Source of the DNA: an uncultured Bradyrhizobium sp.
GTDB taxonomy: Bacteria; Pseudomonadota; Alphaproteobacteria; Rhizobiales; Xanthobacteraceae
Length of the DNA stretch: 64,000 nucleotides
Direction: 5' to 3'
Assembly (NCBI RefSeq): GCF_936943645.1
Contig: NZ_CAKZJO010000083.1
Coordinates: 1 to 64,000 of the forward strand
Under the pieces are notes generated by a model. That model searched no databases and was not told the origin of the DNA. It saw only the letters and a program-made list of their open reading frames with translations. Within the stretch, counting starts at the first letter, position 1. Each line of letters begins with the position of its first letter. The position numbers were made by a program, and so were the translations under genes. Positions 1-64,000 of the stretch are shown one piece after another.

Positions 1-11
1 TCGCATCTGCG

Positions 12-32
12 CAAAATTGCTACGCAATTTTG
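12..32. repeat. Perfect short inverted repeat (CAAAATTGC-TAC-GCAATTTTG) in an intergenic repeat-like tail
   Basis: Read directly: 9-bp perfect arms with 3-nt loop; followed by ctcctcgcaatgacg. Confidence 0.6.
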
Positions 33-99
33 TCGCTGAGCTCCTCGCAATGACGCGGATGGTGCGCGCGCAATGCCGATAGACCTGAACTTGCTACCC

Positions 100-1203
100 T
101 CAAGGCCGCGCGATCACCCCGCCCGTCATCGGCATCGGCACGCCCGTGGTGGCCGGATAGGACAGCGGCAGGCCCTTCAGCCCGCGCGCGGCGAGGAAGC
201 CGAAGGCCTGGGCCTCGATGGCGTCAGAGGCCCAGCCGAGCGTCTCGGCGGCCTCGACGGTGGCCGAGCCCACCCGCTCGCGCAGCATCCTGAGCATGGT
301 GAGGTTGCGGGCGCCGCCGCCGCAGACGATCCAGCTCCGTGGCCGGCGCGGCAGCAGCGGGATGATGCGGGCGATGGCCGCCGCGGTGAAGGCGGTGAGC
401 GTTGCCGCGCCATCGGCCGGCGCGACATCGCCGAGCCTGAGCGCCGCAAAATCGTTGCGGTCGAGCGATTTGGGCGGAGGCAACGCGAAGAACGGCAGCT
501 CCAGCGCGCGCGCAACCCAGGCCTCGTCCACCTTGCCGAGGCTCGCGAACTTACCTTCCGCGTCGAACGCCTGGTTCATGGTGCGGTACATGAAATCGTC
601 GAGCAGCGCGTTGCCGGGACCGGTGTCACAGGCGATCAGCGTGTCGTTGCCGTCGATATAGGTGATGTTGGAAACGCCGCCGATATTGACCACGACGATC
701 GGCCCCTCGCGGTCCAGCGCGTTGGCGAGCGCGCGGTGGTAGACGGGTACGAAGGGCGCGCCCTGCCCGCCAGCCTCGACGTCGGCGGCGCGGAAATCAT
801 GCATGACGGGAATGTGGATCGCTTTGGCCAGGGCCGTCGCGTCGCCGATCTGCACCGTCAGCCGCTTTTCGGGCCGGTGCAGCACGGTCTGGCCGTGGAA
901 GCCGACGATGTCGATATCCTCCGGCTTCATCCGGTTCTGGGCGAGGAAGGCGGCGACCGCCTCGGCGTGGGCCTGCGTGACCGCACGCTCGGCGTCGGCC
1001 AGGATGCCCGGCCGGGCATCGCGCTGTGCCAGGTTCACGGCCTCGCTCAGCGCCTGGCGCAGCAGATTGCGCTCGGTCGGGTTATAAGGCCGGTAGCCGG
1101 ACGGCCCGAACGCCTTCACCTGCTTTCCATCGGTTTCGATCAGCGCGACATCCACCCCGTCCAGCGAGGTGCCGCTCATCAAACCGAGTGCCGTCAACAT
1201 CAT
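100..1203 (-). CDS. anmK: Anhydro-N-acetylmuramic acid kinase
   Basis: 367 aa; MMLTALGLMSGTSLDGVDVALIETDG N-terminus and VVNIGGVSNITYI, CDTGPGNALLDD motifs of AnmK. Confidence 0.95.
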   Translation of the reverse strand: MMLTALGLMSGTSLDGVDVALIETDGKQVKAFGPSGYRPYNPTERNLLRQALSEAVNLAQRDARPGILADAERAVTQAHAEAVAAFLAQNRMKPEDIDIVGFHGQTVLHRPEKRLTVQIGDATALAKAIHIPVMHDFRAADVEAGGQGAPFVPVYHRALANALDREGPIVVVNIGGVSNITYIDGNDTLIACDTGPGNALLDDFMYRTMNQAFDAEGKFASLGKVDEAWVARALELPFFALPPPKSLDRNDFAALRLGDVAPADGAATLTAFTAAAIARIIPLLPRRPRSWIVCGGGARNLTMLRMLRERVGSATVEAAETLGWASDAIEAQAFGFLAARGLKGLPLSYPATTGVPMPMTGGVIARP

Positions 1204-1368
1204 GGATCAGCGTCCTCAAAACACCCCCTCCGGCATGCCGATCTTGTGCCAGAGGGACACATCTTATAATGCCACAGCGCCAAGTGGCGGGCGGCAATCG
1301 GGTTCCCATTGAAGACCCTTAAATTGCTCCCAAAACAGTAAACCAAGAATTTCTGGGCATGCCGACAG

Positions 1369-2622
1369 ATGACTGCATTTAAATCGGATTTCCTCAATAC
1401 CCTGCAGGAACGTGGTTTCATCCACCAGTGCTCCGATTTCGAGGGGCTGGACGCGCTCGCCGCCAAGGGCGAAGCGACCGCCTATGTCGGCTACGATTGC
1501 ACCGCCCGCTCGCTGCATATCGGCAACTATCTGACCATGATGATGCTGCACTGGCTGCAGCAGTCCGGCAACAAGCCGATCACGCTGATGGGCGGCGGTA
1601 CGACCATGGTGGGTGATCCCTCCGGCAAGGACGAGACGCGCGCCATGCGCACCGTCGCCGAGATCGAGGCCAACAAGGCCTCGATCCGCGGCGTATTCGC
1701 CAAGGTGCTGAACTATGGCGACGGCAAGAGCGACGCCATCATGCTCGACAATGCGGAGTGGCTGACCAAGCTGAACTGGATCGAGATGCTGCGCGACGTC
1801 GGCCGGCACTTCTCGGTCAACCGCATGCTGACCATGGACTCCGTGCGGCTGCGCCTCGAGCGCGAGCAGGAGATGAGCTTCATCGAGTTCAATTACATGG
1901 TCTGCCAGGCCTACGACTTCGTCGAGCTTGCCAAGCGCACCGGCTGCAAGCTGCAGATGGGCGGCTCGGACCAGTGGGGCAACATCATCATGGGCGTCGA
2001 TCTCGGCCGCCGCATGGGCACGCATCAGCTGTTCGCGCTGACGACGCCGCTGCTGACGACCGCGTCGGGGGCCAAGATGGGCAAGACCGCGCAAGGCGCG
2101 GTGTGGCTCAACGCCGACCAGTTCAGCCCTTATGATTTCTGGCAGTACTGGCGCAACACCGAGGATGCCGACGTCGGCAAGTTCCTGAAACTGTTCACGA
2201 CGCTGCCGATGGCCGAGATCAAGAAGCTAGAGGCGCTCGGTGGCTCCGAGATCAACGAGGCCAAGAAGGTGCTCGCCACGGAAGCGACCGCGCTGCTGCA
2301 CGGCCGCGATGCCGCAAACGAAGCGGCAGAGACCGCCCGCCGCACCTTCGAGGAAGGCGCGCTCGCCGAGAGCCTGCCGACGGTCGAAATTCCGCGCGGC
2401 GAACTCGACGCCGGCCTCGGCGTGCTCAATGCCTTCGTCAAGGCGGGCCTCGTTGCCTCCAATGGCGAGGCACGCCGCCAGATCAAGGGCGGCGGCCTGC
2501 GCGTCAACGACGCGGCAGTCACCGACGAGAAGATGGCGCTGTCGGCCGGCAATCTGACGCCGGAAGGCGTGATCAAGCTGTCCTTCGGCAAGAAGAAGCA
2601 CGTCCTGATCAAGCCTGCATAG
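1369..2622 (+). CDS. tyrS: Tyrosyl-tRNA synthetase
   Basis: 417 aa; [31 protein letters not shown] (KMSKS-like) and C-terminal S4-like domain. Confidence 0.96.
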
Positions 2623-2678
2623 GCGTATGAGCTTTTGATGCTTGTCAGGGCGCGACGAAGCGCGCTCCCTGACGGGTA

Positions 2679-3938
2679 ATGGATCAGAACACGCCCAAGG
2701 ATGCGTCGCGGGAACACGCTTCGAACGCGCAGCAAAGCGCAGTGCGCACGGCACTCGTCGTGCTGGCATTGTGCTTCACATTGGCGGTTCTCGGCCGCGG
2801 CCTGAGCGAGAGCTTCACGGTCTTCCTCAAGCCGATCTCCGAAAATTTCGGCTGGGACCGCGCGCAGGTCGTCTCGATCTATTCGCTGACGTGGCTGATC
2901 AGCGGACTGACCGCGCCACTTGTCGGGCGCCTGTTCGACCATTCCGGACCGCGCATCGTTTACGCGCTCGGACTGTTCCTGCTCGGCTCGGCCTTCCTGA
3001 TCGCGAGCCAGGCACAGGCGCTGTGGCAATTCCAGCTGTCGATCGGCCTCTGCGTCGGCATCGGCGTTGCCTTCATCGGCAATGTGCCCAACTCGATCCT
3101 GCTCGGCCGCTGGTTCGGCCCCAAATTGCCGACCGCGATGGCGGTGGTGTATTCGGCGATGGGCGGCGGCGTGCTGGCACTGTTGCCGGCCTCGCAGGTC
3201 CTGATCGACCGGCTCGGCTGGCGCGAGACCTACCAGCTCTATGGCCTCGCCGCGCTCGCGCTGCTGGTGCCGCTGCTGCTGCTGCCCTGGCGGATGTTTG
3301 CGGCCGGCTCGCCGCATGTTACCAAGCGAAGCGATCCAGACTTCATCGACAACGGCTGGACGCTTCTCAGCGCGATGCGCCACCACGCGTTCTGGGCGCT
3401 GTTTTCGACCTTCTTCTTCACCGCCGTCGGCATGTATTCCATCGCCGCCCAGATCGTGGCCTATCTGATCGACGCCGGCTTTCCGCCGCTGCAGGCCGCG
3501 ACGGCCTGGGGCTTTTCGGGGGTCGTGCTGGTGTTCGGCATGTTGGGGGTGTCCGCGCTCGACGGGATGATCGGGCGGCGGCCATCGGTGCTGCTCAGCT
3601 ACGCGATCTCGATTCTGGGCATCGTGCTGCTCTGGCTGCTGCAATATTATCCGAACGTGATCCTGCTCACCGGCTTCGTCGTCTGCTTCGGCAGCATGAT
3701 GGGTTCGCGCGGCCCGCTGATCACGGCAACCGCGATGAAGATCTTTCGCGGCAAGCGCGTCGGCACGATCTTCGGCACCATCTCGATCGGCAGCGGCTTG
3801 GGCTCGGCGTTTGGCTCATGGAGCGGCGGCCTCATTCACGACGTCACGCACGGCTACAATCTCCTGCTCGTGTTCGCACTTGCGAGCGTGATCCTCGGAA
3901 TGATTCCATTCCTGATCGTCCCCGCCTTGCGGGAGTAA
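2679..3938 (+). CDS. MFS transporter
   Basis: 419 aa, about 12 hydrophobic segments, MFS-type SFTVFLKPISENFGWDRAQV and GRLFDHSGPR motifs. Confidence 0.88.
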   Translation: MDQNTPKDASREHASNAQQSAVRTALVVLALCFTLAVLGRGLSESFTVFLKPISENFGWDRAQVVSIYSLTWLISGLTAPLVGRLFDHSGPRIVYALGLFLLGSAFLIASQAQALWQFQLSIGLCVGIGVAFIGNVPNSILLGRWFGPKLPTAMAVVYSAMGGGVLALLPASQVLIDRLGWRETYQLYGLAALALLVPLLLLPWRMFAAGSPHVTKRSDPDFIDNGWTLLSAMRHHAFWALFSTFFFTAVGMYSIAAQIVAYLIDAGFPPLQAATAWGFSGVVLVFGMLGVSALDGMIGRRPSVLLSYAISILGIVLLWLLQYYPNVILLTGFVVCFGSMMGSRGPLITATAMKIFRGKRVGTIFGTISIGSGLGSAFGSWSGGLIHDVTHGYNLLLVFALASVILGMIPFLIVPALRE

Positions 3939-4157
3939 GTCTCCCCGACGTAACCTGCATCCCTCGATGTCACCGGGGAATTACGGACGACAGGCGGACA
4001 TCTCACGCAAAAAAATCCGGCGCAACCTGCGTGAACGGACGAGCTGCGGTGTTTTGTCCGACATGACGAAAATGTCAGCGCGGAATTGATCCGGGGTGGC
4101 TTGCGAGGCAGAGCTGAATACGATCCTAGTCGCGCATTGGATGGAGGGCACAAACCA

Positions 4158-4562
4158 ATGGACTTTCCCTATCTCACTCGCTTTCAACCGGTTCTCTTGA
4201 GCCTGTTTCGCTTCATCACCGGTCTCTTGCTGTTCCAGTACGGCGTCGCCAAGCTGTTCAAGTTTCCGGTGCTTCCCTACTTCGCCAACATCCCGCCGCT
4301 GATCTACGCCGCAGGCACGCTCGAACTCGTGCTCGGCGCGCTGCTGATGCTCGGCCTGTTCACCCGCCTCACCGCCTTCATCCTCTCCGGCGAAATGGCC
4401 TTCGCATATTTCATGGGCCACATGTTCAAGGGCGAAACGCCGGTGTTCCTGCCGCTGCTCAACGGCGGCACCGCGGCGATCTTGTTCTGCTTCGCCTGCC
4501 TCTACCTGTCGGCAGCCGGCGGCGGCTCGGTCAGTGCCGATGCGGCGATGGGTAAGCGATAG
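4158..4562 (+). CDS. DoxX family membrane protein
   Basis: ORF 4086-4562; likely ATG at 4158 (MDFPYLTRFQPVLLSLFRFITGLLLFQYGVAKL), four TM segments typical of DoxX. Confidence 0.82.
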   Translation: MDFPYLTRFQPVLLSLFRFITGLLLFQYGVAKLFKFPVLPYFANIPPLIYAAGTLELVLGALLMLGLFTRLTAFILSGEMAFAYFMGHMFKGETPVFLPLLNGGTAAILFCFACLYLSAAGGGSVSADAAMGKR

Positions 4563-4641
4563 CGGCCCCTTCGCGCGGCGCTGACGCGCCTCTCTCTGAC
4601 CCGCAAATCAGGACGGCACCGGCAGACCCGCCGGCGCCGTC

Positions 4642-4728
4642 TCAGCGCGCCCCCAGCACGTTCCAGATCAGGACGAGGGCCGCCACCAGCAGCACCGACA
4701 TGACGATGCGGTGAGCGAATCGGTTCAT
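4642..4728 (-). CDS. Putative 28-aa single-TM small protein
   Basis: Below ORF-track cutoff; reads MNRFAHRIVMSVLLVAALVLIWNVLGAR*, preceded by AGGAG about 7 nt upstream of ATG. Confidence 0.5.
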   Translation of the reverse strand: MNRFAHRIVMSVLLVAALVLIWNVLGAR

Positions 4729-4943
4729 TGCCGCTCCTGCCGGGCTTGATCACCGCCAAAAGTAGAGAGCGATTCTCCCCCGCAAAAATACGGGCGCATG
4801 GCGATGCATGGCCTTCCGCCTGCACACGCGCGCATATGGCTGCGCCGCATCTGCCGAACAGGCGGAGCCCAGAGGCGTATGTTCATGATTGGTAAGAACT
4901 TCATGCTACCGATGCGAGCAATAACAACCATTCCGTAGGGGCT

Positions 4944-6641
4944 GTGATGAAGCTGCTGAGTCATTTGAAGATCCGGACCAAGCTTGCCAGCATGGTCTGC
5001 CTCGCAGCTCTCACAGTCACGGCCATCATCGGCGTCTCGTCGGTCCTCAGCAAGAGCCGCATGATGGAGGACCGTACCCAGCAGATGCGGACGGCCGTTG
5101 AGCTCCTCTATAACTACGCGCAATCGCTCCAGGACGAGGTGACCGCCGGCAAGCTGACGCTGGCCGATGCCAAGGCCCAATTCCACCAGCGCGGCCGCCG
5201 CATGAACTTCAACGGCAACCAGGGCTACCCCGTCGTCTACAATGCCGACACGTCGATCCTGGTGAACGGCGCCAACCAGCAGCTCGAAGGCAAGGTCACC
5301 GGTGCGAAGGACTCCAACGGTGTCCTGATTGCCGACGCCATTCTCAAGGCCGGCAGTGAAGCCACCCAGGGCGGCGTCACCTCCTATCTCTACCCCCGCC
5401 CCGGCCAGACCGAGCCGGTCCGCAAGACCGTCTTCGCGCGCAAATTCGCGCCCTGGAACGCGACCATCAGCTACGGCCTCTATGTCGACGACATCGACGC
5501 CGACGTCCGCGCCCTGACGCTGGAGCTCGCTGCGATCGGCGTCGGCCTGATGCTGCTGATGGCGGCGCTGTCTTGGCTGATCGCCCGCGACGTGCTCAGC
5601 GCGCTCGATCGCCAGAAGACCCGCATGCAGGAGATTTCCGAAGGCGCGATCGACAAGCCGGTCGAGGAAACCGACCGAGGCGACGAGATCGGCCGCATGG
5701 CCGAGACGCTCGAAGTGCTCAGACAGACCGCCTTGACGGCGCGGGCGCTGGAGGCCGAACAGGCCGCCACCAAGACCCGCACCGAGCAGGAGAAGCGTGA
5801 CGCCCTGACCGCGCTTGCCGACCGCTTCGATGCCTCCGTCGGCCAGCTCGTCGGCCTGATGGCTTCCGGCTCCGGTGAGCTCGAGCATACCGCCAAGTCG
5901 ATGTCCTCGACCGCCGAAGGCACCAACCGCCGCGCCGCAGTGGTCGGCTCCGCCGCCACCGAAGCCAGTCAGCGCGTCCAGACTGTCGCTGCGGCCGCCG
6001 AGGAGCTTTCCTCCTCCATCACCGAGATCAGCCGCCAGGTCGCCCAGTCTGCCGAAGTCACGGGACGCGCGGTCGACAGCGCGCGCCGCACGGACACGAT
6101 CGTGCGTGCTCTCTCCGACGGCGCCCAGCAGATCGAGCATGTCGCCGAGCTGATCTCCAGCATCGCGGCGCAGACCAACCTGCTCGCGCTCAATGCCACC
6201 ATCGAGGCCGCGCGCGCCGGCGAAGCTGGCCGCGGCTTTGCCGTCGTCGCCTCTGAAGTGAAGTCGCTGGCGAGCCAGACCGCGGAAGCAACCCGTGAGA
6301 TCGGCGACAAGATCGCCCAGATCCAGGGCGCGACCAAGGAGGCCGTGGACGCCATCGGCGGCATCACCGCCACCATCGAGGAGGTCAGCCGCATCGCAAC
6401 CTCGATTGGCGCGGCCATCGAGGAGCAAGGCGCAGCCACCGCCGAGATCGCCCGCAGCGTCTCCCAGACCGCAGAGGCGACCAAGGAAGTCACCACCAAT
6501 ATCGGCGGCGTCTCGACCGCTGCGAACGAGACCGGCAACGCGGCCGGCATGGTGCTCGCCGCCGCCAGCAACCTCTCCAAGCAGGCCGAGCAGCTCTCGG
6601 GTGAAGTCGGGACGTTCCTGGCAGGCGTGCGCGCAGCTTAA
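4944..6641 (+). CDS. Methyl-accepting chemotaxis protein with periplasmic sCache-like domain
   Basis: 565 aa; N-terminal TM, cache-like region, HAMP, and hairpin motif [37 protein letters not shown]-like sequence. Confidence 0.95.
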
Positions 6642-6672
6642 ACCTTCGGACGCCGATATCTCCACTTGCGTC

Positions 6673-6695
6673 ATGGCCGGGCTCGTCCCGGCCAT
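6673..6695. repeat. Perfect inverted repeat ATGGCCGGG-CTCGT-CCCGGCCAT between convergent genes
   Basis: 9-bp perfect arms, 5-nt loop read directly. Confidence 0.7.
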
Positions 6696-6752
6696 TCACG
6701 CTTTTGCCCACCGCGGCGACAGTCCGCGAATGTTCGTGAGCGAAGAGTCCTG

Positions 6753-9700
6753 CTACTGCCGCCGCGCGAGGCTGCAGCCGCTCGAGAGCTGACGCGTTGA
6801 GCCGGTCGAGCCGTCGTTCGATTGCGAGGGGAATTCCTCGAACGGCGAGTTCTGCTTGCCGGTGTTGAATTCGAAGATCTTGCGGAACAGACCAGGCGCC
6901 ATCGCCGAGATCGGATTGACGCGCATCACGGGCGCTGCCGGCGTGCCGACGACCTCGTAGGTCACGCCGATCAAGCCTTCATTGTTGCCGCCGCCGAGGA
7001 AGATGCCGAACAGCGGGATCTGGCCGAAGATGTTGTTGACGCCGTACATCGGCACGAAGGTGCCGCTCATGCAAACCTGGTTGCCGGGATAATCGATCGA
7101 GCCTTCGATGGTGGCGCCGATCATCGGTCCCTTGACCACGCCATCGCGGATCGTCAGCGCGCCGTTCTGGCGCGTGAACTCGGCACGCAATGCGCTGAAG
7201 GAAACGCCGTTCCCGGTGCCGTTGGGCGCGCCGGCGGCAACACGTTCGAGCTGCGCCTCGCCCTTCACCGTGAAGTCGCGGACGTTGATCAAGCCCTCGC
7301 GCGATGTGTTGGGCTCGGATGTCGGCGGCTCCATGGCCACGACCATCTGGCCGCCGACCGCCTTGGTGTAGGTGTCGGTGAAACGCAGGAGCGCGCCGGC
7401 ATCGTTGGTCTGGAGATAGATCACCTCGCGGTTGCCCTGCGCGCGTCCGCCGCGCAGATCGGCGGCCACCGGGGTATCCTTGCCGACCTTGCCGCTCAGC
7501 GTGAACGCCTTGATGGCACCGTTGCGTTTCGACATCTTGGCATCGACGCTGCGCATCGCCTCGCCATTGAAGCCGGCGACGGCGCCGAGCTTCACGTCGA
7601 TGTCGAAATCGACATTCTTCATCTTGTTGTTTTTATCGTCCTTGGAATTGCCGGAGATCGCCGATTTCAGGAAGCCGCGACCGTCGAACACGTCGCCGCG
7701 CATCGTGCCCTTGACGACGCCATCCTGGTTGCGTTCCACCTTCAGCGACGCCTTGTCGCCGTCGGACGGCGAATAGACCGGGAAGTTCGCGTTCATGAGG
7801 TCGCCGTTCGCATCGACTTCGAGCGAGCCCTTGATCGAGGCGCCGCCGCCCTCGATGACGATGTCCTCCAGGCGCGTCGATTGCGCCGTCGGCACGACCT
7901 TGAAGCTGGCCTTGCCCGACTTGCCCGGCAGCTTGACCCAGCCCGGCAGGATATTGTCGAGCTTGACCGAGGTCAGGTCGGCCTCGACGCCGAGCTTCGT
8001 CGTCTGCTCGGGACCGCCGGCGATCTTGCCCGACAGCTTGATCGGCAACGAACCGCTGACGGCCGGGCTGAGATCAAATCCGAGGCGCGCGCGGCTCGCA
8101 TCGTCCAGCGTCGCCTGCAGCCTGACATCCGCATCGCCTTCGGTCGGCTTACGATAGTCGAGCGAGGCCGCCTGCCCGTTGATCTTGACGTCGCCCTTGA
8201 CCTGATAACCCCCGTTGTTCGCGACGATCTTGAGGTTGTTCGCCTCCAGCTTCTGATTCATCACGAGCTTGTCGGCGGCAAAGCCGTTGAGGTCGGCGGT
8301 GACGGCGTAGGTCGTGTCGGCCTTGGTCAGCTCGCCCTTGACCGGCATGCCGAGCTGGATGTTCGCCGAGAAGGTGCCCTTGCTGGTGTTGGGATCGACG
8401 ACGGTTGATGACAGATCGCTCAGGCGATCATTGGCCAGCATTTCGGCCGCCGCGGGCACCGGACCGTCGACGCGGAATCTGGTCCGCGAGGGCGAGGGCT
8501 TCGGCGCCATGTCAGGCACCTCGAACACGAAATCGGAGATCGTGACCTTGCGGCCGGCAGGCGTATCGGCGATGCCCTGGCCGATCGTCACGGTCGCGGT
8601 GCGGCCGGTCACCCGCGCCTTCAGATCGGCGTCGTGCACGACAGGCATGCCGTCCACCGGACGGACCGCGACGCCGCTCGCCACGATGTTGACCGACAGG
8701 CCGTCGTCCGGAATGGGCGGGCCCTTGCGCGGAAGATTTTTGGTCGGCGAATTGACGCCGATCTCGATGCGTTGGAGCGTCCCGCGCTCGATCCGCTCGA
8801 TCACCCATTCACGCAGCTCGGGCACCACCAGCGTCGGCCACATGCGCTTCAAGGCGGAGGCCGACATCGGCGTTCCCGCAAAGCCCAGCGTCAGCCGCGG
8901 CTCGCCCGAATAGTCGATGGCCCCCGTGCCGGCGACGCCGATCTCGCCATTGCTGATATCGGCCTGCGTCAGCAGGAAGCGCTTGTGATCAGTGTCGAAA
9001 CGGAAGCCGATCGCGATGCGGTTGAAGACGAGCGGCGGCTCGTTGTCGATGCCGCCGAGCAGGATCGAGCCGCCGCTGAAGCCGAGCTGCCAGTCGTTGA
9101 TCGTGCCGTTGGGCGGTTCGAGATGGGCCAGAAGCGTCAGGCGGTTCGCGCCCGACAGGACCTTGAACGGCGCGACCAGCACCCGGCGATTGGCGTCCCA
9201 CTCGACGTTGATCTCGGCCTGGTCGATCGCCATCGGATAGTCGGGCGTGTCGGTGTCGATGATATGGCCCGCGCCGACGTTGATCTTGCCGCGGAAGAAT
9301 GTCGGCACGCCATCGCGGCCGAGCTCGCCCTTGAGCTCGCCGGTGAGCGGCAGATCGGCCGTGTAGGTGAGGTCCTTGACGCGCAGCGCCAGGAGTATGT
9401 TGGAGGTCGAAACCTTGTCAGCCTTGATATCGACCGAGCGAACGCCGTTCTCGGCCGGCCCGATCGTGGCCCGCAGCATCCACGGATGCGCGCCCTCCTC
9501 GCCGAGGCTGAGGGTGACACCGCCGCGACTCGGCCGCCGCAGGCTGAGGCTAATGTTCTCGAACGACCATTTGCTGCCGCGCTGCTGATCGTCGACGATC
9601 AGATTGCCGTTCTTCAGGCCGATCTCGTTGAGGTTCTGGCCGTCGAGCCCGGTCATGCTCAGGCTGTCGAGCCAGTCGAGGCCCTGAAGGATGCCGCTTT

Positions 9701-10604
9701 GCGCGGTCACCTGGGGCGCGCCTTGCGAGGCGGCCTGAGATGCATCCTGGCTCGCGGGGGCCGTGGCGAAGGGCGGCGGAGGGACGCCACTGCGCGGGAA
9801 GGTCGGCGGCAGGCCCGCCTCCTTCTTCGAGGCGACGCCGGTTGCCAGCGGCTTTGCAGTATCGCCGGCAGATACGGTGACGGTGCCGTCGGGCGCGATG
9901 CGGATCGCGAGCTCGGCATCGACGAGATTGAGGCTTTCGGCGCGCAGGTGACCCATCAGCAGGCCCGCGCCCGACAGCTTCACCTCTGCCTTGGGCGCGC
10001 TGGCGACCACGGCGTGATCGCGGTCGCGGACGATGATGTCACGGATGCGGACGGCGATGCGGATCCGGCCGGCGCGCTCGATCTGCGTGCCGCCGATCTC
10101 GACCGTGTTGCCGTGACCGATATTGTCCTCGATCGCGGCCGCGAGCCATGGCGTTGCGATGTCGAGATTGATGGGACCGGCTCCGAGTCGCCACCACAGC
10201 GCAGCGAAGCACCCCACGAAGACGACGGCGAGAGTCCCCACGACAAGGACGACGCGCTTCAGCCAGCGGTCGGCGACCAGCCAGCGGCGCAAGGCGCCAA
10301 ACCCGTCACCGAAGCGATGAAAGCCCGAATTGGAACGCGACAACAGCCGGCGCGCGCGATGCCCCGCGGCCGCCTCCTGATCCGGATCCCAATCGGCGTC
10401 GTCCCATTCCTGCGGCTGTTGCTGACCGCCGTGCCGATCGAAGTCCCGATTGTAATCCTGGGGCGACTTATTCCTTGCCATTGCCTCTCGATACAGGCGC
10501 CCATCGTTGTATTGAGCGCCGCCGGGACCGCAGCCGTCCACGGGGAGCGAAGCTCCCTGCGCCGGCACTGCCGCCATACCTCTCATATTCCTGCTGTTCG
10601 TCAT
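6753..10604 (-). CDS. AsmA-like / DUF3971 (YhdP/TamB-type) large envelope protein
   Basis: Up to 1283 aa; one N-terminal TM then long beta-rich repeats ending in a GVTYEVVGTPAAPVMRVNPISAMAPGLFRKIFEF AsmA-like C-terminus. Start uncertain (Met at 10604 or MARNKSP at 10481). Confidence 0.85.
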   Translation of the reverse strand: MTNSRNMRGMAAVPAQGASLPVDGCGPGGAQYNDGRLYREAMARNKSPQDYNRDFDRHGGQQQPQEWDDADWDPDQEAAAGHRARRLLSRSNSGFHRFGDGFGALRRWLVADRWLKRVVLVVGTLAVVFVGCFAALWWRLGAGPINLDIATPWLAAAIEDNIGHGNTVEIGGTQIERAGRIRIAVRIRDIIVRDRDHAVVASAPKAEVKLSGAGLLMGHLRAESLNLVDAELAIRIAPDGTVTVSAGDTAKPLATGVASKKEAGLPPTFPRSGVPPPPFATAPASQDASQAASQGAPQVTAQSGILQGLDWLDSLSMTGLDGQNLNEIGLKNGNLIVDDQQRGSKWSFENISLSLRRPSRGGVTLSLGEEGAHPWMLRATIGPAENGVRSVDIKADKVSTSNILLALRVKDLTYTADLPLTGELKGELGRDGVPTFFRGKINVGAGHIIDTDTPDYPMAIDQAEINVEWDANRRVLVAPFKVLSGANRLTLLAHLEPPNGTINDWQLGFSGGSILLGGIDNEPPLVFNRIAIGFRFDTDHKRFLLTQADISNGEIGVAGTGAIDYSGEPRLTLGFAGTPMSASALKRMWPTLVVPELREWVIERIERGTLQRIEIGVNSPTKNLPRKGPPIPDDGLSVNIVASGVAVRPVDGMPVVHDADLKARVTGRTATVTIGQGIADTPAGRKVTISDFVFEVPDMAPKPSPSRTRFRVDGPVPAAAEMLANDRLSDLSSTVVDPNTSKGTFSANIQLGMPVKGELTKADTTYAVTADLNGFAADKLVMNQKLEANNLKIVANNGGYQVKGDVKINGQAASLDYRKPTEGDADVRLQATLDDASRARLGFDLSPAVSGSLPIKLSGKIAGGPEQTTKLGVEADLTSVKLDNILPGWVKLPGKSGKASFKVVPTAQSTRLEDIVIEGGGASIKGSLEVDANGDLMNANFPVYSPSDGDKASLKVERNQDGVVKGTMRGDVFDGRGFLKSAISGNSKDDKNNKMKNVDFDIDVKLGAVAGFNGEAMRSVDAKMSKRNGAIKAFTLSGKVGKDTPVAADLRGGRAQGNREVIYLQTNDAGALLRFTDTYTKAVGGQMVVAMEPPTSEPNTSREGLINVRDFTVKGEAQLERVAAGAPNGTGNGVSFSALRAEFTRQNGALTIRDGVVKGPMIGATIEGSIDYPGNQVCMSGTFVPMYGVNNIFGQIPLFGIFLGGGNNEGLIGVTYEVVGTPAAPVMRVNPISAMAPGLFRKIFEFNTGKQNSPFEEFPSQSNDGSTGSTRQLSSGCSLARRQ

Positions 10605-10772
10605 CTCGCCCCGGGAGCGCGTTCAACGAGCAGTGGGGTGGTGCGTGGAATTCCTTGTAACCATACTCCGGCGTCGTCAGACTTGCCCAGCCGAGGGCGC
10701 GGGTCCGACACACCGGACAAGAGCTGCAATACCGCTTCGGTTGACCCGCCGAAAGCGACGAAAGGAAGGCGT

Positions 10773-11462
10773 ATGTCCAAGAAATCCCGAAAGAAATCGT
10801 CCAAGGCGCCCTCCGGCAGTCCGACGTCTAAAAAGAAGGCCCCGAAAACGCGGGCATCCAGTCAAACAAGGTCCGCCAAAACCCAGCGGACAGCGGCCGG
10901 CAAATCAGTTGCGACCATAGCAAAAGCAGGATCACATAAGGCCGCGCCGAAACAGTTAAATTCTTCCAAATTGGCGCCCTCGCCCGCCGGCGCGAAGTCC
11001 GGCCTGGCCGAGGGCGATAAGGCCCCCGCCTTCCGCCTGCCCCGCGACGGCGGCGACGTGGTCACGCTGGGGGACTATGCCGGCCAAAAGCTCGTCCTGT
11101 TCTTCTATCCCCGCGCCGACACGCCCGGCTGCACCCGGGAGGCGATCGACTTCACCCGCCTCGCCGGCGCCTTCTCGGCCGCCGGCACCGCCGTGCTCGG
11201 GATTTCCGCCGATCCGTTAAAGGCCCAGGAGAAGTTCCGCGACAAACACAGTCTCGGTGTCCCCCTGATCTCGGATGAGCAGCATCAGATGCTGGAAGCG
11301 TATGGCGCCTGGGGCGAAAAGTCCATGTACGGCAAGACCTTCCTTGGGATTCTTCGCACCACGATCCTGGTCGGCGCCGACGGTAAAATTGTCAGGATCT
11401 GGCGCAATGTCCGGGTCGACGGTCATGCCGACGCGGTGCTGGAAGCGGCAAGAAGTCTTTAA
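10773..11462 (+). CDS. bcp: Peroxiredoxin (Bcp/PrxQ-type) with Lys/Ser-rich N-terminal extension
   Basis: ATG at 10773 inside ORF 8634-11462; DKAPAFRLPRDGGDVVTLGDYAGQKLVLFFYPRADTPGCTREAIDF Prx active site. Confidence 0.93.
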   Translation: MSKKSRKKSSKAPSGSPTSKKKAPKTRASSQTRSAKTQRTAAGKSVATIAKAGSHKAAPKQLNSSKLAPSPAGAKSGLAEGDKAPAFRLPRDGGDVVTLGDYAGQKLVLFFYPRADTPGCTREAIDFTRLAGAFSAAGTAVLGISADPLKAQEKFRDKHSLGVPLISDEQHQMLEAYGAWGEKSMYGKTFLGILRTTILVGADGKIVRIWRNVRVDGHADAVLEAARSL

Positions 11463-11573
11463 CCAGGCCTTTAAATTCGCGCGTTCCCGTTTCCGGAAAA
11501 TTAACCATGACCGGCCCAGATTGCTGCGGCAATTAGGGCCGTACGGACTCATCCGACCGGCGCGGGAGTGCCG

Positions 11574-12926
11574 ATGTCGAAAAGTTCTGCCCAATATTCG
11601 CAGTACCCCCAACATCATGCTCACGATCACGGCCGGGTCTTCCAGAGGCGTGCTGCCGTTGCGGCACCGGTAGCGATCCCCCTTCCCGCCACCGATGACG
11701 CCTACACCATCGTCCATGCCGGCAAGCAGGTCCGCTTCGGGCCCGTCGTGTTCTGGATCGTTGTCGGAACGGTAGTGCTGCTCGGTCTCTGGTCGGCCGC
11801 GACCGCCACCTATTTTGCGTTCCGTGACGACGTTCTGACCCGGCTGATCGCGCGCCAGGCCGAGATGCAATACGCCTATGAGGATCGCATCGCCGAGCTG
11901 CGCGCCAAGGTCGACCGCACCACGAGCCGCCAGTTGCTCGACCAGGAACAGTTCGACCAGAAGCTCGACCAGATCATGAAGCGCCAGACGGCGCTCGAGT
12001 CCCGGGCGACGGCGCTTGGAGCCATGCCTGACGTGACCGGATCGATTCCGCGTGCGACGCCTCAACGCGGCGATTCGAGCCAGAGCACGCCAAAACCCTC
12101 GCCGATCAGCGACACCGTCATCTTCGTGGCGCCGCCGGACCGTGAGGCGCGGCTCGAATCGCGCGCGCCGATCGTGGCGGCTCCCCAAGCCAATCAATTC
12201 GCCAAGAACCACGGCTTTGACAACGTCCTGGTCCGGCTCACGACCTCGCTCGATCAGGTCGAGCGTCGCCAGATCGCGGCGCTCAGCGCCGTCGAAGAAG
12301 GCATGGATTCGCGCATGCGCCGGATGCGCGGCGTGGTCAGCGATCTCGGCCTCAATCTCGCTAGTCTCGAGGCTGCCGTGCCGCGCAGCGCAATGGGCGG
12401 ACCATTCGTTCCCGTCAAGCTGACCGCCAATGCCGGGCCGTTCGAGAAACAGCTTAATCGCATCAACGTCACCCGTGCCGAGATGGACCGTCTCAACCGC
12501 ACGCTGGCGCTGGTGCCCTATCGCAAGCCCGTCATCGGCGAGGTCGAATTCACCTCCGGCTTCGGCGTGCGCAGCGATCCTTTCCTTGGCCGCCCCGCGA
12601 TGCATACCGGGCTCGACTTTCGCGCCGCCACCGGCGATCCGGTTCGCGTCACCGCCTATGGCAAGGTGGTTTCCGCCGGCTGGTCCGGTGGTTACGGCCG
12701 CATGGTCGAGGTCGATCACGGCAACGGACTTTCGACCCGCTACGGCCATCTCTCCGAGATCAACGTCAAGGTCGGCGAGATCGTGAAGATCGGCCAGGTC
12801 GTTGGTCTGGTTGGCTCGACCGGTCGCTCCACCGGTCCACATCTTCATTACGAAACCCGCATCGAGGGCGAAGCGGTCGATCCGCAGAAATTCCTGCGCG
12901 CCGGCGTGCGCCTCAGCGCGGGCTAA
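11574..12926 (+). CDS. M23 family metallopeptidase (LytM-type)
   Basis: TM, coiled-coil, then SGFGVRSDPFLGRPAMHTGLDFRAATGDPVRVTAYGKV and GRSTGPHLHYE. Confidence 0.94.
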   Translation: MSKSSAQYSQYPQHHAHDHGRVFQRRAAVAAPVAIPLPATDDAYTIVHAGKQVRFGPVVFWIVVGTVVLLGLWSAATATYFAFRDDVLTRLIARQAEMQYAYEDRIAELRAKVDRTTSRQLLDQEQFDQKLDQIMKRQTALESRATALGAMPDVTGSIPRATPQRGDSSQSTPKPSPISDTVIFVAPPDREARLESRAPIVAAPQANQFAKNHGFDNVLVRLTTSLDQVERRQIAALSAVEEGMDSRMRRMRGVVSDLGLNLASLEAAVPRSAMGGPFVPVKLTANAGPFEKQLNRINVTRAEMDRLNRTLALVPYRKPVIGEVEFTSGFGVRSDPFLGRPAMHTGLDFRAATGDPVRVTAYGKVVSAGWSGGYGRMVEVDHGNGLSTRYGHLSEINVKVGEIVKIGQVVGLVGSTGRSTGPHLHYETRIEGEAVDPQKFLRAGVRLSAG

Positions 12927-12960
12927 ATCCCGCGCTCGTCAGTTCCGGCCCGCGCATCGC

Positions 12961-14151
12961 TTAACGCCGGCCACCGCCCATCCCGCCTCCGGGACCACCG
13001 AATCCGCCACCCATTCCACCGCCGGGTCCCATGGGTCCGCCGGGCGATCCCATTCCACCGGGGGCTGACGGACCACCAGGTCCTGTCGGCGCAGAGCCGG
13101 GCATTGCTCCCGACGGCGGCGATCCCGGCGCGGGTGCGCCCGGTGCGCCGGGCTGACCGCCACCCGGATTGGGCGTGCTCCGATTCGGATGCAGGATCGA
13201 ACCACCGGGCGACCGGTTGGGATTGCCGCCGCCGGAAGGAGGCGCTCCGGGTCCTTGACCGATCGCCTGAGCCGTATCCACCTGGAAGCCGCGGGAACGG
13301 TCGAACGCACCGCCCACCACCATGCGCGCTTCGCCGGCCGCGGGTCCAAACCGCGAGCCATCACGGGCCACGAAGCCGGAACCAAGCTGGAGGTTCGCGC
13401 CCGCGCGCTGCACATAAGCCTCGACCGACAGGCGGCTTGCGCCGACCAGATCCGAGAAATCGTCGATCCGGGTGCGCGCCACCTGCATCGCCCCCTGGCT
13501 CGCGCTGCCTTCGATCTGCACGCGCTGGCCGGCCAGTAACGGATCGACCCCATTCAGCTTCAATCCGCCAATTCGCAAGCCGTCTGGCCCACGCTCGACC
13601 AGGCCCGTCACACGCTCGGTGGTCGCGCGTCGCGGTTCGACCAGACTTGCCACGATGACGCCGTCGGTCCGGCGCAGACCGTAGACGGCGACTTGCGAGC
13701 CCGGACGGAGCCTGCTCCCCTTGTCACTCACGACGATCTTCTGGCCGAGCACCGTCATTTCGTTGCCCTTTACCGTCTCGACGGGACCTGCAACTTCGCT
13801 CGCGATCGCGATATTGCGCGTGACGAGGGTGCCGTCGGCCTGACGGACCGCGACCACGCGGGCAAGCTGGCCGATGCGCAGAGCCTTGGGACTCGCCGCC
13901 TCGCCGTCGATCCGCACCGGCACGTCGCTGGCATAGGTGACCCGCTCGCCGTTGACGTAGATGCTGCCGAAGCGCTGGATGACGCCGACGATCCCGGTGC
14001 CGCCGATGCCGTGATCATCACCGCGCGTGATGCCGGTGCCGCCGATGCCCTGATCGGTGCCGCGCTTGACCTGCGCACGGGCGATGGCCGTACCGGCGAG
14101 CCAGAAACCCATCAACAGCAGACGGCGTGAGATCAGCGGCGGCCGGCTCAT
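12961..14151 (-). CDS. DUF5666 domain-containing protein with Gly/Pro-rich collagen-like tail
   Basis: 396 aa; repeated GIGGTGI segments, repeated OB-like DUF5666 modules, C-terminal GGPGGGMGGG tail. Confidence 0.82.
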   Translation of the reverse strand: MSRPPLISRRLLLMGFWLAGTAIARAQVKRGTDQGIGGTGITRGDDHGIGGTGIVGVIQRFGSIYVNGERVTYASDVPVRIDGEAASPKALRIGQLARVVAVRQADGTLVTRNIAIASEVAGPVETVKGNEMTVLGQKIVVSDKGSRLRPGSQVAVYGLRRTDGVIVASLVEPRRATTERVTGLVERGPDGLRIGGLKLNGVDPLLAGQRVQIEGSASQGAMQVARTRIDDFSDLVGASRLSVEAYVQRAGANLQLGSGFVARDGSRFGPAAGEARMVVGGAFDRSRGFQVDTAQAIGQGPGAPPSGGGNPNRSPGGSILHPNRSTPNPGGGQPGAPGAPAPGSPPSGAMPGSAPTGPGGPSAPGGMGSPGGPMGPGGGMGGGFGGPGGGMGGGRR

Positions 14152-15035
14152 GAAGAACCGCCCTCCTTGCCGCTCTCCTTGCCGTTGTCCCTGGAATCGC
14201 CCTCCTCGTCGGCGTCCTCGCTGTAGATGTAGATGCCGAAATTCCAGCGGGCGTCACCACCCTTGTCCTTGGCGAGCGCGCGGTTGGCCTCGCGGTTGGC
14301 GGTTTTCAGCGCGTCCATGGCGAGCTCGCGCGAGCGCGCCTCGAGTTTCCGCGCCAGCTTCGGCGAGATGTTGTTGTAGTGCACCGCGCGCTCGAGGAAG
14401 CGCGGCCCGTCCGAGACGTTCTGCGCGGCGGCCGCGATGTGGTCGTGCAGATTGCGGCCGAGATAGTGCCATTTGCTGTCATCCTCGCCTGACGGGACGA
14501 AGGCGGCCTCGACCAGCTCGATCTCGTCATCCGCGTTGATGGCGACGAGCTTGCGGTCGATCCATTCATCGAGCACCGCGCGCGGGCGCACGTCCTTGGT
14601 GACGGACGCGACCAACTGCTCGAACGACGGCGCATCGTCCTCTGCCGTACGCGGCAGCGGCAGCGGCTCCCCCTTGGCGTCCGTGAATTCGGGCGCGGCC
14701 AGCCAGCGCGCGATCACCGCGCTCGTCAGCGAAACCGCCGCCGGCGCCTCGTGTACCGGAGCCCCGGCGCCACGGAGCCGCGCCACCTCCTTGCGATGGA
14801 TGCCGGTGAGCAGGCTGACGCGACTGTCGGTCTGCTCCTTTCCCTCCAGCGCGAAATCGTGCTCGGCGACATTGACGAACAGCTCGCGCAGCAATTGCGC
14901 CAGCGCCGGAAAGGTCATGCCGCTGCGAATGCAGAGCCGCACCAGGGGGCGCAGCAGCCGCGCCAGCGGCGCGTGCAGCTTCGCGGCGGCATTCGGCTGC
15001 GGAGCCGCTGCTTTGGACCCGGACTTGGCGTTCAT
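14148..15035 (-). CDS. DUF6502 family protein, possible DNA-binding
   Basis: Start MNAKSGSKAAAPQ at 15035; LARLLRPLVRLCIRSGMTFPALAQLLRELFVNVAEHDF...SRVSLLTGIHRKEVARLR; ATGA overlap with the downstream DUF5666 gene. Confidence 0.8.
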   Translation of the reverse strand: MNAKSGSKAAAPQPNAAAKLHAPLARLLRPLVRLCIRSGMTFPALAQLLRELFVNVAEHDFALEGKEQTDSRVSLLTGIHRKEVARLRGAGAPVHEAPAAVSLTSAVIARWLAAPEFTDAKGEPLPLPRTAEDDAPSFEQLVASVTKDVRPRAVLDEWIDRKLVAINADDEIELVEAAFVPSGEDDSKWHYLGRNLHDHIAAAAQNVSDGPRFLERAVHYNNISPKLARKLEARSRELAMDALKTANREANRALAKDKGGDARWNFGIYIYSEDADEEGDSRDNGKESGKEGGSS

Positions 15036-15059
15036 GTCTGAACTGTAGCGATCGTCGGC

Positions 15060-15076
15060 GTGGGACACAATCCCAC
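15060..15076. promoter_or_regulatory. Putative operator 1: GTGGGACACAATCCCAC
   Basis: 17-bp dyad with perfect GTGGGA/TCCCAC arms. Confidence 0.5.
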
Positions 15077-15093
15077 TTTTTCCTGATTTCCAA

Positions 15094-15122
15094 TTGACGT
15101 GGTAAATTTTCCCACATATACG
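15094..15122 (+). promoter_or_regulatory. Putative promoter TTGACG-N17-TATACG
   Basis: -35 15094-15099 and -10 15117-15122 read directly; upstream of the polysaccharide operon. Confidence 0.5.
15099..15115. promoter_or_regulatory. Putative operator 2: GTGGTAAATTTTCCCAC
   Basis: 17-bp dyad, GTGG-N9-CCAC, same architecture as operator 1 and located between -35 and -10. Confidence 0.5.
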
Positions 15123-15159
15123 GATCGCCACTGAGGGGCGCGACGTAAAGGGACACGAC

Positions 15160-15321
15160 ATGGCTGACCATCTGGTCCGCATTTCCAGTTCACCGCGTGC
15201 CGTGCCGGCTCCCGGTTGGGGGCGCGGCGCGATCGAACCGATGCTGCCGGCACTGCTGCGCGGCGTGATCTTCATCTCGGTGCTGGCAGCGCCGTTCGTC
15301 GCGGCACTTCTGGCAGGCTGA
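15160..15321 (+). CDS. Putative 53-aa small membrane protein, first gene of the polysaccharide operon
   Basis: MADHLVRISSSPRAVPAPGWGRGAIEPMLPALLRGVIFISVLAAPFVAALLAG*; aagGGA upstream; ends 7 nt before the next start. Confidence 0.55.
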   Translation: MADHLVRISSSPRAVPAPGWGRGAIEPMLPALLRGVIFISVLAAPFVAALLAG

Positions 15322-15328
15322 CGCCATC

Positions 15329-17269
15329 ATGCATCACACCCAACAGACTTCGCACGACACCCCGCGCCGCCCGTCGGTGCTGCACATCTTCAAGATCTAC
15401 TATCCCGACCTGTTCGGCGGCACGCTCACGGTGATCCGCGACATCTGCGCGAGCTTGAAGGACGCCTTCGCCTCCGCCGTGCTGGTCTGCTCGCAATCGG
15501 CCGAGAAGCGCCAGATCGTCGTCAACGACGTGCCGGTCGAGCGCGTCCGCTCGTTCGGCAATCTGCTGTCGCTGCCGGCCGCCCCGACCTATCCCTGGCG
15601 CCTGTGGCGCAAGATCGCCGAGCATGACCTGCTGGCGCTGCACGCGCCCTTCCCGCTCGCCGACCTCGTTTTCGCGTTCGGCTTCGGGCGCAAGCGGCCG
15701 CTCGTGGTGCACTGGCACGCCGACATCGTCACCCATGCCGGCCTGCGCTGGTTCATCGAACCCTTGATGCGGCGGACGCTGCGGCAGGCCAAGGCGATCA
15801 TCGTCTCGGACCACGTGCTGGTCGACAACACCCCGCTGCTGCGCGAATTCGAGGACAAATGCCACGTCGTTCCGTTCGGCATCGACACCTCCGGCTATGA
15901 CTGGCCGAAGATCGAGGCGCACCACGTCAACGACCGCGGCCGGCTCGTGCTCGCCTGCGGCCGGCTGGTGCCCTACAAGGGGTTCGACGTGCTGATCCGC
16001 GCCGCGGCCGCACATGATTTCGAACTCTGGATCATCGGCGAAGGCGTCGAGCGCCCCCGGCTGGCGCAGCTCATCGAGGAGCTCGGTCTCTCTGAGCGCG
16101 TGCGCCTGCTCGGCTCGGTCAACGATTGCGAGCGCATCAAGCTGATGTGCCTCGCCGACGTCTTCGTGATGCCCTCGCTCACCAATGCCGAGACGTTCGG
16201 CCTCGTTCAGCTGGAGGCCATGGCCGCGGGCCGCCCGGTCGTCAACACGGCACTCGACACCGCCGTGCCGCGCGTTGCCCGCCACGGCCTGGAGGCGATC
16301 ACCGTGCCGCCCGGCGACGCCGGAAAACTGGGCGAGGCCATCGACACCCTGATCCGCGATCCCGAACGCCGCCGCCAGATGGGATTTGCCGCGCGGACGC
16401 GCGCCCTCTCCCGCTATTCGGCCACGGCCTTCAGGCAAGGCATGGAAACCGTCTACCGCGATGCCGTCACCGCGCCCAGCGAGCAGCGAACGATGAATGT
16501 CGAGCCACCGCCGGCGACCGCATGGTTCGACAGCATCCGGATCGCGGCGACGCTGGCCTGGTCGGACATGCGCCACCGCTACGTTCGCTCGCTGCTCGGC
16601 CCGTTCTGGATGTCGCTCCAGATGGCGATCGTGGTTGCGGTGCTGGGTTCGGTGATCGGGCAGATGTCGAACGCCGACGTGCTATCGCGTCTGCCGATGC
16701 TCGCGCTGTCGATGACGGCCTGGACCTTTCTCAACAGCGTGGTGCTCGACGCCACCACGGCACTGCAGAATTCCGCGAGCCTGATCCGCGACCGCGCATT
16801 GCCGCCGGTCATCTTCCTCCTGCAATGCACGTTTCGCCAGGCGCTGTTCGCGCTTCATAACGCCTGCGTGCCGCTGCTGCTGTGGCTGGTCCTGTCGCCG
16901 CACGACTTCTCGCACGGGTTGGCGGCGCTGCCCGGCCTGCTGCTGTTCGTGGTCTGCACCTTCGCCCTCAGCCTCGTTCTCGGCGCGATGGCAACGCGCT
17001 ATCGGGACCTCAAGCCGATCATCGAATCGACCCTGATGCTCGCCTTTCTCGCTTCCCCCGTGATCTGGTCCTCGGACATGATCAGCCATCGCTCGACGGT
17101 GATGCGGCTCAATCCGCTGACGCACCTCTTCGCGGTATGGCGCGAGCCTCTGACCGGCAGCCCGATCGATCCCGTCAGCATCGCCTACGTCCTCGTCGCG
17201 CTGGCGCTGCTGATCGGTGCGAGCCTGCTGACGCTGGTCCATCTGCGCAAAGCGGCGTTCTGGATCTGA
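15329..17269 (+). CDS. Fusion protein: GT4 glycosyltransferase (N-term) + ABC-2/Wzm-type polysaccharide export permease (C-term)
   Basis: 646 aa single ORF; N-term VLHIFKIYYPDLFGGT...LACGRLVPYKGFDVLI...VFVMPSLTNAETFGLVQLEAMAAGRPVV; C-term ATLAWSDMRHRYVRSLLGPFWMSLQMAIVVAVLGSVIGQM...SPVIWSSDM. In-frame ATG at 16493 near the domain border. Confidence 0.9.
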   Translation: MHHTQQTSHDTPRRPSVLHIFKIYYPDLFGGTLTVIRDICASLKDAFASAVLVCSQSAEKRQIVVNDVPVERVRSFGNLLSLPAAPTYPWRLWRKIAEHDLLALHAPFPLADLVFAFGFGRKRPLVVHWHADIVTHAGLRWFIEPLMRRTLRQAKAIIVSDHVLVDNTPLLREFEDKCHVVPFGIDTSGYDWPKIEAHHVNDRGRLVLACGRLVPYKGFDVLIRAAAAHDFELWIIGEGVERPRLAQLIEELGLSERVRLLGSVNDCERIKLMCLADVFVMPSLTNAETFGLVQLEAMAAGRPVVNTALDTAVPRVARHGLEAITVPPGDAGKLGEAIDTLIRDPERRRQMGFAARTRALSRYSATAFRQGMETVYRDAVTAPSEQRTMNVEPPPATAWFDSIRIAATLAWSDMRHRYVRSLLGPFWMSLQMAIVVAVLGSVIGQMSNADVLSRLPMLALSMTAWTFLNSVVLDATTALQNSASLIRDRALPPVIFLLQCTFRQALFALHNACVPLLLWLVLSPHDFSHGLAALPGLLLFVVCTFALSLVLGAMATRYRDLKPIIESTLMLAFLASPVIWSSDMISHRSTVMRLNPLTHLFAVWREPLTGSPIDPVSIAYVLVALALLIGASLLTLVHLRKAAFWI

Positions 17270-17272
17270 TCC

Positions 17273-18013
17273 ATGGTCTCGATAAGTCTGCGCAATGTCT
17301 GTCTCGACTATCCGCTCTACGGCGCCTACGACTATTCGCTGAAACGGCGGCTGCTCGGCCGTCTCATCCGCGAGCCGGCCGAGATGCGGATCATCCGCGC
17401 CGTGGATGACGTCACCATCGAGGCCGAAACCGGCGCCCGAATCGGGCTCGCCGGCCCCAACGGCTCCGGCAAGTCGACCCTGTTGCGGTTAATCGCCGGC
17501 GTCTATCCGCCGAGCAGCGGCGGCATCGCGATCCAGGGCAATGTGGTGCCCCTGCTCGGCCTCAACGCCGGCGTCAATCTCGATTTCGTCGCGGAGGACA
17601 ACATCGCGCTGCTGCTGCGGATCAGCGGCCGCAAACCGACCCGCACGATGATCGACGAGATCTGGGCCTTCACCGAGCTCGAAACCCGGATGCAGCGGCT
17701 TCCCTTGCGGATGTTCTCTTCGGGCATGCTGATGCGGGTGCTGTTTGCCACCGCCACGGCCTTCCCCGCCGACATCCTCCTGCTCGACGAATGGCTCAGC
17801 GTCGTCGACGAGCATTTCGCGGAGAAGGCCGAGGAGCGCCTGCTCAATCTCGTGTCGCAGGCCGCGATCGTGATCATCGCCTCGCACGACCAGCCGCTGC
17901 TACGCCGCATCTGCACCAGCGTCATCAATCTAGATCACGGCCGCATCGCCTCCATCGTCACGGTCGAGCCGCCGGCCACGCACGCCTTCCAGCTTCGCGA
18001 GCAACGCGCATGA
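17273..18013 (+). CDS. Polysaccharide ABC transporter ATPase (Wzt/KpsT-like, no C-terminal carbohydrate-binding domain)
   Basis: 246 aa; Walker A GPNGSGKSTLLRLIAGVYPPSSG, FSSGMLMRVLFATATAF signature, DILLLDEWLSVVDEHF. Confidence 0.93.
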   Translation: MVSISLRNVCLDYPLYGAYDYSLKRRLLGRLIREPAEMRIIRAVDDVTIEAETGARIGLAGPNGSGKSTLLRLIAGVYPPSSGGIAIQGNVVPLLGLNAGVNLDFVAEDNIALLLRISGRKPTRTMIDEIWAFTELETRMQRLPLRMFSSGMLMRVLFATATAFPADILLLDEWLSVVDEHFAEKAEERLLNLVSQAAIVIIASHDQPLLRRICTSVINLDHGRIASIVTVEPPATHAFQLREQRA

Positions 18014-19404
18014 ATCAGAACATCCTCGTCGTCTCCGAGTCGCTCGGACAACCCAATCACAAGCGCGGCATCTTCCACTTCACCCGCGAACTGGTCCGTT
18101 CGCTCGCTTCGGAGGGCCACGAGCTCACGTTGCTGGTGGAGACCTCGAAGCGCTACCGCAAGCTGGTCCGTCGCGAGCGACGTACAAAGCTGTTCGCGGC
18201 GCAGGCGCGCAACATCGAGCTGCTCGCGCTCTATCGCTTCCTCGACGAAATCAACGTGAGCGGACCGGTGACCTTCAGCGGTGCGCGCCGCAAATTCGGC
18301 TGGCTCCGCCAGCGCGCCGGCACGTTGCTGTCGCGCGACGTCATTCTCTGCATCCTTCGCACGATTGGCCTGCGGGGCTTGAACGCGAAGCGGATCGCGA
18401 ACCGGACGGCCGCGCTCGAATACATTCCGCCGGATTTGAACCACCTCGAACTGTTCGGCGAATTCCAGCTCGAGCCGGGATTCTTCAACTATCAGGATTC
18501 CTCGGCCTTCTTCCTGCTGCCGCCGCCGCGGATCGATGCGCGCGACTACGACGTCATCGTCGTGGACACCCCTACGCGGGTGGCGATCACACGCAAGCCC
18601 GGCGCCAAGGTGATCTGCGTCGTGCACGATCTGCTGCCGCTCACCGACCTCAAGCTCAGCGACATCGCCACGCGGCAGTTCCTGGCGCGAATCCGCACCA
18701 GCCTGCGCCAGGCCGACGAGCTCGCCTTCGTTTCAAACTACAGCATGATGCGGTTCAGGGAACTGTTGCCGCAATTTGCCCACCTGCCGGCGCGGGTCGT
18801 GTATCCCCGCACCCGGTTCGACGCCCCGGATGTCCTGCACCTCCCAGCCCCGTCGGGGCGTCCGGGGCGGCCGAGCTTTGTCGTCATCGTCTCGAACGAA
18901 CCGCGCAAGAACGTCGCCACCGTCGTCCGCGCCTTCCGTGGCGTGCCCCAGGCCGACCTCGTCGTGATCGGCTATGCCGGCGAGATCGGCGGAATGCGGA
19001 ATCTGCCGCCGAACGTGCGGTTCGCCGGTTACGTCGACGAGCACGAAAAGGCGGCCCTGATTGCGGAGGCGCACGGCCTGATCATGCCGAGCCTCGCCGA
19101 AGGCTTCGGCGTGCCGATCATCGAGGCGCTGGCTGCGAACACGCCCGTGCTGTGCTCCGACATCGCCGTGTTCCGCGAGGTCGCAGGCGAACTTGCCGAC
19201 TATTTCGACCCGTTCTCCACGGACTCGATCGCCGCCTCCGTCACCCGCGCGCTGACGCGGCAGGAGGAGTGGCGCGGCAGGATCCGGGCGCAGCGCCACG
19301 CGCTCGCGCGACGCTTTGGCTACGAGACCCAGGCCCGCGATTTCCTCGGCGAGCCGGTGCGCGCCGAAAGCCTCGCGACCCCACAGCTCGCATCGTACGG
19401 ATGA
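18010..19404 (+). CDS. GT4-type glycosyltransferase
   Basis: ATGA overlap with upstream gene; SNEPRKNVATVVRAFRGVPQADLVVIGYAG, GLIMPSLAEGFGVPIIEALAANTPVLCSDIAVFREVAGE. Confidence 0.9.
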   Translation: MNQNILVVSESLGQPNHKRGIFHFTRELVRSLASEGHELTLLVETSKRYRKLVRRERRTKLFAAQARNIELLALYRFLDEINVSGPVTFSGARRKFGWLRQRAGTLLSRDVILCILRTIGLRGLNAKRIANRTAALEYIPPDLNHLELFGEFQLEPGFFNYQDSSAFFLLPPPRIDARDYDVIVVDTPTRVAITRKPGAKVICVVHDLLPLTDLKLSDIATRQFLARIRTSLRQADELAFVSNYSMMRFRELLPQFAHLPARVVYPRTRFDAPDVLHLPAPSGRPGRPSFVVIVSNEPRKNVATVVRAFRGVPQADLVVIGYAGEIGGMRNLPPNVRFAGYVDEHEKAALIAEAHGLIMPSLAEGFGVPIIEALAANTPVLCSDIAVFREVAGELADYFDPFSTDSIAASVTRALTRQEEWRGRIRAQRHALARRFGYETQARDFLGEPVRAESLATPQLASYG

Positions 19405-20678
19405 GCGCCGAGAGCGCACTGCTGTCCGCTCCGGCCGATCAGCGAGACGGTCGGGACCGATGGCAAACCTGGCGCAAGTCGGCCGCGCTGGCCCGGACGG
19501 CAGACGTGCTGGTCGTCCTGACCGCGGCCTCGCTGCCGTGGTCGACCACGGCGCCCTCGATCTTTGTCGGGCTCTTTCTGCTTGTGGTGACACCGACCAT
19601 CGACTGGCCGGACTATGCGCGCAGGTTCGCGCGACCGGCGTATGCTCTGCCCATCGCAATCCTGCTGCTCGCGCTCGCGGGCCTGCTGTGGTCGGACGCA
19701 GCCTGGGCTGACCGCTTGCACGCGATCAAGCCGGTCGCAAAGCTCGTGCTGATACCGCCGCTGCTCTACCATTTCAGCCGCTCGGATCGCGGGGCTTGGG
19801 TTGGCCTCGCCTTTCTCGTTTCCTGTGCCGTGCTTGCGGTCTTCTCCTGGATCGTGCTGCTCGAACCCGCCTGGAAACTCACCGCGACGGCATCACCGGG
19901 CGTTCCCGTCAAGAACTATATCGACCAGAGCCAGGAGTTCACGCTCTGCGCTTTTGCGCTCGCGGTGCCGGTGCTCACGTTCCGGCGCAGCGGACGCGCA
20001 ATCGCTACAGCCGCCTGCCTTGCACTCATTCTGCTGTTCGCCACCAACATGATCTTTGTTGCCTCGGCCCGTACGGCGCTGCTGTGCATTGGCGTGCTGC
20101 TGGCCTTGTTTGCCTGGAAGCATCTGGCCCGGCGGGCAGCGCTGGTTCTGTTCGCAGGCTCGGTCGCCGCGAGCCTCTTCGCCTGGACGACGTCGCCCTA
20201 CCTGCGTCAGCGCGTCACGGATATCGCCGTCGAGTATCGCCACGGCCATGAGGACATCAGCCGCGCCTCGACCGCTCAGCGCCTAACCTATTGGCGCAAA
20301 TCGCTGCACGCCTTCGCCGAGGCGCCTCTGCTCGGCCACGGCACCGGCTCGATCAAGCGACAGTTCGAGCGCGCCGCCACGGGCGAAAGCAATCTCGACG
20401 CGGAAATCGTCAACAATCCGCACAACCAGACCCTCAACGTCGCCGTGCAGTGGGGCCTCCTGGGCGTCGCCCTGCTCTACGCACTCTGGATCGCCCATCT
20501 CCGCCTGTTCCTCGGCGGAGGGCTCGCGGCCTGGATGGGCCTCGTCGTCGTGGTGCAGAACATCACAAGTTCCTTGCTGAACTCGCACCTGTTCGACTTC
20601 CACGAGGGGTGGATGTATGTGCTGGGTGTCGGCGTCGCCGGCGGTACCGTGCTGAAGAGGACCGCCGGCCAATCCTGA
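19401..20678 (+). CDS. O-antigen ligase / polymerase family (WaaL/Wzy-like) membrane protein
   Basis: ATGA overlap; polytopic, with RLTYWRKSLHAFAEAPLLGHGTGSIKRQF...NPHNQTLNVAVQWGLLGVALLYALW. Confidence 0.88.
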   Translation: MSAESALLSAPADQRDGRDRWQTWRKSAALARTADVLVVLTAASLPWSTTAPSIFVGLFLLVVTPTIDWPDYARRFARPAYALPIAILLLALAGLLWSDAAWADRLHAIKPVAKLVLIPPLLYHFSRSDRGAWVGLAFLVSCAVLAVFSWIVLLEPAWKLTATASPGVPVKNYIDQSQEFTLCAFALAVPVLTFRRSGRAIATAACLALILLFATNMIFVASARTALLCIGVLLALFAWKHLARRAALVLFAGSVAASLFAWTTSPYLRQRVTDIAVEYRHGHEDISRASTAQRLTYWRKSLHAFAEAPLLGHGTGSIKRQFERAATGESNLDAEIVNNPHNQTLNVAVQWGLLGVALLYALWIAHLRLFLGGGLAAWMGLVVVVQNITSSLLNSHLFDFHEGWMYVLGVGVAGGTVLKRTAGQS

Positions 20679-21914
20679 CTACTGGCTGCGCTCGTGGCCG
20701 ACTTCGCCGGTGATGACGTCGCCGAACAGCTCCCATGCCTGGCCGTTGAAACGCATCAACTGCATCTGCTCGATCGGGAAATAGTCGTCCGGTGAGGTAT
20801 TGACCATGATGCCGGGCAGCATCAGGTCGGTGTGGAAGTCCTTCAGGCTGGCCGCCTGCTTCATGACGTTGTCGCGCGTGAGAGTGTCGCCGCATTGCTT
20901 CAAGACTTGCGCCATCGCCTCGGCCTGCACGTAGCCGTAGATATTGTTGGCGTTGGCCTTGTCGCCATCCGGGTAATATTTGTCCATGAATTCCCGCCAC
21001 TTCACGACCGCAGGATCCTTGTCCCAGGTCGGATCGGTGGGATCCTTCAGATAGGCCGTCGAGATGATGTCCTTGGAATAGTCGAGCCCGGCGGGCTTGA
21101 GCACCGATGCGACCGAGGTTGCGGTATTGGCCAGGAAGAATTTCGGCTTCCAGCCGAGCTCACCGACTTTCCGGATCGCCTGGGCCGAGCCTTTCGGTGC
21201 AGCCCACGAGAAGAAAATATCCGCGCCGGAATCATGCAGCGCGACGATCTGGGAGTCGATCGAGGGATCGCTGACCTCGTACGACTTGTCCGCGATGATC
21301 ATGTTGACCTTGTCACCGAGGCCATCCTTCAGGCCCTTGAACTGGTCCTTCCCGGCGTCGTCGTTCTGCCAGAACACCGCGATCTTGCCGTTCGGAAATT
21401 TGTCGCGGATGTACTTTGCGTAGATCCGCCCTTCGCTCTGATAGTTGGGCTGGAAGCCCATGGTCCACGGGAAGTTCTTGGGATCGCCGAACTTGGTGCC
21501 GCCGGAGGCGACGAAGAGCTGCGGCACCTTCTTGGCGTTCATGTATTTCATGATCGCCGAATTCGAGGGCGTGCCGAGCGGCTGGAAGATCAGCAGCACC
21601 TCGTCGCTCTCGACCAGCTTGCGCGCCTGCTCGATTGCCTTCGGCGGCGAATAGGCATCGTCATAGCTGATGAAGTTGATCTTGCGCCCGTTGATGCCGC
21701 CCTGCTCGTTGATCATCTTGAAATAGGCAGCCTCGGTCTTGCCGATCACGCCATAGGAGGACGCCGGTCCGCTATAGGGCATGATGTTGCCGATCTTGAC
21801 TTCGGTGTCGCTGGCGCCGGGATCGTATTTCTTCTGCGCCAAGGCCGGGGTCGCGGCGAGCGCTCCGGCAACAAGCATGGCGAGGGCAGCAAGGTTTTCG
21901 CGACGACCCGGCAT
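20679..21914 (-). CDS. ABC transporter periplasmic substrate-binding protein (branched-chain amino acid/LivJ type)
   Basis: Start MPGRRENLAALAMLVAGALAATPALA signal peptide at 21914; DTEVKIGNIMPYSGPASSYGVIGKTEAAYFKMINEQGGINGRKI. Confidence 0.92.
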   Translation of the reverse strand: MPGRRENLAALAMLVAGALAATPALAQKKYDPGASDTEVKIGNIMPYSGPASSYGVIGKTEAAYFKMINEQGGINGRKINFISYDDAYSPPKAIEQARKLVESDEVLLIFQPLGTPSNSAIMKYMNAKKVPQLFVASGGTKFGDPKNFPWTMGFQPNYQSEGRIYAKYIRDKFPNGKIAVFWQNDDAGKDQFKGLKDGLGDKVNMIIADKSYEVSDPSIDSQIVALHDSGADIFFSWAAPKGSAQAIRKVGELGWKPKFFLANTATSVASVLKPAGLDYSKDIISTAYLKDPTDPTWDKDPAVVKWREFMDKYYPDGDKANANNIYGYVQAEAMAQVLKQCGDTLTRDNVMKQAASLKDFHTDLMLPGIMVNTSPDDYFPIEQMQLMRFNGQAWELFGDVITGEVGHERSQ

Positions 21915-22021
21915 CGTTTTCTCCCCTATTTTGTAGTCTTGTTTTGCTGGGGAGTGTCGCAAGCAAGCTTGCTGCTGGCAAGCGCGACGATTTTCCGCAA
22001 GGTGAAACGGCGGAGATGGAA

Positions 22022-22943
22022 CTACGCGCTGCGCCGCAGCAGTTGCAAGGCGCGCCCGTCGATGACGAGCAACGCGCAGCCGATCACCACGGCGCCCGCG
22101 ATCTCACGCGCGGAGATCGGCTCGCCCAGCGCCAGCCACCCCAGCAGGATGGCGGTGACGGGAATCAGCAGCGTCACCAGCATGACATTGCTCGCTCCCG
22201 AGCGTTGCACGATCTGAAAGAAGACGATGTAGGCAAGCGCCGTCGACAAAGCGGCAAGACCGAGCACCGCGGACCATGTCGCAACGCCCAGCACTGCAAG
22301 GCGCCATGGCTGCTCCGCCACGCCGGCAACGACCGCCATCATGACTGTCGACGCCATCAACTGAAACGTCGCCGTACCCAATGGCACCGAATCCTTGAGC
22401 AGCCGCCGCGCCGCCAGCGCCGCAAAGCCGTAACTCAGGGCGCCGCCGAGGCAGAGCACGATGCCGAGCCCCTGCCCCGCCCTCGTCTCGACGCCCCATC
22501 CGCGCAGGAGGATCACGCCAATAAGGCCCAGCGCCACGCCGGCCACACGCCGGACATGCAGGCTCTCCTCACTGGCCGCAGCCATCACCAGCACCGTGAA
22601 CAGCGGCGTCGTCGCGTTCAGGATCGACGCCAGCCCGCTCGGAATGAAGGTCTGGCCGATGACGATCAGCGAGAACGGCACGACATTGTTGAGCAGCCCG
22701 ATGACGACGAATGGCTTCCAGCCGGCTACGGCCATCGGGAAAGCCGATCCCCTGCATGCGCAGCAGCGGCAGCAGCATGGCCGCGCCCAGCGCGACGCGC
22801 AAGAACACCAGCGTCAGCGGCGGCAATTCCCGCAGGGCCGCGCCATTGAAAAAGAACGATCCGCCCCAGAGGATCGAGAGCACCGCGAGCAGCGACCAGT
22901 CCCGCGCGTCAATCCGGTTGTCATTCGGAAGCATTTGTCTCAC
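22022..22943 (-). pseudogene. EamA/DMT-family transporter interrupted by a frameshift near 22735-22743
   Basis: N-term (22943 to about 22740) and C-term (22735-22022) lie in two adjacent frames; GIGFP|MAVAGWKPFVVIGLLNNVVPFSLIVIGQTF rejoins when one base is skipped. Confidence 0.75.
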
Positions 22944-23022
22944 CAGGCGGCCAAGTCTGTCCGCCTAGAACGGCGCGATCGAAAGCGCCACCCGGATTCC
23001 GATAAAACGAGGATGCGATGAG

Positions 23023-23901
23023 CTACGGCTTCTTCGGCCGCGACACCAGCTCGATCATCTTGCCTTCGTCATCATCCGGCATGGCAGCCTTCGCCTGCGC
23101 GTAGGCCTCGACCGCGGCGCGCGCGACCAGCGGCTTGCCGGCCAGGAGGCTCTCGGCGAGCTTCACGGCATAGGCGGCATCCTTGTGTCGCAGCGCCGCG
23201 GTGAAGGTCGCGCCGGAAAAATCGCGGGCGACCATGCGCTTGGAATGACGCTGTACCTGCGGACTGGCGGCGACGCCCGCCTGGATCGAGTCCAGGACAA
23301 GGTTCATGTCGAGCCCGGCCTGCTCGGCGATGGCGAGGCCCTCGGCAAGGCCGGCGATCTGGATTGCGCCCATCAGATTGTTGATGAGCTTGTAGACGGT
23401 GCCGGAGCCGACCGCGCCGAAATGGCGGATGGTCGAGCCGATCGGCTCGAGGAACGGGCGGGCGCGCGCGAGGTCGGCGGCATCGGCGCCGACCAGCAGC
23501 GTCAGCTTTCCGGCCGCCGCCGCGTCCGGCAATCCCGTCACGGGGCAATCGATGTAGATCAGCCCGCGCGCATTGAGCTCGCGGCCCATCTCACGCGCGT
23601 GGTCATAGGAGACCGTGGAGCATTCGATCGCGATGGTGCCGGCCTTGGCGGTCTTGGCGGCGCCCTTCGGGCCGAGCCAGACCGCGCGCGAAGCCTCGTC
23701 GTCGGCGACCATGGTCACGACGGCGTCGGAATCGATCGCGGCATCCTCGGGCGACGTCGCCCACAGTGCGCCGCGCGCGATCAGGTCCTCAGCCTTGGCC
23801 TTGCTGCGATTCCACAGCGTCACCGTAAAGCCGGCATCGAGATAGCGGCCGGCCATGCCGTGCCCCATCCGCCCCAATCCGATGAAGGCGACGCGCGGCA
23901 T
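23023..23901 (-). CDS. NAD(P)-dependent oxidoreductase, 3-hydroxyisobutyrate dehydrogenase family
   Basis: 292 aa; MPRVAFIGLGRMGHGMAGRYLDAGFTVTLWNRS, DCPVTGLPDAAAAGKL, GSGTVYKLINN. Confidence 0.92.
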   Translation of the reverse strand: MPRVAFIGLGRMGHGMAGRYLDAGFTVTLWNRSKAKAEDLIARGALWATSPEDAAIDSDAVVTMVADDEASRAVWLGPKGAAKTAKAGTIAIECSTVSYDHAREMGRELNARGLIYIDCPVTGLPDAAAAGKLTLLVGADAADLARARPFLEPIGSTIRHFGAVGSGTVYKLINNLMGAIQIAGLAEGLAIAEQAGLDMNLVLDSIQAGVAASPQVQRHSKRMVARDFSGATFTAALRHKDAAYAVKLAESLLAGKPLVARAAVEAYAQAKAAMPDDDEGKMIELVSRPKKP

Positions 23902-23903
23902 GA

Positions 23904-25035
23904 TCAGTCCACGTCCTCGATGTCGGCACCGGGGGTGCCGAAGGCGCGCTGCGCCAGTGTCGCGGCCATGAAATCGTCGAGCTCGCCGTTGAGCACGCCT
24001 GATGTGTCGGAGGTCTGCACGCCCGTGCGGAGGTCCTTCACCATCTGATAGGGTTGCAGCACGTAGGAGCGGATCTGGTGGCCCCAGCCGATATCGGTCT
24101 TGGCGGCCTGATCGGCGGCGGCCTTCTCCTCGCGCTTCTTCAGCTCGATTTCATAAAGACGTGCGCGCAGCATGTCCCAGGCCTGGGCCCGGTTCTTGTG
24201 CTGGGAGCGGCCGGCCTGACAGACCACGGCAACGCCGGTCGGAATATGCGTGAGCCGCACCGCGGATTCGGTCTTGTTGACGTGCTGGCCGCCGGCGCCG
24301 CCGGACCGCATGGTGTCGACGCGGACGTCGGATTCCTTGATGTCGATCTTGATGCTGTCGTCGATGACCGGAAACACCTGCACGCTCGAGAACGAGGTAT
24401 GCCGACGCGCGTTGGAATCGAACGGCGAGATGCGCACCAGGCGATGCACGCCGGCTTCGGTCTTCAGCCAGCCATAGGCGTTGTGGCCGGAAACCTGGAT
24501 GGTCGCCGACTTGATGCCGGCCTCTTCGCCTTCGGACTCTTCGAGATACTCGACCTTGAAGCCGTGCGTTTCGGCCCAGCGTGTGTACATGCGCAGCAGC
24601 ATCTGCGCCCAGTCCTGGCTCTCGGTGCCGCCCGCGCCGGCATGGACTTCGAGATAGGAATCGAAGCGGTCGGCTTCGCCCGACAGCAATGCCTCGAGCT
24701 CGCGCCGCGCCACTTCCTTCTTCAGGGTCTTCAGCGCGGCTTCGGCTTCGGCCACGACACCGTCATCGCCCTCGGCCTCGCCGAGCTCGATCATGCCGAT
24801 ATCGTCTTCGAGTTCCTGCTCGACCTTCCCGATGCCGCCAAGCGAATCCTCCAGCGAGGTGCGCTCCTGCATCAGCTTCTGGGCCTTCTGGGGGTCGTTC
24901 CAGAGGTTGGGATCTTCTGCGAGCTTGTTCAGCTCAGCGAGGCGCGCCGTCGATTTCTCGACGTCAAAGATGCCTCCTCAGCAGCCCGACTGACTGCTTG
25001 ATCTCTTCTACCAACCGTTCGATTTCGGCGCGCAT
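23904..25035 (-). CDS. prfB: Peptide chain release factor 2 with programmed +1 frameshift
   Basis: ORF track shows only 23904-24872. Upstream frame reads ATG(25035) [23 protein letters not shown] then UGA (24966-24964), with AGGAGG-CAT-CTT-TGA-C; +1 shift gives [15 protein letters not shown] continuing into RF2 ([13 protein letters not shown]). Confidence 0.95.
24964..24978 (-). promoter_or_regulatory. prfB: prfB recoding site: SD-like AGGAGG, CAT, CTT slippery codon, in-frame UGA
   Basis: Minus strand 5'-AGGAGGCATCTTTGAC-3' read directly. Confidence 0.95.
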
Positions 25036-25146
25036 GTCGTTCTCGTATCGCGGGATCGAGCCCGCATTCAATTGAGCTGGGGATGTAGCGGCGGCGGCTG
25101 CAAAGCGCAACCGCCGGAAACACGAACGTCTGTCTTGTCCTAAGCC

Positions 25147-27660
25147 TTAGTACAGCCCACCGGTGCCCGGCCGCATGAAGAAGCCGGAATCCGGCTGCTG
25201 CTGCTGTGAGGCCGGCATGCCGCCGCCGCGGCCGTCGGCGTCGGCAACGCCAATGACCGAATAATTGTCCGGCGGCGCCGTGCCCGGCTTGAAGGCTTCG
25301 AGGATGGTGCCACCGGTCTCGCCGGGACCTGCGCGCATGCCGGTCTTGGAGACGACGCGGACGAGCTTGATGCCGGCCGGCACCTTGAACGGAACCGCAG
25401 GCTTGTCGGCGAGCGCGAGCTGGAGGAAATCGCGCGCGATGGGGGCCGCCAGATGGCCGCCGGTGGCGGCATTGCCCTTACCCAGCGGACGCGGCTTGTC
25501 GTAGCCCATATAGATGGCGACGGCGATGTCGGGCGAGAAGCCGACGAACCAGGCGTCCTTGGCCTCGTTGGTGGTGCCGGTCTTGCCGGCGATCGGCTTG
25601 CCGACCGCCTTGACCACGGTCGCCGTACCGGCCTGGACCACGCCTTCCATCAGCTCGGTGATCTGATAGGCGGTCATGGAGTCCAGCACCTGCTCGCGGC
25701 GGTCGATCAGCTGCGGCTCGGGCTGGTTCTTCCAGCCACCGGGCGCATCGCAGCCGCGGCATTCGCGCTGGTCATGCTTGAAGATGGTGTGGCCGTAGCG
25801 GTCCTGGATACGGTCGATCAGGGTCGGCTTCACCCGGCGGCCGCCATTGGCGAGCATCGAATAGGCCGTCACCATGCGCATCGCCGTCGTCTCGCCGGCG
25901 CCGAGTGCGTAGGAGAGATAGTTCGGCAGCTCGTCATAGACGCCGAAACGGCGGGCATATTCGCCGATCAGCGGCATGCCGATGTCCTGCGCGAGGCGCA
26001 CCGTCACCGTGTTGAGCGATTGCCGCAGCGCGTTGCGCAGCGTCACCGGTCCCTGGAACTTGCCGGACGAGAAGTTTTCCGGCCGCCACACGCCGGCGCC
26101 CTGGCCTTGATCGATTTCGATGGGAGCATCGAGCACGACGGTCGAGGGCGTATAGCCGTTGTCGAGCGCGGCCGAATAGACGATCGGCTTGAACGACGAT
26201 CCCGGCTGCCGGTAGGCCTGCGTGGCGCGATTGAACTGGCTCTGGTCGAACGAGAAGCCGCCGACCATCGCGAGCACGCGGCCGGTCCAGGGATCCATCA
26301 CCACCATCGCACCGGACACTTCGGGGATCTGGCGCAACCGGTACTGGCCTTCGACCGGCTGTCCCTCCTTGCTGTAGAGCGGATCGGCATAGATCACGTC
26401 GCCGGGTTGCAGCACCTGCGCCACGGACGTCGGCGTCTTGCCCTTGGTGTTGCCCTGCGCCGCCCTCGCCCAGCGCACGCCGTCGAGCGTGACGAGGCCG
26501 GTCTCGCGCTGCTTGCTGACGGCGCCGCCAAGCTCGCGGCTCGGCTGGAAGCCGATGCGCGCCGACTGGTCGCTGGTCTCCAGCACCACGGCCATGCGCC
26601 AGGGCGAAATGTCGGAGAGCGATTTGATCTCGGCGAGCTTGACGCCCCAGTCGCCCGACGTGTCGAGCTTGCTCATGGCGCCACGATAGCCCTGCTGCTC
26701 GTCATAGTTCACGAGGCCGGCGACCATGGTCTTGCGGGCCATGACCTGGATTTTCGGATCGAGCGTGGTGCGAACCGAAAGGCCGCCTTCGTACAGCTTC
26801 TTCTCGCCGTAGCGCTCGAAGATGTCGCGACGGACTTCCTCGGCAAAATATTCGCCGGCGAAGGTGTGCGCGCCGTTGGACCGGCTGGTGACGGCCAGCG
26901 GCTCCTTGCGGGCCTTGTCGGCGTCGGCCTGCTTGATCCAGCCGTTCTCCAAGAGACGGTCGATCACGTAGTTGCGGCGCTCGATGGCGCGGTCGCGGTT
27001 ACGGACCGGATGCAACGTCGCCGGCATTTTCGGCAGCGCGGCCAGATAGGACGCTTCGGCGACCGTCAGCTCGTTCACGGACTTGTCGAAATAGACCAGC
27101 GAAGCCGCCGCGATGCCGTAGGCGCCGAGGCCGAGATAGATCTCGTTCAAGTAAAGCTCGAGGATCTTGTCCTTCGAGTAGGTCTTCTCGATGCGCATTG
27201 CCAGCAAGGCTTCCTTGATCTTGCGGGCGAAGGAGACCTCGTTGGTCAAGAGGAAGTTCTTGGCGACCTGCTGGGTGATCGTGGACGCACCCTGCGGGCG
27301 ACGGTTGGAGCCGTAATTCTGCAGATAGAGCAATCCGGCGCGCGCCATGCCGGTGTAGTCGATACCGCCATGCTCGTAGAAATTCTTGTCTTCGGCCGCC
27401 AGGAACGCGTTGATCACGAGCTTGGGCACCGCCTGGATCGGCAGGTACAGCCGCCGCTCCTTGGCGTATTCGCCGAGCAGCGAGCCGTCGACCGCGTGCA
27501 CGCGGGTCATCACCGGCGGCTCGTAATCCTGGAGCTGAGAGTAGTCCGGCAAATCCTTGGAGAAATGCCAGATCAGGCCTGCCACGGCCCCGACACCGAC
27601 AAGGAACACCACCGTTCCCGCGGCGAACAGGAAGCCCATGAACCGCACCAGCAAGCGCAT
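25147..27660 (-). CDS. mrcA: Penicillin-binding protein 1A (bifunctional transglycosylase/transpeptidase)
   Basis: 837 aa; AFLAAEDKNFYEHGGIDYTGM, GASTITQQVAKNFLL, RQPGSSFKPIVYSAAL, GKTGTTNEAKDAWFVGF. Confidence 0.96.
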   Translation of the reverse strand: MRLLVRFMGFLFAAGTVVFLVGVGAVAGLIWHFSKDLPDYSQLQDYEPPVMTRVHAVDGSLLGEYAKERRLYLPIQAVPKLVINAFLAAEDKNFYEHGGIDYTGMARAGLLYLQNYGSNRRPQGASTITQQVAKNFLLTNEVSFARKIKEALLAMRIEKTYSKDKILELYLNEIYLGLGAYGIAAASLVYFDKSVNELTVAEASYLAALPKMPATLHPVRNRDRAIERRNYVIDRLLENGWIKQADADKARKEPLAVTSRSNGAHTFAGEYFAEEVRRDIFERYGEKKLYEGGLSVRTTLDPKIQVMARKTMVAGLVNYDEQQGYRGAMSKLDTSGDWGVKLAEIKSLSDISPWRMAVVLETSDQSARIGFQPSRELGGAVSKQRETGLVTLDGVRWARAAQGNTKGKTPTSVAQVLQPGDVIYADPLYSKEGQPVEGQYRLRQIPEVSGAMVVMDPWTGRVLAMVGGFSFDQSQFNRATQAYRQPGSSFKPIVYSAALDNGYTPSTVVLDAPIEIDQGQGAGVWRPENFSSGKFQGPVTLRNALRQSLNTVTVRLAQDIGMPLIGEYARRFGVYDELPNYLSYALGAGETTAMRMVTAYSMLANGGRRVKPTLIDRIQDRYGHTIFKHDQRECRGCDAPGGWKNQPEPQLIDRREQVLDSMTAYQITELMEGVVQAGTATVVKAVGKPIAGKTGTTNEAKDAWFVGFSPDIAVAIYMGYDKPRPLGKGNAATGGHLAAPIARDFLQLALADKPAVPFKVPAGIKLVRVVSKTGMRAGPGETGGTILEAFKPGTAPPDNYSVIGVADADGRGGGMPASQQQQPDSGFFMRPGTGGLY

Positions 27661-27908
27661 TATGTGTTTATCCGTTCAAACTCTGAATCAGCCCAGGATC
27701 GGTCCCTTGGCACCTCAAACTGGCGCCAACCTCACGTCGCGAATTCACCGGCTTACACAATACCATCAATGCCGGACTTAAGACGCTTGCCGAACGGGAT
27801 TCTCGCCGATTCCGGAACCCCCTGCCGGGTTTTTATAAAGCGCCCGCTGTGGCCAAACTAGGGCTTTTACGGCAAGACGGAAAAACCCTTTCAGTTCGGA
27901 ACTCCCCG

Positions 27909-27977
27909 GGTCGTCAATTTGACGATCCCACGGTCGTCAGCTTGGCGATCCCCGGGTCGTCAGTTTGACGATCCCGC
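27909..27977. repeat. Three tandem 23-bp imperfect repeats, each a small hairpin (TCGTCA-NNN-TGRCGA core)
   Basis: ggtcgtcaatttgacgatcccac / ggtcgtcagcttggcgatccccg / ggtcgtcagtttgacgatcccgc; third unit overlaps the amiC stop codon. Confidence 0.85.
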
Positions 27978-29255
27978 GGTGGCCATCCGTTTGGTCAGGA
28001 ACCCGTCGATCGCCTGCGCCATCGAGCCCACCGCCTTGGACCGCCAGCCCTCGGAGACCAGGTGCTCGAGGTCGCCCTTGTTGGAGACATAACCGATCTC
28101 GACCAGCACGGATGGCACGTCGGGCGCTTTAAGGACCCGGAAGCCGGCCGACTTCAGGGGATGCTTGTGCATTCGCACCGTCGACTTCATTTCTCCCATC
28201 AAGAGGCGGGCAAAACGATTTGAAAAGGTGCGGGTTTCCCGCTGCGTCAGATCGATCAGGATGTCGGCGACGTCGGTCGGCTCCTCCGCAAGATTGAAGC
28301 CGGCGATCGCATCCGCCCGGTTTTCCGCGTCCGCCAGCCGCTGGGCTTCGGCGTCAGAGGCCTTGTCGGACAGCGTATAAATGGTCGCGCCCTGCGCATC
28401 GCCCTCGGCACGCGGCAACGCATCGGCGTGAATCGAGACGAACAAGGCGGCCTTGAGATTGCGGGCGATCTTGGTCCGGCCATCGAGGGGAATGAAGGTG
28501 TCGTCGTCCCGGGTCATGACCACGCGGTACTTACCGGCCTTCTCCAGCCTGTCCCGGAGCGCCAGCGCAAAGGCCAGCACCAGGTTCTTCTCGCTCTCGC
28601 CGCTCGATTGCGTGCCATTGTCGATGCCGCCATGGCCGGGATCGATCACGACCACCGGGCGGCCATCGGCCTTCTGCTGCGCCGTATCAGGGGCTGTCGC
28701 GGCAGGAGCCGTGGCGGGCTGTGCCTCGGCGATTGTCGGCCGGAGTTCGGGGCGATTTTCGGGCGCAAGCGCCTGTACGAAGGCGGCTCGGTCGACCTCC
28801 TCCAGCTCCAGCACAAGCCGGGCCGGCTGGCCGTTGGCCGCCTCGAGCACGTAGGACTTGGCGATCCGGGCGGGTCCCGTCAGATCGAACACGATTCGCG
28901 AGCCGCCGGGCATGACGAGCCCGTAGCGGAACGCCTTGACCAGTCCACGCCCCCCGGCCCCCGTGCCCGCGGGCAGCTGAAAACTGACCTGCGGTACGTC
29001 AACGACCACCCGATAGGGGTCGGCCAGCGTGACGGCGCGGAAGGTGACGGCCTGATCGAGGTCGAGAATGAAGCGGGTCTGCTTGCCATCGCCGGCCAAC
29101 CGGGCGCCCGAAGCGATTGGAAAATTCGCCGCCGCAACAGTGGGTTGCAGCTGGCTTTCCGCCGCCTTCAGGCGCGAGGAATCAGCACATGGCAATGCCG
29201 CGGCGCACAGCAGCGCGCATACCAGCAAAACCCGTTGATTTGTGCGGCTCGCCAC
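27960..29255 (-). CDS. amiC: N-acetylmuramoyl-L-alanine amidase (AMIN + Amidase_3)
   Basis: 431 aa; VVVIDPGHGGIDNGTQSSGESEKNLVLAFALALRDRLE, SIHADALPRAEGDAQGATIYTLS, VLVEIGYVSNKGDLEHL. Confidence 0.94.
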   Translation of the reverse strand: MASRTNQRVLLVCALLCAAALPCADSSRLKAAESQLQPTVAAANFPIASGARLAGDGKQTRFILDLDQAVTFRAVTLADPYRVVVDVPQVSFQLPAGTGAGGRGLVKAFRYGLVMPGGSRIVFDLTGPARIAKSYVLEAANGQPARLVLELEEVDRAAFVQALAPENRPELRPTIAEAQPATAPAATAPDTAQQKADGRPVVVIDPGHGGIDNGTQSSGESEKNLVLAFALALRDRLEKAGKYRVVMTRDDDTFIPLDGRTKIARNLKAALFVSIHADALPRAEGDAQGATIYTLSDKASDAEAQRLADAENRADAIAGFNLAEEPTDVADILIDLTQRETRTFSNRFARLLMGEMKSTVRMHKHPLKSAGFRVLKAPDVPSVLVEIGYVSNKGDLEHLVSEGWRSKAVGSMAQAIDGFLTKRMATAGSSN

Positions 29256-29656
29256 CGATTCCGTGCCTCCGAGCAGCCCTTTTAACGCAATAGAACCACA
29301 GGGTTAATTGATCCTTAATGACGGAAACGCGAAACTCTCTGAGTGTGACCGCCGTGCGACGCTCCCTTGCACGGATGGCTCATTCCTCGTATGTACGGAA
29401 TGCTGACGGCCGATATTTCCGGTTGTGTCGCATTCAGCCTGCCGGCGCAGCGCCGGAACTCCCAAGGTTTGGGAATTCCAGCGTTTTCCATTTCCCTCTA
29501 AGGCCAGCGCGGTGCGCGGCAGTGAGGTGGAACGGGTCGAGCGCCGGCGGCGGAACGGTCTCGGGTTACCACTCCACTTGCCCGGACGGTTCTGACAGCG
29601 ATGTAACCCATTACCCGGTCCCTTGATCCCAGGGGAGCGGTTCGTGATCCCCCAAG

Positions 29657-29717
29657 GCGAGCGCGCTCGCGCCATGCCTGGCCAGCAGCAACTGATTGAA
29701 GGGCGGCCTCGCCGCCC
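29657..29717 (+). other. Structured segment of the rne leader: palindrome GCGAGCGCGCTCGC (29657-29670) and hairpin GGGCGGC-CTC-GCCGCCC (29701-29717)
   Basis: Perfect inverted repeats in the roughly 700-bp amiC/rne intergenic region. Confidence 0.45.
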
Positions 29718-29962
29718 AGTGTTTCATACGGGCCGACGCTTGATGCGCCAGACTGTGCCGACGAATTCTGAAGGACCATTCGCGACGCTGCGGAGTGAAA
29801 ATCCCGCACGCCGCCATGGTCCTGAAGCTTCCGGTTCGGCAAGGCGCGAGAGACGGCGTTTCGGCCTTCCCCTCACCCCCGAATCAGGTGGACCGTCGCG
29901 TCACCCGGCGGCGCGATACGCGCCCACGGTGATTAGCGCCCGCCGCCGCCAAGAGTTAAGAC

Positions 29963-32900
29963 ATGCCCAACAAGATGTTGATCGATGCCACCCACCCGGA
30001 AGAGACCCGGGTCGTCGTGGTCCGCGGCAATCGCGTCGAAGAGTTTGACTTCGAGACCGCGCAACGCAAGCAACTGCGCGGGAATATCTACCTCGCCAAG
30101 GTCACACGGGTCGAGCCCTCGCTCCAGGCCGCTTTCGTCGAATATGGCGGCAACCGCCACGGCTTCCTCGCCTTCAGCGAAATTCATCCCGATTACTACC
30201 AGATTCCGGTCGCCGACCGGCAGGCGCTGATCGAGGCCGAGGAGCAGGCCCATCGCGAGGCCGAGGAAGAGAGCGAGAACCGCTCCCACGGCCGCCGCCG
30301 TTCGCGCCACCGCAACGCCCGTCGCCGCGGTCACGGCGAGCGCGTGCGCAGTGACATCGTCGAAGGCCTCGAAGCCGGCGCCGATCCCGCCGCCCAGCCG
30401 GTCGAAGGCGCGCCGCAGCCGGAGTACATGGAAGGCGCTCTGCACGAAGGCGAGCATCTGCATGCCGAGGCGGAGCATCACGGCGAGCACGACGGCCACG
30501 ACCACCACGACCATGATCACGACCACCACGACCATGATCACGGCGACCACGATCATGGTCACGACGATCATCATGCCCATGATGACGAGCACGGTCACGA
30601 TCACCAGCACGATCATCACGAGCACGATCATGCCGACGAGACGCCCGCGCCTGTCGCGGCCGTCGGCGCCGAGCCGGTCGTCGCGACCGAAGCGGTCGCC
30701 GATCAGCACGAGGCCGCAACGTCCGAGCCGCACGCCGAGGCCCTCGCCGAAGCGGTGACCGCTGCCGCGGAGCCGGCCGACGCGATTTACGGCGAGAGCA
30801 TCGAGGCGCCGCAGGCCGAGGCCACGGACGCAGCCGGTGAAGACGACGAGGATGAGGACGAGGACGGCGAGGAAGCCGAAGAGGAAGTCGTCGAATCCGT
30901 CGGCGGCGACGACGTGCTGGAGGAAGTGCCGGAACGCACCTTCCGTCCGCGCCGCCAGTACAAGATCCAGGAAGTCATCAAGCGCCGCCAGGTCATGCTG
31001 GTACAGGTCGTCAAGGAAGAGCGCGGCAACAAGGGCGCGGCGCTGACCACCTATCTGTCACTCGCCGGCCGCTATGCGGTGCTGATGCCGAACACCGCCC
31101 GCGGCGGTGGCATCAGCCGCAAGATCACCAGCGCCCAGGACCGCTCCCGCCTGAAGGAAGTGGTGCAGGACCTCGACGTGCCCGAGGGCATGGGCATCAT
31201 CCTGCGCACCGCAGGCGCCGCCCGGACCAAGCCCGAGATCAAGCGCGATTTCGAGTACCTGATCCGGATGTGGGAGACGGTGCGCGACCTGACGCTGAAG
31301 TCGCAGGCCCCGACCCTCGTCTACGAGGAAGGCTCGCTGATCAAGCGCTCGCTGCGCGACCTCTACAACAAGGAGATCGACGAGATTCAAGTGGCCGGCG
31401 AATCCGGCTACCGCGAAGCGCGCGACTTCATGAAGATGCTGATGCCCGCCAATGTCAGCGCAGTGAAGCAGTATCGCGACGGCCAGCCGCTGTTCTCGCG
31501 CATGGGCGTCGAGAGCCAGCTGGACGCGATGTTCTCGCCGACCGTGCAACTGCGGTCCGGCGGCTACATCGTGATCAACCAGACCGAGGCGCTGGTCTCG
31601 ATCGACGTCAACTCCGGACGGTCGACGCGCGAGCACCATATCGAAGACACCGCGCTCAAGACCAATCTGGAGGCGGCCGAAGAGGTCGCCCGCCAGCTTC
31701 GCCTGCGCGACCTCGCCGGCCTGATCGTCATCGATTTCATCGACATGGACGAGAAGCGCAACAACCGCGCGGTCGAGCGCAAGCTGTCCGATTGCCTGCG
31801 GCAGGATCGGGCGCGCATCCAGGTCGGCCGCATCTCGCATTTCGGCCTGCTCGAGATGTCGCGCCAGCGCATCCGCGCCAGCGTGCTTGAATCCTCGACC
31901 GATCCCTGCCCGCATTGCGGCGGCACCGGCCATGTCCGTTCGGTGTCCTCGGTGGCGCTGCAGCTGCTGCGCGGCCTCGAAGAGATCCTGATGAAGGGCG
32001 CGACCCACAATCTCGTGGTCCGCACCCGCACCGACGTCGCACTCTATGTTCTGAACCACAAGCGCGGCCATCTGCGCGATCTCGAGAACGGCTTCAAGGT
32101 CACCCTGTCGGTGATCGCCGATCCGAGCGTCAGCGGGCCGCAGGCCTACCTGATCGACCGCGGCGAGCAGGTGCATACGCTGGAAGCCGCCAAGGCGTTG
32201 CTGGCGGCACAGGCGGCTGCAAGCCCACCGCCCGTGGCCGAAGACGCCTACGATGATGAGGACGGCTTCGACATCGAGACCGAATCCGAGGTCGAAACCG
32301 AGGAGACCGAAGGCCTTGCCGAGGAGCAGGCATCCGGTGAAGCCGCGTCCGATCAGGACGGCCAGCGCCGCAAGCGGCGCAGGCGCAGGCGCGGCCGCGG
32401 TGGCCAGCGCGAGGGCGAGTTGCGCGAGGATAGCCCTGCGACCCTTCCTGAGGCGGCTGTTGCGGCCGGCGAAGGCGAAGAGGATGCCGACACCGAGCAG
32501 GATGGCGAAGAAGGCGAGGATCAGGCGGCCCGCGGCGAACAACAGGGTAGCGGTGATCGCCGCCGCCGGCGTGGTCGTCGCGGCGGACGCCGTCGGCGTG
32601 GTGGCGGCGAGGACGGTCTCGCCGGCTCCATCAGCGACGAGCTCGCGGTCAATGCGCCGCCGGAAGCGAGCGATGCCGTCGCTGATTTCGACGGCTTCGG
32701 CAGCGAGACTGCGCCCCCGATTGCGCAAGCCGAGCACAGCGCCGAGCCGCAGGTTTCTCAGCCTGAGCCGCGCGCCGAGGTGCAGACCGAGGCCCCGGCC
32801 CAGCCCGAGCCCGTCGCCGCGGAAGAACCCGCCGACGACAAGGCCGCACGGCGCCGCTCCACGGTCCGCGAAAAGGTAAGCTTCCTGTCGAGCAGCCCGA

Positions 32901-33049
32901 GCGAGCCGGCCGCACCGGTTGCGCAGGCGGCCGAGCCGGTCGCCCCGCCGGCGCCGACGGCTGAGCCCGCGCCGGAACCGGCCAGCGAAACACCGGCCGC
33001 CCCGCGCCGCGCCGGCTGGTGGTCCCGCCGCTTCGGCGGCGGCGAGTAG
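29963..33049 (+). CDS. rne: Ribonuclease E/G with large charged insertion in the S1 domain and an Arg/acidic-rich C-terminal region
   Basis: 1028 aa; MPNKMLIDATHPEETRVVVVRGNRVEEFDFE, SIDVNSGRSTREHHIEDTALKTNLEAAEEVARQLRLRDLAGLIVIDFIDM, CPHCGGTGHVRS zinc-link. Confidence 0.97.
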   Translation: MPNKMLIDATHPEETRVVVVRGNRVEEFDFETAQRKQLRGNIYLAKVTRVEPSLQAAFVEYGGNRHGFLAFSEIHPDYYQIPVADRQALIEAEEQAHREAEEESENRSHGRRRSRHRNARRRGHGERVRSDIVEGLEAGADPAAQPVEGAPQPEYMEGALHEGEHLHAEAEHHGEHDGHDHHDHDHDHHDHDHGDHDHGHDDHHAHDDEHGHDHQHDHHEHDHADETPAPVAAVGAEPVVATEAVADQHEAATSEPHAEALAEAVTAAAEPADAIYGESIEAPQAEATDAAGEDDEDEDEDGEEAEEEVVESVGGDDVLEEVPERTFRPRRQYKIQEVIKRRQVMLVQVVKEERGNKGAALTTYLSLAGRYAVLMPNTARGGGISRKITSAQDRSRLKEVVQDLDVPEGMGIILRTAGAARTKPEIKRDFEYLIRMWETVRDLTLKSQAPTLVYEEGSLIKRSLRDLYNKEIDEIQVAGESGYREARDFMKMLMPANVSAVKQYRDGQPLFSRMGVESQLDAMFSPTVQLRSGGYIVINQTEALVSIDVNSGRSTREHHIEDTALKTNLEAAEEVARQLRLRDLAGLIVIDFIDMDEKRNNRAVERKLSDCLRQDRARIQVGRISHFGLLEMSRQRIRASVLESSTDPCPHCGGTGHVRSVSSVALQLLRGLEEILMKGATHNLVVRTRTDVALYVLNHKRGHLRDLENGFKVTLSVIADPSVSGPQAYLIDRGEQVHTLEAAKALLAAQAAASPPPVAEDAYDDEDGFDIETESEVETEETEGLAEEQASGEAASDQDGQRRKRRRRRRGRGGQREGELREDSPATLPEAAVAAGEGEEDADTEQDGEEGEDQAARGEQQGSGDRRRRRGRRGGRRRRGGGEDGLAGSISDELAVNAPPEASDAVADFDGFGSETAPPIAQAEHSAEPQVSQPEPRAEVQTEAPAQPEPVAAEEPADDKAARRRSTVREKVSFLSSSPSEPAAPVAQAAEPVAPPAPTAEPAPEPASETPAAPRRAGWWSRRFGGGE
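30443..30631 (+). repeat. rne: Low-complexity His/Asp coding tract inside rne
   Basis: 63 codons encoding 29 His; nucleotide repeats of GAYCAY units. Confidence 0.9.
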
Positions 33050-33065
33050 AAGGATCATCCAGATG

Positions 33066-33093
33066 AAACCGCCCGGCCAAACCGGGCGGTTTT
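33066..33093 (+). terminator. Rho-independent terminator after rne
   Basis: AAACCGCCCGG-CCAAA-CCGGGCGGTTTT. Confidence 0.8.
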
Positions 33094-33114
33094 GATTTGG
33101 CGAGGTGAGTTGGA

Positions 33115-34347
33115 ATGCAAAGCGCAATCGTTCTCGGCGGCGGCATGATCGGTGTCAGTGCGGCACTGCATCTGCGGCAGCGCGGCTGGGCCGTCACGCT
33201 CGTCGACCGCAGGGAACCGGGCCGCGAGACCAGCTACGGCAACGCCGGGATGATCCAGGCCGAAGCGGTCCGCCCCTATCCAATGCCGCGCGACCTTCCG
33301 ACCCTCCTGAAGATCGCGACCGGCCGCACCAACGACGTGCGCTACAGCCTGTCGTCGCTTCACCTCCATATCGAGCCCCTGCTCCGCTACTGGTGGCACT
33401 CGGCGCCGAAGCGGCATCGCGAGGCGATCGAGGCGTGGGCGCGACTGATCGCCTACGCGACGAGCGAGCACGACATTCTCATTCGGCAGGCTCATGCCGA
33501 CAATCTGATCCGCCGCGCCGGCTATCGCATGCTGCATCGCGACGCCGCTTCATTTGATCTCGCGATCAAGACGGCGGAGGAAGACCGCCGCGAGTTCGGC
33601 GTGAATTTCCGCGTGCTCTCCGGCAGCGAGCTCGCCAAGGCCGAGCCACTTTTGCGCGACGACCTGCCCGGCGCGATCCATTGGCTCGACACCTGGACCG
33701 TGTCCGATCCGGGCGCGCTGGTCACGGCCTATGCCGAGCTGTTCGAGCGCCTTGGCGGCATCATCGTGCTCGGCGATGCACAGTCGCTGCGGCAGACCGC
33801 GACCGGATGGTCGGTCGATACGGATCAGGGCCGCCTCGACGCCGCCCACGCTGTCGTAACGCTCGGGCCGTGGTCACCCGACCTCCTCACCAAATTCGGC
33901 TATCGCATCCCGCTGGTGCGCAAGCGCGGCTATCACATGCATTACAGCGGTGGCGCATCGCTCGATCTGCCGCTGGTCGACAAGGCCAGCGGCTACGCCA
34001 TGGGGCCGATGGCGAAGGGAATCCGCATCACCACCGGCGCCGAATTGACCGGCATGGATGCACTCGCCACCCCCGTACAGCTCGCCAGCGCGGAAGGCTC
34101 CGCGCGCGAGCTGATCGACCTCGGCAAGCGCGTCGAGCCTGATCCGTGGTTCGGCACGAGGCCGTGCACTCCCGACATGCTGCCGGTGCTCGGACAGGCT
34201 TCGCGACACCCCGGCCTCTGGATGAATTTCGGCCACGGCCATCAGGGCTTCACGCTGGGACCTGCGACCGGACGCCTGCTCGCCGAGATCATGAGCGGCG
34301 AGACGCCGGCGATCGATCCCGCGCCGTACCGGCCGGAGCGGTTCTAA
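33115..34347 (+). CDS. FAD-dependent oxidoreductase, D-amino acid dehydrogenase (DadA)-like
   Basis: 410 aa; SAIVLGGGMIGVSAALHLRQRGWAVTLVDRREPGRETSYGNAGMI; MNFGHGHQGFTLGPATGRLLAEIM. Confidence 0.92.
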   Translation: MQSAIVLGGGMIGVSAALHLRQRGWAVTLVDRREPGRETSYGNAGMIQAEAVRPYPMPRDLPTLLKIATGRTNDVRYSLSSLHLHIEPLLRYWWHSAPKRHREAIEAWARLIAYATSEHDILIRQAHADNLIRRAGYRMLHRDAASFDLAIKTAEEDRREFGVNFRVLSGSELAKAEPLLRDDLPGAIHWLDTWTVSDPGALVTAYAELFERLGGIIVLGDAQSLRQTATGWSVDTDQGRLDAAHAVVTLGPWSPDLLTKFGYRIPLVRKRGYHMHYSGGASLDLPLVDKASGYAMGPMAKGIRITTGAELTGMDALATPVQLASAEGSARELIDLGKRVEPDPWFGTRPCTPDMLPVLGQASRHPGLWMNFGHGHQGFTLGPATGRLLAEIMSGETPAIDPAPYRPERF

Positions 34348-36425
34348 CCTTCGCCGCGCGCGGCGAGCACCGCAAGCGCCGCCGACAGGCGCATCAGCGG
34401 ATCCTCCCATTCGCGCGGGGCACGCTGGCGGAACAGGCGCATGGTCGGATACCACGGGCTGTCCTCGCGCTCGCGCAGCCAGCGCCAGTCGAGCGCGTAA
34501 GGCGTCAGCATCCACACTGGACGGCCGAGCGCGCCGGCGAGATGGGCGACCGAGGTGTCGACCGCGATGACGAGATCCAGGGCGGCCACCGCTGCGGCAG
34601 TATCGGTGAAATCGCCGAGCGCGGGCGCGAGGTCGATGACATCGCCACCGAGCGCGGCCAGTACCGGAGCATCTTCGGGACGCGGCTCCTTCTGCAGGCT
34701 GTAGAGCTGCACGCCCGGCATCACCAGACGCGGCAGCACCGCCTGTGCGGACAATGAGCGCTGCCGGTCGCCCTTGTGCCTGGCATTGCCGGCCCAGACC
34801 ACGCCGACCTTGAATGCCGTCACGTCCGCAAGCGCCGCTCGCCAGCGCGACAGTTTTGCAGGATCAGGACGCAGGTACGGGACGTTCGCCGGCACTGTAT
34901 GAAGCGTCGTGCCGAAGATCCGCGGCAGGTTCATCAGCGGCACCTGCAGATCGAATCGCGGCAGCGGCTCGCCGCGCGCGACCACGGTGACATCGAAGAG
35001 CTGCCGCAACAGCTGGGCCAGCGCAGGCTGCACCTGAAGAACGATCTTTCCGCCGCACGCGGCGACCATCGGCACGTAGCGCACGAAATGCAGGGCATCG
35101 CCCAGCCCGTATTCGGCGAACAGCAGCACGGTGCGGCCGTTCAGCGGCTCGCCCTGCCATTCCGGCTCGCTGAACGAGGGATCGCCGTCCGCGAGCGTCT
35201 TGCATTTGCGCCGCCAGCGATAGGCCTCGAAACCTTCAGCGAAGTCGCCGTTCATCAGCAGGAAATGCGCGTGGTTGTACTGCGCGAGCGGCTGCTCCGG
35301 ATCGAGCGCGACCGCGCGATGCGAGACCGCCAGCGCCTCGTCGATCTCGCCGGCATTGCGCAGCGCGACTGCAAGATTGGCGTGGCCCTTGGCATAGGCA
35401 GGGTCGGCCGCGACCGCACCTCGGTGTGCGGCCACTGCGTCGTCTCCACGCTCCTGCTTCTCGAAGATGATGCCGAGATTGGTCCAGGCCGGGGCGTGAT
35501 CGGGCCTGAGCAGCAGTGCGTGCTCGCAAGCCACGATCGCTTCGTCCAGTGCGCCGAGCTCGGAGAGACAGGCGCCGAGATTGCTTGCGATGACATGATC
35601 CGAGGAATCCCGCGCAAGGCTTTGCCGGTAGATCGTGGCGGCCTCCTGCAGATGCCCAGCCTCATGCAGGACAAGGCCGAGCAGCCGCAGCGCCGGGGCA
35701 TTGTCCGGCGCCAGCGCAAGCGCACGGCGGTACGAGCTGATGGCGTCTTCCAGCGCCCCGCGCCGATAGAGCGCGGCGCCGAGATTGCAGAGCAATCCGG
35801 GATTATCGGGATCGACCTCGAGCGCATGGCGATAGGCCGTCTCCGCTTCGTCGAGCCGCGCCTGGTCCACGAGGAGATTGCCGAGATTGAGCCAGGCGCC
35901 GCGATGGGAGGGCTCTCTTGCAATGACCTCGTGATAAGCCTGTTCGGCCTCCGCGAACCGTTGCTGCCCTGCGAGCATAACGGCGAGATTGAAGCTGGCG
36001 CGGGTCAGATGCGCATCGAGCGCGAGCGCACCGCGATAAGCGGCCTCCGCCTCGTCGAAGCGGGCGAGCTCCCCGAGCGCGACGCCGAGCTTGTTGTGCA
36101 GGCCGGCGTCGCCTGGCCGCCGGATCAGGGCGCGCCGGAAGGCCGCCACCGCCCCCTCCTGCTCGCCCTTCACCGCGAGCGCGTCTCCGAGCGTGACGAG
36201 CGCGGGCGCGTGGTCGGGATCGACGACGAAGATGCGGCCGAGCAGCGCGGCGCCCTCGGCCGCGCGGTCGGTCACGAAGGCGGCCAGGGCGGCCAGATGC
36301 AACGCCGGCACGTGGTCCGGATCGGCCTTGAGAACCTCCGCGCAGAGTGCATCTGCCTGATCCGGACGCCCTGCCCCAAAATGCTCCGCCGCCTCCGCCA
36401 CGATCCGATTCACAGCCGCGCCCAC
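34344..36425 (-). CDS. TPR-repeat protein with GT9/heptosyltransferase-like C-terminal domain
   Basis: 693 aa; about 10 TPR units (e.g. LGVALGELARFDEAEAAYRGALALD) then LLFAEYGLGDALHFVRYVPMVAACGGKIVLQV ... VGVVWAGNARHKGDRQRSL ... VIAVDTSVAHLAGALGRPVWMLTP. Confidence 0.88.
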   Translation of the reverse strand: MGAAVNRIVAEAAEHFGAGRPDQADALCAEVLKADPDHVPALHLAALAAFVTDRAAEGAALLGRIFVVDPDHAPALVTLGDALAVKGEQEGAVAAFRRALIRRPGDAGLHNKLGVALGELARFDEAEAAYRGALALDAHLTRASFNLAVMLAGQQRFAEAEQAYHEVIAREPSHRGAWLNLGNLLVDQARLDEAETAYRHALEVDPDNPGLLCNLGAALYRRGALEDAISSYRRALALAPDNAPALRLLGLVLHEAGHLQEAATIYRQSLARDSSDHVIASNLGACLSELGALDEAIVACEHALLLRPDHAPAWTNLGIIFEKQERGDDAVAAHRGAVAADPAYAKGHANLAVALRNAGEIDEALAVSHRAVALDPEQPLAQYNHAHFLLMNGDFAEGFEAYRWRRKCKTLADGDPSFSEPEWQGEPLNGRTVLLFAEYGLGDALHFVRYVPMVAACGGKIVLQVQPALAQLLRQLFDVTVVARGEPLPRFDLQVPLMNLPRIFGTTLHTVPANVPYLRPDPAKLSRWRAALADVTAFKVGVVWAGNARHKGDRQRSLSAQAVLPRLVMPGVQLYSLQKEPRPEDAPVLAALGGDVIDLAPALGDFTDTAAAVAALDLVIAVDTSVAHLAGALGRPVWMLTPYALDWRWLREREDSPWYPTMRLFRQRAPREWEDPLMRLSAALAVLAARGEG

Positions 36426-36534
36426 GATACCGCCCCTTCGAGGTCCGAGATGAGGGTTAAACGTGCAACCCGGGAAATTCCGTCAGTCGGGGTGCCGGCA
36501 AGTCTCCGACGGGCTCGGCACCGGCGCAGAAATA

Positions 36535-36563
36535 AGGGCTGGTCGATGATCTCGACCAGCCCT
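36535..36563 (-). terminator. Hairpin with perfect 12-bp arms downstream of dctA
   Basis: AGGGCTGGTCGA-N5-TCGACCAGCCCT followed on the minus strand by TATTTCT. Confidence 0.65.
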
Positions 36564-36618
36564 CTCAAACTCCCGGGGCCGACGGCGTGGCTGACGCCGT
36601 CAGACTGCAGCTTGCCGA

Positions 36619-37953
36619 TCAGTCCGTCGTGATCGCCGTCTCCATGTCGGTCGGATCGATCCGCTTGGCGAGGTTGGCGTTGAGCTTGTCGCGGTCGAGC
36701 TCGCCCTCCCACCAGGCGACGATCACGCAGGCGACGCCGTTGCCGCACAGATTGGTCAGCGCGCGGCATTCGCTCATGAACTTGTCGATGCCGAGCACGA
36801 TCGCCATGCCCGGCACGAGGCGCGGATCGACCACGGCCAGCGTCGCCGCCAGCGTGATGAAGCCCGCGCCGGTGATGCCGGAGGCGCCCTTCGAAGTCAG
36901 CATCGCCACCACCAGGATGGTCAATTGCTGGCTGAAGCTGAGATCGACGCCGAGCGCCTGCGCGATGAAGAGCGTCGCCAGCGTCATGTAGATGTTGGTG
37001 CCGTCGAGATTGAAAGAGTAACCGGTGGGCACCACGAGGCCGACCACCGACTTGGAGCAGCCGAGCCGCTCCAGCTTCTCCATCATGGACGGCAGCGCGC
37101 TCTCCGAGGAGGAGGTGCCGAGCACGATCAGCAGTTCGTCCTTGATGTAGGCCAGGAACTTGAAGATCGAGAAGCCGGCCAGGCGCGCGATGATGCCGAG
37201 CACGACGAACACGAACAGCGCCGCGGTGGCGTAGAAGGTCGCGATCAGGCCGATCAGGTTGAGGATCGCACCGGTGCCGAACTTGCCGATGGTGTAAGCC
37301 ATCGCACCGAACGCACCGATCGGCGCCGCGCGCATCACGATCGAGATGACGCCGAACACCGCATGGGCGGCGTCGTCGATGAAACTGCGAATGGTGTGGC
37401 CGCGCTCGCCGAGGCTCATGATGGCGAAGCCGAACAACACCGAGAAGAGCAGCACCTGGAGGATTTCACCTTGCGCGAAGGCGCCGACCACGGTGTCCGG
37501 AATGATGTGCAGCACGAAGTCGACGGACTTCTGGCCGGCGGCCTGCTTGGCGTAGTTCGCAACGGCCGCCTCGCTCGCCGCGGCATTACCGAAGCCGGCG
37601 CCCGGCTTGACGAGATTGCCGATGATGAGCCCGATCACCAGGGCGAAAGTCGAGACGACCTCGAAATAAACCAGCGCCTTGACGCCGATGCGGCCGACTT
37701 TCTTGGCATCCTGGATGTGGGCGATGCCGGAGACGACGGTGCAGAAGATGATCGGAGCGATCACCATCTTGATCAGCTTGATGAAGCCGTCGCCGAGCGC
37801 CTTGATCCAATCATTGGTGGCGACCGTCGGCCAGAGCCAGCCGACGATGGCGCCGAGCACGATGGCGATCAACACCTGGACGTAGAGAACCTTGTACCAC
37901 GGCTTTGCTGCGGGCGGCGCGATCGGCGCCCCCGCCATCGTTGTCGTCGTCAT
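36619..37953 (-). CDS. dctA: C4-dicarboxylate/proton symporter
   Basis: [81 protein letters not shown]; start placed at 37953 after gaggggga. Confidence 0.95.
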
Positions 37954-37977
37954 CGTTTCACTCCCCCTCAAAACACC

Positions 37978-38006
37978 GGGCCAGCCAAGATCAACTTGGC
38001 CGGCCC
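37978..38006 (-). terminator. Hairpin between bioY and dctA
   Basis: GGGCCGGCCAAG-N5-CTTGGCTGGCCC (one G-U) followed on the minus strand by GGTGTTTTG. Confidence 0.5.
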
Positions 38007-38037
38007 TGTCAATTGGAACCGCGAGTTCTTTGCGTGC

Positions 38038-38652
38038 TTACCGACGGCGCTCGATCAGTCGTCGAGCAGCCGGCATCAATGTCGCGCCGAGCGCATTCTT
38101 GACCAGCGAAGCCGCAATGAACGGCGCGATGCCGACCTGCCAGGCTTTGGCAACGCCGAGGCCAAGGCCGAACGCCAGCCAGCCGAAGCCGGCCGCGAGG
38201 ATGACGAGATGGCCCACCGCCATCGCTGCAAACAGCAGCACCACACTGCGATCCCAGCCGCGCTCGGCGAGCCAGCCGGTGACGAAGGCGGCCGCAATGA
38301 AACCGAACAGATAGCCCGCAGTCGGGCCGACCAAGGGTGCAATTCCACCCACCGGCCCTGCGAAGACTGGTGCGCCAAGGGCGCCTTCGGCGAGGTAGGC
38401 GATCATGGTTGCGCTGCCAAGACGCCAGCCATAGGCAGCACCGATCATCAGCACCACCAGCGTCTGCAACGTCATCGGCACGTAAGGCAGCGGCAGGTTG
38501 ACCTTGGCTGACAGCGCCATCAAGGCGGTGCCGAGTGCAACCAGCACGACAGCGCGCAAGCTGCCGACCGTTTCGCCCGGCCGGGTTGGCCACATCAATG
38601 CGGCGAGGGAAAAATGCGGCGCGGCAGCGGTCGGGACAGATCGGTCAGACAA
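38038..38652 (-). CDS. bioY: Biotin transporter BioY
   Basis: 204 aa; LPYVPMTLQTLVVLMIGAAYGWRLGSATMIAYLAEGALGAPVFAG...GPTAGYLFGF. Confidence 0.93.
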   Translation of the reverse strand: MSDRSVPTAAAPHFSLAALMWPTRPGETVGSLRAVVLVALGTALMALSAKVNLPLPYVPMTLQTLVVLMIGAAYGWRLGSATMIAYLAEGALGAPVFAGPVGGIAPLVGPTAGYLFGFIAAAFVTGWLAERGWDRSVVLLFAAMAVGHLVILAAGFGWLAFGLGLGVAKAWQVGIAPFIAASLVKNALGATLMPAARRLIERRR

Positions 38653-38684
38653 GATGAACTCCGGACGTGGTCGAAAACTGGCGG

Positions 38685-39872
38685 CTATTTAAGCCAGTGA
38701 GCGATCCGGTCAACTGCCTCGCGCATCTCTTCGGGCGAACGTGCATAGGAAAAACGAATGAACGAGCGGCCGTGCACTGGATCGAAATCGACGCCGGGGG
38801 TGGCCGCGACGCGCGCCTGCTCCAGCATCTGCTTGGCGAACTCGAGACTGTCGGAAGTAAAGTTCGAGACGTCGGCATAGAGATAAAATGCACCATCGGC
38901 CGGCAGGAACTTGGTGAGGCCGGCTTTCGGCAATCCCTCGATCAAAATCTGCCGGTTTTCCTGATAGCCGTGCTTGATCGTCTCCATCTCGGCCGCGCCG
39001 TCGAAGGCGGCTTCGGCGGCAATCTGCGAGAGCGACGGCACCGAGATCGACAGGTTCTGCTGCAGCCGCTCGATCGGCCGCACCAGAATTTCAGGTACGA
39101 CCATCCAGCCGACGCGCCAGCCGGTCATGCAAAAATACTTCGAGAACGAGTTGATCACGAGCGCGTGCTCGGAGAGCGCGGCCGCAGTGACCGCCGGAAA
39201 CGCATAATCGAGCCCGTGATAGATCTCGTCCGAGATGAAGCGGATCCCGGCGTCTTCCGCCGCCGCGATCAGGCCAGCGAGCGCTTCGCGGGACATCATC
39301 GTTCCCGTCGGATTGGCAGGGCTGCCGACCAGCACGCCCTTCAGCGGCGCCTTGCGATGGGCCGCGAGCAAGGCCTCGCCGGTCAGCGCGTGGCGCGTGT
39401 CATTGGTGGTCTCGATCAGCACCGGCTCGCAACCGAGCGCGGTGAGGATGTGACGATAAGGCGGATAGCCCGGCACCGTCACGGCGACGCGGTCGCCCGG
39501 CTCGAACATCGACAGGAACGCCAGGATGAACCCGCCGGAGGAGCCTGTGGTCACCACGATCCTGTCAGGGCCGACGTCGCAGCCATGGGCATCGCGATAA
39601 TGGCGCGCGATGCGCTCGCGCAAGGAGGGGATGCCGAGCGCAGAGGTATAATCGATCCGCCCCGCCTCGAGCGCCGCATGCGCCGCTGCAATCGCGGTTT
39701 TGGGCGCCCCGGCTGCGGGCTGGCCGACCTCCATATGGATGACATGGCCCCCGGCGGCCTCGATTCGGGCCGCGGCGGCCATGACGTCCATCACCATGAA
39801 CGGGGGAACATCACTGCGGCGGGAGGGTGAGAGCCACTGCCCCAACCGGTTCCTCAAGGTCGCATCGTGCAT
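38685..39872 (-). CDS. PLP-dependent class I/II aminotransferase
   Basis: 395 aa; HMEVGQPAAGAP, VVTTGSSGGFILAFLSMFEPGDRV, SPANPTGTMMSREAL, NSFSKYFCMTGWRVGWMV. Confidence 0.93.
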   Translation of the reverse strand: MHDATLRNRLGQWLSPSRRSDVPPFMVMDVMAAAARIEAAGGHVIHMEVGQPAAGAPKTAIAAAHAALEAGRIDYTSALGIPSLRERIARHYRDAHGCDVGPDRIVVTTGSSGGFILAFLSMFEPGDRVAVTVPGYPPYRHILTALGCEPVLIETTNDTRHALTGEALLAAHRKAPLKGVLVGSPANPTGTMMSREALAGLIAAAEDAGIRFISDEIYHGLDYAFPAVTAAALSEHALVINSFSKYFCMTGWRVGWMVVPEILVRPIERLQQNLSISVPSLSQIAAEAAFDGAAEMETIKHGYQENRQILIEGLPKAGLTKFLPADGAFYLYADVSNFTSDSLEFAKQMLEQARVAATPGVDFDPVHGRSFIRFSYARSPEEMREAVDRIAHWLK

Positions 39873-40064
39873 CGATTTCTGCTATTTCGCTGGCGGGTCG
39901 GTCTGTCCGGCCCGGAAAACAGGGCGCTTGCGCCCCAGACTGGCCGCATTGTACGGCTCATAAGGGGTAAGGCTCATAAGGGCATATCGCGTATCCGGTC
40001 CGCCGCCAATCGCCAAAAACCAATCACGAAACTGCTGTCCAGACCGTTTGACCAAGACCGCTTG

Positions 40065-41465
40065 ATGTCGCTCCAAATCGCATTGCGCAAGAAGGCCTCC
40101 GCCCTCACCGCCCTCGTCACGGCTGCGGCAGTCGCGCTGACGCCGTTCTCGGCCGCGCACGCGCAGGCCAAAGGGCCGCCGGTGCTGCGCGACACCGAGA
40201 CCGAGCAGCTGCTGCGCGAGTACACGCGCCCGATCCTGCGTGCCGCGGGTCTGGAGAAGCAGAACATCCAGATGGTGATCCTCAACGACAGCTCGTTCAA
40301 CGCCTTCGTCGCGGACGGTCGCCGTATCTTCGTCAATTGGGGCGCGATCCTTCAATCGGAAACGCCGAACCAGATCATCGGCGTGCTCGCGCACGAGACC
40401 GGGCATCTGGCCGGCGGCCATCTGTCCAAGCTGCGCGAGCAGCTCGCCGCCGCCCAGACCCAGATGATCATCGCGATGCTGCTCGGCGCCGGCGCGATCG
40501 CCGCGGGCAGCACCCAGCGCAGCAGCGCAGGCAACAACGGGCTCGCCAATGCCGGCGCCGCCGCGATCGCCGCTCCGCAGGAGGTGATCCGCCGGACGTT
40601 GCTATCCTACCAGCGCCAGCAGGAGGAGAACGCCGACCGGGCCGGGGTGAAATTCCTGACCGCGACCCAGCAATCGCCGAAGGGCATGTACGAGACGTTC
40701 AAGCGCTTCACCAGCGAGAGCCTGTTCGCCGCGCGCGGCGCCGATCCGTATCTGCAGTCGCATCCGATGCCGGCCGAGCGCGTCGCTGCGCTCCAGGAGT
40801 TCGCGAGCTCCAGCCCCTACTGGAACAAGAAGGACGATCCTGCGCTCCAGCTCCGCCACGACATGGTGCGCGCCAAGATCTCCGCCTTCATGGAGCGGCC
40901 GGAGACAGTGTACCGCCGCTATCCCCAGACCAATGACAGCCTGCCGGCGCGCTATGCCCGGGCCATCAGCACCTATCTGCACGGAGATCTGAGAAGCGCA
41001 CTCACCCAGATCGACGCGCTGATCCAGGTCCAGCCGAACAACCCGTATTTCTACGAGGTGCGCGGCCAGGCCCTGCTGGAAAGCGGCAAGCCGGCAGAGG
41101 CGATCCCTGCCCTGCGCAAGGCTGTCGCACTCTCGAACAATTCACCCCTCATCGAGATGTTACTTGGGCAGGCTCTGGTTGGAACCGATAATAAGGCCTA
41201 CACCGACGACGCCGTTCGGATTCTCCGCGCTGCGGTGGCGCGAGAGCCTGAGGCGGCGCTCGGCTATACCCAGCTCGCGATGGCCTATGGCCGGAAGGGA
41301 GAATATGCCGAGGCCGATCTCGCCTCGGCGCAGGCCGCCTATCTGCGCGGCGACAACAAGACCGCCCGCGAGCTTGCCACGCGCGCGAAAACCCGTTTTG
41401 CCGTCGGCACGCCCGGATGGGTCAAGGCCGACGACATCGTGGCGGCGAAGCCGCCGCGCAATTGA
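40065..41465 (+). CDS. Periplasmic M48 family metalloprotease with TPR-like C-terminus (BepA/LoiP-like)
   Basis: Signal peptide; IGVLAHETGHLAGGHLSKL (HExxH); C-terminal TPR. Confidence 0.93.
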   Translation: MSLQIALRKKASALTALVTAAAVALTPFSAAHAQAKGPPVLRDTETEQLLREYTRPILRAAGLEKQNIQMVILNDSSFNAFVADGRRIFVNWGAILQSETPNQIIGVLAHETGHLAGGHLSKLREQLAAAQTQMIIAMLLGAGAIAAGSTQRSSAGNNGLANAGAAAIAAPQEVIRRTLLSYQRQQEENADRAGVKFLTATQQSPKGMYETFKRFTSESLFAARGADPYLQSHPMPAERVAALQEFASSSPYWNKKDDPALQLRHDMVRAKISAFMERPETVYRRYPQTNDSLPARYARAISTYLHGDLRSALTQIDALIQVQPNNPYFYEVRGQALLESGKPAEAIPALRKAVALSNNSPLIEMLLGQALVGTDNKAYTDDAVRILRAAVAREPEAALGYTQLAMAYGRKGEYAEADLASAQAAYLRGDNKTARELATRAKTRFAVGTPGWVKADDIVAAKPPRN

Positions 41466-41596
41466 CCACCGTGGCGGCCAAGCCGCTACGCAGTGAAATG
41501 ACTGGAACGACGCCCGAAACCGCGACGTCACGACACCGAGCTTCAAGTCCGCCGGGACGTTTCTCGAAACCTGCTTTGGATAAGAGGATTTTGCCT

Positions 41597-42364
41597 ATGC
41601 CTTCGCTGCGCCTGCTTGCTCCCGCGTTGTTTGCGCTCGCCCTGTTCGGCGCAGCCGTGCCCGCGTCGGCCGACAGTTTCTCCGACAGCCAGCGCACCGA
41701 CATCGAGGCGATCATCAAGAACTATCTCGTCAGCCATCCCGAGGTGCTCGAGGAGGCCATGACCGAGCTCAGCAAGCGCCAGGCCGCGGCCGAGACGCAG
41801 AAGCACGAGGCCAGCGTCGCGCAGAACGCGGAGGCGATCTTCAACTCGCCGCGCCAGGTCGTGCTCGGCAACAAGGACGGCGATGTCACTTTCGTCGAGT
41901 TCTTCGACTACAACTGCGGCTACTGCAAGCGCGCGATGGACGACATGCTCACCATCATGAAGGGCGATCCGAAGCTGAAGGTCGTGCTGAAGGAGTTTCC
42001 GGTGCTGAGCCAGGGCTCGGTCGAAGCGGCCCAGGTCGCGGTCGCCGTGCGCATGCAGGATCCCACCGGCAAGAAATATCTCGACTTCCACCAGAAGCTG
42101 CTCGGTGGCCGCGGCGCCGCCGACAAGGCCCGCGCGCTCCAGGCGGCCAAGGAAGCGGGCCTCGACACCGCGAGGATCGAGAAGGACATCAGCAGCCCCG
42201 AGGTGCGCGCCACCATCGAGGAGAACTTCAAGCTCGCCGAAGCGATGGGCATGAACGGCACGCCGAGCTACGTCATCGGCAAGCAGATCGTGATCGGCGC
42301 CGTCGGCGTCGAAGGGTTGAAGGAAAAGATCGGCATTGCCCGCTGCGGCAAGGCGACCTGCTGA
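41597..42364 (+). CDS. DsbA-family thiol:disulfide oxidoreductase
   Basis: Signal peptide; TFVEFFDYNCGYCKRAMDDML (CGYC); NGTPSYVIG. Confidence 0.93.
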   Translation: MPSLRLLAPALFALALFGAAVPASADSFSDSQRTDIEAIIKNYLVSHPEVLEEAMTELSKRQAAAETQKHEASVAQNAEAIFNSPRQVVLGNKDGDVTFVEFFDYNCGYCKRAMDDMLTIMKGDPKLKVVLKEFPVLSQGSVEAAQVAVAVRMQDPTGKKYLDFHQKLLGGRGAADKARALQAAKEAGLDTARIEKDISSPEVRATIEENFKLAEAMGMNGTPSYVIGKQIVIGAVGVEGLKEKIGIARCGKATC

Positions 42365-42393
42365 TCGGCCGTTTTTCATTCACGCATGCGCAG

Positions 42394-42419
42394 AGGCCGG
42401 CTGAAGAGCCGGCCTTTTT
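42394..42419 (+). terminator. Rho-independent terminator
   Basis: AGGCCGGCT-GAAG-AGCCGGCCTTTTT. Confidence 0.85.
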
Positions 42420-42584
42420 CGTTGGCCGCCAGCTTCGCGGGAATCAGGCGCGAATCCGGCGCCCGCATTCATCTCGCGTTTAAAAAACAAATGCCGCAGG
42501 GCGGCTCATGTTCCGGAACAACTCAATTCTGCTTTCGTTGTCGGCGCGGGCAATGACGCAAATAAACACGTGAGGAGAATTTCG

Positions 42585-43397
42585 ATGTTGAACCGCTTTA
42601 TGATTTCGGCTGCCGCACTCGCGCTCGTCGCCGGCACCGGTGTTGCGAACGCACAGGGCACCATGGGCCGCGACGGCGGCGGCAGCGCCGGTGGCGCGCA
42701 GATGCAGCATTCGCAGCCCTCCGGCGGCGCGGCTGAACGTGGCTCCATGGGCAAGGACTCTGCCGCTCCGGAGCGAGGCACCGTGGGCCAGTCCGGCGGC
42801 GCCATGAAGCCCGGCGGAGCCGCCGAGGGCAAGTCGTCCGGCGCGATGGAGAAATCCGGAGCCGCGGAAAAGTCCGGCGGGATGGACAAGTCCGGCACCA
42901 TGAACAAGAACGCGGCCGACGATAAGGCCGGCATGAAGGGCGAGCACGCCCAGGGTGCGCAGGACAAGTCCAAGAGCATGAGCTCGGACCCGACCAAGTC
43001 TGACTCCAAGTCCGGCGCCAAGGACATGAAGGCCGAGGACAACAAGGCCGGCGGCGCCGCCAAGAGCAACAATGCCGAGAACCGCCCGGCCACCACCGAC
43101 AGCAAGTCTCAGACCACGACGGGCAACGCCTCCGCGACCGCGGCTGCCCCGCCCGCCGAGAAGCGGACCGAAATCTCGACGGCGATCAAGTCGACCAAGA
43201 TCGAGGAGACCACCAACGTCAACTTCAACATCTCGGTCGGCACCGCGGTCCCGGCGTCCGTCCACTTCCACCCGCTGCCGCCCCGGATCGTCGAGATCTA
43301 CCCGCAGTGGCGTGGCTATGAAGTAATCTTCGTCCGCGGCCAGTACGTGATCGTCCGCCCGCAGACGCGCGAGATCGTGTACATCATCGAAGGCTAA
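42585..43397 (+). CDS. DUF1236 domain-containing secreted protein with Lys/Gly/Ser-rich middle
   Basis: Start MLNRFMISAAALALVAGTGVANAQG after gtgaggagaa; C-term PLPPRIVEIYPQWRGYEVIFVRGQYVIVRPQTREIVYIIEG. Confidence 0.88.
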   Translation: MLNRFMISAAALALVAGTGVANAQGTMGRDGGGSAGGAQMQHSQPSGGAAERGSMGKDSAAPERGTVGQSGGAMKPGGAAEGKSSGAMEKSGAAEKSGGMDKSGTMNKNAADDKAGMKGEHAQGAQDKSKSMSSDPTKSDSKSGAKDMKAEDNKAGGAAKSNNAENRPATTDSKSQTTTGNASATAAAPPAEKRTEISTAIKSTKIEETTNVNFNISVGTAVPASVHFHPLPPRIVEIYPQWRGYEVIFVRGQYVIVRPQTREIVYIIEG

Positions 43398-43420
43398 GGC
43401 CGGATACCGGCAACCTCAGG

Positions 43421-43445
43421 GGGCGGGCAGCAATGCCCGCCCTTT
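43421..43445 (+). terminator. Terminator-like hairpin
   Basis: GGGCGGGCA-GCAA-TGCCCGCCC-TTT. Confidence 0.65.
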
Positions 43446-43624
43446 GGCGTTGGCCGGCAGCCATGCTTTGGACTGGTTAACAAGCAATTTCCGTAACTTC
43501 CGCACAGGTTTTTGCACCCCGGATGAGGTACCTGAAGCCCTCTGGGAGGCCCTTCAAGGCTTCCCCTCACGCGCTTTGTTACCTATAACCGCCGCCACGC
43601 CGAGCACCTCTTTGCGGGATTGGA

Positions 43625-44092
43625 ATGGCCGAACCAGCAACCGACACGATCCTCGTCCTCAACGGGCCGAACCTCAATATGTTGGGGACGCGCGAGCCGG
43701 AGAAGTATGGCCATGCGACGCTGGCCGACGTCGAGGCACTGTGCCGGGAAACCGCGGCGACGTTCGGTCTCAAGGCCGATTGCCGGCAGTCCAACCGCGA
43801 AGGCGAGTTGATCGACTTCATCCACGAGGCGCATCGGCGCAAGATGAAGGGCATCATCATCAATGCCGGCGGCTATTCGCACACCTCGATCGCGCTGCAC
43901 GACGCCCTGCTCGCGGTGCAGATCCCGACGGTCGAGGTGCATGTGACCAACATCCACGCCCGCGAGAGCTTCCGTCACCACTCCTACACGGCACGCGCGG
44001 CCTTCGCCTCGCTCTGCGGTTTCGGCATCGAGGGTTACCGTCTCGCCATCCAGGGCCTTGCCGCCAAGCTTGCCATCAAGCCCAAAGCCTGA
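43625..44092 (+). CDS. aroQ: Type II 3-dehydroquinate dehydratase
   Basis: 155 aa; [72 protein letters not shown]. Confidence 0.97.
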
Positions 44093-44129
44093 AGCCCCCT
44101 CATCAAACAGAACATTCGGATCAAAGAAC

Positions 44130-44618
44130 ATGGCGCGCCAGCCAGACGACAAAGCAGCCGCAAAGTTTTCCAGCGAGGATTCCGCGCTCGTCCGCGAGCT
44201 TGCTCTGCTGCTCGATGAGACCAGCCTCACCGAGATCGAGATCGAACGTGCAGGCCTGCGCCTGCGCGTCGCCCGCAACGTCAGCGTCGCCGCAACCATG
44301 CCGGTGCCGATGGCTGCCGCTCCCGCCGCCCTACCGGTCGCCTCTGCCGCGCCTGCCGCCGCCGGACCCGACCTGTCGAAGCATCCGGGTGCGGTCAGCT
44401 CGCCTATGGTCGGCACCGCCTATTGGGCGCCCGAGCCCGGCGCCAAGCCGTTCATCGAAGTCGGAACCAAGGTCTCGGTCGGACAGACGCTGCTGATCAT
44501 CGAAGCCATGAAGACCATGAACCAGATCCCCTCGCCGCGCGCCGGCACGGTGACGCAGATCCTGGTCGAGGACGGCCAGCCGGTCGAGTACGGCGAGCCG
44601 CTGGTGATCATTGAGTGA
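44130..44618 (+). CDS. accB: Acetyl-CoA carboxylase biotin carboxyl carrier protein
   Basis: ATG at 44130; biotinyl motif [30 protein letters not shown]. Confidence 0.97.
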
Positions 44619-44624
44619 GGGAGT

Positions 44625-44687
44625 GGCGAATAGCGAGTAGCGAATAGCTGCTCTTCCCCATTCGCCATTCGCTATTCCCCATTCGCC
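44625..44687. repeat. Imperfect inverted repeat in the accB-accC gap
   Basis: 24-nt arms GGCGAATAGCGAGTAGCGAATAGC / GCCATTCGCTATTCCCCATTCGCC, 20/24 complementary, 15-nt spacer. Confidence 0.75.
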
Positions 44688-44698
44688 CCTGAGGCACC

Positions 44699-46054
<1,356 letters not shown>

Positions 46055-46067
46055 TGTTTGCCCTCTC

Positions 46068-47690
46068 ATGGAACCCTTTGGCCTCAATCACGTTCTGAAC
46101 GGTTGGGGCTTGGTTCCAAGGGGGCGTTTTGAAATTCCACTGCACATCGACAGGCCAACCGTCGTGACGGCTGAAGCCCAACGGCGGCGCACATTCTGGC
46201 AGATCCTGCTGTTTGCGGCGGGCCTTTTCGTACTGACCGGGATCAGCGCCGGCTCGGTCTATCTCGTCAACCAGGCGCGCGAGGACAACAAATGGGTGGT
46301 TCACACCCTCGAGGTGGAGAACCAGATCAACAGCCTGCTGCTGGAAATCCGGCGCGCGGAAAGCTCCGCCCGTGGCTTCCTGCTGACGCAGGCAGAGAGC
46401 TTCAAAACCGACCACGAAAAAGCCGTGGCGGGGATCGTCCCGGCGCTGGACAAGCTGACACGCCAAAGCGGCGACAATCCCGCGCAACGCGAGAACGTCG
46501 AAAAGCTGCGCGCGGCGATCGAGACTCGCCTCGGCCAGTTCGCTCAGGAAATGGAGTTCATCCGCCAAGGCCAGCCCGACAAGGCCGCCGCGTTGATCCG
46601 CGAAGTCGTGTCCACGGACGCCACGGCCGCAATCGCCAAGATTGGGAACGGCATGATCCAGGAAGAGGAACGGCTATTTCGGGTCCGCTCGGAAAATGCC
46701 GACCGCAGCCAGACCTTCGCCGCCTCGATGACCGGCATCGGCTCAGGTCTCGTCGTGGTGCTGGCGCTGATCTCGACCTGGCTGGTACGGCGCTCGGCCC
46801 GCGCCCGGGACGACGCCGAAGCGCGCCTGCGCGATGCCAACGTCAATCTGGAATCCGTCGTCGACGAGCGCACGGCGGACCTGCGCGAGGCCAACGACGA
46901 GATCCAGCGCTTCGCCTATATCGTCAGCCACGATCTGCGCTCGCCGCTCGTCAACATCATGGGCTTCACCAGCGAGCTCGAAGAGCTCGGCGGCGACATC
47001 TTCCGCCGTATCGGCGGCCTCGCTCAGGTCTCTGCGAACGGTGCGCCGCTGGCCCCCGCCGGGCCGGGCGAGATCGTGCTCGAGGGCGCCGACAAGCAGC
47101 TGTCGGAGGATTTTTCCGAAGCACTCGGCTTCATCAAGACGTCGATCGCCAAGATGGACCGGCTGATCTCGGCCATCCTCAACCTCACCCGCGAGGGACG
47201 GCGCGAATTCCAGCCCGTCAAGGTCGATACCGGCGAGTTGATTGGGGCTATTGCCTCGACGATGGCACACCAGGCGGCTGAGGCACAGGCTGAAATCCGG
47301 ATCGAACCGCTGCCGGATATCGTAAGCGACCGGCTCGCACTCGAGCAGATCTTCTCCAACCTGATTGACAACGCCATTAAGTATCTGAAAAGCGGCGTGC
47401 CCGGCGAGATCAGAATCCGCGGGCGCACCAAGCTCGGCTACGCTATCTTCGAGATCAGCGACAATGGCCGCGGGATCGATCCGAAGGACCACCAGCGGAT
47501 ATTCGACCTGTTCCGCCGGGCCGGAACCCAGGACAAACCCGGCCAGGGCATTGGTCTTGCGCATGTGCGTGCACTTGTGCGTCGCCTCGGCGGCACCATG
47601 TCGGTATCATCCGAACTTAACGCGGGCAGCACCTTTACGATCACGCTGCCGATTGCCTGGAATGTGAACAACCGGAACTCTGATCGATGA
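46068..47690 (+). CDS. CHASE3-domain sensor histidine kinase
   Basis: 540 aa; two TM bounding a CHASE3-like region (EIRRAESSARGFLLTQAESF), HisKA YIVSHDLRSPLVNIMGF, HATPase SDNGRGIDPKDHQRIFDLFRR. Start uncertain. Confidence 0.92.
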   Translation: MEPFGLNHVLNGWGLVPRGRFEIPLHIDRPTVVTAEAQRRRTFWQILLFAAGLFVLTGISAGSVYLVNQAREDNKWVVHTLEVENQINSLLLEIRRAESSARGFLLTQAESFKTDHEKAVAGIVPALDKLTRQSGDNPAQRENVEKLRAAIETRLGQFAQEMEFIRQGQPDKAAALIREVVSTDATAAIAKIGNGMIQEEERLFRVRSENADRSQTFAASMTGIGSGLVVVLALISTWLVRRSARARDDAEARLRDANVNLESVVDERTADLREANDEIQRFAYIVSHDLRSPLVNIMGFTSELEELGGDIFRRIGGLAQVSANGAPLAPAGPGEIVLEGADKQLSEDFSEALGFIKTSIAKMDRLISAILNLTREGRREFQPVKVDTGELIGAIASTMAHQAAEAQAEIRIEPLPDIVSDRLALEQIFSNLIDNAIKYLKSGVPGEIRIRGRTKLGYAIFEISDNGRGIDPKDHQRIFDLFRRAGTQDKPGQGIGLAHVRALVRRLGGTMSVSSELNAGSTFTITLPIAWNVNNRNSDR

Positions 47691-48127
47691 CCCAGCCTGT
47701 CACCATCATCATGATCGAGGACGACGAGGGCCACGCCCGCCTGATCGAGCGCAACATCCGCCGATCGGGGGTCAACAACGAGATCGTCTCCTTCCAGAAC
47801 GGCACGGACGCGATGATGCACCTGTTCGGCGCCGACGGCTCCGGGCTCGTGCAGAAGGGCAACGCGCTCCTGATCCTGCTCGACCTCAACCTGCCCGACA
47901 TGACCGGGATCGACATCCTCAGGCAGATCAAGGAGAACAAATATCTGAAGGCCTCGCCCGTGGTGGTGCTGACCACCACCGACGACAGCCAGGAAATCAA
48001 GCGCTGCTACGAGCTCGGCTGCAACGTCTACATCACCAAGCCCGTCAACTACGAGAATTTCGCCAATGCCATCCGGCAGCTCGGCCTGTTCTTCTCGGTC
48101 ATCCAGGTCCCGCCCGCCGCCCCATGA
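47687..48127 (+). CDS. Single-domain response regulator
   Basis: 146 aa; IIMIEDDEGHARLIERNIRRSG, LLILLDLNLPDMTGIDIL; ATGA overlap with kinase. Confidence 0.93.
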   Translation: MTQPVTIIMIEDDEGHARLIERNIRRSGVNNEIVSFQNGTDAMMHLFGADGSGLVQKGNALLILLDLNLPDMTGIDILRQIKENKYLKASPVVVLTTTDDSQEIKRCYELGCNVYITKPVNYENFANAIRQLGLFFSVIQVPPAAP

Positions 48128-49227
48128 ACCAGCGCACGCCCACCCTGCTCTACATCGATGACGACGGTGCACTGGCGCGCCTGGTCGATCGCGGCCTGAC
48201 GCGGCGCGGCTACAAGGTTGTCCATGCCGCCAGCGGCGAGGAAGGTCTGGAGCGCATCCGCCGTGCCGGGGCCGACGGTTGTATCGATGTCGTGGCGCTC
48301 GACCAGTACATGCCTGGTCTCGACGGGCTGGAGACGCTGGAGCAGATCATGGCGATCCCGGGCGCCCCGCCCGTGGTGTTCGTCACGGCCTCGCAGGACT
48401 CCAACATCGCGGTCACCGCGCTGAAGGCTGGCGCGGCCGATTATCTCGTCAAGGACGTCACCGGCGATTTCATCCCCCTGCTCCACGTCGCTGCCGAAGG
48501 CGCGCTGCGCCAGGCCGAATTGCAGAAGGCGCGCGAGGAAGCCGAAGCCGAGATCCATGCCTCGCGCGACCGTTACGCTGCGCTGGCCGCCGAGCGCGAG
48601 ATGCTGCTGCGCGAGGTCAATCACCGCGTCGGCAATTCGCTTCAGATCATCGCCTCGCTGCTGCATTTGCAGGCCAGCTCCGCCGCGCAGGACGAGGTCA
48701 AGGCGGCGCTGACCAATGCGATGGGCCGGGTCGCCGCGGTCGCGCAGGTGCACCGCCGCCTCTACACCTCGCAGGACCTGAAGAGCGTGGTCCTGAACCA
48801 GTATCTGGACTCGCTCCTCGAGGATCTCCGCCGCTCGGCCGAAGGTAACCGGATGTCTCGCCTGACGCTGAAGGCCGAGCCGATCGAGATCGACCCGGAC
48901 CGCGCGGTCGCCGTCGGCATCATCGTCAACGAGCTGGTGATGAACGCGGTGAAATACGCCTATCCCGACGGCGCCGGCCCGATCCATGTCGAGCTGAACG
49001 CCTATGGCGACGATCTCCTGCTGTCGATCACCGACAACGGCGTCGGCGACAACGTCAAGGCCGATCCGCGCTCCACGGGCATGGGCCAGCGCATCGTCGC
49101 GGCTATGGCCTCCAAGCTCGACGCCTCGGTCGAGCGCGATCCCACGCATTCGGGAACCCGGATTGTGCTGAAGTTCGGTCGCGTGCCCCCAAGCCTCGGC
49201 AAGCCCAGCACCGCCGCCGCGGGCTGA
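48124..49227 (+). CDS. REC + HisKA_2/HWE-type histidine kinase
   Basis: 367 aa; LLYIDDDGALARLVDRGL, DVVALDQYMPGLDGLETL, LREVNHRVGNSLQIIASLLHLQ; ATGA overlap. Confidence 0.92.
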   Translation: MNQRTPTLLYIDDDGALARLVDRGLTRRGYKVVHAASGEEGLERIRRAGADGCIDVVALDQYMPGLDGLETLEQIMAIPGAPPVVFVTASQDSNIAVTALKAGAADYLVKDVTGDFIPLLHVAAEGALRQAELQKAREEAEAEIHASRDRYAALAAEREMLLREVNHRVGNSLQIIASLLHLQASSAAQDEVKAALTNAMGRVAAVAQVHRRLYTSQDLKSVVLNQYLDSLLEDLRRSAEGNRMSRLTLKAEPIEIDPDRAVAVGIIVNELVMNAVKYAYPDGAGPIHVELNAYGDDLLLSITDNGVGDNVKADPRSTGMGQRIVAAMASKLDASVERDPTHSGTRIVLKFGRVPPSLGKPSTAAAG

Positions 49228-49286
49228 GCTGGCGCTCCGCTGCGCCCCATCGCAACGACATCGCGATCCTGCTATGATTGCGCACC

Positions 49287-49967
49287 ATGACTTCGCGCGA
49301 CTCCGCTTCGTCTGAAATCACCCCGGCCGTGCTGCTGCGCGCCTACGCCTGCGGTATCTTCCCGATGGCGGAAAGCGCCGACGATCCGACCCTGTTCTGG
49401 GTCGAGCCGGAGCTACGCGGCGTGATCCCCCTCGCTGGATTTCGCATCGCCTCGCGGCTCGCACGCACCGTCCGCTCGGATGCGTTTCGCGTGACGGTCA
49501 ACACCGCATTCAAGGCGACGATCGCCGGCTGCGCCGCGCCGCAGGAAGGACGCGAGGACACCTGGATCAACAAGCGCATCCGAGACCTCTATGGCGGCCT
49601 GTACGAGCTCGGCCATTGCCACAGCGTCGAGGCCTGGCAGGGCGAGGACCTCGTCGGCGGACTTTACGGCGTCAGCCTGGGGCGGGCGTTCTTCGGCGAG
49701 AGCATGTTCCACACCGCACGCGACGCCTCCAAGGTCGCGCTGGTGCATCTGGTCGCGCGGCTCATCCATGGCGGCTTCGAGCTGCTCGACACCCAATACG
49801 TCACCGAGCATTTGAAGAGCTTCGGTGCGGTCGAGATCTCGCGGCGGCGCTACACCGCGCTGCTCGACAAGGCGCTGGCCGGCGAGCCCGGCGATTTCCT
49901 CAGGCTCGCGTCCGGCGACGCCATCCCGGGGGCACGCGCCCTCGAGATCATCGCCGCGCGGCAGTAA
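49287..49967 (+). CDS. aat: Leucyl/phenylalanyl-tRNA--protein transferase
   Basis: [52 protein letters not shown]. Confidence 0.96.
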
Positions 49968-50004
49968 TCCAGGTTTACCGGCTGCCGAACCCGCGAGATT
50001 TGGC

Positions 50005-51039
50005 CTAGCGGCCAAACCCGGGAATGCCGAACAGACCCGGCCGCTGCTCCGGTGGCGGAGGCGGCGGTGGTGCCGGTTGCTGCGGCTGGATCGGCGGCAG
50101 CGGCTGCGGCGGACGCTGCTGCACCTGCTTCGGCGCGGCCTTCTTCTGTGCGGGCGGCGGCGGAGGCGGCGGCTTGGTCGCAGGATCCGGTGCGGCGGTC
50201 GCGATGGTCTGCTGCGGCTCTTTGCAGTCGGTGAGCCAGATGTCGTAAATCGGGTGCTCGACGCCGTGCAGGCCCGGGCTTGCCGCGTACATCCAGCCCG
50301 AGAAGATCCGCTTCACCTCGCCCTGCAGGGTGATCTCGTCGACCTCGACGAAGGCGTCGGTATTGGCGGCCTCCGTCGCCGGCCGTGTGTAGCAGGCGTC
50401 GGTCTTGACCCTGAGCGCGCCGAACTGGACGGTCTCGCCGATCTCCTCGTCGAAATTGATGATGCGCCCGGTGATCTTGTCGAGGCCGGAGAAGGTCGCC
50501 TTCTTGTTCACGATCTTCTGGGCCGGCGGCTCGGTGACCACCTCGTCGCCCGGCTGCAGGCTCGCCGGGGTCTGCGGCACGGCGCCGCCCGGCCCGCCCT
50601 TCTGCTGCGGCTGACGCCCCGGCGCGCCCGGCTGGGCGCCACCTGGCGGCACGACCGCCACGGGCGGCTGGTTGGGTGGGGCGACAGTGGAGCCCGGCGG
50701 CGGCGCCAGCGGCTGGCTCTCGACCGGACCGGGCATCACATTGCCCTGCCGACCCTGAGGCGGCAGCGGCATCGGACGCGACGGCAGCACGCGGCCCTGC
50801 GGCGGCAGCTCCGGCACCTCTTCGTCGTCGTCGGGGATCTGCTGCGGTTGCGGCTGGCCACGCGGAATGTTCCCGGGCGGCCGCAGCGGCGGCGGATCGG
50901 AAAAGATCGTGCCGATCTGCGCCTGCGCCGGCGTCGCAACCGTCAGTGCGGTGGCGGCCAAAAGCGCCGCAAGACCTGTCAGGGTAATGGTTCGAAACAT
51001 CTCGCGCGGCTTCAACAGCGAATCGGGCTTGTTGGACAT
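50005..51039 (-). CDS. DUF2155 domain-containing secreted protein, Pro/Gln-rich
   Basis: Likely start MSNKPDSLL at 51039; core KATFSGLDKITGRIINFDEEIGETVQFGALRVKTDACYTRP...IFSGWMYAASPGLHGVEHPIYDIWLTDC. Confidence 0.9.
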   Translation of the reverse strand: MSNKPDSLLKPREMFRTITLTGLAALLAATALTVATPAQAQIGTIFSDPPPLRPPGNIPRGQPQPQQIPDDDEEVPELPPQGRVLPSRPMPLPPQGRQGNVMPGPVESQPLAPPPGSTVAPPNQPPVAVVPPGGAQPGAPGRQPQQKGGPGGAVPQTPASLQPGDEVVTEPPAQKIVNKKATFSGLDKITGRIINFDEEIGETVQFGALRVKTDACYTRPATEAANTDAFVEVDEITLQGEVKRIFSGWMYAASPGLHGVEHPIYDIWLTDCKEPQQTIATAAPDPATKPPPPPPPAQKKAAPKQVQQRPPQPLPPIQPQQPAPPPPPPPEQRPGLFGIPGFGR

Positions 51040-51240
51040 TCTATAGAGGATACCGCCGCTCGCAGGCCCTCCGGTTAACACGGCGAATACGGCGGGGGAA
51101 GGGCGGCAACCCTGCCCTTCCCGGGCCCGTCTGGCCAGAACGGCCGCCGAATGGGATAGTTGAACGCCCCCTCCCGGGGGCCGAGGCGGGCATCGCCTTC
51201 CGAATGTCCCCCGACCGGAAACACCCCAAGGTCACCTCCC

Positions 51241-52188
51241 ATGCCCGTCGTGCTCGATCCCGATGCTGCTGCCGTCTACAAGGCCTTCCAGGACGCCGGC
51301 CGCCCGGCCTACGAGACCCTGACGGCGCCCGAGGCCCGCGCCTATTACGCGCAGGCCCGTTTTGCCACCAACCCCGAGCCGCCCGAACTTGCCCGCATCG
51401 CACAGCTTGCGATCCCGGCGCAGCACGGGGAGATTCCGGCCCGCCTCTACGTTCCGAAGGAGCCGCGCCGGCACGACGGTCTGTCGCCCGCGCTTGTGTT
51501 CTTCCATGGCGGCGGCTGGGTGATCGGCGATCTCGACTCCCACGATGTCGCCTGCCGCCAGCTCGCCGACGCGGGCGCGCTGATCGTGATCTCCGTGGAC
51601 TACCGCCTCGCGCCCGAGCACAAGTTTCCCGCCGCGGCCGATGACGCCATCGCGGCGACCAAATGGGTTGCCGCCAACGCACGCGAACTCGGCATCGACG
51701 CAACGCGCCTTGTGATCGGCGGCGACAGCGCCGGCGGCAATCTCACCGCGGTCGTCGCGCTCGCCGCGCGCGATGCCGGCGGCCCTGCGCTCGCGGGCCA
51801 GGTGCTGATCTATCCCGCCACCGATTTCGCCATGACTCACGGCTCCCACAGCGAGCCCGAGACCAGCGTGCTGCTGACGCATTCGGTCATCCGCTGGTTC
51901 CGCGACCATTACCTCAACGGCGCCGCCGACATCCACGATTGGCGCGCCTCGCCGGCACGGGCACAAGACCTTGCGGGCCTGCCGCCGGCCTATGTGCTGA
52001 CCGCCGGCGCCGATCCGCTACGTGACGAAGGCGACGAATATGCCGCGCGGTTGAAGCAGGCCGGCGTGCCCGTCGCCTACAAGCATTACCCCGGCCAGTT
52101 CCACGGCTTCTTTACGATGGGCAAGCTGCTGCCACAGGCAAATGTCGCTATCGGCGATATCGGCGCGTGGCTGCAGGGATTGGGATGA
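51241..52188 (+). CDS. Alpha/beta hydrolase (HSL/lipase family)
   Basis: ATG 51241; FFHGGGWVIGDLDSHD (HGGG), GGDSAGGNL, YPGQFHGF. Confidence 0.94.
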   Translation: MPVVLDPDAAAVYKAFQDAGRPAYETLTAPEARAYYAQARFATNPEPPELARIAQLAIPAQHGEIPARLYVPKEPRRHDGLSPALVFFHGGGWVIGDLDSHDVACRQLADAGALIVISVDYRLAPEHKFPAAADDAIAATKWVAANARELGIDATRLVIGGDSAGGNLTAVVALAARDAGGPALAGQVLIYPATDFAMTHGSHSEPETSVLLTHSVIRWFRDHYLNGAADIHDWRASPARAQDLAGLPPAYVLTAGADPLRDEGDEYAARLKQAGVPVAYKHYPGQFHGFFTMGKLLPQANVAIGDIGAWLQGLG

Positions 52189-52195
52189 AAGGCCG

Positions 52196-52287
52196 GTAGC
52201 CCGCATGAGCGACAGCGACATGCGGGACCCCTCGCACCGAACGCAAAGAGACCTGTCCCGGATATCGCTGCGCTCATCCGGCCTACA
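52196..52287. repeat. Imperfect palindromic intergenic repeat (GTAGCCCGCATGAGCG ... CGCTGCGCTCATCCGGCCTAC)
   Basis: Inverted arms read directly, with mismatches. Confidence 0.6.
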
Positions 52288-52307
52288 GCGCTGATGCCCT
52301 GATTCAG

Positions 52308-53321
52308 ATGCCTCCCGTTCTCCAAATTATCTTTGCCCTTCCGCTGCGCATCCTGACCTGGCTCGGCAGCCAAGGCACCCGCGCGGTCGCCGCCATCGTG
52401 TTCATCGCGGCGGCGGTCCCGCCGCTCGGCGCAGTGCTGCGTCCCTACCTCACCGAGGCCATCCTCTGCCTGCTCTGCATCTCCTTCATGCGGGTCGATC
52501 TGGCCGCGCTCTACGGCCATCTGCGCCGGCCGGCGCTGGTTGCAACCGCGACGGCCTGGACCACGATCGGCGTGCCGCTGATCGTGGGCCTGGTCGCGCA
52601 CGCAACCGGGCTCGCGGCGCGCGCGCCCGGGCTTTCGCTCGCCTTGATGCTCCAGAGCATGGCCTCGCCGATGATGGCCTCCCCGGCGCTCGCCGCGCTG
52701 ATGGGCCTCGATGCCACGCTCGTGCTGATCACGCTGGTGACCTCGACCGCGCTGGTGCCTTTCACCGCCTCGCTGTTTGCCGGCCTCTTCCTCGGCGACA
52801 TGCTGAGCCTCACGCCGCTGACGCTGGGCCTGAAACTGCTCGGCATCCTCGCGACATCGCTGCTGGCCGCGACCGCCATCCGCTGGATCTTCGGCGCGGC
52901 GGCGATCCAGCGTCACAAGGCACCGATCGACGGCCTCAACATCATCATCCTCTTCATCTTCGCGGCCGCGGTCATGGGTGATGTCGTCAGCGACCTCCTC
53001 GCGCAGCCGCTCTTCACCCTCAGCCTCGCCGCTCTGTCCTTCGCGATCTATTTCACCCTGCTCGCCGTCACCACGCTGCTGTTCCGCCGCGTCGGCACCG
53101 AACGCGCGCTGGCGCTCGGACTGATGGTGTCACAGCGCAATCTCGGCCTGATGCTGGCCGCGACAGCCGGCGCATTGCCGCCCACGACCTGGCTCTATTT
53201 CGCGATGACGCAGTTTCCGATCCATCTTGCGCCGTACATGCTGATGCCGATCGCGCGGCGGCTGGCGGCGCGGGCGGATATGTCGAGCACGGCTGACGGA
53301 AAGCTGGAGGCTCGGCCGTAA
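52308..53321 (+). CDS. Polytopic membrane protein, bile acid:Na+ symporter (SBF)-like
   Basis: 337 aa, about 9-10 hydrophobic segments; family assignment tentative. Confidence 0.65.
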   Translation: MPPVLQIIFALPLRILTWLGSQGTRAVAAIVFIAAAVPPLGAVLRPYLTEAILCLLCISFMRVDLAALYGHLRRPALVATATAWTTIGVPLIVGLVAHATGLAARAPGLSLALMLQSMASPMMASPALAALMGLDATLVLITLVTSTALVPFTASLFAGLFLGDMLSLTPLTLGLKLLGILATSLLAATAIRWIFGAAAIQRHKAPIDGLNIIILFIFAAAVMGDVVSDLLAQPLFTLSLAALSFAIYFTLLAVTTLLFRRVGTERALALGLMVSQRNLGLMLAATAGALPPTTWLYFAMTQFPIHLAPYMLMPIARRLAARADMSSTADGKLEARP

Positions 53322-53328
53322 CGTACTT

Positions 53329-53511
53329 TCAGCGCGTGAGATAAAAAAGTCCAAAGAACACGGCTGCCAGAAACACCAGTTCGAGCGAGGACAGGGCTTT
53401 ATCGATCGTGGTGTAGGTTCTTGGAAAGCGCCGTCGCGCGATCTGCCCAAGGCAAAATGCAGTCATCGCGAGTGTGACGAACAAGACCAAGCCGATCGAC
53501 TTCGTCCACAT
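53329..53511 (-). CDS. Putative 60-aa two-TM membrane protein
   Basis: MWTKSIGLVLFVTLAMTAFCLGQIARRRFPRTYTTIDKALSSLELVFLAAVFFGLFYLTR. Confidence 0.55.
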   Translation of the reverse strand: MWTKSIGLVLFVTLAMTAFCLGQIARRRFPRTYTTIDKALSSLELVFLAAVFFGLFYLTR

Positions 53512-53522
53512 GATCCGATGCC

Positions 53523-54461
53523 CTACTCCGCCCGCGCCGCGCGCCGTAGCGCCTGCGGGGGCTGGCCAAAAGCGCGGATGAAGGCGCGGCGCATCCGCTC
53601 GGGATCGCCGAAGCCGGTCGCCTCTGCGACGAGCTCGATGCCCTCACGCGAAGATTGCACGCGCTCGCGCGCCACTTCGAGGCGGAGCCGCTCGATCGCC
53701 TTCGACGGTGTCGTGCCTGTCTCGGCGGCGAAGGCCCGGGCAAAATGCCGCGCGCTCATGCCGGCGCGATCGGCGAGATCTTCGACGGTCAGCCTGGTGT
53801 CGAGATTCTCGCGCGCCCAGGACAGCAGCGTGCCGAAGCGGCCGTTCGGCGTCTTCAATTCCAGCAGCGAGGAGAACTGCGACTGGCCGCCGCTGCGGCG
53901 ATGATATAGCACAAGGTGGCGCGCGGCCTCCTGCGCGATCTCCTCGCCGTGATCTTCGGTCACCATGGCGAGCGCAAGGTCGATGCCCGCGGTGATGCCG
54001 GCCGACGTCCAGACGTTGTCGTCGCGGGTGAATATCTGGTCCGGCTCGAACTTCACCTTCGGATAGCGCGCGACGAAATCGCGCGTGCGCCCCCAATGCG
54101 TGGTGGCGCGGCGGCCGTCGAGCAGGCCGGCCTCGGCCAGCACATAAGCGCCCGAGCAGACGCTGGCGATCCGCACGCCGCGCCTGGCCAGCCGCTGCAC
54201 GAAGGCGCGCGTGGCCTCGCAGCGCGCAGCGTCGGTCACGCCCGCGCCGCCAGCGATGACCAGGGTGGTGATCGCATTCGCCGACTTGAAATCACGCGCC
54301 ATCATCTCGACGCCAGACGAGCTGCGCACCGACCCCGCGTTCAGCGCCAGCACCCGCAGCGCCAGCGGCTTGCGGGCGCAACGCGCCGCGACCTCGAACA
54401 CCGAGATCGGGCCGGCCGCATCGAGCAACTGGAAATCCGGGAAGATCAGGATGCCGATCAT
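53523..54461 (-). CDS. GlxA-family transcriptional regulator (DJ-1/PfpI domain + AraC HTH)
   Basis: Start MIGILIFPDFQLLDAAGPISVFEVAA; SVCSGAYVLAEAGLLDGRRATTHW; C-term LADRAGMSARHFARAFAAETGTTPSKAIERLRLEVARE. Confidence 0.93.
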   Translation of the reverse strand: MIGILIFPDFQLLDAAGPISVFEVAARCARKPLALRVLALNAGSVRSSSGVEMMARDFKSANAITTLVIAGGAGVTDAARCEATRAFVQRLARRGVRIASVCSGAYVLAEAGLLDGRRATTHWGRTRDFVARYPKVKFEPDQIFTRDDNVWTSAGITAGIDLALAMVTEDHGEEIAQEAARHLVLYHRRSGGQSQFSSLLELKTPNGRFGTLLSWARENLDTRLTVEDLADRAGMSARHFARAFAAETGTTPSKAIERLRLEVARERVQSSREGIELVAEATGFGDPERMRRAFIRAFGQPPQALRRAARAE

Positions 54462-54558
54462 GGGACGATGTCCGAAATAGTGGGAATTATGCCATTTGAG
54501 ACACGAAGGCAGCATGCCAGTCTCCGCCCGTCAAGCCCAACTTTGAAAGGATCCGCCG

Positions 54559-55245
54559 ATGTCATCCCCCCTCCAGATCGGTCTCCTGATCTTTCCGCGC
54601 GTCACCCAGCTCGATTTCACCGGTCCCTTGCAGGTGTTCGCCATGGTTCCGGGCGCGACGCTGCACCTCATCTGGAAACGGATCGAACCGGTGCCGAGCG
54701 ACTCCGTGCTCACGCTGACACCGACCACGACATTCGCCGATTGCCCGCAGCTCGACGTGATCTGCGTGCCCGGCGGCGGCGGCACCAACGATCTTCTCAA
54801 CGACGAGGAGGTGCTCGACTTCCTGCGCAAGCAGGCTGCGGGCGCGCAATACGTCACTTCGGTCTGCACGGGATCGCTGGCGCTCGGCGCCGCCGGCCTT
54901 TTGAAGGGCTACCGGGCCGCCACCCATTGGAGCGCGATGGAGATGTTGAGCCAGTTCGGCGCGACGCCAACGAAAACCCGCGTCTGCATCGACCGCAACC
55001 GCATCACCGGCGGTGGTGTCACCGCAGGCATCGATTTCGCGCTGACGCTGGTGTCGATCCTCGTCGATCGCACCACGGCCGAAGCGATCCAGCTTCAGAT
55101 GGAATACAACCCCGCCCCGCCGTTCAATTCCGGCTCGCCGGATACGGCCTCGCCCGAAGTGATGGCCCTTCTGCGGGAGCGCGGCGCGCAAAACCAGGCG
55201 CGGCGCCTCGAGGCCGTGAAACGCGCGGCGGAACGGGTGGCATAG
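54559..55245 (+). CDS. DJ-1/PfpI family protein, isonitrile hydratase-like
   Basis: 228 aa; IGLLIFPRVTQLDFTGPLQVFAMVPG; TSVCTGSLALGAAGLLKGYRAATHWSAMEML. Confidence 0.88.
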   Translation: MSSPLQIGLLIFPRVTQLDFTGPLQVFAMVPGATLHLIWKRIEPVPSDSVLTLTPTTTFADCPQLDVICVPGGGGTNDLLNDEEVLDFLRKQAAGAQYVTSVCTGSLALGAAGLLKGYRAATHWSAMEMLSQFGATPTKTRVCIDRNRITGGGVTAGIDFALTLVSILVDRTTAEAIQLQMEYNPAPPFNSGSPDTASPEVMALLRERGAQNQARRLEAVKRAAERVA

Positions 55246-55256
55246 TCTCCGCTCTC

Positions 55257-55387
55257 ATGTCCCGGACGCGCCGCCGCGCGAAGCGCTGCTGCGCAGAGCC
55301 GGGACCCAGCAGGCGATACGGCGTGGCGCAATGGGCCCCGGCTCTGCAGCGCACCGTCGAAGTGACGCTGCGCTGCGTCCGGGGTAT
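55257..55387. repeat. Palindromic element, copy A (ATGTCCCGGACGCG ... TGCGTCCGGGGTAT)
   Basis: Outer and inner inverted arms (agagccgggaccc / gggccccggctct). Confidence 0.7.
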
Positions 55388-55515
55388 GGCTGGTCGCACA
55401 GCTGCGTTCCCCCATGGCTGCACTGCTGACATGACGTTGTCAGGAGCCCGCCGCGACAATCCGCATTACGCGCCGCTCCGGCTTCCCGGCCGCGCGCGCA
55501 AGGGAGGATCTGACC

Positions 55516-56169
55516 ATGGCGCGGTACAGGCTGCATTGTGTCGGAGCGTCGGGCAATTCGTTCAAGGTTGCGCTCTTCCTCAACTGCGCCGGGCTCGACT
55601 GGGAGCCGGTCGGCGTCGATTTCGCCGGCGGTGAGACCCGCACGTCTGACTGGCGGGCTGCAGCCAACGTCATGGGCGAAATTCCTGTCCTCGAAGTCGA
55701 TGGCCGGCATATGAGCCAGTCAGGCGCGATCCTGATGTGGCTCGCCGAAGCTCACGGCGTGTTTGCTCCGACCCGCCAGGAGACGTTCGAGACGATGCGC
55801 TGGCTGCTGTTCGACAATCACAAATTCACGTCAAGCTTCGCGCAGCATCGCTTTCAACGATGCTTCATGCCGGAGCCTGTCCATCCGGCCGTGCTCGCCT
55901 ACTTGCGCGGGCGCACCGAAAGCGCCTTTGCGATCGTCGACAAACACCTCGCCGACCGCAGCTTCATGCTGGGCGAGCGGCCGACGATCGTGGATTTCTC
56001 ACTGCTGGGCTATCTCTATTATCCTCGCGAGGAGACGGGCTTCGACCTTGCAACGGCCTTTCCTGCCATCGATGCGTGGCGCCGGCGTGTTGCCGAACTG
56101 CCGGGCTGGAAGCCGCCTTATGAGATGATGCCGCTCGGCAACTCTCCGCCGCTTCATTTATCTCTTTGA
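55516..56169 (+). CDS. Glutathione S-transferase family protein
   Basis: 217 aa; RLHCVGASGNSFKVALFLNCAGLDWEPV, GEIPVLEVDGRHMSQSGAILMWLAE. Confidence 0.92.
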   Translation: MARYRLHCVGASGNSFKVALFLNCAGLDWEPVGVDFAGGETRTSDWRAAANVMGEIPVLEVDGRHMSQSGAILMWLAEAHGVFAPTRQETFETMRWLLFDNHKFTSSFAQHRFQRCFMPEPVHPAVLAYLRGRTESAFAIVDKHLADRSFMLGERPTIVDFSLLGYLYYPREETGFDLATAFPAIDAWRRRVAELPGWKPPYEMMPLGNSPPLHLSL

Positions 56170-56190
56170 GGGACGACAAGCGCTGACTTC

Positions 56191-56319
56191 GTGTCCCGGA
56201 CGCGGTGCGGCACGCAGTGACGCTCCGCTGAGCCGGGACCCACGCTACGGGGGTGCTCTTGGATACATGGGTCCCGGCTCAGCGGCGCAGCGTTGCACGC
56301 TGCACCGCGTCCAGGAGAC
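56191..56319. repeat. Palindromic element, copy B
   Basis: Perfect 16-bp inner arms GCTGAGCCGGGACCCA (56227-56242) / TGGGTCCCGGCTCAGC (56268-56283) and outer TCCCGGACGCGGTGC / GCACCGCGTCCAGGA. Confidence 0.85.
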
Positions 56320-56335
56320 GAGCCCGTCCCAACAG

Positions 56336-56370
56336 AAAAAGGCCGCCCGGTTTCCCGAGCGGCCTTTCCT
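56336..56370 (-). terminator. Terminator-like hairpin, bidirectional
   Basis: AAAAGGCCGCCCGG-TTT-CCCGAGCGGCCTTT; minus strand ends in a T tract. Confidence 0.65.
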
Positions 56371-56664
56371 GTCTCACGGCGGCTGCACATTCACATCGGG
56401 CGATTTCGGAGCTTCCAGACCGGGGGCCTATCTCCCGATCGAGTCCTTCCTCGGCGGCCGCTGCATCTCGGGACAGTCGCGAGCTGTTGCCCGAACCGAG
56501 CGCGATGGTTTCCCATCTCCGTAAGATGGGTTCATTGAGCCGCATCGCCCGCGTCGGCGCAACGGCCGCGCGGGCGCCGTCCCCGCTGTTCCCGTTGTCC
56601 ACAGCAAGACGCGGCGGATGCGCATGCATCCAATTCAACGATGAAGAGGCTGAGGCTGGAAAGC

Positions 56665-57072
56665 CTAGCCAGGCGTCCAGGGCTGGTAGTCGCCGGTCGC
56701 CTTCGGCCGCTTGCCGCTGGCGAGAGTCGAGCCCGAGGGACGATAGGCCATGGCCGTGCCGGTGAGATTCGGCTGGTGCGGCTTTTCCCATTCGCGCGGC
56801 TGGTAGTTGGCCTCGGTCGGCGGCACATCGACGACGTGATGAATCCAGCCGTGCCAGGACGGCGGGATCCGGCTGGCCTCGGCATAGCCGTTGTAAACCA
56901 CCCAGCGCCGCTCGAAGCCGAGGGTCGGATCGACCGCCCCGCCGCGGGTGCGATAGTAGAGATTGCCCTGCTCGTCCTGGCCGACCAGCTCCCCGTACCG
57001 CTTGGTCCAGAGCTGGGTGCCAAAAGTCTGGCCATTCCACCAGGTGAAGAACTTCAGGAAGAATTGTTTCAT
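56665..57072 (-). CDS. NADH:ubiquinone oxidoreductase NDUFA12 (17.2 kDa)-family protein
   Basis: Start MKQFFLKFFTWWNGQTFGTQLWTKRYGELVGQDEQGNLYYRT at 57072; RRWVVYNGYAEASRIPPSWHGWIHH. Confidence 0.95.
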   Translation of the reverse strand: MKQFFLKFFTWWNGQTFGTQLWTKRYGELVGQDEQGNLYYRTRGGAVDPTLGFERRWVVYNGYAEASRIPPSWHGWIHHVVDVPPTEANYQPREWEKPHQPNLTGTAMAYRPSGSTLASGKRPKATGDYQPWTPG

Positions 57073-57317
57073 GCGGCAAGGGCCCTGCTTCGTCGGGCCC
57101 TGATGCCATCCGGGCGGCAAAATGTCCAGTTCGGCGGGGGCGGCTGTGCCCTGTTCGAATGCGCGGACTTGGCACCGGCGTCTGCCGCAAATCCGGCGCG
57201 ATCCGTTCATGCCGGGTACAGCCGACGCGAGCGAGGCTTCCATTGACGCGCAAACCGGCGTGATCCCAGGAACCCCGGCCCTTTCATAGGGTTTGCTCCC
57301 GGGAAAGGAGTTTGATC

Positions 57318-57992
57318 ATGAAAAGTCTGAAAGTATTGAGTGCCGCTGCAGCGGTGGCCCTCGTTCTCCCGCTGGCAACACCGAGCTTCGCACAGGGCCA
57401 CGGTGGTCGTGGTGGCGGCGGCGGCGCGCATTTCGGCGGTGGCGGCGGTGCACATATCGGCGGCGGCGGTGGCGGCGCCCACTTTGGCGGCGGTGCGCGC
57501 ATGGGCGGCGGCGGCTTCGGCGGCGGCGCGCGGATGGGTGGCGGCGGCGCCGCCTTCCACGGAGGTGGCGGCAATTTCGCGGCCGGCGCAGCGGTCCGTC
57601 CGAGCGGCGGCACGTCCTTCACCGGCGGCGCAGCGCGTAACTTTGCAGCGGCCAACGGCGGCACTTGGCAGGGCCGCGGCGGCAATTGGAACGGGCACGG
57701 TGGCAACTGGAACGGCGGAGGCTGGCGCCATCACCGTCACGGCGGTTTCTGGCCTGGCTTCGCGGCCGGCGCCGCGATCGGCGGGTTAGGCTCTTACGCC
57801 TATTACGGCGGCGGCTACTACGATGACCCCTACTACTACTATGGCGACAGCTACTATGATGAGCCGTCAGTAGCGGTGGTCCCCGATAGCGGCGGCGACT
57901 CCGCGGCGTATTGCGCGCAGCGCTACAAATCGTATGACCCGGCTTCGGGCACCTATCTCGGCTATGACGGCCAGCGGCATCCCTGCCCGTAA
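57318..57992 (+). CDS. BA14K family Gly-rich secreted protein
   Basis: Signal peptide MKSLKVLSAAAAVALVLPLATPSFAQG; C-terminal AYCAQRYKSYDPASGTYLGYDGQRHPCP. Confidence 0.9.
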   Translation: MKSLKVLSAAAAVALVLPLATPSFAQGHGGRGGGGGAHFGGGGGAHIGGGGGGAHFGGGARMGGGGFGGGARMGGGGAAFHGGGGNFAAGAAVRPSGGTSFTGGAARNFAAANGGTWQGRGGNWNGHGGNWNGGGWRHHRHGGFWPGFAAGAAIGGLGSYAYYGGGYYDDPYYYYGDSYYDEPSVAVVPDSGGDSAAYCAQRYKSYDPASGTYLGYDGQRHPCP

Positions 57993-58015
57993 CGACTCAG
58001 GTCAGGTTTGAAGGA

Positions 58016-58045
58016 AGGCGTCGCAGCGCTGCGACGCCTTTTTTT
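58016..58045 (+). terminator. Rho-independent terminator
   Basis: Perfect AGGCGTCGCAGCGCTGCGACGCCT palindrome followed by T7. Confidence 0.9.
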
Positions 58046-58237
58046 CGCGCATTCATGCGTCACAGCGGTGCCGCCCATGTCGGGCCGTCGCCGTCGATGA
58101 TGCGTACAAATCGACCTAAACGGACCTGTATTCACCGCACCGTGCATATCTCCCCTGATCCAATCCAAAATTGACCCGACACACGATTCGCGGATATCAC
58201 CAATCACAATGGGGACTTCGATCTACTGGGAAGTGTC

Positions 58238-58654
58238 ATGCCGCGTATTCTCGTGGTTGATGACGATCCGATGGTCGGCGCGACCATCGAGGTCCTCCTC
58301 CAACGTCAGGGCTTCGACGTCACGCTTGCCGACGGTGGTGAAACAGGACTGGCTGCGCTGGAAGCGCAGACCTTCGAGGTGATGCTGGTTGACATCTTCA
58401 TGCCGCATATGCGCGGCTTCGAGTCGATCCGCATCTTTCATGAGCGCGCGCCGGCTACTCCGCTGATCGCGATGTCCGGTTACGCCTTCGCATCATCCGC
58501 CTCGCCCTCTCCCGATTTTCTCCGGATGGCGCTCGAGCTCGGCGCAACGCGCTGCCTGCGCAAGCCGTTCACGCCGGAAACGCTGCTGACCACGATCCGG
58601 GAATGCCTCGCGGGCGAGAACGCGCAGCCGAAGGACAAGAAAGAAGCCCCTTGA
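58238..58654 (+). CDS. Response regulator (single REC domain)
   Basis: 138 aa; ILVVDDDPMVGATIEVLLQRQGFDVTLADGG; MLVDIFMPHMRGFESI. Confidence 0.93.
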   Translation: MPRILVVDDDPMVGATIEVLLQRQGFDVTLADGGETGLAALEAQTFEVMLVDIFMPHMRGFESIRIFHERAPATPLIAMSGYAFASSASPSPDFLRMALELGATRCLRKPFTPETLLTTIRECLAGENAQPKDKKEAP

Positions 58655-60885
58655 TTCCAACGCAGCGCGTCATTCTCGGTGCTGGACTTGCCATCCTCCT
58701 GATCATCACCGCAGCCTCGATCGCCCTCGACGTCAAGTCGCGGTCCGATGCGGCCTGGGTCAACCACACCGTCCAGGTGCAGAAGAAGATCTCCGATCTG
58801 CGGGTGCTGCTGCGCCGCGCCGAGAGCGCCGCGCGCGGCTTTGAACTCTACCGCAGCCCGGCCTTCAGTGCCGAATTCGAATCTGTCCACGGCCAGATCG
58901 CGCCCGCCCTCGCCGAACTCAAGCGCGGCCTGCGCGACAATCCCGATCAGCTCACGCGGCTGGAGGGCATCGAGCCGCTGGCGCTGCGCCGGGTCGAGAT
59001 CGCCGCCGAAGCGATGCGCCTGCGCGCGGCGAACGACGAGGCTGGCATAGCCGCGCTCAACGGCAAGGCCGAAGGCCGCGGCCTCATGGACGCGGTGATG
59101 GGCAACCTCGACCAGCTCAGCGCGGACGAGGAGGCCCTGCTTGCCGCGCGGTCCCAGGACTCCCGCCGCACCGGCATTGTGCTGCTCGGCATCGATGTCG
59201 CGGGTGCTCTGGTGATCCTGCTGCTGGTCGTGATGGTGATGCGCGAAAGCCAGCGCACGACGGTGCAGCTCCAGACCTCGCTCGAGCAAACACAAGCTGC
59301 CAAGCAGGCGCTCGAGGCGGCGGTCGCCGAGCGCACGCAGCATCTGGTGGATGCCCATGACGAGCTGCGTTTGTCGGTCAACGTGCTCCAGAGCACGTTT
59401 CACAGCATGGCGGAGGCGGTGCTGGTGATCGACGCCGACGGCAATGTCCTGCTGTCCAATCCGGCAGCGGAGCGCATGCTGCTGCATCGCACCGGCATGA
59501 ACCTGCGCAATCTGCGCGCGCTGTCGGATGTGTTTCACGGCGACGGCGTCACGCCGCTCAAGGCCGACGAGCTGCCCTCGGCGCGCGTGCTGCGCGGCGA
59601 AAAGTTCGAGGACATGGAGATGATCGTCCGCCCGCACAGCGGCAATCTTCCGCGCCATCTGATGATCAGCGGCCGGCCGATGCTGGACGGGCAAGGCGAG
59701 ATATCCGGCGCGGTGCTGGTCTATCACGATGCCACCATGTCACGCGAGACCGAGCGGCAGCTGTACCAGTCGCAGAAGCTGGACGCGATCGGCAAGCTCA
59801 CCGGCGGCGTCGCGCACGACTTCAACAACATGCTGACGGTGATCTCCGGCAACACCGAGACGCTGGTGGCGAGCCTGAAGCAGCAGCCCGAGCTTCAGCA
59901 CGTGGCGCGGCTGATCGACGAGGCCGCCGAACGCTGCGCCGAGCTGATCCAGCATCTGCTCGCCTTTGCGCGCAGGCAGCCGCTGCAGCCGCGCAACATC
60001 GAGATCAACGCCGCGATCGCGGACATCGCGAAACTGTTGCGCCCCACCCTCGGCGAGCAGATCCAGATCGAGACCGTGCTGGAACAGGGTCCGATCACTG
60101 CGCATATCGATCCGTCCCGGCTCACCAATGCCGTGCTCAACATGGCGATCAACGCGCGCGACGCCATGCCGAACGGCGGCAAGCTGCTGCTGGAGACCCA
60201 CCGCGTCGTGCTGGACGAGGCCTACGCGCAGGCCCATGCGGACGTGGCGGCCGGCCCCTATGTCATGCTCGCGGTCAGCGACACCGGCACCGGCATGTCG
60301 GTGGAGACCCAGCACAAGGCCTTCGAGCCGTTCTTCACCACCAAGGAGGTCGGCAAGGGCTCGGGCCTCGGCCTCTCCATGGTCTATGGCTTCGTCAAGC
60401 AGTCCGGCGGCCACATCAAGATCTACAGCGAGGAAGGCCACGGCACCACGATCAAGCTCTATCTGCCGCCGGGCGAAGGCATGACGGAGGCCGCCGCCGC
60501 CGTGCCGCCGGCCGAGGGCGGCGCCGAGACCATCTTCGTGGTCGAGGACGACAATCTCGTGCGCACCTTCGTCACCGCGCAGCTCCAGAGCCTCGGCTAC
60601 AAGACCGTGGCCGCCCCCGACAGCAAGGTGGCGCTGGAGTTGATCGCGGCCGGCCAGCCGTTCGATCTGCTCTTCACCGACGTCGTGATCCCCGGCGGCA
60701 TGAGCGGGCGCGAGCTCGCCGAAGAGGTGGCCAAGCTCCGGCCGGGCCTGAAAGTGCTCTACACCTCCGGCTACACCGACAACGCCATCGTCCACCACGG
60801 CAAGCTCGATGACGGCGTGCTGCTGCTGACGAAACCGTATCGGAGAAACCAGCTGGCTGAGATGATCCGGAAGGCGCTGGGCTGA
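58651..60885 (+). CDS. Hybrid histidine kinase: CHASE3-PAS-HisKA-HATPase-REC
   Basis: Probable TTG start at 58651 overlapping the upstream stop (TTGA); RAESAARGFELYR, GGVAHDFNNMLTVISGN, GSGLGLSMVYGFVKQSGGHIKIYSE, TIFVVEDDNLVRTFV. Confidence 0.92.
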   Translation: MIPTQRVILGAGLAILLIITAASIALDVKSRSDAAWVNHTVQVQKKISDLRVLLRRAESAARGFELYRSPAFSAEFESVHGQIAPALAELKRGLRDNPDQLTRLEGIEPLALRRVEIAAEAMRLRAANDEAGIAALNGKAEGRGLMDAVMGNLDQLSADEEALLAARSQDSRRTGIVLLGIDVAGALVILLLVVMVMRESQRTTVQLQTSLEQTQAAKQALEAAVAERTQHLVDAHDELRLSVNVLQSTFHSMAEAVLVIDADGNVLLSNPAAERMLLHRTGMNLRNLRALSDVFHGDGVTPLKADELPSARVLRGEKFEDMEMIVRPHSGNLPRHLMISGRPMLDGQGEISGAVLVYHDATMSRETERQLYQSQKLDAIGKLTGGVAHDFNNMLTVISGNTETLVASLKQQPELQHVARLIDEAAERCAELIQHLLAFARRQPLQPRNIEINAAIADIAKLLRPTLGEQIQIETVLEQGPITAHIDPSRLTNAVLNMAINARDAMPNGGKLLLETHRVVLDEAYAQAHADVAAGPYVMLAVSDTGTGMSVETQHKAFEPFFTTKEVGKGSGLGLSMVYGFVKQSGGHIKIYSEEGHGTTIKLYLPPGEGMTEAAAAVPPAEGGAETIFVVEDDNLVRTFVTAQLQSLGYKTVAAPDSKVALELIAAGQPFDLLFTDVVIPGGMSGRELAEEVAKLRPGLKVLYTSGYTDNAIVHHGKLDDGVLLLTKPYRRNQLAEMIRKALG

Positions 60886-60928
60886 GATCGTAGTCGGATG
60901 GGTAACCGATCCTACATGCCCTTGCGCC

Positions 60929-61825
60929 TCAACGCGTCGCCAGCACCACCGCCGCCAGCGTGAACACCAGCGCGGCGATCTGGCCCGGTCCCAGCGGCTC
61001 GTGCAGCGCGATCGCCGAGGCAACGACGCCGATGACGGGCACTGCCATGGTCCCGATCGCGGCGACCGATGCCGGCAGGCGGGCCAGCGCTGCGAACCAG
61101 CTGACATAGGCGATGCAGAACTGCACCACGGTCGAATAGACCAGGAGCCACCAGCCGACCGGCGTCACCTTGTCCAGATGCGTGGTCTCGACCAACAGGC
61201 CGATGATCGAGATCGGCAGGCAGCCGATGCCGATCTGCCAGGCCGCGGCCGTGATCGGCGGCAGGTGGATCGGGTACTTCTTCGAGAACACCGTGCCGAC
61301 GGCAAAGCCGAGCGCGCCGCACAGCGCCATGATGATTCCCGGCAGCTTCTCGACGCTGGCGGTGATGCCGTTGCCGCCCATGATCGAGGCAAGCCCGACG
61401 AAGGCCATCACCAGCCCCAGCGTGCGCAGCACGGTCGGGCGCTCACCCAGCACCGGCCAGGCGATGATCGAGGCCCAGACCGGCATCGTATAGGCGATCA
61501 GTGCCGCCTCGCTCGCCGGCAGCCAGAGCAGCGCCAGGCCCATCAGCACCATCCAGCCGGTGACGTTGAGCACGGCGGCGGTGAGCAGGCGCGGCCAGAT
61601 TCCGGGCTCGACCCGCAGGCTCTGCCGGCGAACCAGCGCCAGCGCCGCCAGCAGCAGCGCGCCCAGCACGCCTGTCACCCCGCGCAAGGTCAGCGGCGGC
61701 AGCTCGGAGATCAGGAATTTCGTGACAGGCCAATTAAAGCCCCAGCCGATCGAAGTGATCGCGAGGAACATCAGGCCGGCCGGGGCGATGCGCGGTCGCG
61801 CATCCCGGCGAGTCGAATCAAGCAT
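60929..61825 (-). CDS. EamA/DMT-family transporter
   Basis: Start MLDSTRRDARPRIAPAGLMFLAITSIGWGFNWPVTKFLI at 61825; ten TM segments. Confidence 0.9.
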   Translation of the reverse strand: MLDSTRRDARPRIAPAGLMFLAITSIGWGFNWPVTKFLISELPPLTLRGVTGVLGALLLAALALVRRQSLRVEPGIWPRLLTAAVLNVTGWMVLMGLALLWLPASEAALIAYTMPVWASIIAWPVLGERPTVLRTLGLVMAFVGLASIMGGNGITASVEKLPGIIMALCGALGFAVGTVFSKKYPIHLPPITAAAWQIGIGCLPISIIGLLVETTHLDKVTPVGWWLLVYSTVVQFCIAYVSWFAALARLPASVAAIGTMAVPVIGVVASAIALHEPLGPGQIAALVFTLAAVVLATR

Positions 61826-62098
61826 GTGGGTAGTCCGGCAAAATCTGCGGTCAGCTTGGCGCGGATTCGCAGCCCAGACCACCACCTCGGCGGGCATGCC
61901 TGCCCTCACCTTCCGTAGGGCTACGTGAGTCCTGCTGACGCAATCCCGTTGCTCAAAAATATACCTGCCCTGTGAACAGCGGGATGAAGGCTCCGGATCA
62001 CCACGGGATGCAAATTTTTTCAGTTGGGAATCCTTCAGGACTCACTGATACTTGCCCCCACAACAGGCGCGGCGAAGACCCCTGTTATCCCCCACAAT

Positions 62099-62145
62099 CC
62101 ACCATATTTAGTATTTGATTCAGGAACCCGCACTAGTTCTTGACG
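62099..62145. promoter_or_regulatory. Candidate tandem NrdR boxes (62099-62114 and 62130-62145, 31 bp apart)
   Basis: CCACCATATTTAGTAT and GCACTAGTTCTTGACG compared with remembered consensus acaCwAtATaTwGtgt; second box is degenerate. Confidence 0.45.
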
Positions 62146-62168
62146 GGCGCAACGGAGAGTCCTAGCTT
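62140..62168 (+). promoter_or_regulatory. Putative nrdJ promoter TTGACG-N17-TAGCTT
   Basis: -35 62140-62145, -10 62163-62168. Confidence 0.4.
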
Positions 62169-62590
62169 CCGATCCGTTCGGCGCGAGTGAGTTTGCGTCC
62201 CGCCGGCACTCCCCCAAAGGGCACCGCAAATTTCAGCTCCGCCGGCCAGCCAAAGGCAGCGGATGAGGGCTTGTCTGTCCTCGAAAGGCGGACTCTTCGG
62301 GCGCCAGAACGGGCCGGCAACAGGCTCGGATGGCATCGATAGACGTTGTGACAGTGGGGCGTTGAACGCATGTCGCGCACATCCCCTTGGGGGCGGATGG
62401 GTGTGGATATGCCGGCGGGATGGATCGATGCACGCATCAACCCATCGCGTCGGGAAAAACAGGGCCGGGTCCACCGGCTGAACTGCGGAGCCTGTCCGGC
62501 CGATGGCCGAAGGGGCGCCGCGAAACGAAATGTCGACCCGGCACGCCTGAACGGAGGCGGGACCGGTCAAACTTAGGACGGGGCAAGACG

Positions 62591-64000
62591 ATGCGGATTG
62601 AGCGGCGCCACACCACCCAGGGACAGTCACCTTACGCCGGGATCGAATTCCGGCTGACCACGTCGGAGATTCGCAATCCCGACGGCTCGGTCGTGTTTAA
62701 AATGGACGGCGTCGAGGTCCCGACCGAATGGTCGCAGGTCGCCTCCGACGTGCTCGCCCAGAAGTATTTCCGCAAAGCCGGCGTCGCCGCGCGCCTGAAG
62801 AAGGTCGAGGAGGAATCCGTCCCCTCCTTCCTGTGGCGCTCCGTGCCCGACACCGAGGCCCTCGCCGCTCTGCCTGAGAAGGAGCGCTATGTCAGCGAGC
62901 TCTCGTCGAAGCAGGTGTTCGACCGCCTCGCCGGCTGCTGGACCTATTGGGGCTGGAAGGGCAAGTACTTCTCGTCCGACGAGGACGCCCAGGCCTTCTA
63001 CGACGAGCTCCGCTACATGCTCGCCATGCAGATGGTCGCGCCGAACTCGCCGCAATGGTTCAACACCGGCCTGCATTGGGCCTATGGCATCGACGGCCCC
63101 GGCCAGGGCCACTATTACGTCGACCCCTTCACCGGCAAGCTGACCAAGTCCAAGTCCGCCTACGAGCATCCGCAGCCGCATGCCTGCTTCATCCAGGGCG
63201 TCGGTGACGACCTCGTCAACGAAGGCGGCATCATGGACCTCTGGGTCCGCGAAGCCCGCCTGTTCAAATACGGCTCCGGCACCGGCTCCAACTTCTCGCG
63301 CCTGCGCGGCGAAGGCGAGAAGCTGTCGGGTGGCGGCCGCTCCTCCGGCCTGATGAGCTTCCTCAAGATCGGCGACCGCGCCGCCGGCGCGATCAAGTCG
63401 GGCGGCACCACGCGCCGCGCCGCCAAGATGGTCGTCGTCGACGTCGATCACCCCGATATCGAGACCTATATCGACTGGAAGGTGAAGGAGGAGCAGAAGG
63501 TTGCCGCCCTCGTCACGGGATCCAAGATCAACCAGAAGCACCTCAAGCTGGTGCTCAAGGCCTGCGTGAACTGCGAAGGCTCGGGCGATGATTGCTTCGA
63601 CCCCGAGAAGAACCCTGCCCTGCGCCGCGAGATCAAGCTCGCGCGCCGCAGCCTCGTGCCTGACAATTACATCAAGCGCGTCATCCAGTTCGCCAAGCAG
63701 GGCTACAAGGACATCCAGTTCGACACCTACGACACCGACTGGGACAGCGAAGCCTACCTCACCGTCTCCGGCCAGAACTCCAACAACTCGGTCTCGCTGA
63801 AGGACGACTTCCTGCGCGCGGTCGAGACCGACGGCGACTGGAATCTGAACGCCCGCACCTCCAAGAAGGTGACGAAGACGCTGAAGGCGCGCGACCTCTG
63901 GGAAAAAATCGGTTACGCCGCCTGGGCGTCGGCCGACCCGGGCCTGCACTTCAACACCACCATGAACGACTGGCACACCTGCAAGGCGTCCGGCGACATC
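62591..64000 (+). CDS. nrdJ: Vitamin B12-dependent (class II) ribonucleotide reductase, 5' part, truncated by window end
   Basis: Not in ORF track (no stop in window). Reads MRIERRHTTQGQSPYAGIEFRLTTSEIRNPDGSVVFKMDGVEVPTEWSQVASDVLAQKYFRKAGV...MVAPNSPQWFNTGLHWAYGIDGPGQGHYYVD...FKYGSGTGSNFSRLRGEGEKLSGGG; open for 470 codons. Confidence 0.95.
   Translation, partial: MRIERRHTTQGQSPYAGIEFRLTTSEIRNPDGSVVFKMDGVEVPTEWSQVASDVLAQKYFRKAGVAARLKKVEEESVPSFLWRSVPDTEALAALPEKERYVSELSSKQVFDRLAGCWTYWGWKGKYFSSDEDAQAFYDELRYMLAMQMVAPNSPQWFNTGLHWAYGIDGPGQGHYYVDPFTGKLTKSKSAYEHPQPHACFIQGVGDDLVNEGGIMDLWVREARLFKYGSGTGSNFSRLRGEGEKLSGGGRSSGLMSFLKIGDRAAGAIKSGGTTRRAAKMVVVDVDHPDIETYIDWKVKEEQKVAALVTGSKINQKHLKLVLKACVNCEGSGDDCFDPEKNPALRREIKLARRSLVPDNYIKRVIQFAKQGYKDIQFDTYDTDWDSEAYLTVSGQNSNNSVSLKDDFLRAVETDGDWNLNARTSKKVTKTLKARDLWEKIGYAAWASADPGLHFNTTMNDWHTCKASGDI

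Follow-up and report, generated by a model that had tools for sequence, protein, structure and literature searches.

Conserved paired dyads at a divergent promoter in Bradyrhizobium as probable operators of an autoregulatory DUF6502 protein

The window, a 64,000-nucleotide stretch of DNA from an uncultured Bradyrhizobium sp., contains two divergently oriented sets of genes. On the minus strand, the DUF6502 gene (14148..15035) encodes a 295-residue protein of the Pfam family PF20112 (E 1.7e-29), which aligns over residues 20-273 with 102.9 bits against a cut-off of 27 and is here proposed to be an autoregulator. The neighbouring DUF5666 gene (12961..14151, minus strand; 396 aa; PF18914, E 2.4e-10) has a start codon that overlaps the DUF6502 stop, which places the two genes in the same operon. 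The DUF5666 protein is likely exported; it starts with MSRPPLISRRLLLMGF, a sequence that resembles a twin-arginine export signal. On the plus strand, the divergent transcript begins with a small ORF (15160..15321, 53 aa) that has a hydrophobic C-terminus, PMLPALLRGVIFISVLAAPFVAALLAG, and no Pfam match. Most loci of the Bradyrhizobium clade to which the window belongs keep its frame and sequence, as does one further genome, G032 (locus L291). It is followed by polysaccharide genes (15329..20678, plus strand), which Pfam identifies as a GT4-ABC2 permease fusion (15329-17269), an ABC ATPase (17273-18013), a glycosyltransferase (within 17791-19404) and an O-antigen ligase-like protein (within 19152-20678). 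The first of these encodes one 646-residue protein in which a GT4 glycosyltransferase and an ABC-2 type permease are combined, and a fusion of the same length occurs in Bradyrhizobium relatives, e.g. locus L046.

Two dyads with centres 39 bp apart had been noted between these genes, and the sequence bears them out. Dyad 1 (candidate operator 1) is GTGGGACACAATCCCAC at 15060-15076, centred on 15068, and reads GTGGGATTGTGTCCCAC on the DUF6502 strand (15076-15060). Dyad 2 (candidate operator 2) is GTGGTAAATTTTCCCAC at 15099-15115, centred on 15107, and reads GTGGGAAAATTTACCAC on that strand (15115-15099). The predicted divergent promoter (15094..15122, plus strand), behind which the small ORF lies, comprises a -35 hexamer TTGACG (15094-15099), a 17-bp spacing and a -10 hexamer TATACG (15117-15122). 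Dyad 2 sits between the two hexamers, as originally described, and fills the spacer at 15099-15115, so that dyad and -35 hexamer overlap by one base, the final one of the hexamer. The promoter scores under the threshold of a simple promoter scan; the TTGACG-N17-TAtacg-like layout recurs in most Bradyrhizobium loci and also in Methylobacterium, with a weaker -10 there. Dyad 1 covers the weak -35 of a putative DUF6502 promoter (15042..15070, minus strand), composed of TTGTGT (15070-15065), 17 bp and TACAGT (15047-15042). This promoter is a weak match to the consensus and is not reported by the simple scan; its TACAAT-like -10 is kept in relatives. Because TACAGT lies only six bases before the DUF6502 ATG, transcription is predicted to start at or beside the ATG and to yield a leaderless mRNA. 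Leaderless mRNAs are known in Bradyrhizobium, where 192 mapped starts coincide precisely with a start codon (PMC4842269).

Pattern scans of the genome revealed that the informative part of these dyads is narrower than first described. The loose pattern GTGG-N9-CCAC is found five times in the window (0.83 expected), a number reached in 1 of 100 shuffles, and two of the five overlap one another at 47960. Genome-wide it occurs at 84 places compared to 148 for the reversed control, which is no enrichment, and the loose scan was set aside as uninformative. By contrast, the tighter motif GTGGGA-N5-T(A/C)CCAC has exact matches in the 7.28-Mb genome only at the two dyads; among the near matches in other places are two GTGGGTTCGAATCCCAC sequences that resemble tRNA. 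The genome-wide check proposed with the original prediction thus turned out favourably with the refined motif, which is confined to this locus; the loose one is common. TGGGA-N5-TCCCA, not GTGG-N9-CCAC, is the actual core of the dyads, and the Bradyrhizobium regulon appears to consist of this locus only.

Footprinting across 80 loci with DUF6502 orthologues from one scan (67 Bradyrhizobium and 13 Methylobacterium/Methylorubrum, the latter with 64-71% protein identity) revealed that both dyads are maintained between the orthologous genes while their flanks drift. Among the 67 Bradyrhizobium loci, dyad 1 varies at a single central position (88%), and carries 1.97 bits per base versus 0.67 in the flanks; the corresponding values in Methylobacterium/Methylorubrum are 1.94 and 0.87 bits per position. 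Dyad 2 carries 1.75 bits per base in Bradyrhizobium versus 0.56 in the flanks, with one half perfect throughout and the other half clade-dependent (GTGGT, GTGTG or GTGGG). The divergent genes differ between clades, and the sites stay with DUF6502. This conservation bears on two other readings of the dyads. That dyad 1 together with TTTTT on the plus strand forms an intrinsic terminator is suggested by a terminator-like match reported at 15060-15076; however, no gene reads rightwards into dyad 1, the stem has 6 pairs only, loop and stem are equally well conserved (88-100%) and the T tract is not conserved, while dyad 2 and the dyads found across the phylum lack a T tract. We rejected the terminator, to which we assign a negligible probability. 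Only slightly less improbable is that the conservation reflects core promoter elements and no operator: the TTGTG at the centre of dyad 1 and the TTGAC beside dyad 2 are promoter-like, but conservation is highest in the GTGGGA and TCCCAC arms, which lie beyond the hexamers and are mirror-symmetric with a spacer fixed at 5 or 6 bp phylum-wide and no other spacers.

The sites also follow the presence of the gene. DUF6502 is present in 56 of 149 Bradyrhizobium genomes, and GTGGGATTGTRTCCCAC occurs once per genome in 55 of these 56 and in none of the 93 negatives, with a control pattern that never occurs; the 56th positive genome, G032, has a one-base variant, GTGGGATTGTCTCCCAC, at the same place. 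Since this co-occurrence probably reflects one inherited module rather than many independent events, it counts as an association only. Close orthologues of the GT4-ABC2 gene were not found in the 50 DUF6502-negative genomes examined (best 43% identity), which indicates that the polysaccharide module and the dyads come and go together. Separately, a locus titled Frankia sp. RB7 (L071) is Bradyrhizobium-like, with a DUF6502 protein of 89% identity, and probably stems from a mislabelled genome.

Beyond these genera, exact TGGGA-Nx-TCCCA sites were sought in the 350 nt that precede each of 114 DUF6502 genes drawn from the whole phylum. The spacer x is 5 in 25 genes and 6 in 25, none of the 114 genes has a site with a different x in the range 0 to 12, and shuffled upstream regions gave a mean of 0.04 genes with an exact site. 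With up to one mismatch allowed, 75 genes have a site versus 2.4 in shuffles. Some of the remaining genes carry variant dyads, e.g. CGGGATTATTATCCCG or GGGGAAATTTCCCC, and about one quarter of the sampled genes have no recognizable site within reach. Several genes lacking a nearby site come after a DUF5666-type gene, and in eight such operons, re-examined with longer upstream sequence, an exact N6 site stands in front of the first gene in seven; a ninth locus (L290) has two exact sites before the gene that precedes DUF6502. Such a position upstream of the first gene is where the operator of a putative operon promoter would be expected. Several loci with N5-type proteins (L166, L170, L174, L212 and L213) contain not two but three spaced dyads.

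Phylogenetic analysis of 107 DUF6502 proteins (FastTree; some forks with modest support) showed that the division between spacer classes coincides with that of the proteins: the N5 clade has 37 N5 sites and no N6 site, and the N6 clade has 45 N6 sites and no N5 site. The residue in front of the RK pair that contains the invariant Arg81 is histidine in 37 of 37 N5 cases, and Thr, Ser, Asn or Asp in 39 of the 40 scored N6 cases. Operators of the N6 clade frequently surround the -10 box, which follows a TTGAC -35. In four genomes (G389, G489, G570 and G699) the two clades are represented side by side by paralogues; wherever a site was called, its spacer class matches the clade of the paralogue concerned, the N5 site in G489 and G699 carrying one mismatch. 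The operator type therefore co-varies with the DUF6502 protein, paralogues included, as is characteristic of an autoregulatory transcription factor. An outside regulator common to the genome would not fit this pattern, as the spacer class tracks the clade even between paralogues. We accordingly consider it unlikely that another widespread transcription factor controls the DUF6502 locus through these dyads; it gains some room from the putative nature of both DUF6502 binding and its helix-turn-helix, and it is countered further by the restriction of exact sites to this locus and their absence from all DUF6502-negative Bradyrhizobium genomes.

Within the DUF6502 protein, TDSRVSLLTGIHRKEVARL is the most conserved part, with Gly78 and Arg81 invariant and Ser71 and Lys82 nearly so among 40 diverse homologues. 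The conserved pattern TxSRxSxxTGxHRKxV has a predicted helix-turn-helix secondary structure, taken from an AlphaFold model with helices at residues 70-77 and 81-89; this model is poor (mean pLDDT 46.5), as its alignment of 17 close homologues was too shallow for a usable one. Comparison with the helix-turn-helix families of Pfam and NCBIfam gave sporadic weak matches and none that was consistent, and a profile search of the PDB yielded no solved relative, with two chance-level matches only. The DNA-binding role first proposed for this conserved N-terminal region is thus plausible by sequence, and TDSRVSLLTGIHRKEVARL might form a helix-turn-helix, although neither a known family of this fold nor a solved structure matched it.

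Altogether, because TGGGA and TCCCA arms separated by 5 or 6 bases precede DUF6502 genes across Proteobacteria, both dyads are very probably docking sites of the neighbouring DUF6502 protein. The proposal that this protein exerts control through them is strengthened by the way in which the sites track DUF6502 between genera, throughout the phylum and among paralogues, and not the divergent gene. In addition, a conserved symmetric site is found at its own putative promoter, as in autoregulatory transcription factors, and the location of dyad 1 on that promoter and of dyad 2 on the conserved divergent promoter fits a two-way control. We thus regard it as very likely that DUF6502 is a DNA-binding autoregulator, probably a repressor, of its own operon and the divergent small-ORF/polysaccharide operon. 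In the proposed mechanism, DUF6502 would act most likely as a homodimer that recognizes TGGGA-N5-TCCCA here, and TGGGA-N6-TCCCA in the sister clade. At dyad 1 it would cover the -35 of the DUF6502 promoter, and at dyad 2 it would sit between the two hexamers of the divergent one. RNA polymerase would thereby be excluded, and both the DUF6502-DUF5666 operon and the small-ORF/polysaccharide operon repressed, until a signal, possibly envelope or redox stress, brings relief.

The sign of this control is probably negative. Operators over a -35, between the hexamers and around the -10 of the N6 clade favour repression by exclusion of RNA polymerase. Activation of both operons by DUF6502 bound at the dyads would agree with the fixed positions of the sites relative to the promoters and with the weakness of the DUF6502 promoter against the consensus, and keeps a modest share of the probability; yet dyad 1 on the -35, dyad 2 between -35 and -10, and the N6 operator on the -10 are arrangements typical of repression. 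MerR-like activation from within a spacer is conceivable, but it uses spacers of 19-20 bp, compared to 17 bp here.

W-TGGGA-W-N4-W-TCCCA-W was sought in 22 genomes of Gammaproteobacteria, the class to which G389 belongs judging by the sampled proteins, and of relatives. Most sites lie at DUF6502 or DUF5666 genes, and the control pattern matched once overall. Unlinked sites lie some 30-90 nt before DUF5666 genes (L321, L322 and L323), an MtrC-like multihaem cytochrome (L320), a β-propeller lipoprotein (L318) and a thioredoxin-like protein (L311), and about 110-135 nt before an Fe-S/flavin oxidoreductase with a divergent partner (L310 and L313); some have no clear target. In G503 and G691, the exact N6 site (L310 2003-2020 and L313 2090-2107, respectively) falls between the same pair of genes, encoding a membrane protein and the Fe-S/flavin oxidoreductase. 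In 274 genomes of this class, DUF5666 is found in 64 of 76 DUF6502-positive genomes versus 8 of 198 negatives. About one quarter of the genomes sampled from one proteobacterial class contain the DUF6502 family; in others its presence is patchy. A family of unknown function would thereby become a testable new family of gene regulators, with a concrete operator and a predicted regulon. The spacer of 5 or 6 bp would represent a natural specificity switch that can be tested, and the uncharacterized DUF5666 proteins would gain a candidate regulator, in a context that suggests envelope redox functions. Going further, DUF6502 could be a structurally new class of transcription factors, with two clades whose operators differ by one spacer base and which control their own leaderless mRNAs, exported DUF5666 proteins and periplasmic redox proteins; we offer this extension tentatively, as possible rather than probable.

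In the literature searched, we found no paper naming PF20112 or giving it a function, nor the operator TGGGA-N5-TCCCA, and both the family and its operator appear to be undescribed there. Like MraZ, DUF6502 has a short, G-rich recognition element close to the gene that encodes it. The element read by MraZ consists of direct repeats (AAAGTG[T/G] in Mollicutes; PMC8475190), whereas the DUF6502-linked sites have arms in inverted orientation and a spacer fixed at 5 or 6 bp. An MraZ-type site was rejected, as the dyads form no direct-repeat array and the site is missing from the 93 Bradyrhizobium genomes that lack DUF6502. Systems of this kind, in which a DNA-binding protein controls its own gene through a palindromic operator, are well known. 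Although profile searches place DUF6502 in none of the TetR, LacI and LexA families, it resembles these regulators as a general class in its two-fold symmetric operator on its own and the divergent promoter, and in its small local regulon.
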